Positions 1 through 35,838 of a stretch of 35,838 nt of DNA are shown here, piece by piece. The stretch spans positions 1-35,838 of the forward strand of contig CACIKJ010000006.1 in NCBI GenBank assembly GCA_902587215.1, read 5' to 3'. This stretch comes from an uncultured Pelagibacteraceae bacterium. GTDB lineage: Bacteria; Pseudomonadota; Alphaproteobacteria; Pelagibacterales; Pelagibacteraceae. Position 1 is the stretch's first letter. Each line of letters begins with the position of its first letter. The position numbers and the translations under genes are program-made. The notes beneath the pieces are model-generated. The model did no database searches. It was given only the letters and a program-made list of their open reading frames with translations, and was not told the origin of the DNA.

Positions 1-399
1 TGTCAGTTCTCCTGAGCCAACTTTAAAAATTTTTAATCTAATTTCTTTTTCTAAGATGTCAGCAGATTTAAAAGAAAAAGGTGTGCATAGATAATCGACA
101 TTCTTTTTTTCACAATATTTTTTTAAATATTTATGTTCTTTAATTGAAAGATTTGTCCTCTTTAGTGTATCATATAAACTTTCAGAAAAATTATTAGATT
201 TTGGAGTATACTTCAACATTTCATCTTCTAAAACATGGAATTGAAATTTTACGGCTGAGACACCTGCTTCTACAGCTTTATCAATCATTTTTTTTGCTAT
301 TTTTACATTGCCTTCGTGATTTATACATGCTTCAGCAATGATATAGGGTTTACAATTCTCGCTAATTACTTTTTTTGAAATTTTAAATTTTACCGACAT
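1..399 (-). CDS. neuB: N-acylneuraminate-family (sialic-type acid) synthase NeuB, partial
   Basis: These are the first 133 codons of a NeuB/LegI/PseI-type synthase; the rest lies beyond the left edge. The family condenses phosphoenolpyruvate with an N-acylated hexosamine to give a nine-carbon nonulosonic acid in the cytoplasm. Reading from the ATG at 399 shows the first barrel strand IIAEACINHEGN (residues 20-31), AVKFQFH (49-55) and VGSGELT at the edge, all hallmarks of the family. Family members are about 340-350 residues, so roughly 40% is visible. The start overlaps the end of the upstream neuA by 17 bases, which points to coupled translation. The sequence seen does not settle whether the product is neuraminic, legionaminic or pseudaminic acid. 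Confidence 0.9.
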   Translation of the reverse strand, partial: MSVKFKISKKVISENCKPYIIAEACINHEGNVKIAKKMIDKAVEAGVSAVKFQFHVLEDEMLKYTPKSNNFSESLYDTLKRTNLSIKEHKYLKKYCEKKNVDYLCTPFSFKSADILEKEIRLKIFKVGSGELT

Positions 400-1066
400 T
401 TTCCTTCATTAAAATTTTGCATATATTTAAATCTTCGAAATCATTAATATCTAAGGATTCATATTTGTTTGTTAAATAATAATTCCAATTTTTTTTTGGA
501 TATATTCTAAAATTATTAGCAAAAGCCTTTCTAGAAATAAAGTAAATTAGTCCATTTTCATATAAAAATGGTTTTCTATTTTGACTTAACTTCCTTACCT
601 TGTTGAGAGGACTGAAATATTTTTTCTCAAAGTAAGATATATTATCATTTTGTTTACTTACAGTTAAACAGTTGTTTAGCTTATTTTTAATACAATACCT
701 AACAAATTTTTTTATAGTATTAACTTTTCTTAAAGGAGATGTAACTTGAAGTATTACTATATTATCATAATTTTTATTCAATTTTGAGATAGTCTCTTTT
801 AGCGCTAAATCAGTTGTAGAATTATCTCTAGAATTTTTTTTACTACGCATTATTGAAGTTATTTTTAATTTTTTACCAATTTTTAATATCTTGCTAGAGT
901 CAGATGACAATAATATGTCTGAAAATAACCTTGTTTTTTTTGCTTGATTTATTGTAATTTCAATTAAAGTTTTATTATTTATTTTTCTTAAATTTTTATC
1001 TTTGACTCTTTTAGAACCTTTCCTTGCTGGAATAAAACATATAGTTTTACTTTTTCTCTTAAACAT
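383..1066 (-). CDS. neuA: CMP-nonulosonic acid synthetase (acylneuraminate cytidylyltransferase)
   Basis: This 227-residue enzyme activates a sialic-type acid with CTP to the CMP-sugar used by transferases. The N-terminal nucleotide-binding loop IPARKGSKRVKDKNL (residues 12-26) and LQVTSPLR (106-113) are diagnostic for the NeuA/LegF/PseF family, and the length is typical for single-domain members. It is transcribed leftward ahead of neuB with a 17-base overlap, so the two form one unit that makes and activates the same acid. A Gfo/Idh/MocA oxidoreductase diverges from it across only 36 bases. KdsB is a related family, but the RKGSKR loop favours NeuA over KdsB, and a genuine kdsB occurs at 11014. 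The exact acid is undetermined. Confidence 0.92.
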   Translation of the reverse strand: MFKRKSKTICFIPARKGSKRVKDKNLRKINNKTLIEITINQAKKTRLFSDILLSSDSSKILKIGKKLKITSIMRSKKNSRDNSTTDLALKETISKLNKNYDNIVILQVTSPLRKVNTIKKFVRYCIKNKLNNCLTVSKQNDNISYFEKKYFSPLNKVRKLSQNRKPFLYENGLIYFISRKAFANNFRIYPKKNWNYYLTNKYESLDINDFEDLNICKILMKENVGKI

Positions 1067-1102
1067 ATTAAATGCTTATATATATTATTTTAACATAATT
1101 TA

Positions 1103-2137
1103 ATGAAAAAATTTGTTTCAGTTTGTCATATTGGTGCAGGACGAATAGGTTTCACATTGGAATTTGACAAAAAAAGGTTAAAGCCAGCAAGTCATATAGG
1201 CATGTGGAAAAAAAACAAACAAGTAAAGCTAAGTGGAATTTGTGAAAAAAAAAAAATAAAAAAAACTTTTTTGAAAAAAATTCCAAAGGAAACAAATATT
1301 TATAAAAATTATATTGAAATGATTAAAATTGAAAAACCCGATATTGTATCTATAGCAACTTGGAAAGATACCCATTTTGAAATAACTAGCAAATGTATTG
1401 ATTTAGGAATTAAAGTTATTGTTTTAGAAAAGCCACTTGCCAATACATTGAAACAAGCAAAATTTTTAATAAAAAAAATAAAAAAAAATAAAGTTAAAGT
1501 AATCGTAAACCATAGGAGAAGATTCGATAAAGAAATAATAAAGTTAAGAAAATTAATAAAGTCAGGCATAATAGGAGAAATAATTCAAGTAACCTCATAT
1601 TATGTTTATGGAATTTTAACAACAGGAACTCATTTGGTTGACACTTTAAGAATGCTTTTAAATGATGTTGCTGGTGAAGTACAAAGTGTAACAGGATTTA
1701 AAAATAAATTTGGTTTTTACCACCCAAATGACGATGAAAATATTGACGGTGTTTTAACTTTTAAAAATAATCTTAAAGCAACAATTCAATCACTAAATAT
1801 TAAAATGTATGACAATTTTGATATTTATATTTATGGCACTAAAGGAAAAATATTGATTACAGGAATTGGTAGATCTGGTTTGTTATATAATATAATTAGA
1901 TCACCTGAGCACAAAGGATTTGATGAACTTGACCATAAATCAAAAAAAATATTTGGGCCCAAACCAAGAAATCAATTTGGTGCGCTTGCAAATAATGCAA
2001 TAGATTGTTTATTAAAGAAAAATGTTAAACCTAAGTGTGATGATAAAGATAGCTTTATTGATATGATGATTATCGATTCTCTTTTAAAAAGTTCAAATCA
2101 AAAAAATCGAACAATTAAATTAAAAATTAAAAATTAA
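1103..2137 (+). CDS. Gfo/Idh/MocA-family sugar oxidoreductase
   Basis: This is a 344-residue NAD(P)-dependent oxidoreductase. The Rossmann glycine motif GAGRIG is at residues 11-16, EKPLA at 109-113 (the lysine of the EKP motif is the usual catalytic base) and TGTHLVD at 174-180, which supplies the family's His-Asp pair. Such enzymes oxidise or reduce sugar rings, and members often sit beside nonulosonic acid genes or act as WbpB-like UDP-HexNAcA 3-dehydrogenases. No WbpE-type aminotransferase or WbpD-type acetyltransferase is present here, so a full diaminouronate route is not supported. It is 3 bases upstream of asnB and probably co-transcribed. A run of 12 A (1245-1256) lies in its coding sequence. 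The substrate is unknown. Confidence 0.88.
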   Translation: MKKFVSVCHIGAGRIGFTLEFDKKRLKPASHIGMWKKNKQVKLSGICEKKKIKKTFLKKIPKETNIYKNYIEMIKIEKPDIVSIATWKDTHFEITSKCIDLGIKVIVLEKPLANTLKQAKFLIKKIKKNKVKVIVNHRRRFDKEIIKLRKLIKSGIIGEIIQVTSYYVYGILTTGTHLVDTLRMLLNDVAGEVQSVTGFKNKFGFYHPNDDENIDGVLTFKNNLKATIQSLNIKMYDNFDIYIYGTKGKILITGIGRSGLLYNIIRSPEHKGFDELDHKSKKIFGPKPRNQFGALANNAIDCLLKKNVKPKCDDKDSFIDMMIIDSLLKSSNQKNRTIKLKIKN

Positions 2138-2140
2138 AAA

Positions 2141-4009
2141 ATGTGTGGAATTGCTTTATGTTATTCGAGTAAAAATTTAGAGTCTAATAAAACCACAAAG
2201 AATATAATTGATAGTATAAAACATAGAGGACCTGATAACCAAGGCTTTGTTAATTTTCAAAATCTTTCTCTTGGCTCATGTAGACTAAGTATTTTTGACT
2301 TAAGTGATAAAGGTAATATGCCTATGAAAGATAATTCAGGCAGATATACTATTATTCATAATGGTGAAATTTATAATTTTAAATCATTAAAAAAACAGTT
2401 TAATTTAAATACAAAGACAAACACCGATACAGAAGTTCTTCTTGAACTTTATTCAATCAAAAAAGAAAAATGTTTAGACTACCTAAATGGTATTTTTGCT
2501 TTTGTCATTTATGACAGTAAAGAAAACTCCTTATTTTGTGCTAGAGATCATTTAGGCGTAAAACCATTTTATTATTCAAGAAATAAAGATTATTTTGTAA
2601 TAAGTTCTGAAATTAAAGCTTTATATAAAATTTTTAAAAATGATTTTAATATAAATAATATTAAATCTTATTTATCTACATCTTTTTATGATTTAGGAGA
2701 ATTTACTTTTTATAAAGGTATTAATCAATTAAAACCTGGACACTATATAAAATTTTTTTTACAAAATAATAATTTTCAAATTCAAAGATATTGGGATTTA
2801 AGAAAGCCTATAAATAAAGATCTACAAAAAAAATCACAAAATGAATTAGTTGAACATGCATATTCTTTAATTAAAAATTCATTTAAAATTCAGTGTCAGG
2901 CAGATGTTAAAATCGGTGTAAATGTTAGCTCAGGTATTGATTCTAAATTAATGTTGTATTTTCTTGATAACATTAATTCTGGTCAAGGAGATGTATCAGC
3001 AAATAGTTACTATTTTGATGAGGAACAATTTAACGAAAAAAAGGATCTAGAAAAAATATCTAACAAATTGAATTGGAAAGTAAATTTCCATGAGATTAAG
3101 AGCGAAGATATAATAAATAATTTTGATGAAATATTTATTGGTCAGGAGGGACCATTTCCAGGCATTCCTACTATGGCAAAATCAATTTTAATTAAAAAAG
3201 CATATGGACCAGATCAAAAAGTTATTTTAGAAGCTCAAGGTGGAGACGATATAGCCGGAGGGTATAGGTATATTTTTGGTTCATATATTAACGATTTGCT
3301 AAAACAAAAAAGGTTTATAAAAATAATTGCTGAGATAGCTAAATTTAAAAATATAGAAAATATCAGTTATTCAAATGTATTTCTCTTAATTAAAAATTCA
3401 ATTAGTGCTTTGTACACAGGTGGATTGTCAGCTGACGGATCAAAAAATATCAACCAAGATATTTTTACAAATGAATTTTTAAACATAAAATTAACTGAAA
3501 ATGAATTCTCAAAAGAAATCATTTCAATACAATCTGATTTAAATAAAATTATATATAGAGATATTTTTTATACGAAACTTCAAAGAATTTTAAAAAGTTG
3601 TGATAGATCATCCATGGCTTACAGTAAAGAGTTAAGAGTCCCTATTTTAGATAAGGATGTAGTTGAATTTTTCTACAATTTAGATTCTTCTAAAATTATA
3701 AATAATGGTAATTTAAGATATTTATATAGAATGCTTTTTCAGAAAAAATTTAAAGAAAATGGATTTGAGAAAAAAAAATATATATCTGATCCACAAATAA
3801 AATGGCTTAAATCTGATTTATTTGATTGGGCATATTCTATAATGTCAGATATGCAAACCTTTAACGATGGTATTTATAATACAAAAAAATTACTCAGCTT
3901 ATTTGAAAAATTTAGAGACAATGATAAAATTCAAAATTCAAACTTATTTTGGCAAGCTATATGTTTAAAAAAAATGCTTAAAAATTCTAGAGCTGATAAA
4001 TATATCTAG
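2141..4009 (+). CDS. asnB: Glutamine-hydrolysing asparagine synthase-type amidotransferase
   Basis: This 622-residue, two-domain AsnB-family enzyme starts Met-Cys-Gly-Ile, so Cys2 is the expected N-terminal nucleophile of the glutaminase domain. RGPDNQG (about residue 30) and HNGEIYN (about 73-79) fit that domain. The synthetase PP-loop near 262-268 reads SSGIDSK rather than the textbook SGGxDSS. Length is normal. In polysaccharide loci AsnB homologues such as WbpS of Pseudomonas aeruginosa are thought to amidate uronic acids, and the convergent neighbour is a UDP-HexNAc 6-dehydrogenase, so uronamide formation is the likely role (inference). Ordinary asparagine synthesis cannot be excluded. 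Its 3' end overlaps the convergent dehydrogenase by 23 bases. Confidence 0.92.
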   Translation: MCGIALCYSSKNLESNKTTKNIIDSIKHRGPDNQGFVNFQNLSLGSCRLSIFDLSDKGNMPMKDNSGRYTIIHNGEIYNFKSLKKQFNLNTKTNTDTEVLLELYSIKKEKCLDYLNGIFAFVIYDSKENSLFCARDHLGVKPFYYSRNKDYFVISSEIKALYKIFKNDFNINNIKSYLSTSFYDLGEFTFYKGINQLKPGHYIKFFLQNNNFQIQRYWDLRKPINKDLQKKSQNELVEHAYSLIKNSFKIQCQADVKIGVNVSSGIDSKLMLYFLDNINSGQGDVSANSYYFDEEQFNEKKDLEKISNKLNWKVNFHEIKSEDIINNFDEIFIGQEGPFPGIPTMAKSILIKKAYGPDQKVILEAQGGDDIAGGYRYIFGSYINDLLKQKRFIKIIAEIAKFKNIENISYSNVFLLIKNSISALYTGGLSADGSKNINQDIFTNEFLNIKLTENEFSKEIISIQSDLNKIIYRDIFYTKLQRILKSCDRSSMAYSKELRVPILDKDVVEFFYNLDSSKIINNGNLRYLYRMLFQKKFKENGFEKKKYISDPQIKWLKSDLFDWAYSIMSDMQTFNDGIYNTKKLLSLFEKFRDNDKIQNSNLFWQAICLKKMLKNSRADKYI

Positions 4010-5285
4010 ATTTTATATTCTTAAATTTTCCTCGTAAATCAACGATCGTTTTATTTGAAGATTTCAATAATGAATAGTCAAATTTATCATGATCTGTTGC
4101 GATAATTATCAGGTTATATTTTTTTACAACATTTTTACTAAATTTTTTTGAAAATAGTACTTTTCTTTTTTTTCTATAATTAAGTACTATTTTTTGGTTA
4201 AATGGATCTGAATAGTCAATTGCATATTTTTGTTTTAACAGATCTTCCAAAATTTTTATACTGGCTGACTCTCTTGTATCTTCAATATTCTTCTTGTAAG
4301 AAAGTCCTAAAAGCAAAATCTTAGGGCTACTAATTTTTTTTGCAATTGTTTTTAATTTTTTAATAATCCATTTTGTTCTTATTTGATTAATTTTACTGGA
4401 TAGCTCTATAAATTTGACATTTACTCCCTTTTTTTTAGATAACCAAGAAAAATAAATAGGATCAATCGGTATACAATGACCACCTGTGCCAGGACCTGGA
4501 AAAAATTTTTGAAATCCAAAAGGTTTTGTGCTCGCAATTTTGATTACATCATAAATATCTATGTCTAATTTGGTGGTTGCAATTTTAAGCTCATTTATCA
4601 GTGCGATATTTATTGAACGATATATATTTTCTAATAATTTTGACATTTCAGCAATTTTGATAGATGGTGATTTAACTGTTTTTTTTGTAATCAATTTATA
4701 AAAATTATTACAAATTTTTAAAGAATTTTTTCCAATACCAGAAACTACTTTAGGAGTATTTTTAAAATTGAATTGAGCATCCCCAGGATTTTCTCTCTCT
4801 GGAGAATATGATAAAAATATTTCTTTATCTATAAAAAATTTTTTTTCTAAATAATCTATAAAAATTTCTTCAGTGCAACCTGGATATGTTGTACTTTCTA
4901 AGATAATTAACTGTCCTTTTTTTATATAATTTTTAATTTTGTTCCAACAATTTTTAATATGTGATAAATCGGGCTTTCCTTTATTAAGAGGTGTTGGTAA
5001 ACACATTATAATTACATCTGCATTTGACACTTTTTTTGGATTTTTTTGAAAAATTATATTTTTTTTGACTTCTCTTATCTCTTTATTAGAAATATACGAA
5101 AAAGGAGATATTCCAGATGATATTTGTTTAATTTTTTTATCATCCTTATCAAAACAGGAAACAACACAATTTTTATTAGCAAGCGCTAAAACAAGTTTGA
5201 TACCAACATATCCAACTCCAAAAATAGATACATTAACTCTATTTTTTTTAATCTTGTTTATTAGCTCTTGGGAATAACTTTTCAT
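3987..5285 (-). CDS. wbpA: UDP-N-acetylhexosamine 6-dehydrogenase (WbpA type)
   Basis: This 432-residue enzyme of the UDP-glucose/GDP-mannose dehydrogenase family oxidises C6 of a UDP-sugar twice to the uronic acid using NAD+. It shows the Rossmann motif FGVGYVG (residues 22-28), STTYPGCTEE (131-140) and the catalytic motif GPGTGGHCIPIDP with nucleophile Cys271. The HCIPIDP form matches UDP-GlcNAc 6-dehydrogenases of the WbpA type better than UDP-Glc or UDP-ManNAc (WecC) enzymes. It lies 6 bases downstream of the epimerase gene in a three-gene leftward unit. It is predicted to feed UDP-GlcNAcA or UDP-GalNAcA to transferases and possibly to AsnB. Substrate assignment rests on motif resemblance only. 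Confidence 0.88.
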   Translation of the reverse strand: MKSYSQELINKIKKNRVNVSIFGVGYVGIKLVLALANKNCVVSCFDKDDKKIKQISSGISPFSYISNKEIREVKKNIIFQKNPKKVSNADVIIMCLPTPLNKGKPDLSHIKNCWNKIKNYIKKGQLIILESTTYPGCTEEIFIDYLEKKFFIDKEIFLSYSPERENPGDAQFNFKNTPKVVSGIGKNSLKICNNFYKLITKKTVKSPSIKIAEMSKLLENIYRSINIALINELKIATTKLDIDIYDVIKIASTKPFGFQKFFPGPGTGGHCIPIDPIYFSWLSKKKGVNVKFIELSSKINQIRTKWIIKKLKTIAKKISSPKILLLGLSYKKNIEDTRESASIKILEDLLKQKYAIDYSDPFNQKIVLNYRKKRKVLFSKKFSKNVVKKYNLIIIATDHDKFDYSLLKSSNKTIVDLRGKFKNIKSRYIYQL

Positions 5286-5291
5286 TTTATA

Positions 5292-6200
5292 TCATTTAAA
5301 AATTTTGTCTAAACCATAAATTAAATCTGTTTTAGGTTTATAGCGTATTAATTTAAAAAGTTTGGATGAGTTTCCTGATCTTTTCATTACCTGAAATTCT
5401 TGAATTTTTTTTGGAACATTTACTTTAGAAATATTTGATTTCGATTTTAGTTTGTTTTTTATCATTCTAGCCAATGAGTAAATATCAAATTCCTTTCCTC
5501 TTGATGAATTTAAAATATGATACCCATTTACTTTTTTATTCAAAAGATCAAACACTTTTATGCAATCATCGATATAAGTAAAATCTCTTGTTTGTTTTCC
5601 ATTTCCATAAACAGTTATAGATCTATTTTTTCTTGCCTGGTCAATAAATCTAGGTATTACCATTCGATCATCCTGTCTTGGCCCATAAACATTGAAGAGT
5701 CTAACTGCAATAGAACTAATTTTAGTCTCATTATAGAAATATTTTAAATAAACCTCACATGCTCTTTTTGCCATAGAGTAGGCAGATGATGGTTGGATAA
5801 TAGCGCTTTCTTTCACATTACCTTTGTAATTTAGTTGACCATAAACACCGCTAGAAGATGCATAAATAATTTTTTTTAACTTATTTTTTTTTGCAGCAGA
5901 ACATATATTTTTAAGACCTTCAAATTCGCAATCCATAGTCTCAATATTCTTTTCTGATACAACATCTACACCAAGTATGGCCGCAAGATGGAATACAGAA
6001 GTACAATTTTTTGAATAATATTTTATTAAGTCGTAATCTCTGACATCTCCTTTAATCAAATTTATATTTTTATTTATTTTTTTTAATTTATTCCCTTGAG
6101 ACATGTTATCTATCACTGTTACATGATTATTTTTAGATAAATACTCAGCAAGATGGCTCCCGATAAAACCAGCGCCACCTGTAACCATTATTTTTTTCAT
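5292..6200 (-). CDS. NAD-dependent UDP-sugar epimerase (UDP-GlcNAc 4-epimerase-like)
   Basis: This 302-residue extended SDR has the nucleotide motif GGAGFIGSHL (residues 8-17), SSSGVYG (115-121) and the catalytic Tyr141/Lys145 pair in YSMAK. LFNVYGPRQ follows, as in GalE/WbpP-like 4-epimerases. It overlaps the upstream GT-B-like gene by the four bases ATGA (6197-6200) and precedes the WbpA-type dehydrogenase by 6 bases, so the pair could convert UDP-GlcNAc to UDP-GalNAc and then to UDP-GalNAcA, or the reverse order. A 4,6-dehydratase is a less likely alternative because the expected TDE motif is absent. Confidence 0.85.
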   Translation of the reverse strand: MKKIMVTGGAGFIGSHLAEYLSKNNHVTVIDNMSQGNKLKKINKNINLIKGDVRDYDLIKYYSKNCTSVFHLAAILGVDVVSEKNIETMDCEFEGLKNICSAAKKNKLKKIIYASSSGVYGQLNYKGNVKESAIIQPSSAYSMAKRACEVYLKYFYNETKISSIAVRLFNVYGPRQDDRMVIPRFIDQARKNRSITVYGNGKQTRDFTYIDDCIKVFDLLNKKVNGYHILNSSRGKEFDIYSLARMIKNKLKSKSNISKVNVPKKIQEFQVMKRSGNSSKLFKLIRYKPKTDLIYGLDKIFK

Positions 6201-7924
6201 ATATCGTTTTTTATATTGTAATTTTTAAATTTTAGATCCCTAAGTATTTTATGATTAATAATATGTCTATTATTATTTTTTAATTGAACTTTAAAATTGT
6301 CATAAAACGTTCCTTTGAAATTATTTTTGTTTCTCATTTTAGCATTAATTTTACTGTAGTAATCATTGGGTAATTTTCCAACAACTTTGATTTTGGGCAA
6401 AACATCAAAATTTATATTTGTTCCAAATCTTACAAACCAATAAATTTTTGCTCTAACTTTTTCATCCTTGCTGACTTTTTTAATGTTTTTTATATTTTTT
6501 AAAATTCTTATATATTTTTTTATGGATTTGGCGCTTCTAGAAATTTGAAAATGCTTATATCGAGTATCTGCTGTTGTAATGCAAGGTATCCCAATAGATG
6601 GGTATTCGTAACCACCAGATCCATGGCAAGCTACAACACATGATATTTTTTTTTCGAAAACTTTTAGTTGAGTATCATTATCTAAAAATTTAATATGTTT
6701 GTCCTGAGGATTGATAAACTTTTGAAAAACATTTTTTGTTTTTAAATCTGTTTTATAAAATATTTCGCTAGGATGCGCTTTTATGAGCCAATTTACAGAT
6801 TTTATATTTTTGATAATTTTTAGCGTTTCCTCGAACCAGTTATATGGAGTATTATATAAACTCCATTTTGATAAAAACATGCCATCATTCATTACATGTG
6901 GCAAGATCAATACGAATTTTTTTTTATTATTAAAAAAAGAATAATCTATTTTTTTTTTCTTTAGTTTAGAGACTTCTTTTGCCCACACGTCCTCTTTACC
7001 AATATCATTATCTTTTCTCTGCTGTGAGTATAATTTTTCAATTTTATTTTTATTCTGTGACATCACTTTTAAAAAATAGTTTTTAGTTTTTTTTGAGTAC
7101 TTTTCTTTATGACTATAACGATCAGAATATTTTTCATATATTCTAATTTTTATTCCTCTGAGAGCAGTACCGAATCTAGCAAAAACTTTAATTTTATTTT
7201 TTAAACATAAATTAAAAACCATTCTATTTGGCAAATACTGGCTCTCACCTATGACTAAACAGTCCACCTTATTCCTTGTACATATTTCTTTAAAAAAATC
7301 TAAAAAAAATAGTGATTTATAAAAATTAAGAATTTTAAAAAATTTTTCATTTTTATCATTTAAGTTTTTATTAAATCTAAAAAAACTTTCGAGTGCAATT
7401 TTCCCAACTTCTATATTGTTATATTTAAAATTATTATAATTTTTTTCATTTTGAAATTGTTTACAGATATAAATTGATTTAATGAAATAAATCATTTTTT
7501 TATAAAATGCTTGTCTTTCAATATAAATAAAGTTTTTAAAACCAAATTGATTTGCAATTAATTTATTTTTATAGTCCTTTTTATACATTAAACAAACTAC
7601 AGGTTTTCCAGTCAGTTTCTGCAGCTCTTTTGCAATTAAGAGATTTATAAGGACGTAGTCTATATGAGTTAAAAGCAGGTCAACTAGAATTACTTTATCA
7701 TTTTTGAATTTAGTTTGTTTAGAATAATAATTTTTTTTTAAATTTTTAAGAAAGTTTAAAAAATCTCCTTCCTTAAAATGGCCAGATTGTAACTTTTCAT
7801 AATTTAGAAGATAAAAGATATTTTTTATTTTTATTTCATTAAGTAAATTAACTCTATTTATTACATCAGCAATTAAAAGTTTTAGCTCAGTATAAAAGAA
7901 ATTGATTATATATATTATATCCAT
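6197..7924 (-). CDS. Putative capsule-type GT-B glycosyltransferase with HP motif
   Basis: This 575-residue protein has no signal peptide or clear membrane segment. I do not recognise a named family with certainty. It carries KAHPSEIFYK (His near residue 382) and about 50 residues later CHGSGGYEYPSIGIPCI (near 428-444). An HP motif followed by a Ser/Gly-rich motif and a conserved acidic-x-x-x-x-G-x-P is the layout of capsule-synthesis proteins such as KpsS/KpsC and of polysialyltransferases, which use CMP-Kdo or CMP-sialate. CMP-sugar makers flank it on both sides (neuA and kdsB). The first 350 residues are Lys/Asn/Phe-rich and match nothing I know. It is the first gene of the leftward unit and diverges from the gene at 8099 over 174 bases. 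Confidence 0.65.
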   Translation of the reverse strand: MDIIYIINFFYTELKLLIADVINRVNLLNEIKIKNIFYLLNYEKLQSGHFKEGDFLNFLKNLKKNYYSKQTKFKNDKVILVDLLLTHIDYVLINLLIAKELQKLTGKPVVCLMYKKDYKNKLIANQFGFKNFIYIERQAFYKKMIYFIKSIYICKQFQNEKNYNNFKYNNIEVGKIALESFFRFNKNLNDKNEKFFKILNFYKSLFFLDFFKEICTRNKVDCLVIGESQYLPNRMVFNLCLKNKIKVFARFGTALRGIKIRIYEKYSDRYSHKEKYSKKTKNYFLKVMSQNKNKIEKLYSQQRKDNDIGKEDVWAKEVSKLKKKKIDYSFFNNKKKFVLILPHVMNDGMFLSKWSLYNTPYNWFEETLKIIKNIKSVNWLIKAHPSEIFYKTDLKTKNVFQKFINPQDKHIKFLDNDTQLKVFEKKISCVVACHGSGGYEYPSIGIPCITTADTRYKHFQISRSAKSIKKYIRILKNIKNIKKVSKDEKVRAKIYWFVRFGTNINFDVLPKIKVVGKLPNDYYSKINAKMRNKNNFKGTFYDNFKVQLKNNNRHIINHKILRDLKFKNYNIKNDI

Positions 7925-7999
7925 TTAGTGCTTTAAGAGATAATTCTGCGGGTTAGGGTTATCATATAAATTATAAAAAAAAAGATAAAAAATTCTTTT

Positions 8000-8029
8000 T
8001 TGCCGTAATTAATAAGTATAGTTTATTAT
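8000..8029 (+). promoter_or_regulatory. Candidate sigma-70-like promoter in divergent spacer
   Basis: A possible -35 box TTGCCG (8000-8005) and -10 box TATTAT (8024-8029, five of six to consensus) are separated by 18 bases, about 70 bases before the start at 8099. The 174-base spacer (7925-8098) is the longest gene-free stretch and sits between divergent units, so promoters are expected here. In DNA this AT-rich a -10-like match is weak evidence. Confidence 0.3.
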
Positions 8030-8098
8030 AAAACGATTATGGATTATAAAAAATATTTATAATTTGATCATTTTAAAGTAAATAAATAAATTTTAAAT

Positions 8099-9349
8099 AT
8101 GCAATTAGAAAAAAGTCTTTGTTTTATAAATTTTGATGGAGATTTGACTAGGATCTCCAGAAATAATAAAGAACTCAATAATGAGTTATCAAAGAAATTT
8201 AAAAAGATATATATACTCAATTTAAATAATTTAAGATTATTTTACAAAAGAAATATTTATTCTGTAAAAAAAAATAAGGGTTTAATTCCAAAAAATTTTA
8301 AAGTAATTGATATTAAAACTTCAGAAGATTTTATCAAATTTGCTCATAATAAAAAATTATTTATTATAATTAATGGGATATCTAAAAGTATAATAGATTT
8401 TAGAATTTTTTATTTATTTAAAAAAGTCAAAGCTAAAATAATAATGATTTCCATCACAGGTCAGTGGGGAACAAAAATTTTCACTGATGTTAAATTAAAA
8501 AATATATTTATAGGTTATAAACATGTGTTTTTAAAAAGTTTTTATTATCTTTGGAGAATTCTAACTATCCTAAATTTTTTTCCTAAAATACATATTTTAT
8601 TTGAGTCGAGTTCTGAAAATATAAAAATATTTAATAACGGAATTAGTAGAAAATTTGAGAGTTTATTTCCTTATTTCAAAATTTCATTATATCGAAAAAT
8701 AATCCATGTAAATAGTAAAGTATTTGACAAATTTAAGTTTGATTCGAAAAATAACATAGCTAATAGGAATAAGAAATATATTCTGTATATAGATAGTCCA
8801 ATTGAATCTGAAGGAAGAATTCAAAGAGAAGGATTAGTAAGTCAGGAAACAAAGAAAGAATATTATAAAAATTTATTTTCTGCCTTAAACCATTTGTCTA
8901 ATAAATTTAACCAGAAAATAATTGTATCACTACATCCAAGTTCAATTCAATCATTTGGTAAAATAAAAAAATTATTCAAGAACAATTCAAATGATATAAG
9001 TGTTTCAAAAAAAAGAACTGTCGATCTAATTAAAGACTCAAATATTGTTTTATTTAGTATATCATCTGCCATACTCAGTGCAGTAGTGATGAAAAAAAAA
9101 ATAATTAGTTTAAAATCAAAACACTTTGGAGAATATAACCTCAAAATAAACCAAAAGAATACTCAAGGGATTAATTGTCCATCGATTGATATCGATAAAA
9201 AAATAAGTATTTCAAAAAAAGAATTAGAGATTGAATTTAAAAAATCAATCTCTTCATACCAAAAACTAATTAATGAAAGATTAACAAATAATACAAATAA
9301 GCCCTCATATATTGAAATTGTTGAAACTTTAAAAAATGAAATGATTTAA
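8099..9349 (+). CDS. Putative GT-B glycosyltransferase with HP and SS motifs (unrecognised family)
   Basis: This 416-residue protein is probably cytoplasmic and not of a family I can name. The C-terminal half looks like a GT-B nucleotide-sugar domain: LYIDSPIESEGR (from about 226), VSLHPSSIQSFG with His279, then LFSISSAILSAVVMKKKIISL (about 317-337). A His-Pro motif followed by a Ser-Ser motif and an S/H-F-G-E-Y stretch is reminiscent of polysialyltransferase and surface-carbohydrate enzymes that take CMP-sugars. The N-terminal 200 residues show no motif known to me. It is the first gene of a rightward run leading into the kds genes, 58 bases before the radical SAM gene. The glycosyltransferase call rests on motif layout and context. 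Confidence 0.6.
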   Translation: MQLEKSLCFINFDGDLTRISRNNKELNNELSKKFKKIYILNLNNLRLFYKRNIYSVKKNKGLIPKNFKVIDIKTSEDFIKFAHNKKLFIIINGISKSIIDFRIFYLFKKVKAKIIMISITGQWGTKIFTDVKLKNIFIGYKHVFLKSFYYLWRILTILNFFPKIHILFESSSENIKIFNNGISRKFESLFPYFKISLYRKIIHVNSKVFDKFKFDSKNNIANRNKKYILYIDSPIESEGRIQREGLVSQETKKEYYKNLFSALNHLSNKFNQKIIVSLHPSSIQSFGKIKKLFKNNSNDISVSKKRTVDLIKDSNIVLFSISSAILSAVVMKKKIISLKSKHFGEYNLKINQKNTQGINCPSIDIDKKISISKKELEIEFKKSISSYQKLINERLTNNTNKPSYIEIVETLKNEMI

Positions 9350-9407
9350 TAATAAATATAAATATAATTCTTTTAATTATAAAATAAATTGATAAAAACT
9401 AATTTTA

Positions 9408-10271
9408 ATGCTTGAATCATCAAACTCAAAATCAATACAAAACACACTCAAATTTATAAAAGGAACAAAAATTCCATTACCTTCCTTAGTAGAAATAAGC
9501 AATTCGGGAATGTGCAATAGGAAGTGTTCTTTTTGTCCAAGAAGTGCTCCAGACTATCCAGATATTAACGAATTCATTAGTGATGAGTTACATACTAAAT
9601 TATGTAGTCAACTATCCGAGCATGGATTTGAAGGTGTATATGCATACGCTGGGTTTAATGAGCCCTTACTTCACAAAAAAATTTATAATCATATCAAAGA
9701 AGCAAAAGAATTATTACCTAAGGCAAGAATTGAAGTAATTACAAATGGAGATGTTCTAAATGTAACTAGAATAAAAAAATTAATTGACTCTGGTTTAACT
9801 ACTTTGTCAATAAGTGCATATGATGGACCTGATCAAGCAGATAAATTTCAAAAAATGTGTGAGGATGCAAATTTAAGTGAGCGTCAATTTATTGTTAGGC
9901 ATAGATATCTGCCGCCGGAAGAAAACTTTGGTATTAACTTAACTAATAGAGGTGGCATGATGGAGAATGCGGGTGTCAAGATTAAGACATTGAAAAAATC
10001 ACTTTGCCAAAGTTGTTTTTACCCAAGTTATGATTTTTTTGTTGATTACAATGGAGATATTTTAATGTGCTCCCACGATTGGGCAAAAAAAAATATTTTA
10101 GGCAATCTAACTAAACAAAATTTTATTGAAATTTGGACTTCAGAAAAAGCAAAAATTTCTAGGAAAAATCTTTATGAAGCTAAAAGAAATTTTGCACCTT
10201 GCAATGTTTGTGATGCCAAAGGAGATCAAATAGGCTCTGAACATATAAATGCTTGGAAAAAATTATATTAG
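9408..10271 (+). CDS. Radical SAM/SPASM domain protein
   Basis: This 287-residue protein has the radical SAM cluster motif CxxxCxxC at Cys36, Cys40 and Cys43 (GMCNRKCSFCPRS) and a C-terminal SPASM/twitch-like domain. The latter has Cys200, Cys203, Cys221, Cys265 and Cys268, with DYNGDILMCSHDW around 213-225. Members use S-adenosylmethionine and a 4Fe-4S cluster to start radical chemistry, with auxiliary clusters in the SPASM part. No peptide precursor gene is nearby, so a RiPP-maturase role is not suggested; a carbohydrate substrate is more plausible in this setting (inference). It is followed after 2 bases by an SDR and then kdsB, kdsA and an aldolase, all on one strand. The specific reaction is unknown. 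Confidence 0.88.
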   Translation: MLESSNSKSIQNTLKFIKGTKIPLPSLVEISNSGMCNRKCSFCPRSAPDYPDINEFISDELHTKLCSQLSEHGFEGVYAYAGFNEPLLHKKIYNHIKEAKELLPKARIEVITNGDVLNVTRIKKLIDSGLTTLSISAYDGPDQADKFQKMCEDANLSERQFIVRHRYLPPEENFGINLTNRGGMMENAGVKIKTLKKSLCQSCFYPSYDFFVDYNGDILMCSHDWAKKNILGNLTKQNFIEIWTSEKAKISRKNLYEAKRNFAPCNVCDAKGDQIGSEHINAWKKLY

Positions 10272-10273
10272 AA

Positions 10274-10984
10274 ATGCAAAAAAAAATATTAATTCTAGGT
10301 GCAAGCTCAGATATTGGCTTTGAAACAGTAAAATATTTTTTAAAAAATAACTGGTCAGTCACAGCTCATTTTAACAAAAATAAAATCAAACTAAACAAAC
10401 TTAAAAATAAAAAATTGGATTTATTTAAATTTAATCTTACCAAAATTAATTCGTTTAAAAAATATTTAGACAAAAATTCTAAAGATTTAAGTAACTTCGA
10501 TGCATTTGTAAGTTTGACTGGATATATGAAAATAAAAAAATTTGATAAAATTTTACCATCTGACTTAATTGATCATATAAATGCAAATTATATTTCAAAT
10601 TTATTAATAATACAAAAAATTTTAAAAAATATGAAAAAAAATAAATGGGGAAGAATTTTGCTGGCTTCAAGTATTGGTACAAAATTTGGAGGGGGAAATT
10701 TAACAATGGCATACTCAATTTCAAAATATCTTAATGAATTTTTCCCATCGGCATATAAAGAATATTATAAGTATAATATTATGATCAATGCATTAAAAAT
10801 TGGGGTGACAGATACAAAATTACACTCGAAAGATAAAAGTAAGAATATGATAAAAAGAATAAAATTAATTCCTACCAACAAAATGGCTTCTACTAAACAA
10901 GTTGCAGAATATATATATTTTCTTTGTTCAGATAAGAATGCTTTAATCACAAATGAAGTAATAAATATTTCAGGTGGAGAATAG
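10274..10984 (+). CDS. Short-chain dehydrogenase/reductase
   Basis: This classical SDR of 236 residues is read from the ATG at 10274, 2 bases after the radical SAM stop. An in-frame ATG at 10253 would add seven residues inside the upstream gene and spoil the usual start just ahead of the first beta strand. The cofactor motif is LGASSDIGFE (Gly9, Gly15), Ser132/Ser133 sit in LASSIG, the catalytic pair is Tyr147/Lys151 in YSISK, and the C-terminus NISGGE is typical. It probably oxidises or reduces a hydroxyl or keto group on a sugar. Its place between the radical SAM gene and kdsB suggests it acts on the same octulosonate-type sugar or its precursor, which I cannot verify. Confidence 0.85.
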   Translation: MQKKILILGASSDIGFETVKYFLKNNWSVTAHFNKNKIKLNKLKNKKLDLFKFNLTKINSFKKYLDKNSKDLSNFDAFVSLTGYMKIKKFDKILPSDLIDHINANYISNLLIIQKILKNMKKNKWGRILLASSIGTKFGGGNLTMAYSISKYLNEFFPSAYKEYYKYNIMINALKIGVTDTKLHSKDKSKNMIKRIKLIPTNKMASTKQVAEYIYFLCSDKNALITNEVINISGGE

Positions 10985-11013
10985 TTAATTTTAGGTTTTA
11001 TAATATATATGCT

Positions 11014-11736
11014 ATGAAATTTAATGTTTTATTAGTTATACCAGCACGTTACGGTTCGACTAGGCTACCTGGAAAGCCTTTAAAAAAAATTGGTAATAAA
11101 ACTATGATACAGCGAGTATACGATCAGGCCAAAAAAGTAAATTGCTCAAAAACTATAGTTGCTACAGATGATAAAAGAATATTTAATCACTGTATTAGAA
11201 ATAATATGACTTGTGTGATGACAAAAAAAACTCATCAAACAGGCTCAGATAGAATATCGGAAGTTTCAAAAAAATATAAATATAATTGGGTTTTAAATTT
11301 GCAAGGAGATGAGCCTCTTATAAATGTTAGTGATGTTAAAAATCTAATTAAAAAAAGTATATTATTTTATAAAAAACAAAAATTTTCTGTTTCAACATTG
11401 TATTTTAAAAAAAAGGAAACAAATATACATAATCCAAATGAGGCTAGACTTCTTATCAACAAGAATAATGAAGTAATAATTTTTACAAGAAAAAAAATTA
11501 CCAACAATTCTAAAGAAAATATGTATTTAAAACATATAGGAATTTTTCTATATAGAAAAAATTTTTTGCATAAATTTTCAAAATTAAAAGAAAGATTTTT
11601 AGAAAAGGATCAAAGATTAGAGCAGTTAAGAGTTTTAGAGAATGGATATAAAATAATTGCATTTAGAGCAAAAAACCTTACCAGGGGGGTTGATAGTCAT
11701 AAAGATTTGTGCAATATTCGAAAAAAATTCAAATGA
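11014..11736 (+). CDS. kdsB: 3-deoxy-manno-octulosonate cytidylyltransferase (CMP-Kdo synthetase)
   Basis: At 240 residues this is close to the KdsB family length of about 245-250. It catalyses CTP plus Kdo to CMP-Kdo, the activated donor for lipid A core or capsule. Motifs are VIPARYGSTRLPGKPL (residues 8-23), NLQGDEPLI, KHIGIFLYRK and LEQLRVLENG, all characteristic of KdsB. The stop overlaps the kdsA start in an ATGA (11733-11736), so the two are translationally coupled. Since kds genes are normally housekeeping in Gram-negative bacteria, a copy inside a variable locus may serve a capsule or a Kdo variant; whether another copy exists in the genome is not visible here. Confidence 0.92.
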   Translation: MKFNVLLVIPARYGSTRLPGKPLKKIGNKTMIQRVYDQAKKVNCSKTIVATDDKRIFNHCIRNNMTCVMTKKTHQTGSDRISEVSKKYKYNWVLNLQGDEPLINVSDVKNLIKKSILFYKKQKFSVSTLYFKKKETNIHNPNEARLLINKNNEVIIFTRKKITNNSKENMYLKHIGIFLYRKNFLHKFSKLKERFLEKDQRLEQLRVLENGYKIIAFRAKNLTRGVDSHKDLCNIRKKFK

Positions 11737-12527
11737 AAAAATTACAAGTAATTGCGGGAAATTGTGTTCTTGAAAGTCTAAAAACTAGCGTTGAAACCTC
11801 AAGTTTTTTGAAAGAAATGTCAGAAAAATTTAATTTTGAACTTATTTACAAAAGTTCTTATAAAAAAGATAATCGTTCTTCCTCAGATTTTTTTAGCACG
11901 TTAGGACATGATGAATGTGCAGATATATTTTCAGAGTTAAAAAAAAAAAAATATAAAATTATAACTGATGTGCATAATTTATATGAACTTAACCTTGAAT
12001 TATTTAAATTTATTGATGTGATACAAATACCTGCTTATCTTTGTATGCAAACTGAACTTACAACAGAAATAGCTAAAACAGGCAAAAAAATAAATGTAAA
12101 AAAGGGACAGTTCTTGTCACCAAATGATGTAGAAAAAATTGTAATGAAAATTGAAAGCGCAGGTAATAATGACATAACCATTACAGAACGGGGGACATGT
12201 TTTGGTTATAGAGATTTGATGGTTGACCCTAGATCTTTTTTGATACTTAGAAGGTTAAACTATCCAGTATTTTTCGATGTTGGACACTCAGTAAGAAAAT
12301 ACGGAATTCCTTCATCAAATACAATAGACGGTGGCCAAAAAGAATTTTGCGAAACTTATGCAAGATCTGCTATTTCTAATTTTGTTGATGGGCTATTTAT
12401 AGAGGTGCATCCTAATCCAAAAAGCGCAAAGTGTGACGCTGCAACACAATTTTCTTTTAATGAGTTTGAAGATTTAATGACCAATATTAAACCATTATGG
12501 GATTTTGTTAATAATAAATCTAATTAA
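11733..12527 (+). CDS. kdsA: 3-deoxy-8-phosphooctulonate synthase, metal-dependent type
   Basis: This is 264 residues from the ATG at 11733; a start at 11709 would lie inside kdsB and add eight residues without support. KdsA condenses phosphoenolpyruvate with D-arabinose 5-phosphate to Kdo 8-phosphate. Seen here: AGNCVLES with Cys11, KDNRSS, ITDVH, KTGKKINVKKGQF, ERGTCFGY, FDVGHSV, FIEVHPNP and KCDAATQ. Cys11, the His of GHS, the Glu of IEVH and the Asp of CDA match the four metal ligands of the Aquifex-type (metal-dependent) class, unlike the Asn of E. coli KdsA. The family's RGxG after NRSS is replaced by STLG, a real divergence near the aldose site. A run of 13 A lies at 11939-11951. Confidence 0.92.
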   Translation: MKKLQVIAGNCVLESLKTSVETSSFLKEMSEKFNFELIYKSSYKKDNRSSSDFFSTLGHDECADIFSELKKKKYKIITDVHNLYELNLELFKFIDVIQIPAYLCMQTELTTEIAKTGKKINVKKGQFLSPNDVEKIVMKIESAGNNDITITERGTCFGYRDLMVDPRSFLILRRLNYPVFFDVGHSVRKYGIPSSNTIDGGQKEFCETYARSAISNFVDGLFIEVHPNPKSAKCDAATQFSFNEFEDLMTNIKPLWDFVNNKSN

Positions 12528-12541
12528 GATAAATAAAAATT

Positions 12542-13549
12542 ATGAAAATTTTTCTAGATACAATTGACCTAGAAGAAATTAAAAAATACAGTGAAATATT
12601 TGATATTGCAGGAATAACTACAAATCCTAACCTTGCAAGACGTTTTGGTATGTCAGATGATATAGAAATGGTAAGGGAAATAGGAAAAGTTATTGGAAAA
12701 CAAAAAGAAATTCACGTTGAGGCTTTTGGAGAAAATGCAAAGGAAATAATAGAAAATTCTAAAAGAATTAGAAAAAATTGTTCAAATTTTAATTTAGTTT
12801 TTAAAATACCTTTTTCAGAAGAAGGAGTTAAGGCTTCAAAATATTTAATTAGCAAAAAATATTCAACAAATTTACATTTAATTTTTTCAATAAGCCAAGC
12901 TATAATTTCGTCGTCTATTAATTCAAACTATATCTGCCCTTTGATAGGTAGATTAGATGACATAGGACACAACGCAATAGATAATTTAAATAAAATAATA
13001 AAATCATTTAAATTAAATAACTCAAAAACTCTAGTAATGGGTTCAAGTGTTAGAAATCTAAACCATGTAATTGATTGCTATCAAATAGGAGTAGACGCAG
13101 TAACAATTCCAATGAAAGTAATAAAAGAGATGTTTAACCACCCTCTTACAGACACTGGTTTTAAATTATTTAGAAAAGATCTTAATCAGATGAGGCAAAT
13201 ATCCTCTATTAATTTTAATAAAAATCTATTGATAGATTCAAACAAAACTCTGTTTGAAACTCTTGTAACCTTGCAAAAACACAAAGGAGCAGCTGTTGCC
13301 GTAAGTAAAAATAATAAATTAGCAGGGATTTTTACTACTGGTGACTTAAATAGACTAATTAAAACAAAGAAAAAATTTAATTATAACGACAAGATAATAA
13401 ATTTTATTACAAAAAATCCGTACTCAGTTGATATCACTGACAAAGTTGAAGTTATTACTAATTTAGTAAAAAAATATAACCTAGGTCAGTTTGTAGTGCT
13501 AGATCAAGATAGAGTTCTGGGTATTCTTGATGTAAAAGATTTACTTTAA
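12542..13549 (+). CDS. FSA/TalC-type aldolase fused to a KdsD-like CBS domain pair
   Basis: This 335-residue fusion starts 14 bases after kdsA. Residues 1-215 form a small transaldolase/fructose-6-phosphate aldolase barrel: FLDT with Asp6, GITTNPN (24-30), FKIPFSEEG with the probable Schiff-base Lys88, and VTIPMKVIKEM (187-197). Residues about 225-335 form two CBS repeats, with GIFTTGDLNRLI (262-273) and VLGILDVKDLL at the end. These resemble the CBS tail of arabinose-5-phosphate isomerase KdsD (GIFTDGDLRR, LGVLHMHDLL). Plain FSA/TalC proteins are about 210-220 residues and lack CBS. I infer an alternative route to the KdsA aldose substrate, possibly glycolaldehyde plus glyceraldehyde 3-phosphate; transaldolase activity for another sugar is the alternative. 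Confidence 0.87.
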   Translation: MKIFLDTIDLEEIKKYSEIFDIAGITTNPNLARRFGMSDDIEMVREIGKVIGKQKEIHVEAFGENAKEIIENSKRIRKNCSNFNLVFKIPFSEEGVKASKYLISKKYSTNLHLIFSISQAIISSSINSNYICPLIGRLDDIGHNAIDNLNKIIKSFKLNNSKTLVMGSSVRNLNHVIDCYQIGVDAVTIPMKVIKEMFNHPLTDTGFKLFRKDLNQMRQISSINFNKNLLIDSNKTLFETLVTLQKHKGAAVAVSKNNKLAGIFTTGDLNRLIKTKKKFNYNDKIINFITKNPYSVDITDKVEVITNLVKKYNLGQFVVLDQDRVLGILDVKDLL

Positions 13550-13608
13550 TTAATCAGAATAAAAAATTAAAAAATTTTTATTTATTAGGAATTTTAATTT
13601 TTATAAAA

Positions 13609-15342
13609 ATGAAACTAAGTGATAATTTTTCTTTTCTTTTTGGCAGAGGGATAAAAGTCAAAGTAGTTTTTTTAGTTATAGTTGTAATTTCTTTATTTAT
13701 TGTAATTTTAGATACTTTTTCTATTTTTAGTTTATTATCTATCGTATCATTCTTAACCGACGCAGGAGATTTACAAGAAAAGTTTTCTCATTTAAAATAT
13801 TTACCCCAGCCTTTTCTTGAATTAATTAAAAACCTAAATTTTAAAACTATTCTTTTATTTCTTATAATAATTTTGTTTACAAGAAACTTAGTAAATATAC
13901 TTTATCAATATATAATCTATAGATATATAAAGTATCTTGAGCTAGATACCCAAAAAAAGCTTTTTTTCATTTTAATGAAAAAAAAATATCTAGATTTTTA
14001 TAACCAAACTAGTAACAAGCTCATTAAAAATTTAACAGTTTCTGTTAATCAGTACTTAGTTTATGTCGAAATTATTGCTAAAGTAATTTCAGATTTTATA
14101 ATATTAATATTATATTTTATTCTCCTTGCTTATTTATCTTTTTTTGAAACTATTTTTATTTTTGGTTATTTTTTTATAATTTTTTTTAGTCTTAAAAAAA
14201 TTCTATCTAACTTTTCTTATAAATTTGGGGTAAAATATAATATTGGTATAAGTAATCTTAATTTAGTAATTCTTAATACTTTTAAAAACTTTTCGCAAAT
14301 AATTTTAAGAGATCTTAAAAAAAAACAATTAGAAATGTTCTCTTCAGTTGTTTACAAAAACAGTTTTGCAAGATTAATCATAAGTCTTACTAAATCAGTA
14401 AATAGACAATTTATTGAAATGTCTGTTTTAATTTTAATTTTAATTATATTCTATACTTTAGATAACATTTACTCTTTTAAAGATATTCTTGCATTAACTA
14501 CTGTATATATAACTGCAGCATATAGAATTATGCCAACTATTACAAATTTAGTTACGTCTTTTATAAAGCTAAAAAATTATCAATATGGATTTAAAATTAT
14601 CAATGACCAATTAAATATTTTTAATACAAAATATAAAAAAATTAAATTTTTAAAATCAAATCAAAAAAAACTATATTTCAAAAAAAATCTATTACTTAAA
14701 AATATTAGTTTTAAATATCAAAAAAGTAATGAATTTCTTTTTAAGAATATGAATTTTGAAATTAAGAAAAACCAGATGATTGGTATAATTGGAAGTAGTG
14801 GAACAGGAAAAACAACATTATTAAAAATTCTCCTCGGTTTGATAGATCCAAGTTCAGGAAAAATTATATTGGATAATAAACTAATTAAAAATAATCAAAT
14901 AGACAATTATCAATCTCTTTTAAGCTATTTGCCACAGGATAATTTATTTATTCCTGGGTCTATAAAAGAAAACATTGCTTTTGGAGAGGAAAATATTGAT
15001 GAAAACAGAATAATATATTCTCTTAAACAAGCAAATTGTTATGATTTTGTTAAAAAGTTAAAAAATAATTTAAACCATAAATTAAAAGAAAATGGAAAGA
15101 ATTTTTCAATAGGCCAATTACAACGTTTTGCTTTAGCTCGCGCCATCTATTTTGACACTGAAATTTTAATACTTGATGAACCGACGAGTGCTTTAGATAA
15201 AGATTCAGAAGAAAAATTTTTAAAATTGATTAGAGGTTTAAAAGGAAAAAAAACTATTATTATTGTTTCTCATAAATCAACAACCCTGAAAAACTGTGAT
15301 TTAACATATAAGGTATCTAAACAAAAATTAATCAAAGCTTAA
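13609..15342 (+). CDS. ABC half-transporter, putative lipid-linked oligosaccharide flippase
   Basis: This 577-residue protein has an N-terminal transmembrane domain (hydrophobic segments around 18-48, 78-103, 158-200 and 265-310) and a C-terminal ATPase domain. Walker A is GSSGTGKT (about 395-402), the signature motif reads FSIGQ (about 499-503) instead of LSGGQ, Walker B is ILILDEPTSALD (about 518-529) and the H-loop is VSHKS. The architecture matches MsbA/PglK exporters that flip lipid A or undecaprenyl-linked glycans. No Wzx-type flippase is seen in the window, so this is the best candidate for moving the repeat unit across the inner membrane. The 3' end overlaps a convergent glycosyltransferase by 15 bases. 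The substrate is inferred from context. Confidence 0.85.
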   Translation: MKLSDNFSFLFGRGIKVKVVFLVIVVISLFIVILDTFSIFSLLSIVSFLTDAGDLQEKFSHLKYLPQPFLELIKNLNFKTILLFLIIILFTRNLVNILYQYIIYRYIKYLELDTQKKLFFILMKKKYLDFYNQTSNKLIKNLTVSVNQYLVYVEIIAKVISDFIILILYFILLAYLSFFETIFIFGYFFIIFFSLKKILSNFSYKFGVKYNIGISNLNLVILNTFKNFSQIILRDLKKKQLEMFSSVVYKNSFARLIISLTKSVNRQFIEMSVLILILIIFYTLDNIYSFKDILALTTVYITAAYRIMPTITNLVTSFIKLKNYQYGFKIINDQLNIFNTKYKKIKFLKSNQKKLYFKKNLLLKNISFKYQKSNEFLFKNMNFEIKKNQMIGIIGSSGTGKTTLLKILLGLIDPSSGKIILDNKLIKNNQIDNYQSLLSYLPQDNLFIPGSIKENIAFGEENIDENRIIYSLKQANCYDFVKKLKNNLNHKLKENGKNFSIGQLQRFALARAIYFDTEILILDEPTSALDKDSEEKFLKLIRGLKGKKTIIIVSHKSTTLKNCDLTYKVSKQKLIKA

Positions 15343-16563
15343 GAATTTTTTATTTATGATTTGATTAAGATCATTAATTATAATTTGAGCACCTTTTTTG
15401 GGAGAATAATTTTTTAGAACTTTTTGTCCATTTATTTTTAAGTATTGGTACTTTTTCTTGTGCTTTACTAAATGCACAATTTTATCAGCTAAATCATCAA
15501 TATTATTTGACATCAAGCAGTTTGTAAAATCTTCTAATTCGGGGATACATTTTTTAATAGTTTTGGAAGTTGCAACAAACCATTTTCTTGAAAACGCAAA
15601 AAGTATTTTTGATCTTACTCCAACCGGATATTTCGATGGATAAAATAACAAATCTGTTTTATTTAATATATCTTGAGTATAATTTTTTACATTAATATTT
15701 TCATCAGAGACTATTTTTTGAATTTCAAGAGGAGTATTCTTAGGGACAAGCATTACTAAATTCAAACTAACTTTATTCAAAAGATTGTTTTTTTTCAATT
15801 TTGGCAGAATTTTTCTATACAATAGATTTACACCATTATAATCTTGTGAAATTGAAAAACTAAACATAGAAATATTAAATTTTTCTTTATAATTATTTTT
15901 TTTTTTTGAAATATTTATTTTCACAGGACAAGGTAAAACTGAAGTTTTAATATCATTATTGCTCAATTTTTTTTGATCAAAAGGTGAATAGGTATACTTT
16001 ATTTGATAGTTTGATGATATTTTTTTTAAAAACTTATAATAGTTTCTGAAGTAAATCTTTAACATTAATATTTTAACTACTCTTTTGATAAAATTATATT
16101 TATTAATTGAAAGGTAGGTTCTAATTATTTGTATCTGGTCCTGGACATCTTCGAATAATGCAATTTTATATGCTTTAATATGGTTACAAGCATGTATACT
16201 GTTTGAGCCAACACATAGAATAACATCATTTTTTTTTATTTTTATTTTATCGAGGAAGCGTTTAATTTCGTCAATTTTTTTTTTATCATAGTAATTTGTT
16301 CTAAAAAAATTCCAAATCGTTAAATGATGTTTAGTTCTACTAATACTTTTTTTTAAATGAAAGTATTTTATTTTTTCTTTTTTTAACTCATTTTTAGCCT
16401 TTATAAATCTATCTTTTGAAGCATAAAAATTTGAAAGAGAATTTACTGCAATAACATTATATTTTTTTTTTAATTCCCTAAGTAAATTTATTCCTAGTTG
16501 GGCAGTACCTCCGCTAAATGAATTTGGTAAACTTTCTGATATATAATAAAGATTTCTTTTCAT
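15328..16563 (-). CDS. Putative glycosyltransferase (GT4-like, divergent)
   Basis: This is a 411-residue protein. The N-terminus YISESLPNSFSGGTAQLGINLLRELKKK is the pattern of a GT-B acceptor domain with a glycine loop (FSGGTA, residues 16-21). The C-terminal half has TDLLFYPSKYPVGVRSKILFAFS, which takes the place of the usual E-G-F/E-x7-E donor motif of GT4 enzymes; the first glutamate is not evident. It may therefore be a divergent or unusual GT4 member. It is a lone leftward gene, tail-to-tail with the ABC transporter (15-base overlap) and head-to-head with the GT4 gene at 16693. A run of 12 T on the plus strand (15896-15907) encodes a lysine stretch. Donor and acceptor are unknown. Confidence 0.65.
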   Translation of the reverse strand: MKRNLYYISESLPNSFSGGTAQLGINLLRELKKKYNVIAVNSLSNFYASKDRFIKAKNELKKEKIKYFHLKKSISRTKHHLTIWNFFRTNYYDKKKIDEIKRFLDKIKIKKNDVILCVGSNSIHACNHIKAYKIALFEDVQDQIQIIRTYLSINKYNFIKRVVKILMLKIYFRNYYKFLKKISSNYQIKYTYSPFDQKKLSNNDIKTSVLPCPVKINISKKKNNYKEKFNISMFSFSISQDYNGVNLLYRKILPKLKKNNLLNKVSLNLVMLVPKNTPLEIQKIVSDENINVKNYTQDILNKTDLLFYPSKYPVGVRSKILFAFSRKWFVATSKTIKKCIPELEDFTNCLMSNNIDDLADKIVHLVKHKKKYQYLKINGQKVLKNYSPKKGAQIIINDLNQIINKKFLSFD

Positions 16564-16692
16564 TATAATTAAGGTTTTTATTTCACAAATATTCTAATGT
16601 AAAGCAACAATCTAAAAACCAAAAACAAATAAATCTAATTTATAAATTAAAAAATAACTTTTTTTATGATAGAGATCTTAATATTATTTATC

Positions 16693-17814
16693 ATGAATAT
16701 TATTTATGATCATCAAATTTTTATAGATCAACCTTATGGTGGTCCTTCAAGATACTTTATTAAATTAATTAAAGAAATTTCTAAAACTGAAAAATTAAAA
16801 ATATCTTCATTCTTCCACATAAACAACTATCTGCAAGAATTAGATGATGAAATTAAATCTGGATTTAACTTAAATAAAATTTATATCAATAAAGCACCTT
16901 ATAGAATTAGAGAATATTTGACAAAAGGGCTTATTAATAAAATTAATCATTATCACTTAAATAACTTAATTAAAAAATTTAAACCACAATTAATACATAG
17001 AACAAATTTTGATGATTACCAAACTAATTTACCAGTTGTATTGACAGTCTATGATTTAATTCATGAAAAATATCCTAAATATTATGGAAAAGATTCTAAT
17101 TTTAGGCCAAAGAAAAAAGCAATAGAAAGAGCAGATGAAATAATTTGTATTTCAAAAAATACCTTAAATGATCTATCAAACTATTATGATCTTAAAAATA
17201 AAAAAACAAGTGTTATTTATTTAGGATGTGAGCTAAGTCAAAAACAAAGCGCAAATCAAGAGACAAGAAATTTTAAAGATGATTATCTTTTATATGTAGG
17301 CAAAAGAAGTAATTATAAAAACTTTACAAACTTTATAAAAGCATATTCAATCTCTAAAAATTTAAAAAACAATTTTAAAATAGTTTGTTTTGGCGGTGGC
17401 ACATTTACTAATCAAGAAAGAAAAACATTTAATCTACTTAATATTGATCTTAAAAATATTGTTTATTTAAGTGGTGATGATGATTTACTTGCTAATTTAT
17501 ATCAGAACGCTACAGCTTTAATATATCCATCAAAATATGAGGGTTTTGGATTACCGATATTGGAAGCAATGTCTTTTAGTTGTCCTGTTATATGTAGCAA
17601 TGTAAGTAGCATTCCTGAAGTTGCAGGAAACGCAGTTGAATATTTTAATCCTGAAATTATTGAAGATATTGAAAAAAAAATTTCTGGTACTGTATTTTCT
17701 GAAAATAAAATTAAAAATTTAAAAACATTAGGAAATGAAAGAATAAAATTATTTAGTTGGTCAAAGTGTGCAAAACAAACTTTAAATGTCTACAAAACTT
17801 TTATTAAATATTAA
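16693..17814 (+). CDS. Glycosyltransferase family 4
   Basis: The protein is 373 residues from the ATG at 16693, giving MNIIYDHQIF; an upstream in-frame ATG at 16666 adds nine hydrophobic residues and is less likely. It has a GT-B retaining architecture with an N-terminal glycine loop QPYGGPSRY, VLTVYDLIHEKYP in the middle, then YVGKRSNYKNF and the donor motif YEGFGLPILEAMSFSCPVI (about 279-297), whose two glutamates bind the nucleotide sugar. SSIPEVAG follows. The D-LIHE and RxNYKN features recall mannosyl- or rhamnosyl-type GT4 enzymes, but the donor cannot be read from sequence. It is a single rightward gene whose 3' end overlaps the convergent dehydratase-like gene by 11 bases. Confidence 0.88.
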   Translation: MNIIYDHQIFIDQPYGGPSRYFIKLIKEISKTEKLKISSFFHINNYLQELDDEIKSGFNLNKIYINKAPYRIREYLTKGLINKINHYHLNNLIKKFKPQLIHRTNFDDYQTNLPVVLTVYDLIHEKYPKYYGKDSNFRPKKKAIERADEIICISKNTLNDLSNYYDLKNKKTSVIYLGCELSQKQSANQETRNFKDDYLLYVGKRSNYKNFTNFIKAYSISKNLKNNFKIVCFGGGTFTNQERKTFNLLNIDLKNIVYLSGDDDLLANLYQNATALIYPSKYEGFGLPILEAMSFSCPVICSNVSSIPEVAGNAVEYFNPEIIEDIEKKISGTVFSENKIKNLKTLGNERIKLFSWSKCAKQTLNVYKTFIKY

Positions 17815-18715
17815 AAATGTTTTTTGCAGCTACCATCAAATTTTTTTGAGGTTTATAGTTAATCAATTTTTTTGCTAATAAATTTGAACCTAGAAATTTA
17901 TAATTTTCTGAATTTTTTTTAATTTGACTTTTACTTATTTGTAAATCAATTTTATTTTTTTTTATAAAATATTTCAATAAAGAATTTAAATAAAATCTTT
18001 TTCCTGATGATAAAATAATACTTTTTATATTTTTATTATTTATTGAAACTTTATATATGCCTTTACAAATATCCTCAGCATGTGAAAAATCACCATTTAT
18101 GTTTTCAATAAAGATTTTTTTGATAAATTTAATTTCCTTTTTCTTTACTGCCTCAATTAGTCTTGGGATTAAAAATTTTTTGTTTCTATAAACCGAGTCA
18201 TGATTAAAAAGTATAACCGTTGTTGCTTTAAATTTTTTATTTGTTTTTAAATGAATATAATTATGTGCATCGATTTTATACTTTCCGTAAAACTCTCTTG
18301 ATCCAAATTTATCTTTTTCAGACACAATGCTTTTTTTTTGATTACTAAACATTACTGAAGAACCAGCAAATATTAACTTTGATTTTATTCCAGTTTTGAT
18401 TATTGCATCCACTAAGTTTTTTGTTATTTTAAAGTTATATATATAGTTGTTTTTATAATTATCCTTTTTTAATCTTTTAGAATAAGAATCATTTCTGCTT
18501 GCTAAATGCAAAATCACATTTGGTTTTATTTGATACAAGTGTTTTTCAATTTTTTTTTTATTTAAAAGATTATTATTGAAATAGCTAATTCCTTTTATTT
18601 TACTTTTTTGATTTTTTTTTATGAAACCTGAAACTTGATAATTTTTTTTATTATAAATATTTGAAAGAATTTTTCCGTTTTGACCAAGGGCTCCAGTGAT
18701 AAGAACTTTTTTCAA
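17804..18715 (-). CDS. Extended SDR, divergent GDP-mannose 4,6-dehydratase/reductase-like
   Basis: This 303-residue NAD(P)-binding sugar enzyme is read from a TTG at 18715; an in-frame TAA lies about 30 bases upstream and no ATG or GTG fits. ITGALGQNGKIL (residues 6-17) mirrors the Gmd pattern ITGITGQDGSYL. AGSSVMF and YGKYK (a YxxxK catalytic pair) follow, then FNHDS and GDFSHAEDICKG, echoing Gmd FNHES and RDWGHAKDYV. The SPRRGETFVTRK segment that Gmd uses for GDP-sugar binding is missing, so it is probably not a standard Gmd; a true gmd sits at 27625. A reductase, epimerase or dehydratase acting on a related nucleotide sugar is likely. It diverges from the methyltransferase gene over 53 bases. 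Confidence 0.75.
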   Translation of the reverse strand: MKKVLITGALGQNGKILSNIYNKKNYQVSGFIKKNQKSKIKGISYFNNNLLNKKKIEKHLYQIKPNVILHLASRNDSYSKRLKKDNYKNNYIYNFKITKNLVDAIIKTGIKSKLIFAGSSVMFSNQKKSIVSEKDKFGSREFYGKYKIDAHNYIHLKTNKKFKATTVILFNHDSVYRNKKFLIPRLIEAVKKKEIKFIKKIFIENINGDFSHAEDICKGIYKVSINNKNIKSIILSSGKRFYLNSLLKYFIKKNKIDLQISKSQIKKNSENYKFLGSNLLAKKLINYKPQKNLMVAAKNIFNI

Positions 18716-18768
18716 TTTAATTTGCTTATATTTTAATTTTTGTTAAATATATTTTAAATATTTAAAAA

Positions 18769-19992
18769 ATGAAAATAAATAAATGCAGGGTTTGCGAAAG
18801 TAAAAATCTTACAAAGTGTTTGAATTTAGGTAATCAATATCTAACAGGAGTTTTTCCAGAAAATAATAAACAAAAAATATCGACTGGAAATTTATCATTA
18901 GTTTATTGTAACAACTGTACTTTGCTACAATTATCAGAAAATTTTAATCGTTTCGAAATGTATGGATCTAATTACGGGTATATGTCATCTTTAAATCAAT
19001 CGATGGTAAATCATTTAAAAAATAAGTCTGAAAAAATTAAAAAAATTGCTCAATTATCAAAGAGTGATTTGATTGTAGATATTGGAAGTAACGATGGAAC
19101 TTTTTTATCTTTCTTTTCAAATATATGTAAAACAGTGGGTGTTGATCCAACAATAAAAAAATTTAGAAAATTTTATAAAAAAAAAACTATTATTATTCCA
19201 GATTTCTTTTCATTAAATACACTGAAAAAATATTCTGTATCTAAGAAAGCAAAAGCTATTACTTCTATAGCTATGTTTTACGATCTTGAAAATCCAATAT
19301 CTTTCGCACAAGAGGTTTATGAAACGTTAGATAACGACGGAATTTGGCACTTTGAACAAAGTTACATGCCAAGTATGATTAAAAATATTTCGTACGATAC
19401 AATATGCCATGAACATTTAGAATATTATTCATTAAAATCTCTTAAATATATTTTAGATAAATCGGAATTTAAAATTATTGATATTGAGTTAAACGATATA
19501 AATGGTGGAAGCTTTGCAATTACAGTAGCAAAAAAGAAATCAAAAAAATTTAATGAGAGCAGTTTAGTAGATTGGCTTCTTAAAAAAGAAGATTTATATA
19601 AATTCAACAAATTAGATACGCTATTCGACTTCAGAAACAAAGTTTTTAAACATAAACAGTTATTAAAAGATCTTCTTTTAAATTTAAAAGATATGAAAAA
19701 GAAGGTTGGTGGTTATGGAGCATCTACTAAAGGAAATGTAATTTTGCAGTTTTGTGATTTAAACAAAAACATAATTCCTTATATTGTTGATGTAAACCCT
19801 TTCAAAAGAAATAAATTGACTCCAGGTACAAAAATTAAAATTATTAATGATATAGATTTTAAGAAAAAAAAACCAGATTACCTTTTAGTTTTACCTTGGC
19901 ATTTTAAAAATCATATTTTACAAAAAGAAAATTCTTTTATTAAAAGAGGGGGGCATTTTATTTTTCCTCTACCAGATATCGAAATTGTTTAA
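18769..19992 (+). CDS. Zinc-binding SAM-dependent sugar C-methyltransferase
   Basis: This 407-residue protein has the three-part layout of NDP-sugar C-methyltransferases. A zinc-binding head has Cys6, Cys9, Cys47 and Cys50, the SAM site is VDIGSNDGTF (about 102-111), an HEH segment CHEHLEYYS lies near 213, and a C-terminal domain carries GGYGASTKGN (about 315-324). Relatives such as TylC3 and NovU add a methyl group to a keto-deoxy sugar nucleotide, so a branched deoxysugar is the predicted product. It needs a 4-keto intermediate such as one from a 4,6-dehydratase; the dehydratase-like gene at 17804 is its divergent neighbour (53 bases). Its 3' end faces the next GT2 gene with a 16-base gap. 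Confidence 0.88.
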   Translation: MKINKCRVCESKNLTKCLNLGNQYLTGVFPENNKQKISTGNLSLVYCNNCTLLQLSENFNRFEMYGSNYGYMSSLNQSMVNHLKNKSEKIKKIAQLSKSDLIVDIGSNDGTFLSFFSNICKTVGVDPTIKKFRKFYKKKTIIIPDFFSLNTLKKYSVSKKAKAITSIAMFYDLENPISFAQEVYETLDNDGIWHFEQSYMPSMIKNISYDTICHEHLEYYSLKSLKYILDKSEFKIIDIELNDINGGSFAITVAKKKSKKFNESSLVDWLLKKEDLYKFNKLDTLFDFRNKVFKHKQLLKDLLLNLKDMKKKVGGYGASTKGNVILQFCDLNKNIIPYIVDVNPFKRNKLTPGTKIKIINDIDFKKKKPDYLLVLPWHFKNHILQKENSFIKRGGHFIFPLPDIEIV

Positions 19993-20008
19993 ATATCAGA
20001 AAATTAAA

Positions 20009-20752
20009 TTAAGTTTTAAATAATTTTTTTATAAATGCATTTACAAAAATTATAATAATAACAAAAAAATTTTGATTGTTTTTAAACCTTATTTTACTTT
20101 CTTCAGTAATATGATCTAAAAAACTAAAAGTCGAAGAATATCCACCACTAGCTACGTTACCTATTATTTCATGTTTTTTTGTCGATCCCCCTTTATATTT
20201 ACCCTTATATAATCTGTAATAGAGATCATAGTCAGCTGAACATTTAAATTTAGTGTCATAAAGACCGATTTCTTTGTAAACATTTTTTTTTAAAAAAAAA
20301 CCAGTAGTATGAGATGTGGCAAAGTCAAAATTGTATAGCATTCTTTGAAAATTAAACCCATGTTTGTGAATTTTGCCTCCACGCTTATAATTTCTTATAA
20401 CTGTTCCAAAAACAAAATCATATTTAAATTTTTTAAATAAATTAACAACTTTTTTTAGAGAATCTTTATAAAAAACATCACCTGAGTTACAAAAAACTAT
20501 CACATCACCTTTTGCCAAATTTATACCTTTATTCATCGCATAATAAATTCCATTATCCTTTTCAGATATTATTTTATGTATTTTGTTTTTATACTTATTA
20601 ATTTTTTTTAACGTATCATCTTTAGAGTCACCGTCTATTATAATATACTCATAGTTAATATTTTTTTGATTTATTACAGATTTAATTGTCTTTTGAATAT
20701 TTTCTTCATCATTTTTTACAACTGTAATGACTGATAATAATAGTTTTTGCAT
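20009..20752 (-). CDS. Glycosyltransferase family 2
   Basis: This is a 247-residue GT-A inverting transferase. SVITVVKNDEENIQKTI opens the Rossmann-like domain (from about residue 6), IIIDGDSKDDT holds the first acidic residues, EKDNGIYYAMNKGI is the WcaA/GT2 signature, and FCNSGDVFY takes the place of the DxD metal site with a single Asp. HTTGFFLKKNVYKEIGLYD forms the acceptor-side motif. A short hydrophobic tail (about 230-245) may hold it at the membrane. It is a lone leftward gene between the methyltransferase (16-base gap, convergent) and the UDP-glucuronate epimerase-like gene (47 bases, divergent). The sugar transferred is unknown. Confidence 0.9.
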   Translation of the reverse strand: MQKLLLSVITVVKNDEENIQKTIKSVINQKNINYEYIIIDGDSKDDTLKKINKYKNKIHKIISEKDNGIYYAMNKGINLAKGDVIVFCNSGDVFYKDSLKKVVNLFKKFKYDFVFGTVIRNYKRGGKIHKHGFNFQRMLYNFDFATSHTTGFFLKKNVYKEIGLYDTKFKCSADYDLYYRLYKGKYKGGSTKKHEIIGNVASGGYSSTFSFLDHITEESKIRFKNNQNFFVIIIIFVNAFIKKLFKT

Positions 20753-20799
20753 AAATCGAATTAAAAATATATTAAGATCATTAAAAAATTAACTAAAAA

Positions 20800-21756
20800 A
20801 TGAAAATCTTTGTTACAGGAGCTGCTGGCTTTATAGGCTTTAGCTTAACTAAATCATTATTAAAGAAAAATCACCAAGTTTATTCAATTGATAACATGGA
20901 TAATTATTATTCCTTAAAACTTAAGACAGCAAGAATTCAAATTTTAAAAAAAGATAAAAATTTTCATTTTAAAAGAGTCGATTTAGCAAATAAAAAAAAA
21001 TTAGAAAAATATTTAAAAAATAAAGAATTTGACATTATTTTCCACTTTGCAGCTCAAGCTGGAGTTAGATATTCAAAAGAAAGACCAGACAAATATATTA
21101 AATCTAATTTGATTGGTTTTTCAAACTTACTTTCATCGTTAAAAAATAAAAATTTTAAAATTATGTTTTATTCATCTTCAAGCTCTGTATATGGAGACTC
21201 AAAAATTTTTCCTTTAAGAGAAAATGCTATTTTAAAACCAAAAAATCTTTATGCAAAAACAAAAATCAAAAATGAAAAAGAAGCAAATAAATTTGCTAAA
21301 ACTTTTGGAAAAAAAATAATCGGATTAAGATTTTTTACAGTTTATGGAGAATGGGGTAGACCAGATATGTTAATAATTAAAATGTTAACTTCCATGACTA
21401 AAAAAAAATATTTTGAACTAAATAATTCTGGCGATCATTACAGAGATTTTACTTATATAAATGATGTAGTTAGTATCTTAATTAAATTAATAAACAAAAA
21501 AAAATTTAATTACAAAGTTTACAACATTTGTTCTTCAAGGCCTATTTTTATTAAAAAAGCAGTACAACAATTTAAGCTTCTTACTGGTTACAATTTAGTA
21601 AAAAATATAAAAAAAAATAAGTTAGATGTCTATAAAACATATGGCGACAATAGAAAAATTATTAAATTAGTGAATGTAAAAAAATTTACTAATTTTAATA
21701 AGGGTTTAAAAAACACAATTAATTGGTATAAAAAAACTGGTTATAAATTTTTTTAG
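20800..21756 (+). CDS. UDP-glucuronate 4-epimerase-like NAD-dependent epimerase
   Basis: This 318-residue extended SDR converts UDP-GlcA to UDP-GalA in its characterised relatives (CapI, LspL, GAE). The cofactor motif is TGAAGFIGFSL (6-16), followed by the family-specific HFAAQAGVRYS, SSSSVYGD, the catalytic Tyr/Lys pair in YAKTK, and LRFFTVYGEWGRPDML, which is strongly diagnostic for UDP-glucuronate epimerases. HYRDFTYINDV follows. It is the first gene of a rightward run that ends at 25404. UDP-GlcA would have to come from a UDP-glucose dehydrogenase outside this window, because the only dehydrogenase here is of the HexNAc type. Confidence 0.87.
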   Translation: MKIFVTGAAGFIGFSLTKSLLKKNHQVYSIDNMDNYYSLKLKTARIQILKKDKNFHFKRVDLANKKKLEKYLKNKEFDIIFHFAAQAGVRYSKERPDKYIKSNLIGFSNLLSSLKNKNFKIMFYSSSSSVYGDSKIFPLRENAILKPKNLYAKTKIKNEKEANKFAKTFGKKIIGLRFFTVYGEWGRPDMLIIKMLTSMTKKKYFELNNSGDHYRDFTYINDVVSILIKLINKKKFNYKVYNICSSRPIFIKKAVQQFKLLTGYNLVKNIKKNKLDVYKTYGDNRKIIKLVNVKKFTNFNKGLKNTINWYKKTGYKFF

Positions 21757-21788
21757 TAAATGATCAAATATTTTTCAAATTAATTTTA

Positions 21789-22601
21789 ATGAAATACAAC
21801 ATAGGTATCACAGGTCATTCCGGCAGTTTAGGAAAATCATTAAAAAAAAACAAAACTCAAAATAAATATTTTTTTTACAAATACGATATAAGAGATAAAA
21901 AAAAATTACATTCTTGGTTTTTAAAAAACAAATTGGACTTAATAATTCATTTGGCAGCAATTGTTCCAATAAAAATTGTTAATAAAAACCGAAAAAAAGC
22001 TTTTGATGTAAATTATGTAGGTACAAAAAATATTGTAGATGTTTCAAAAAAATTTAATATAAAATGGTTCTTTTTTGCATCAACATCTCATGTATATAAG
22101 TCAAAAAAATTTACAATTAAAGAAACTTCATTAAAAAAACCGATATCATACTACGGAAAAACAAAAAGACTTGCAGAAAAGTATGTAAGCAAAAATATAA
22201 AAAATTATTGTGTAGGAAGAATCTTTAGCACAGCAAATAAAGACCAAAGAAAAAACTATCTAATTCCTGACCTTAAAGAAAAAATAAAAAACACGAAAAA
22301 AAAAATCACCTTAAAAAATCTAAATCATTACAGAGATTTTATTTCAATGGAAAATATATCAAAAATTATCAATATATTGCTTAAAAAGAAGTATGTAGGA
22401 TTTGTAAATATTGGATCTGGTAAGAAAATATATTTAAAAGACATAGCTAAAATAATTTTAAAAAAATATAACAAAAAAGGATCATTTATAGATAATAAAA
22501 ATCCAACTTATCTAATTGCTGACACAAGAAAGCTCAAAAAAATAACTAAAATTAATTTTAAATCAAATATTAAAAATATGATTTTTTCAAAAATCAAATG
22601 A
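21789..22601 (+). CDS. NAD(P)-dependent sugar epimerase/reductase (RmlD/extended SDR-like)
   Basis: This 270-residue extended SDR is shorter than the typical 300 or more. Motifs are ITGHSGSLGKSL (residues 6-17), HLAAIVP, ASTSHVYKS, the catalytic YGKTK pair and HYRDFISMENI. The short length and LDLIIHLAA pattern resemble dTDP-4-dehydrorhamnose reductases and related 4-reductases or epimerases, but specificity is not readable. It follows the UDP-glucuronate epimerase-like gene by 32 bases and precedes a membrane protein by 10 bases. An 18-base stretch at 22324-22341 is identical to 21434-21451 in the previous gene, at the shared HYRDF codons. Confidence 0.8.
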   Translation: MKYNIGITGHSGSLGKSLKKNKTQNKYFFYKYDIRDKKKLHSWFLKNKLDLIIHLAAIVPIKIVNKNRKKAFDVNYVGTKNIVDVSKKFNIKWFFFASTSHVYKSKKFTIKETSLKKPISYYGKTKRLAEKYVSKNIKNYCVGRIFSTANKDQRKNYLIPDLKEKIKNTKKKITLKNLNHYRDFISMENISKIINILLKKKYVGFVNIGSGKKIYLKDIAKIILKKYNKKGSFIDNKNPTYLIADTRKLKKITKINFKSNIKNMIFSKIK

Positions 22602-22611
22602 ATAAATTATC

Positions 22612-24249
22612 ATGGCTTATTTAACTTATTATCTCTTGTTGTCTTTAAGCATGATTGGATATGGTTTTTTTATTTCAAGAATTCTTAAAATTGATTATGT
22701 AAATATTGGATTTATTGGTTTACTCGGAATATCAGCTTTGATATTTATATCTTACGCCACAACATTATTTATAGTTCATAATTTTTATTTTAATATTTTA
22801 ATATTAATTCTAGGGATATTTTTTTTTTCAATTAATATTAAAAATATTGAAATAAATGATTTTAAAATATTTGCAGTCGTATTTTTAATTTTATTGTTAT
22901 TCATTCTTGCAGCAAAAAATCATGATGATTTTCCATACTATCATTTTCCATATTCACATTTCTTGACCCAATTAGAACACCCAATAGGATTCGGTAAACT
23001 AAATCCTGGTTTTAGAAATCCATCATCGGTATTTTTTCTTAGCTCATTATTTTATTTACCTTATATTGATCACTACTTATTAAATTTATATCCAGTTTAC
23101 TTTCTAGGTTTTTCAAACATTATTCTGCTAAAATTTATTTTTAATAAAAAAGATTTTAACAATCATAAATCAACAAATATTTTGAGTTTATTATGTTTTT
23201 CTTTCATAAATATATTTTTTTATAGAATGGCAGAACATGGGACTGATAGATCTGGAATGATAATTATTTTTATAATGCTTGTTGTCTTATTTTTAATAGT
23301 TTTTGGAAAAAAAAATAAAATTGATAATTTTTATGAGAATAAAAATTATTTTAAAATATTATCTATATTTTCAGTAGTATTAATGTCCTTAAAACCTTTA
23401 TATATTATTTATTTACCTTTAATTTTAGTATTATTTACCCTTAAGGAATTTAGATTAAACTTTAATAACCTAATTTTTACTAGATCAACTATATACTCTG
23501 CAAGTATTCTTATTTTTGTATTCTTTTTCACTTGGTTAAACTCAGGTTGTTTAATTTTCCCGGCTGATATCACTTGTTTTTACAACTTGCCATGGTCATT
23601 TTCTGAAAAAGTGATTTTAGAAACAAATAGATGGTATGAGGTTTGGTCAAAAGCAGGAGCCACTCCAAATTATACAGTTGATAATTTTGATTTATACATA
23701 AAAAATCTTAATTGGTTTCCAAATTGGATCGATAATTACTTTTTTAATAAGATGAGTGATTTCTTGCTAGGGTTGTTTGTGTTAGTTATAATTTTTTATT
23801 TTACATTCATATTTAAGCAATCTTTGAAACTTAAAAAAAATAAAACATTAAATCTTCAATCTATATTAATTTATATTTTTTTTATAATTTGTTTAATTGA
23901 ATGGTTTTTTAAACACCCATCACTTAGATATGGAGGATATCAAATTTTTGCCCTATTATTTTTTTTACCTATTTCACTTAAGTTTAGTTTAATAAATATT
24001 GATTATAAAAAGTATTATAAAAAAGCATTATTTATAGCTGTTTTAACTATAATAATATTTTCGTATAGAAATATTGATAGATTAATCAAGGAGCATCAAA
24101 TTTACAATTTTAATCCTTTTGTAAGCACAAATTATATGTATGATGAAAAACAACACAATCGAATTTTGAGACACATGAATAAAACTGTTTCAAAGTTTAA
24201 AACAATAAATATTTTTGGTGCAAAATTTATTATTTGTGTACCAAAGTAA
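22612..24249 (+). CDS. Multi-spanning membrane protein, putative GT-C-like glycan enzyme
   Basis: This 545-residue protein has about 11-12 hydrophobic segments, with clusters at about 1-24, 30-55, 58-75, 85-103, 155-175, 200-230, 250-275, 290-310, 385-410, 420-440 and 455-490. A soluble stretch after the fourth segment contains AKNHDDFPYYHFPYSHFL (about 103-120); acidic pairs in the first long loop are typical of GT-C enzymes, which use polyprenyl-linked sugars. It is not a family I can name firmly, though Leptospira LIC_10190-type membrane proteins are a possible match. It sits 10 bases after an SDR and 6 before a GT4 gene. A polymerase or flippase role is possible but unsupported. Confidence 0.65.
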   Translation: MAYLTYYLLLSLSMIGYGFFISRILKIDYVNIGFIGLLGISALIFISYATTLFIVHNFYFNILILILGIFFFSINIKNIEINDFKIFAVVFLILLLFILAAKNHDDFPYYHFPYSHFLTQLEHPIGFGKLNPGFRNPSSVFFLSSLFYLPYIDHYLLNLYPVYFLGFSNIILLKFIFNKKDFNNHKSTNILSLLCFSFINIFFYRMAEHGTDRSGMIIIFIMLVVLFLIVFGKKNKIDNFYENKNYFKILSIFSVVLMSLKPLYIIYLPLILVLFTLKEFRLNFNNLIFTRSTIYSASILIFVFFFTWLNSGCLIFPADITCFYNLPWSFSEKVILETNRWYEVWSKAGATPNYTVDNFDLYIKNLNWFPNWIDNYFFNKMSDFLLGLFVLVIIFYFTFIFKQSLKLKKNKTLNLQSILIYIFFIICLIEWFFKHPSLRYGGYQIFALLFFLPISLKFSLINIDYKKYYKKALFIAVLTIIIFSYRNIDRLIKEHQIYNFNPFVSTNYMYDEKQHNRILRHMNKTVSKFKTINIFGAKFIICVPK

Positions 24250-24255
24250 ATAATA

Positions 24256-25404
24256 ATGAAAAACATTTTTTATTGGTCACCTTGTCTTTCAAACATTGGT
24301 ACAATTAATTCAACTTTAAATTCAGCAATAGGTCTTAAAAAATATTTTAAAGAAAATTATAAAGTGGTAATTATTAATGTTTGTGGTGAATGGGACAAAT
24401 ATAGAGTTTATCTAAAAAAAAATAACATTGAAATTAAAGATTTGGGATTTAATTACTTCAAATTTTTACCTAAAGAAGGATATATTTTTTCAAGGATTTC
24501 ATATCTTATAATATTCATTCTTTCGTTTTTACCTCTTAAAAGATTATTGTTAAAAAATAAACCTGATCATTTGATATTGCATCTGATTACATCACTACCT
24601 CTATTTATAATGCTTACTAATAAAGTGGATACAAATTTTATATTAAGAATATCAGGTTTTCCCAAGCTTAATTTTATAAGAAAGTTATTTTGGAAAAAAA
24701 TTTCAAATAAGATTAAATATATTACATTCCCAAGTTATGGATCATTAGAAGATATGAAATTACAAAAAATTTTTGATGAAAAAAAAATGATTTTTCTACA
24801 AGATCCATTCATTAATGTATCTAAATTTAATGAAATATTTAAAAATAAAGAAAAGGTCGAAAATAATTTTTTTATAGACAAAAAGTATTTTATAGCAGTT
24901 GGTAGACTTACAAAGCAAAAAAATTTTAAATACCTTATCAAGGAATTTAGCAAATTTTGTAAAATTAATAATAACTATGTTTTATTAATATTTGGAGAAG
25001 GAGAGGAAAAAAATTTATTAAATCAATTTATAATTAAAAATAAATTGCAAAATTATATTTATTTAATGGGATATCAAAAAAATGTAATGAATTATATGAA
25101 AAAGGCCGAGGCATTTATTCTTTCATCTTTGTGGGAAGATCCAGGAAGTGTTCTCATTGAGTCTGCATATTCAAATTTATATATTATTTCAAGCGATTGT
25201 AAAAATGGTCCTAAAGAATTTTTATCAAATGGAAATGCTGGATTGTTATTTAAATCCAATAGAGAAAATAAGTTATATGAAAGTTTAAATCTTTTTTTAA
25301 ATAAAGAGAATCTATTTAAACAAAAAGTTTTAGCCAAAAAAAATTCTAAGACTTATACTATGTTTCAACATTCAATTAAATTAAATAAAATTTTGATTAA
25401 TTAA
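24256..25404 (+). CDS. Glycosyltransferase family 4
   Basis: This 382-residue GT-B enzyme has FIAVGRLTKQKNFKYLIKEF (about 213-232), the phosphate-binding Arg/Lys region of GT4, then LIFGEGEEKNLL, IYLMGYQKNV and the donor motif SSLWEDPGSVLIESAYSNL (about 293-311). In the last of these the usual E-G-F-G-L is W-E-D-P-G-S, as in N-acetylgalactosaminyl- and glucosyl-type PglA/PglJ-like transferases. PKEFLSNGNAGLLF follows. Start spacing to the preceding membrane gene is 6 bases, with no Shine-Dalgarno. A basic membrane-associating segment FLPLKRLLLKNK lies near 95. The gene meets the leftward GT2 gene at 25407 tail to tail with only 2 bases between stops. Confidence 0.88.
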   Translation: MKNIFYWSPCLSNIGTINSTLNSAIGLKKYFKENYKVVIINVCGEWDKYRVYLKKNNIEIKDLGFNYFKFLPKEGYIFSRISYLIIFILSFLPLKRLLLKNKPDHLILHLITSLPLFIMLTNKVDTNFILRISGFPKLNFIRKLFWKKISNKIKYITFPSYGSLEDMKLQKIFDEKKMIFLQDPFINVSKFNEIFKNKEKVENNFFIDKKYFIAVGRLTKQKNFKYLIKEFSKFCKINNNYVLLIFGEGEEKNLLNQFIIKNKLQNYIYLMGYQKNVMNYMKKAEAFILSSLWEDPGSVLIESAYSNLYIISSDCKNGPKEFLSNGNAGLLFKSNRENKLYESLNLFLNKENLFKQKVLAKKNSKTYTMFQHSIKLNKILIN

Positions 25405-25406
25405 TT

Positions 25407-26264
25407 TTAATCTATTTCATCATTTTTAATAATTTGCTCATTTAGACAAATAAGACATCTATAAATATTATTTTTTAGAAGTGCAAAATAATTATTCTTA
25501 CAATTACTACATTTGTTATCCACGTCATAACTTTTCCTCTTATTCAACAATATTTTTTTTCCCAGAAATATGTCTTTCAACTTTATCTTAATCAAGTCAA
25601 ATGCACTTACAAATATTTGAAATTTAGGAATTTTTGATTTCCCCATATTTCTATCTTGTAAATGAATTGGTGTTTCTAAAAGATCAACTTTTAATAAATT
25701 AAGTAACCATATTATTTTCACACCAAGGCTATAGCCCTGCGCATCTAACTCATTAAAAGGTAATTTTTTTAAATTTTCAGTATCATACATCCTGAAATAA
25801 GTTGTTATCTCTTTTAAATCTATCGATAAAATGTTTCTTGTTAAAAAATTTGCAACATAAGAGATTACTTTTTTTGTTCCTTTATAATCACTTTTTCCAC
25901 CCTCACAGAACCGCGAACCAATAACAAAATTATTCTTTCCCTTAAGCTTAATTACATCTGGAATATATGATGGATCATGTGAAAAATCTGCATCCATTGT
26001 TAAGAGAAAATTATAGTTGTTTTTAATAGCGTAGAGCATGCATAAAATATGTGCTGTTCCAAGTCCAAGTTTTTTTGGTCTTTGAATAATATTTAATTTT
26101 TTGTCCAGGACACTTATAACTTCTTTAGTTTTATCCTCAGATTGATCATCGACTATTAATATATCTGAGCTTTTATCAAAATCTCGTATTTTTGGTATTA
26201 ATTTTTCTAAATTTTCTACTTCTTTGTACGTTGCTATTGCAATTAAAACTCTGTCTTCATTCAT
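25407..26264 (-). CDS. GT2 (dolichol-phosphate mannosyltransferase-like) with C-terminal zinc ribbon
   Basis: This is a 285-residue protein. Residues 1-240 are a DPM1-like GT2 domain: IAIATYKEVENLEKLI, LIVDDQSEDKT, QRPKKLGLGTAHI and MDADFSHDPSYIPD, with the DAD metal site. It is expected to transfer a sugar from a nucleotide donor to a polyprenyl phosphate at the inner leaflet, supplying GT-C enzymes such as the membrane proteins at 22612, 26333 and 34271. After KRKSYD a tail carries Cys252, Cys255, Cys270 and Cys273 as two CxxC pairs, a zinc-ribbon-like module not usual in DPM1-like proteins. It is a lone leftward gene, 68 bases from the divergent membrane protein. Confidence 0.87.
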   Translation of the reverse strand: MNEDRVLIAIATYKEVENLEKLIPKIRDFDKSSDILIVDDQSEDKTKEVISVLDKKLNIIQRPKKLGLGTAHILCMLYAIKNNYNFLLTMDADFSHDPSYIPDVIKLKGKNNFVIGSRFCEGGKSDYKGTKKVISYVANFLTRNILSIDLKEITTYFRMYDTENLKKLPFNELDAQGYSLGVKIIWLLNLLKVDLLETPIHLQDRNMGKSKIPKFQIFVSAFDLIKIKLKDIFLGKKILLNKRKSYDVDNKCSNCKNNYFALLKNNIYRCLICLNEQIIKNDEID

Positions 26265-26332
26265 ATAAATACAAAAAATTATATCCTAGATTTACAAATT
26301 AAATTATAAGTAAAAAATATAATATATACTTA

Positions 26333-27574
26333 ATGTCTTCAATTTCTAAAACTATAATATACATTTTATTTATTTTATCATTATTTGTAGGTCTAATTTT
26401 CCAAGAGAACTCTGCGGGAGGTGCAATTCATGATATCAATCATCTCTTACCCTACATAGATAAATTCCAAGAAGGCTTTAAAACTGGGATGGAATATTAC
26501 TTAAATAATATTAATATTCACTCACCCTTTTTTTTTATTTTAATAAGTTATTTAAATAATTTATTTAATAATATTTTCTACACAGAAATTTTATATATTC
26601 TTATATCTTCAGTTTTACCAATCTTATTTTACAGAATTCTAAAAATAAAATTTGACTACAACAAAAATTTACTTTTTTTAGTTTCATGTTTAATTTTTAT
26701 ATCTCCTTATTTTAGATCATCAGCAATTTGGCTTTTAGGAGACAATTTGGCACTAATTTTTTTTTCAATTTCAATAATTTATTATTTAAAATTTTCTAAT
26801 GAAAGAAATAATCGAAATTTTTATTTGTGCATTACTGCAATTATAATTTGTTGTTATATAAGATACTATTATGCACTATTTTATTTTTTTTATTTGTTTA
26901 GTGTGTATAGAGAGATAAATAATAAATTTTTTTTAATAGTATTAACTTATTCTTTTATCATATCTATTCCTGCATTCTTCTATATTTATTTGATTGTTAA
27001 TAATTATAATTTCATAGATACTGTATATACTTATTCAAAATTAAATTATTTTGGAAATATATTTACTATATTGAGTATTATTTTATTTTATATATTTCCA
27101 TTTATAACTTCTGATTTAAAAACTATAAAAAAACATTATCTGGAAAATAAGAAAGAAATAATATTCTTATCATTTCCACTTATAATAATTTATTTTTTAG
27201 ATATTATTTTTAATAATAATTTAATTGACTTTTCCCCTTTAGGAGGAGGTGTTTTCATTAAATTATTAAATTTAATAGAACTTGATCTTAAAATCTCATT
27301 ACTAATAATATCAATTATTAGTATTTTAATATTAAATTTTTACTTACGGACAAAATTGATAAAAAATTATACTTTGATGGCCTTGTTCATTTTAAGTTTT
27401 CCGATGTATACATTATTTCAAAAATATTTTGATCCTTTAATTTATATTTTTTTATTTGGCTTAATCACTTTCTCTGAAAAAAAATGTTTGCTTAATATTA
27501 ATAAATCTAAACTCTTATCAATTTATTTATATTTTTTATCTTTTTATTTTTTTTCTTTATTTTATTATTATTAA
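26333..27574 (+). CDS. Multi-spanning membrane protein, unknown (possible GT-C)
   Basis: This 413-residue integral membrane protein has about 10-11 hydrophobic segments (around 7-24, 60-80, 95-115, 120-145, 165-190, 200-225, 238-260, 280-300, 320-345, 350-368 and 390-413). The first loop, about 25-60, holds ENSAGGAIHDINHLLPYID, including an acidic residue soon after the first helix as in many GT-C transferases. It is strongly Phe/Ile/Tyr-rich and I do not recognise a named family. It diverges from the DPM1-like gene by 68 bases, which fits use of a polyprenyl-linked sugar donor, and lies 50 bases before gmd. A polymerase-like role is an alternative. Confidence 0.6.
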   Translation: MSSISKTIIYILFILSLFVGLIFQENSAGGAIHDINHLLPYIDKFQEGFKTGMEYYLNNINIHSPFFFILISYLNNLFNNIFYTEILYILISSVLPILFYRILKIKFDYNKNLLFLVSCLIFISPYFRSSAIWLLGDNLALIFFSISIIYYLKFSNERNNRNFYLCITAIIICCYIRYYYALFYFFYLFSVYREINNKFFLIVLTYSFIISIPAFFYIYLIVNNYNFIDTVYTYSKLNYFGNIFTILSIILFYIFPFITSDLKTIKKHYLENKKEIIFLSFPLIIIYFLDIIFNNNLIDFSPLGGGVFIKLLNLIELDLKISLLIISIISILILNFYLRTKLIKNYTLMALFILSFPMYTLFQKYFDPLIYIFLFGLITFSEKKCLLNINKSKLLSIYLYFLSFYFFSLFYYY

Positions 27575-27624
27575 AATCTTTTTATAGTTGATTTAATTTT
27601 TTTAATTTTATATGTAATCTATAT

Positions 27625-28683
27625 ATGAAAAAAACAGCTCTAATAACTGGTATTACTGGACAAGATGGGTCGTATTTAGCTGAATTCCTTTTAAAAAAAA
27701 AATATATTGTACATGGTATAAAAAGAAAATCTTCATCCTTTAATACTGATAGAATAGACCACATATTCGAGAACAAAAAATTTAAAAATAAATTTTTCCT
27801 TCATTATGGTGACCTGACAGACTCTGATAGTATTTTTAAAATTATTAATAAAATTAAACCAACTGAAATATATAATTTAGGAGCCCAAAGTCATGTAGGA
27901 GTCTCTTTTGAGAATCCTTTGTACACTGCCGAAGTTACTGCTTTAGGCTGTTTAAGAATATTAGAAATAATTAGATTCTTAAACTTAAAAACTAAATTTT
28001 ATCAAGCAACTACATCTGAATTATTTGGTGAAAAAAGTGGGAAAATGAAATTTACAGAAAAATCTGTTTTAAATCCAAAATCACCATATGGAGTATCAAA
28101 ATTATTTGCACATCACATAACAAAAGTTTACAGAGAATCTTATAATATTTATGCAGCCAGTGGTATTTTGTTTAATCACGAGAGTCCTAGAAGAGGTGAA
28201 ACTTTTGTTACTAGAAAAATAACAATGTTCTTATCTAAATATTTTTTAGAAAAAAAAGGTATCTTAAAATTAGGAAATATTTACTCAAAAAGAGATTGGG
28301 GCCATGCCAAAGATTATGTTGAAATGCAGTGGAAAATTTTACAACAAAAAAAACCAGACGATTATATAATAGCAACCGATAATACTTGTAGTGTAAAAGA
28401 TTTTATAAACCTATGTTGTAAAATTCTAGGATTAAAAATATCTTGGAGTGGAAAAGGATTAAACGAGAAATGTTACCATCATATTGGTAAAAAAAGAAAA
28501 TTGTTTGTTCAAGTTGATAAAAAGTATTTTAGACCTTTAGACATAGACTATTTACGAGGAGATTTTACTAAGGCAAGAAGATTATTAAAATTTAGTCCAA
28601 AATACACTTTATTGGACTTGGCAAAAGAAATGTTGAAAAGTGATTTGGAACAACATCAAATCAAAATTCATAGATATAAGTGA
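27625..28683 (+). CDS. gmd: GDP-mannose 4,6-dehydratase
   Basis: This 352-residue enzyme removes water from GDP-D-mannose to give GDP-4-dehydro-6-deoxy-D-mannose, the first step to GDP-L-fucose and GDP-rhamnose. Diagnostic motifs are ITGITGQDGSYLAEFL (7-22), RKSSSFNTDRIDHIFE, GAQSHVGVSFE, the dehydratase TSELFGE (Ser/Glu active site), YGVSK (catalytic Tyr/Lys), FNHESPRRGETFVTRKI and RDWGHAKDYVE. Length is normal for the family (about 345-375). The fucose synthase gene is at 33334, separated by four genes. Its stop overlaps the GTG start of the WecA-like gene as GTGA, so they are coupled. Confidence 0.96.
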   Translation: MKKTALITGITGQDGSYLAEFLLKKKYIVHGIKRKSSSFNTDRIDHIFENKKFKNKFFLHYGDLTDSDSIFKIINKIKPTEIYNLGAQSHVGVSFENPLYTAEVTALGCLRILEIIRFLNLKTKFYQATTSELFGEKSGKMKFTEKSVLNPKSPYGVSKLFAHHITKVYRESYNIYAASGILFNHESPRRGETFVTRKITMFLSKYFLEKKGILKLGNIYSKRDWGHAKDYVEMQWKILQQKKPDDYIIATDNTCSVKDFINLCCKILGLKISWSGKGLNEKCYHHIGKKRKLFVQVDKKYFRPLDIDYLRGDFTKARRLLKFSPKYTLLDLAKEMLKSDLEQHQIKIHRYK

Positions 28684-29705
28684 CAATTTATTTACTAGTT
28701 TGTTTTTATATTTTAATTTTTTATTTTATAAATATCATTTTAATAAAAAATAATTTCCTTTTAGATAATTTATCATCATCAAATCATAAAAAATTTATTG
28801 CTACAAAAAGTATACCTTTGTCTGGAGGTATTGTGGCATTATCTCTAATTATATTTTTTTTTGATGGCTTTGATGCTTTGGAAAAGACAGTAATAGTTTT
28901 AATTTATATTTTAGGGTTTTTATCAGATATTAATAAGCTTAGTTCACCTATTAAAAGAATTATTTTACAAGTAATTTTATTAACAGCACTTATAATAATT
29001 TCCGAGACATTTGTTGATAGTATAAGAATTACTCATATTGATTTCTTATTGAAAAATTATTATTTTTTCAAAATATTTTTTACTCTTTTTTGTCTATTAG
29101 TATTTATAAATGGGTCAAATTTCATCGACGGTGTTAATACTTTAGCTAGTGGATACTTTATAATAATAATTTCGACTTTAATTTATATTTCAGTATTTAA
29201 ATTAAATATTGAAATTGATAGCGATATACAAAAATTATTAATGTTTTTGATAGTTTTTGTTTTTTTTAATTTATTTTCGAAATCATTACTTGGAGATGGT
29301 GGATCTTATCTTATATCAACTATTATTGGATTATATTTTGTAAATTTGTACTCTATATCTAATTTATTTATTTCACCATATTTTATTGCTTTACTATTGT
29401 GGTATCCAGCTTTAGAAAACTTGTTTTCAATTTTAAGAAGACAATTTTTTGAGAAAAATAAGATTAAATCTGCAGATAATTTACATTTACACCATTTAAT
29501 ATTCCAACTTATTAACAAGAAATTAAAAAAAAAGGAATTATCCAACAATTTAACTGGAATTATAATTAACTTGGTTTTAGTAGTTATTATATTTTTGGGC
29601 ACTATATTTCCTAACCACACAACGTTTCTAATTTGTTTAATTATATTTAAAACATTTATTTATTCACTTTCGTATATATACTTCAGGTATAAAATTGACT
29701 TATAA
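28680..29705 (+). CDS. WecA/MraY-like polyprenyl-phosphate sugar-phosphate transferase
   Basis: This 341-residue polytopic enzyme (about 10 helices) transfers a HexNAc-1-phosphate from a UDP-sugar to undecaprenyl phosphate, starting the glycan. It reads from a GTG at 28680 that overlaps the gmd stop (GTGA). Motifs are SSSNHKKFIATKSIPLSGG near the N-terminus, NGSNFIDGVNTLASG (about 144-158, with the Asp used for metal), LLGDGGSYLIS (about 203-213) and HLHHLIFQ (about 269-276), the WecA-type histidine motif. No other initiating transferase is visible, so this is probably the first committed step for the locus. The first sugar could be GlcNAc, FucNAc or QuiNAc. Confidence 0.88.
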   Translation: MTIYLLVCFYILIFYFINIILIKNNFLLDNLSSSNHKKFIATKSIPLSGGIVALSLIIFFFDGFDALEKTVIVLIYILGFLSDINKLSSPIKRIILQVILLTALIIISETFVDSIRITHIDFLLKNYYFFKIFFTLFCLLVFINGSNFIDGVNTLASGYFIIIISTLIYISVFKLNIEIDSDIQKLLMFLIVFVFFNLFSKSLLGDGGSYLISTIIGLYFVNLYSISNLFISPYFIALLLWYPALENLFSILRRQFFEKNKIKSADNLHLHHLIFQLINKKLKKKELSNNLTGIIINLVLVVIIFLGTIFPNHTTFLICLIIFKTFIYSLSYIYFRYKIDL

Positions 29706-29749
29706 TATTTATTTCTTATAAGATTGTGAAATTAAATTCAAAATTTTAA

Positions 29750-30634
29750 ATGAAAAAGTTTATAATTATTACAGGCGGAGCAGGTTTTGTTGGAACTAAT
29801 TTAATAAAATTATTGTTAAAAAAAACAAATTATAGTTTAATAAGTTTAGATAATTATTCTTCAGGTACAAAAACTAATCATATCAAAGATAATAGAATTG
29901 TTTATTTAAGGGGACACACTAAAGATATTTCAAAAATTCTTAAATCTTATACTAACAAAGTTGACTCAATCTTTCATTTTGGAGAATTTGCAAGAATTTA
30001 CCAAAGTTTTTTACAAATGAACAAATGTTTAGATTCAAATTCGATTGGTACAAATGCAGTATTTAATTATTGCTTAACAAATAAAATTAAACTTGTATAC
30101 AGTGCAACTTCAGCTACATTAGGCAATAAAGGAAAAGATAAAAATTTATCACCTTATGCTTTTTCTAAAGCAAAAAATCTTGAATTGTTAGAAAATTTAA
30201 AAAAATGGTTTAACTTTAAGTATGAGATTATTTACTTTTATAATGTTTATGGTCCTCATCAAATTTCGAAGGGCAAGATGGCTACTGTAATAGGTATATT
30301 TGAAGATTGTTTTAAAAAAAATAAACCAATGACAGTTGTAAGACCTGGAACCCAATCTAGAAGATTTACCCACATAAATGATACTGTAAATGTTTGCTAC
30401 TTAGCGTGGAAAAAGAATTTATGTAGACATTATAGTATTTCACATAAAAAAAGTTATACAATTATTGAGGTGGCAAAACTTTTTAATAAAAAAATTAAAT
30501 ATGCATCTAAAAGAGCAGGTGAAAGATACGCTTCTGCTTTAACCACAATGAATTTGTCAAATAAAGTATACAAATATTTTGGAAAAATAAGTTTAAAAGA
30601 TTATATAACTAATTTTATTAAAGATAATGGTTAA
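29750..30634 (+). CDS. NAD-dependent epimerase/dehydratase family protein
   Basis: This 294-residue extended SDR has TGGAGFVGTNLIKLL (7-21), HFGEFARIYQS at the substrate loop, the active-site Ser in SATSATLG, the catalytic YAFSK pair and YNVYGPHQ, followed by GTQSRRFTHINDTV. It looks like a GalE-type epimerase that lacks the usual SSSxVYG, which here reads SATSATLG. HFGEFARI departs from the common HLAA. It may be a 4-epimerase or a decarboxylating or reducing enzyme; specificity is not readable. Its stop overlaps the next GT2 start by 8 bases (30627-30634), suggesting the product is used by that transferase. Confidence 0.82.
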   Translation: MKKFIIITGGAGFVGTNLIKLLLKKTNYSLISLDNYSSGTKTNHIKDNRIVYLRGHTKDISKILKSYTNKVDSIFHFGEFARIYQSFLQMNKCLDSNSIGTNAVFNYCLTNKIKLVYSATSATLGNKGKDKNLSPYAFSKAKNLELLENLKKWFNFKYEIIYFYNVYGPHQISKGKMATVIGIFEDCFKKNKPMTVVRPGTQSRRFTHINDTVNVCYLAWKKNLCRHYSISHKKSYTIIEVAKLFNKKIKYASKRAGERYASALTTMNLSNKVYKYFGKISLKDYITNFIKDNG

Positions 30635-31388
30635 AAATCTTGTTTCGGTAATTATACCTTATTACAAAAATAGATTTTTTTTCAAAGAATGTATCGACTC
30701 AGTTTATTCGCAATCATACAAAAAAAAAGAGGTGTTCATTATTTATGACAATGAAAAAAAAGATGATCTTAATTATATAAAAAAAATAATATCGAAAAAA
30801 AAAAATATAAAAATTATTATAAATAAAAAAAATCTCGGGGCGGGTATCTCTAGAAACAAAGGAATTAATAGAAGCAATGGAGAATTCATTGCATTTATCG
30901 ATAGTGATGACATTTGGGTAAAAGATAAACTAAAAAAACAAGTAAGTTTTATGAGATCAAATAATATTGATTTATCTTACACATCTTATGAAATAATTGA
31001 TGAGAAAAATAGATCGATTGGACTAAGAAAGTGTCAAAAAAATATAAGTTACGAAAATTTACTTTACGACTGTAACATTGGATTATCTACAGTAATAATA
31101 AGAAAAAATACTCAAACAAAAAATCTTGTTAGTTTCCCTAAAATTAAGACTAAAGAGGATTATGTTTTATGGTTAAAACTTTCAAAAGCAAAAATAAAGT
31201 TTATGGGAATGGAAAACACTTTGACAAAGTGGCGGAAAACAAACAATTCTTTATCAAGTGGCACATATCAAAAATTTGTAGATGGTTTTAGGGTATATTT
31301 TATATACCAACAATTTAATTTTATAAAATCTGTCTTTTACCTAACAATATTATCTTTGAATTTTCTTAAAAAATCTATTTTAAATTAA
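30627..31388 (+). CDS. Glycosyltransferase family 2
   Basis: This 253-residue inverting GT-A protein shows SVIIPYYKNRFFFKECIDSV (from about 6), NLGAGISRNKGINRSNGEFIAFIDSDDIW with the metal-binding DSDD (about 91-94), and TKEDYVLWLKLSKAK with the ED catalytic-base motif. A hydrophobic tail (about 222-248) suggests membrane anchoring. Its 5' end overlaps the epimerase by 8 bases, and its 3' end overlaps the convergent O-antigen ligase gene by 14 bases. An A-run of 11 lies at 30795-30805. The donor sugar is not determined; the coupled epimerase may supply it. Confidence 0.9.
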   Translation: MVKNLVSVIIPYYKNRFFFKECIDSVYSQSYKKKEVFIIYDNEKKDDLNYIKKIISKKKNIKIIINKKNLGAGISRNKGINRSNGEFIAFIDSDDIWVKDKLKKQVSFMRSNNIDLSYTSYEIIDEKNRSIGLRKCQKNISYENLLYDCNIGLSTVIIRKNTQTKNLVSFPKIKTKEDYVLWLKLSKAKIKFMGMENTLTKWRKTNNSLSSGTYQKFVDGFRVYFIYQQFNFIKSVFYLTILSLNFLKKSILN

Positions 31389-32595
31389 TTATTTTTGAGT
31401 TACCAAGTAAAAAACCATAGTTAATCCAGAATATTGTAGCAGTATAAGTCGTAAAAAAACTCCCAGATGGTATTAACGGAATAAATGTAACCAAAACAAA
31501 TATTATAGAGCATGCTAGGAAAATGTTTTTACTTTTTACATATTCTCTAATTCCAAAATACAATGAATAAATGAAAATAGAAATTAAAATAAAATATCCA
31601 ATCAACCCGGTTTCACTTAGTAATTCTAAATGTGTTTGGTGTGGATGTGGACCACCACCATAAGATCCTGTTCCAGTTCCGTGATATTCTTTTTTATGAC
31701 TTATGTTTCTAAAATTTTTTATCCCGATACCAAATAATGGGTAATCTTTAAATATTTTTATAGAAGTGATGTAATGAGAATAATGTGGGGTTCTTGTTTT
31801 TATTCCAGTAAAAAATTTAAGATCATTTTGTTGAAACTGAGTATAAAATCTCCCAGATAACTTTTCATCACTAGCTATAATTCCTACTGTGAATATGCTA
31901 AATAAAATTATAGATGCAATTTTTTTTTTTAAACTTATTTTGTATATAAATAGAAATAAAAAAGTAACTAATAAAAAAACTTTTAAAAAATTTGCTCTTT
32001 CACCTATTATAATGCTGATAAATAAAAAAAATAATATTGAAATTGGAAATAGATAATTTTTCTTTATTAAAAGTACAGAAGTTAGTAAAAAAAATCCAAA
32101 ATAATATCCGCCTATATTTAGTTCATCCCCAGTAAAACTTGCTATTCTTCCGTGATACCCAGACTTATAACCTAAAATATTTTCACCAAAAATGTATTCG
32201 AACAATATATCAAAACTAACAATTAAAAAAATTATACCCCAAAAATAAAGAATTTTTTTTTGGTCCAGATTTTTTATTATGTATGCAATAGATAATGATA
32301 ACAATAAGTATCTAATTACTCCTATAGATCTCAATAAACTTTCATCACTTTCAGCTATAAGAATAGAAGATAATATTAAATATACGTAATAAATTATAAA
32401 TAATAAAACTATATAATTATTAAAAACAAAATATTTATTTTTTTTAATAATTTCAATTAAAAAAAATAATATAATTAGAATTACATTTATATTTATAACC
32501 AGAGAACCCGCAATTATACTAATTGGCAGTAAACAAATTAAATAAAAAATAATTTTATTGAAAATATTATTTTCATTGTCTCTATCGGCTTTCAT
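31375..32595 (-). CDS. O-antigen ligase/polymerase (WaaL/Wzy_C family)
   Basis: This 406-residue inner-membrane protein has about 11-12 helices and a large periplasmic loop. The loop carries the family signature GTGTGSYGGGPHPHQTHLELL with SETGLIGY after it (about residues 305-335); the conserved His and Arg-rich region are those of WaaL ligases and related Wzy_C polymerases. It joins undecaprenyl-linked glycan to lipid A core, or polymerises repeat units, on the periplasmic side. Ligase and polymerase cannot be told apart from the sequence. It is a lone leftward gene, convergent with GT2 (14-base overlap) and divergent from the next GT2 by 67 bases holding a 20-base palindrome. The 11-base T tract at 31920-31930 encodes a lysine run. 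Confidence 0.87.
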   Translation of the reverse strand: MKADRDNENNIFNKIIFYLICLLPISIIAGSLVININVILIILFFLIEIIKKNKYFVFNNYIVLLFIIYYVYLILSSILIAESDESLLRSIGVIRYLLLSLSIAYIIKNLDQKKILYFWGIIFLIVSFDILFEYIFGENILGYKSGYHGRIASFTGDELNIGGYYFGFFLLTSVLLIKKNYLFPISILFFLFISIIIGERANFLKVFLLVTFLFLFIYKISLKKKIASIILFSIFTVGIIASDEKLSGRFYTQFQQNDLKFFTGIKTRTPHYSHYITSIKIFKDYPLFGIGIKNFRNISHKKEYHGTGTGSYGGGPHPHQTHLELLSETGLIGYFILISIFIYSLYFGIREYVKSKNIFLACSIIFVLVTFIPLIPSGSFFTTYTATIFWINYGFLLGNSKIINLK

Positions 32596-32615
32596 TTTTA
32601 TAATATATATTGAAA

Positions 32616-32635
32616 TCTATATATTAATATATAGA
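32616..32635. repeat. 20-base perfect palindrome in a divergent spacer
   Basis: The ten bases TCTATATATT are followed directly by their reverse complement AATATATAGA, between the ligase start (32595) and the TTG start of the next GT2 gene (32663). It could be an operator for either direction. It is almost all A/T, so one or two such palindromes are expected by chance in a window of this composition; support for function is weak. Confidence 0.3.
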
Positions 32636-32662
32636 GATAAATAAATAATAATAATATAAAAA

Positions 32663-33331
32663 TTGAAAAATTTAACTTTAATAATTCCAGCTAAGTATGA
32701 GGCAGATTCTTTACCAATATTTTTAGAGGAATTAAAAGGTTTTGACTGTCAAATTATAATTGTTTTATCAAAGGAAGATATCTCAACTGAAAAATCTATT
32801 AATTTAAAAGATAATATACAAATTATTCATCAAAAAAAAGAGGGTTATGGCCGTGCATTAATTGATGGATTTAATGCATCAACTACAGAATATTCATGCA
32901 TAATAAATGCTGATGGATCAATGGATCCTAAATATTTAAATGAAATGTTGAAAGAATGTAAAAATAAAGATTTCATTTTTGCCTCAAGGTATGAAAGACC
33001 AGGTGGTGGAAGTGATGATGACACCATTGTTACATTAATTGGCAACAAAGTTTTTAGTTTAATGGGAAATATATTATATAATTTAAATATCTCAGATATC
33101 TTGTATACATATATTTTAGGTAAAACAGAGTCATTTAGAAATCTCAATTTAACTTCAGACGATTTTAGGCTTTGTGTTGAGATACCAATTAAAGCTAAAA
33201 AAAGAAAGTTAATTTATAAATGCATTGCAAGTTATGAAAGATCTAGAATTGCAGGAAAAAAAAAGGTAAATGCTTTAAAAGATGGTTTTTTAATATTAAT
33301 TGGAATTCTAAGTTTTATATTTAAAAAATAA
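32663..33331 (+). CDS. Glycosyltransferase family 2 (polyprenyl-phosphate-type)
   Basis: This 222-residue protein starts at a TTG: an in-frame TAA is 4 bases upstream and the next in-frame Met falls after the catalytic core starts, so TTG is the only reasonable start. It has LIIPAKYEADSLP, GYGRALIDGFNAS (the GT2 KG-x-G-x-A region of DPM-like enzymes) and NADGSMDPKYL, whose DGS replaces the usual DAD/DxD. IASYERSRIAGKKK closes the domain, with a hydrophobic C-terminal helix (about 203-220). It may transfer a sugar to polyprenyl phosphate or a glycan intermediate. It lies 2 bases upstream of fcl. Confidence 0.87.
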   Translation: MKNLTLIIPAKYEADSLPIFLEELKGFDCQIIIVLSKEDISTEKSINLKDNIQIIHQKKEGYGRALIDGFNASTTEYSCIINADGSMDPKYLNEMLKECKNKDFIFASRYERPGGGSDDDTIVTLIGNKVFSLMGNILYNLNISDILYTYILGKTESFRNLNLTSDDFRLCVEIPIKAKKRKLIYKCIASYERSRIAGKKKVNALKDGFLILIGILSFIFKK

Positions 33332-33333
33332 TC

Positions 33334-34293
33334 ATGATTTCAAAAAAATCCAAGATTTATGTAGCAGGCCACAATGGTCTCGTTGGAAGTTCAATTGTTA
33401 GAGTTTTAAAAAAGAATGGGTATAAAAATATTTTATATACTAATAAAAAAAAATTAGACTTAACCGATCAGAAAAAAGTTTTTAAATACCTAAAAAAAAA
33501 CAAACCAAAGTTCATATTTATTGCTGCAGCGAAAGTAGGAGGAATATTATCTAATCAAAAATATAAAGCAGATTTTATTTACAGTAATTTATCTATCCAG
33601 ACTAACTTAATTAATTCTGCTTTTTTGTGTGGAATAAAAAATTTAATTTTTTTGGGATCTAGTTGTGTTTATCCAAGAAATTGTAAACAACCTATAAAAG
33701 AATCCTATCTTTTAAATGGAAAGTTAGAAAAAACTAATGATGCCTACGCAATCGCTAAAATTGCAGGTATTAAAATGTGCGAAAGTTATAATGAGCAATA
33801 CGGTACTAATTTCAAATGCTTAATGCCGACGAATACCTTTGGACCAAATGATAAATATGACGATTTAAATTCACATTTCTTTCCCGCTTTAATCAAAAAA
33901 ATTCATAAAATAAAATTAAATAATGAAAATAATTTAATTCTTTGGGGAAACGGATTAGCAAGAAGAGAGGTAATATATGTTGACGATATTGCTGAAGCAT
34001 GTGTTTTTTTTATGAATAAAAAATTAAGTGAAAATGTTATAAATATTGGCACAGGTGTTGATTACACAATCAAAGAATACGCAAATATCATGTTGAGTGT
34101 AATTTGTCCTAATAAAAAAATTAAAATTAAATTCGATAGCTCTAAGCCTAACGGTACACCTAGAAAAGTTATGGATATATCCTTAGCAAAAAAATATGGG
34201 TGGAAAGCAAAGAGTAAATTAAAAGACTCGATTTTAAATACTTACAAGAGCTATTTAAAAGAAATTGTTAATGAAAAATCAAAAACAAAATAA
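33334..34293 (+). CDS. fcl: GDP-L-fucose synthase (epimerase/reductase)
   Basis: This 319-residue enzyme is the second step to GDP-L-fucose: epimerisation at C3 and C5 then reduction of the GDP-4-keto-6-deoxymannose made by Gmd. Diagnostic features are VAGHNGLVGSSIVRVL (residues 10-25), AAAKVGGILSNQ, GSSCVYPR (the Ser/Cys active-site segment), YAIAK (catalytic Tyr/Lys) and MPTNTFGPNDKYD. The length is typical. It follows the GT2 gene by 2 bases and overlaps the downstream membrane protein by about 20 bases. Together with gmd at 27625 it completes the fucose pathway within the window. Confidence 0.95.
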   Translation: MISKKSKIYVAGHNGLVGSSIVRVLKKNGYKNILYTNKKKLDLTDQKKVFKYLKKNKPKFIFIAAAKVGGILSNQKYKADFIYSNLSIQTNLINSAFLCGIKNLIFLGSSCVYPRNCKQPIKESYLLNGKLEKTNDAYAIAKIAGIKMCESYNEQYGTNFKCLMPTNTFGPNDKYDDLNSHFFPALIKKIHKIKLNNENNLILWGNGLARREVIYVDDIAEACVFFMNKKLSENVINIGTGVDYTIKEYANIMLSVICPNKKIKIKFDSSKPNGTPRKVMDISLAKKYGWKAKSKLKDSILNTYKSYLKEIVNEKSKTK

Positions 34294-35683
34294 ATTTGTA
34301 ACTATCTCAATATCAATTGCACTAATCATCAACATTGCGTGGAGTTTTTATAATTTAAATAAATTTGATAATATTAAAGTAAATTTTGAAGGAGAATATT
34401 ATAATCAGCTTTTATATTCTGATTTAGGTCCTACCTGGATAATTGCAGATAGATTCAAAAAAAAACTTGATAATGGAGAAAGCTTTTTTTCATCGATACC
34501 CGCTTATGAAAGATTTTTACTACCTTCAATACTCGTAGGGTATTATTATCATCTTATAGATAAAGAAATTTTCGAAAATAAAAATGAAAATAAAAAAGTA
34601 ATTAAGGAAAAAAATTTTAAAATTTTTTTATTGTTATTTCAAATTTTAATTTATTATTCATCAGTATTACTAATTTCTAATGAGATATTTAAGAGATTTG
34701 ATTATCAAAAATCTAAATTAATAATTTTGTTTTTATGCCTTGAACCTAGTTTATTACAATGGCATTCATCTTTTTGGAGTGAAAGTATTTTTCTATCATT
34801 AATGATTTTAGCATTTTTTATTTTGCTTAAAAAATCTGAGAAAGCATTCTTGAATATTTTATTGGGTTTTATAGTTGGATTGATGTTTATGCAAAGATCT
34901 GTAAGTTTTTTGTATATTTTACCAATATGTATTTATTTTTTTTTAGTTTTCAAACAAAGATTAAAACCTTTATCATTTCTTCTAATTGGATATTTTTTTG
35001 TTACTGCATTAATTGGATATAATAATTTCAGTAAAACCGGATCACTCTATTTTGTTCCTACACACATGACATATTATGGATATTACCACTACTTTGCACA
35101 TCAAATTTTAGCAGATAGAAAAAATATAAGCTATCCTGAAGCTTCAGAAATATTAAAAAATAATGAAATGGATTGGAGAAAAGAAAATAACATTAATATT
35201 AACAATACTGAAGATCTATTAAAAAATATCAAATATAGAAATAAAGTTTTTGCTAAAGAGATAATTCAAAATCCATTATATTCTACTCAACTTTTCATTA
35301 AGAGATCTGTGAAAACAAGTATAATCATGCCTTTATGGGTAAATAAAAAGTATTATTTTGATAAAACTGATCCTGAGGCACAAAATAATCCAAAAGAATA
35401 TTATAATAAGAATTTAATTTACAATATACCTTATACATTATTTATATATTTATTTTTTGCTATAGGCTTTTTTAACCTATTCAAAAAAATATTTATAAAC
35501 AAAATTAAAGATCCAACTGATAATTTTTACATATTTAATTTAATTTCAATATTATATTTTTTATCTATAGTTGGATTTTGGGGAAATCCTAAGTATTTCA
35601 CACCTTGTATGATCAGTATTTCTTTTTTCTTTGCCGAAGGCTTTTTTTCAATTAGAAAGAAATATTTTAGGTCGCAGAATTAA
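34271..35683 (+). CDS. Multi-spanning membrane protein, putative GT-C-like
   Basis: This protein is 470 residues from the ATG at 34271, which lies inside the last 23 bases of fcl; a TTG 6 bases earlier is an alternative start. It has one N-terminal helix (about 9-25), a soluble loop with YSDLGPTWIIADRF and PAYERFLLPSIL, then about 8-9 helices to about residue 462. The acidic loop after the first helix, followed by a mid-protein SFWSESIFLSLMIL segment, is the look of PMT/GT-C enzymes that take polyprenyl-linked sugars. I do not recognise a named family. A periplasmic loop near 235-345 holds FVPTHMTYYGYYHYFAHQ. Its end is 78 bases from the 5S rRNA. Confidence 0.6.
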   Translation: MKNQKQNKFVTISISIALIINIAWSFYNLNKFDNIKVNFEGEYYNQLLYSDLGPTWIIADRFKKKLDNGESFFSSIPAYERFLLPSILVGYYYHLIDKEIFENKNENKKVIKEKNFKIFLLLFQILIYYSSVLLISNEIFKRFDYQKSKLIILFLCLEPSLLQWHSSFWSESIFLSLMILAFFILLKKSEKAFLNILLGFIVGLMFMQRSVSFLYILPICIYFFLVFKQRLKPLSFLLIGYFFVTALIGYNNFSKTGSLYFVPTHMTYYGYYHYFAHQILADRKNISYPEASEILKNNEMDWRKENNININNTEDLLKNIKYRNKVFAKEIIQNPLYSTQLFIKRSVKTSIIMPLWVNKKYYFDKTDPEAQNNPKEYYNKNLIYNIPYTLFIYLFFAIGFFNLFKKIFINKIKDPTDNFYIFNLISILYFLSIVGFWGNPKYFTPCMISISFFFAEGFFSIRKKYFRSQN

Positions 35684-35689
35684 ATACTC

Positions 35690-35720
35690 TTGCTCAATAA
35701 CCATAATATATTCTTACAAT
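35690..35720 (+). promoter_or_regulatory. Weak promoter candidate ahead of the 5S rRNA
   Basis: TTGCTC (35690-35695) and TACAAT (35715-35720, five of six to TATAAT) lie about 42 bases before the 5S start, with a long 19-base spacer. If 5S is detached from 16S-23S it needs its own promoter or read-through from the preceding gene. The match is weak and could be chance in AT-rich DNA; an alternative -10 (CATAAT, 35702-35707) is nearby. Confidence 0.22.
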
Positions 35721-35761
35721 TAATACATATTTACATTAATCAATTTTTATGTATAAAGCTT

Positions 35762-35838
35762 GTGCCTGGTGATTATTGCGAAAGGGTAATACCCGATCCC
35801 ATTCCGAACTCGGAAGTCAAGCCTTTCTGCGCCGATGG
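35762..35838 (+). rRNA. rrf: 5S ribosomal RNA, 5' portion (cut by window end)
   Basis: The last 77 bases read as the first two-thirds of a bacterial 5S rRNA: GTGCCTGGTGATTATTGCG at the start (helix I and the start of helix II), then CCGATCCCATTCCGAACTCG, the conserved loop C/helix III segment, AAGTCAAGCC and GCGCCGATGG. G+C content is far above the neighbouring DNA, as expected for rRNA. The 5' end is placed at 35762 within a base or two. No 16S or 23S sequence precedes it in the 35 kb, so the gene is either separated from them or belongs to an unlinked copy. Confidence 0.95.

Follow-up and report, generated by a model that had tools for sequence, protein, structure and literature searches.

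What does an aldolase barrel joined to a pair of CBS repeats do directly behind kdsB and kdsA in a genome of the Pelagibacteraceae? The question is raised by an open reading frame in the window, the stretch of 35,838 nucleotides analysed here, which is contig C6 of an assembly (G000) of 44 contigs with 60% completeness. The same frame occurs in three other Pelagibacteraceae assemblies, at the loci L032, L033 and L034 of the genomes G061, G062 and G063. The features that concern us are listed below with their coordinates in the window.

9408..10271, + strand: radical SAM/SPASM protein (Pfam), shared with L032 and L033; the radical SAM/SPASM protein of L034 is another one
10253..10984, + strand: SDR oxidoreductase (Pfam adh_short); likewise directly 5' of kdsB2 in L032 and L033, but absent from that place in L034
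11014..11736, + strand: kdsB2, cytidylyltransferase of the CMP-Kdo synthetase type (NF003952, 234.4 bits, above the cut-off of 193)
11733..12527, + strand: kdsA2, divergent KDO8P-synthase paralogue with an altered acceptor site (NF003543 and TIGR01362 scores, residues; Cys11 as in metal-type enzymes)
12542..13549, + strand: aldolase-CBS fusion, 335 aa from ATG to stop; same frame in L032, L033 and L034
12542..13189, + strand: transaldolase/FSA-type barrel, residues 1-216 (Pfam TAL_FSA, structure model with PDB match, residue comparison)
12803-12805, + strand: codon of the Schiff-base Lys88
12875-12877, + strand: altered barrel residue His112 (residue comparison)
12935-12937, + strand: altered barrel residue Cys132 (residue comparison)
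12941-12943, + strand: altered barrel residue Leu134 (residue comparison)
13043-13045, + strand: altered barrel residue Ser168 (residue comparison)
13214..13366, + strand: CBS repeat 1, about residues 225-275, with the GIFTTGDL motif (bounds set by eye; in L034, two stretches reach the Pfam cut-off for CBS)
13403..13546, + strand: CBS repeat 2, residues 288-335, with GILDVKD (Pfam CBS 288-335)

The fusion is real, selected and rare, and it lies in an accessory ulosonic-acid operon. A preliminary description, made from the letters of the window, had read it as one frame with an FSA/TalC barrel followed by two CBS repeats, and this reading was borne out: Asp6, TTNP (residues 26-29), Lys88 in FKIPF, GIFTTGDL and LGILDVKDLL are all found, and Pfam assigns residues 3-224 to TAL_FSA (140.9 bits, cut-off 27), which places the barrel in the transaldolase/FSA family, and residues 288-335 to CBS (43.9 bits, cut-off 24). 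The AlphaFold model is confident for the barrel, from residue 1 to about 210, and its best PDB match is the transaldolase 1vpx, with an rmsd of 1.7 and a TM of 0.92 by target length; the model is poor in the CBS part, where the pLDDT block means are 28-54 from residue 221 on. The relatives in L032, L033 and L034 are 92%, 87% and 81% identical, all with 335 aa, and two CBS stretches pass Pfam in the last of these and one in the first. Strong purifying selection acts on both halves, with dN/dS against the window of about 0.03-0.07 (0.04-0.05 in the barrel half), ratios obtained with synonymous sites near saturation. Since the 335-aa frame recurs in three other assemblies and dN/dS is low, the fusion is no sequencing accident.

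The start of kdsA2 overlaps the stop of kdsB2 and 14 bp separate kdsA2 from the fusion, a tight operon. It holds no SIS isomerase, in keeping with the position beside kdsA and kdsB that had been pointed out earlier. Besides its NF003952 match, KdsB2 scores at the TIGR00466 cut-off of 155.2 in one scan (155.2 bits) and just below it in another (154.7). The order kdsB-kdsA-fusion is the same in all four genomes. The window, L032 and L033 have the radical SAM and SDR genes in common, and in L034 the radical SAM gene is another one and the SDR is missing at this place; the surroundings differ in L034, and in L033 they differ further upstream. On the 3' side of the fusion, where an ABC transporter follows in the window, the genes differ between the window and L034, the two with sequence there. 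Some other frames of the window were scanned, and they include sugar-nucleotide enzymes as well as a second CMP-sugar synthetase; many more resemble glycosyltransferases and sugar epimerases by eye. Nonulosonic-acid type genes were also noticed near the cassette, namely a cytidylyltransferase nearest to PseF but under the PseF cut-off (window 383-1066, − strand) and a NeuB-family gene (L034:13820-14866, − strand). Two further frames of the window, of 416 aa (8099-9349, + strand) and 575 aa (6197-7924, − strand), are possibly glycosyltransferases of an unknown kind; neither has a Pfam match or a credible match in a PDB sequence search, and the predicted fold of the 416-aa one, upstream of the operon, is poor (mean pLDDT 49).

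In a survey of 397 genomes of the order, the full-length fusion was present in two, that of the window and G212, taken as the genome of L034, and single-domain homologues reached E 1e-30 in 50 further genomes. A search of the same 397 with kdsA2 returned the identical two genomes at E 1e-85. As four genomes with the cassette are known, this co-occurrence of the fusion and KdsA2 speaks more for inheritance of a cassette than for repeated association. Across the phylum (398 genomes), E 1e-40 was passed by the window's own genome alone. On viral contigs, the best 80 of at least 535 relatives match at 31-37% and none of these 80 extends past residue 239 of the fusion, and the plasmid search gave no place covering 80% of it. 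The open-licence literature that was searched holds no report of a transaldolase-CBS fusion or its pathway, nor does any appear among the titles listed for SAR11 glycan regions and kdsA.

Does the fusion replace KdsD, as the preliminary description had suggested? That claim fails, as a SIS-type kdsD lies at another locus in all three of the other assemblies, whole in G061 and G063 and truncated in G062, where the contig ends, and a genome-wide replacement of KdsD was rejected on this account. An exonuclease-like gene precedes kdsD in all three, and by eye an lptC-like gene follows it in G061 and G063. In G000, the kpsF search matches nothing besides the fusion, an absence that carries little weight in a genome 60% complete. 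In three of the four genomes, the kdsA of the cassette is a second, divergent copy: G000, G061 and G063 also have a canonical KdsA, which scores 411-416 bits where the cassette KdsA scores 272-279, and in G062 the cassette KdsA is the sole copy found. A second full-length kdsB is found in G062 and G063, and in G000 and G061 the cassette kdsB is the only full-length one. The best explanation is that the cassette forms a second, accessory ulosonic-acid pathway, separate from the housekeeping Kdo pathway and not a replacement for it. As a side observation, G029 (same genus, 92% complete) gave no kpsF/kdsD match, no kdsA match and one kdsB match; Kdo synthesis is possibly incomplete in this SAR11 genome, unless the assembly has a gap there.

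We then turned to the active site of the barrel. According to the excerpts of PMC13259622, Gln59, Thr109 and Tyr131 hold the catalytic water in E. coli FSA, and swapping such water-triad residues interconverts aldolase and transaldolase. The corresponding triad of the fusion is Glu60-His112-Leu134, against Gln-Thr-Tyr in FSA and Glu-Thr-Phe in transaldolases, and with respect to FSA it has Cys132 for Ala129 and Ser168 for Ala165. Like a TalC-type transaldolase it carries the Schiff-base Lys88 in a TAL_FSA barrel, by both the Pfam score and the model; of the transaldolase triad and the Ser of the SPF motif, the Glu is kept, but Thr, Ser and Phe have become His, Cys and Leu. Homologues were compared in 134 rows, corresponding to 112 distinct proteins because some genes were fetched twice: every row has Thr at position 112 and Ala at position 168, and 132 of them have Ser at position 132 and Phe at position 134, the rows L024 and L028 being out of register by one at these sites through a pairwise gap. 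The altered sites (60, 112, 132, 134 and 168) agree across the four fusion proteins, in which Lys88, Asp6, Asn28 and Glu60 are invariant, and Arg137 and Ser169 are retained, matching Arg134 and Ser166 of FSA. The score against the NCBIfam FSA model TIGR00875 (174.1 bits) falls below its cut-off of 245.95. By its signature residues, the fusion would thus be neither an FSA nor a standard transaldolase, nor is it a member of KdsD/KpsF.

The FSA-type chemistry on glycolaldehyde that had been proposed for the barrel cannot be presumed for it, as the Tyr and Gln of FSA and the Phe and Thr of transaldolases are missing; loss of the FSA Tyr and of the transaldolase Phe and Thr could even leave it with weak or no aldolase activity. 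The proteins nearest to it in sequence, at 35-44%, come from the same order and are transaldolase-like. Single-domain homologues of this sister family were considered as relatives of the pathway and set aside, since the L215 locus, read whole, looks by eye like an ordinary housekeeping one; L003 and L022 give the same impression in their short flanks. Two open frames of 699 and 657 aa (L025:1414-3510 on contig C11 of G006, and one on contig C7 of G034) bear a transaldolase-like match; the L025 frame starts pntB-like by eye, and it appears that pntB and a transaldolase-like gene are run together.

KdsA2 has changed on the acceptor side as well. It exceeds the cut-off of NF003543 (280.8 bits against 242) and stays under that of TIGR01362 (275.9 against 314). 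In E. coli numbering, A61D, F117Y, R120M, D123E, T201G, Q205R and G251A/P252A are found in all four KdsA2, so that the canonical acceptor site (KANRSS, R120, Q205) reads KDNRSS, Met and Arg; Asn62, Arg63 and Ser64 are retained. The comparison comprised 26 other KdsA (one from E. coli, 13 SAR11 housekeeping, 10 plasmid and two of the SAR11 type that we call KdsA3), after the row L090, a distant relative with 99 bits, had been dropped. R120, T201 and Q205 are kept in all 26, and KANR[ST]S, including Ala61, in the 24 other than KdsA3. Some of the changes are not peculiar to KdsA2, because F117Y and A61D recur in KdsA3 and F117Y also in one of the 10 plasmid KdsA. R120 of E. coli KdsA presumably binds the phosphate of arabinose 5-phosphate, from the neighbouring subunit. 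All metal residues checked are present in KdsA2, namely Cys at the position of N26, E239 and D250, which we take to be the metal residues of KDO8P synthase. The PEP-site residues K55, K60, K138, R168 and H202 are kept too (E. coli residues, with numbering from the excerpts of PMC6650799). In the modelling described in those excerpts, Asn57/Arg58 and Pro110/Phe112/Leu113 of the Neisseria enzyme lie near the arabinose 5-phosphate part of inhibitors; in our numbering they correspond to N62/R63 and P115/F117/L118 of E. coli. Since its acceptor site has changed, the acceptor of KdsA2 is possibly other than arabinose 5-phosphate, a point that counts against the preliminary description.

The CBS tail had been likened to that of KdsD, a resemblance that exists but is not specific. 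In the whole-protein scan, the best-scoring CBS-bearing NCBIfam model is KdsD (38.4 bits), and the weak PDB matches of the CBS part include three KdsD CBS pairs (3fna, 3k2v and 4o9k, E 0.002-0.015). Scored alone, however, the CBS part gives PrdR 39.0 against KdsD 37.9, and with the NCBIfam kpsF model the four fusion CBS parts obtain 28.4-38.1 bits, whereas 15 of 18 other non-KdsD CBS matches obtain 39-49. A profile built from the four parts scored best, among those compared, with a stand-alone SAR11 CBS protein from G013 (32.7 bits), and KdsD reached at most 21.7. A tree was computed from 28 CBS pairs. The rows of the four fusions group in it as a single clade with a long stem (1.91) and lie apart from the clade (86/90) that unites 13 of the 14 KpsF/KdsD rows. 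The AU test gave p 0.26 with the fusion CBS held together with all 14 KpsF/KdsD rows, p 0.315 with stand-alone CBS and a borderline p 0.047 with SAR11 KdsD alone. A specifically KdsD-like tail was therefore rejected as unproven. The CBS pairs of KdsD bind CMP-Kdo, and the pair of KpsF/KdsD is thought to sense a nucleotide or CMP-sugar end product and to throttle the enzyme.

KpsF is a capsule-linked isomerase that can coexist with KdsD, as stated in the excerpts of PMC10448790. Eleven plasmid regions, hand-picked from match lists (H126 for its KpsF label), were opened and the unannotated H80 was set aside; KpsF shares a cluster with kdsA or kdsB in five of the 10 hand-chosen annotated regions, and three further regions have kdsB-kdsA without a KpsF listed nearby in a gene table that is incomplete. 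Because KpsF coexists with KdsD and joins such clusters, a genome that keeps KdsD is compatible with a KpsF-like role of the fusion; the three pairs without KpsF suggest that an accessory operon can perhaps do without an acceptor source of its own. Within SAR11, G013 (L220:749-4933, contig C2) carries kdsA3, an overlapping 130-aa CBS gene, an HpcH/HpaI aldolase, two SDRs and kdsB, and G328 (L227:8364-11832, contig C7) carries kdsA3 with a CBS gene overlapping it, followed directly by a kdsB-like gene and then by a frame of 470 aa without Pfam match. By eye there is no SIS gene in either stretch, and no aldolase beside kdsA3-CBS-kdsB in the stretch read in G328, so that CBS without aldolase also occurs. 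KdsA3 was found in one of the 397 genomes (G328), G013 coming from a separate search. A 16-kb seawater record, NZ_CP061939.1, has a kdsA match (48.6% to KdsA3) with a CBS match close by at 6091-7995; it is labelled Bacillus velezensis, a label that may be wrong.

Could the fusion instead be an arabinose 5-phosphate aldolase that joins glycolaldehyde and glyceraldehyde 3-phosphate, so that a Kdo 8-phosphate synthase of the ordinary kind makes capsule-type Kdo? This is the idea of the preliminary description with KpsF put in the place of KdsD. The chemistry has a precedent, in agreement with that description: the excerpts of PMC9947464 and PMC6298115 report that E. coli FsaA makes arabinose 5-phosphate from these two compounds in vitro and in engineered E. 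coli. The place beside kdsA and kdsB and the Asn62, Arg63 and Ser64 kept in KdsA2 would agree with it. Nevertheless, we hold it to be unlikely, with Glu60/Leu134 standing where the FSA signature has Gln59/Tyr131, an altered acceptor site in KdsA2 and a housekeeping KdsD that should already supply this sugar. A transaldolase under CBS control, which adjusts pentose-phosphate intermediates (erythrose 4-phosphate, sedoheptulose 7-phosphate) for the pathway as a whole and does not make the KdsA acceptor directly, would account for Glu60, which is the transaldolase residue, for the top structural match and for nearest relatives that are transaldolase-like proteins of the same order in a housekeeping-looking locus. 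We give this little credence, as all four members have His, Cys and Leu for Thr, Ser and Phe at the site, contig C33 of the genome already carries a transaldolase-like gene, two genes after a pntB-like one, and the fusion is tightly linked to kdsA2 and kdsB2.

The altered triad could also belong to a degenerate, non-catalytic barrel, a scaffold in a protein that is mainly a CBS regulator of KdsA2 and KdsB2, like the stand-alone CBS proteins whose genes overlap kdsA3 in G013 and G328, the latter with no aldolase seen. Four invariant residues (Lys88, Asp6, Asn28 and Glu60) and the strong purifying selection on the barrel make this quite improbable.

We tentatively favour, with somewhat less than even confidence, a fusion that makes the acceptor of KdsA2 in an accessory ulosonic-acid operon, stands in for KpsF and is controlled by an end product through its CBS pair. 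The operon would be an accessory pathway for a surface glycan, with the fusion in the slot held by KpsF in some comparable operons. We infer that the class I barrel forms an aldose by aldol chemistry on Lys88; KdsA2 would condense that aldose with PEP, KdsB2 would activate the product with CTP, and the CBS pair may sense a nucleotide or CMP-sugar end product and throttle the aldolase. The aldose is probably phosphorylated, since Arg137 and Ser169 are kept. As the catalytic-water residues of the barrel and the acceptor residues of KdsA2 are changed in all four genomes, the acceptor is less likely to be arabinose 5-phosphate itself than a related compound that differs from it in chain length, configuration or phosphate position. 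Most likely, then, the fusion is KpsF-like in position and control, with different chemistry. The interpretation given in the preliminary description is partly supported: it stands as to the slot without SIS isomerase and the FSA precedent, and lacks support as to the presence of KdsD, the grouping of the CBS pair, the FSA residues and the acceptor site of KdsA2.

A bolder proposal, which we regard as possible though doubtful, is a new way of making a 3-deoxy-ulosonic acid other than Kdo. In a SAR11 surface-glycan island, a class I aldolase with a new active site, gated by CBS, would build the aldose acceptor, a re-tooled KdsA would add PEP and a KdsB paralogue would activate the product; a sister pathway would rely on an HpaI-like aldolase and on CBS as a protein of its own. 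If the favoured role is true, a route to an ulosonic-acid precursor would bypass the SIS isomerase, with the CBS regulator kept and the catalyst swapped, and it would bear on the diversification of surface sugars in SAR11, which is among the most abundant marine bacterial groups and whose surface glycans are exposed to phage. The aldolase and KdsA2 are a directly testable enzyme pair with matched active-site changes.

Among known systems, the TalC/FSA family (Pfam TAL_FSA; B. subtilis 3r8r, T. maritima 1vpx, E. coli FsaA) shares with the fusion the barrel fold, Lys88, Asp6, Asn28 and Arg137/Ser169, and transaldolases share Glu60. The fusion differs from that family in its C-terminal CBS pair, in a score under the NCBIfam FSA cut-off and in having His112, Cys132, Leu134 and Ser168 where the family has Thr, Ser/Ala, Phe/Tyr and Ala. 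KpsF/KdsD, a SIS domain with a CBS pair, resembles it in the slot beside kdsB/kdsA, the C-terminal CBS pair and a similar length; the fusion, in contrast, is without the SIS domain, has TAL_FSA and CBS as its only Pfam domains and meets the NCBIfam kpsF/KdsD models with its CBS end alone, and its CBS pair falls outside their clade (AU p 0.26 when grouped). The accessory capsule-type Kdo operons of alphaproteobacterial plasmids also place kdsA and kdsB among glycan genes, but their KdsA keeps KANRSS, Arg120 and Gln205, and KpsF takes the place of the aldolase. Within SAR11 itself, the kdsA3 cassettes of G013 and G328 share with the fusion cassette a divergent KdsA with KDxRSS, a CBS pair and kdsB, and in G013 an aldolase; unlike in the fusion cassette, CBS is a gene of its own there, the aldolase is of the HpcH/HpaI type or not seen, and KdsA3 (KDSRSS) keeps the Arg120 and Gln205 that KdsA2 has exchanged.
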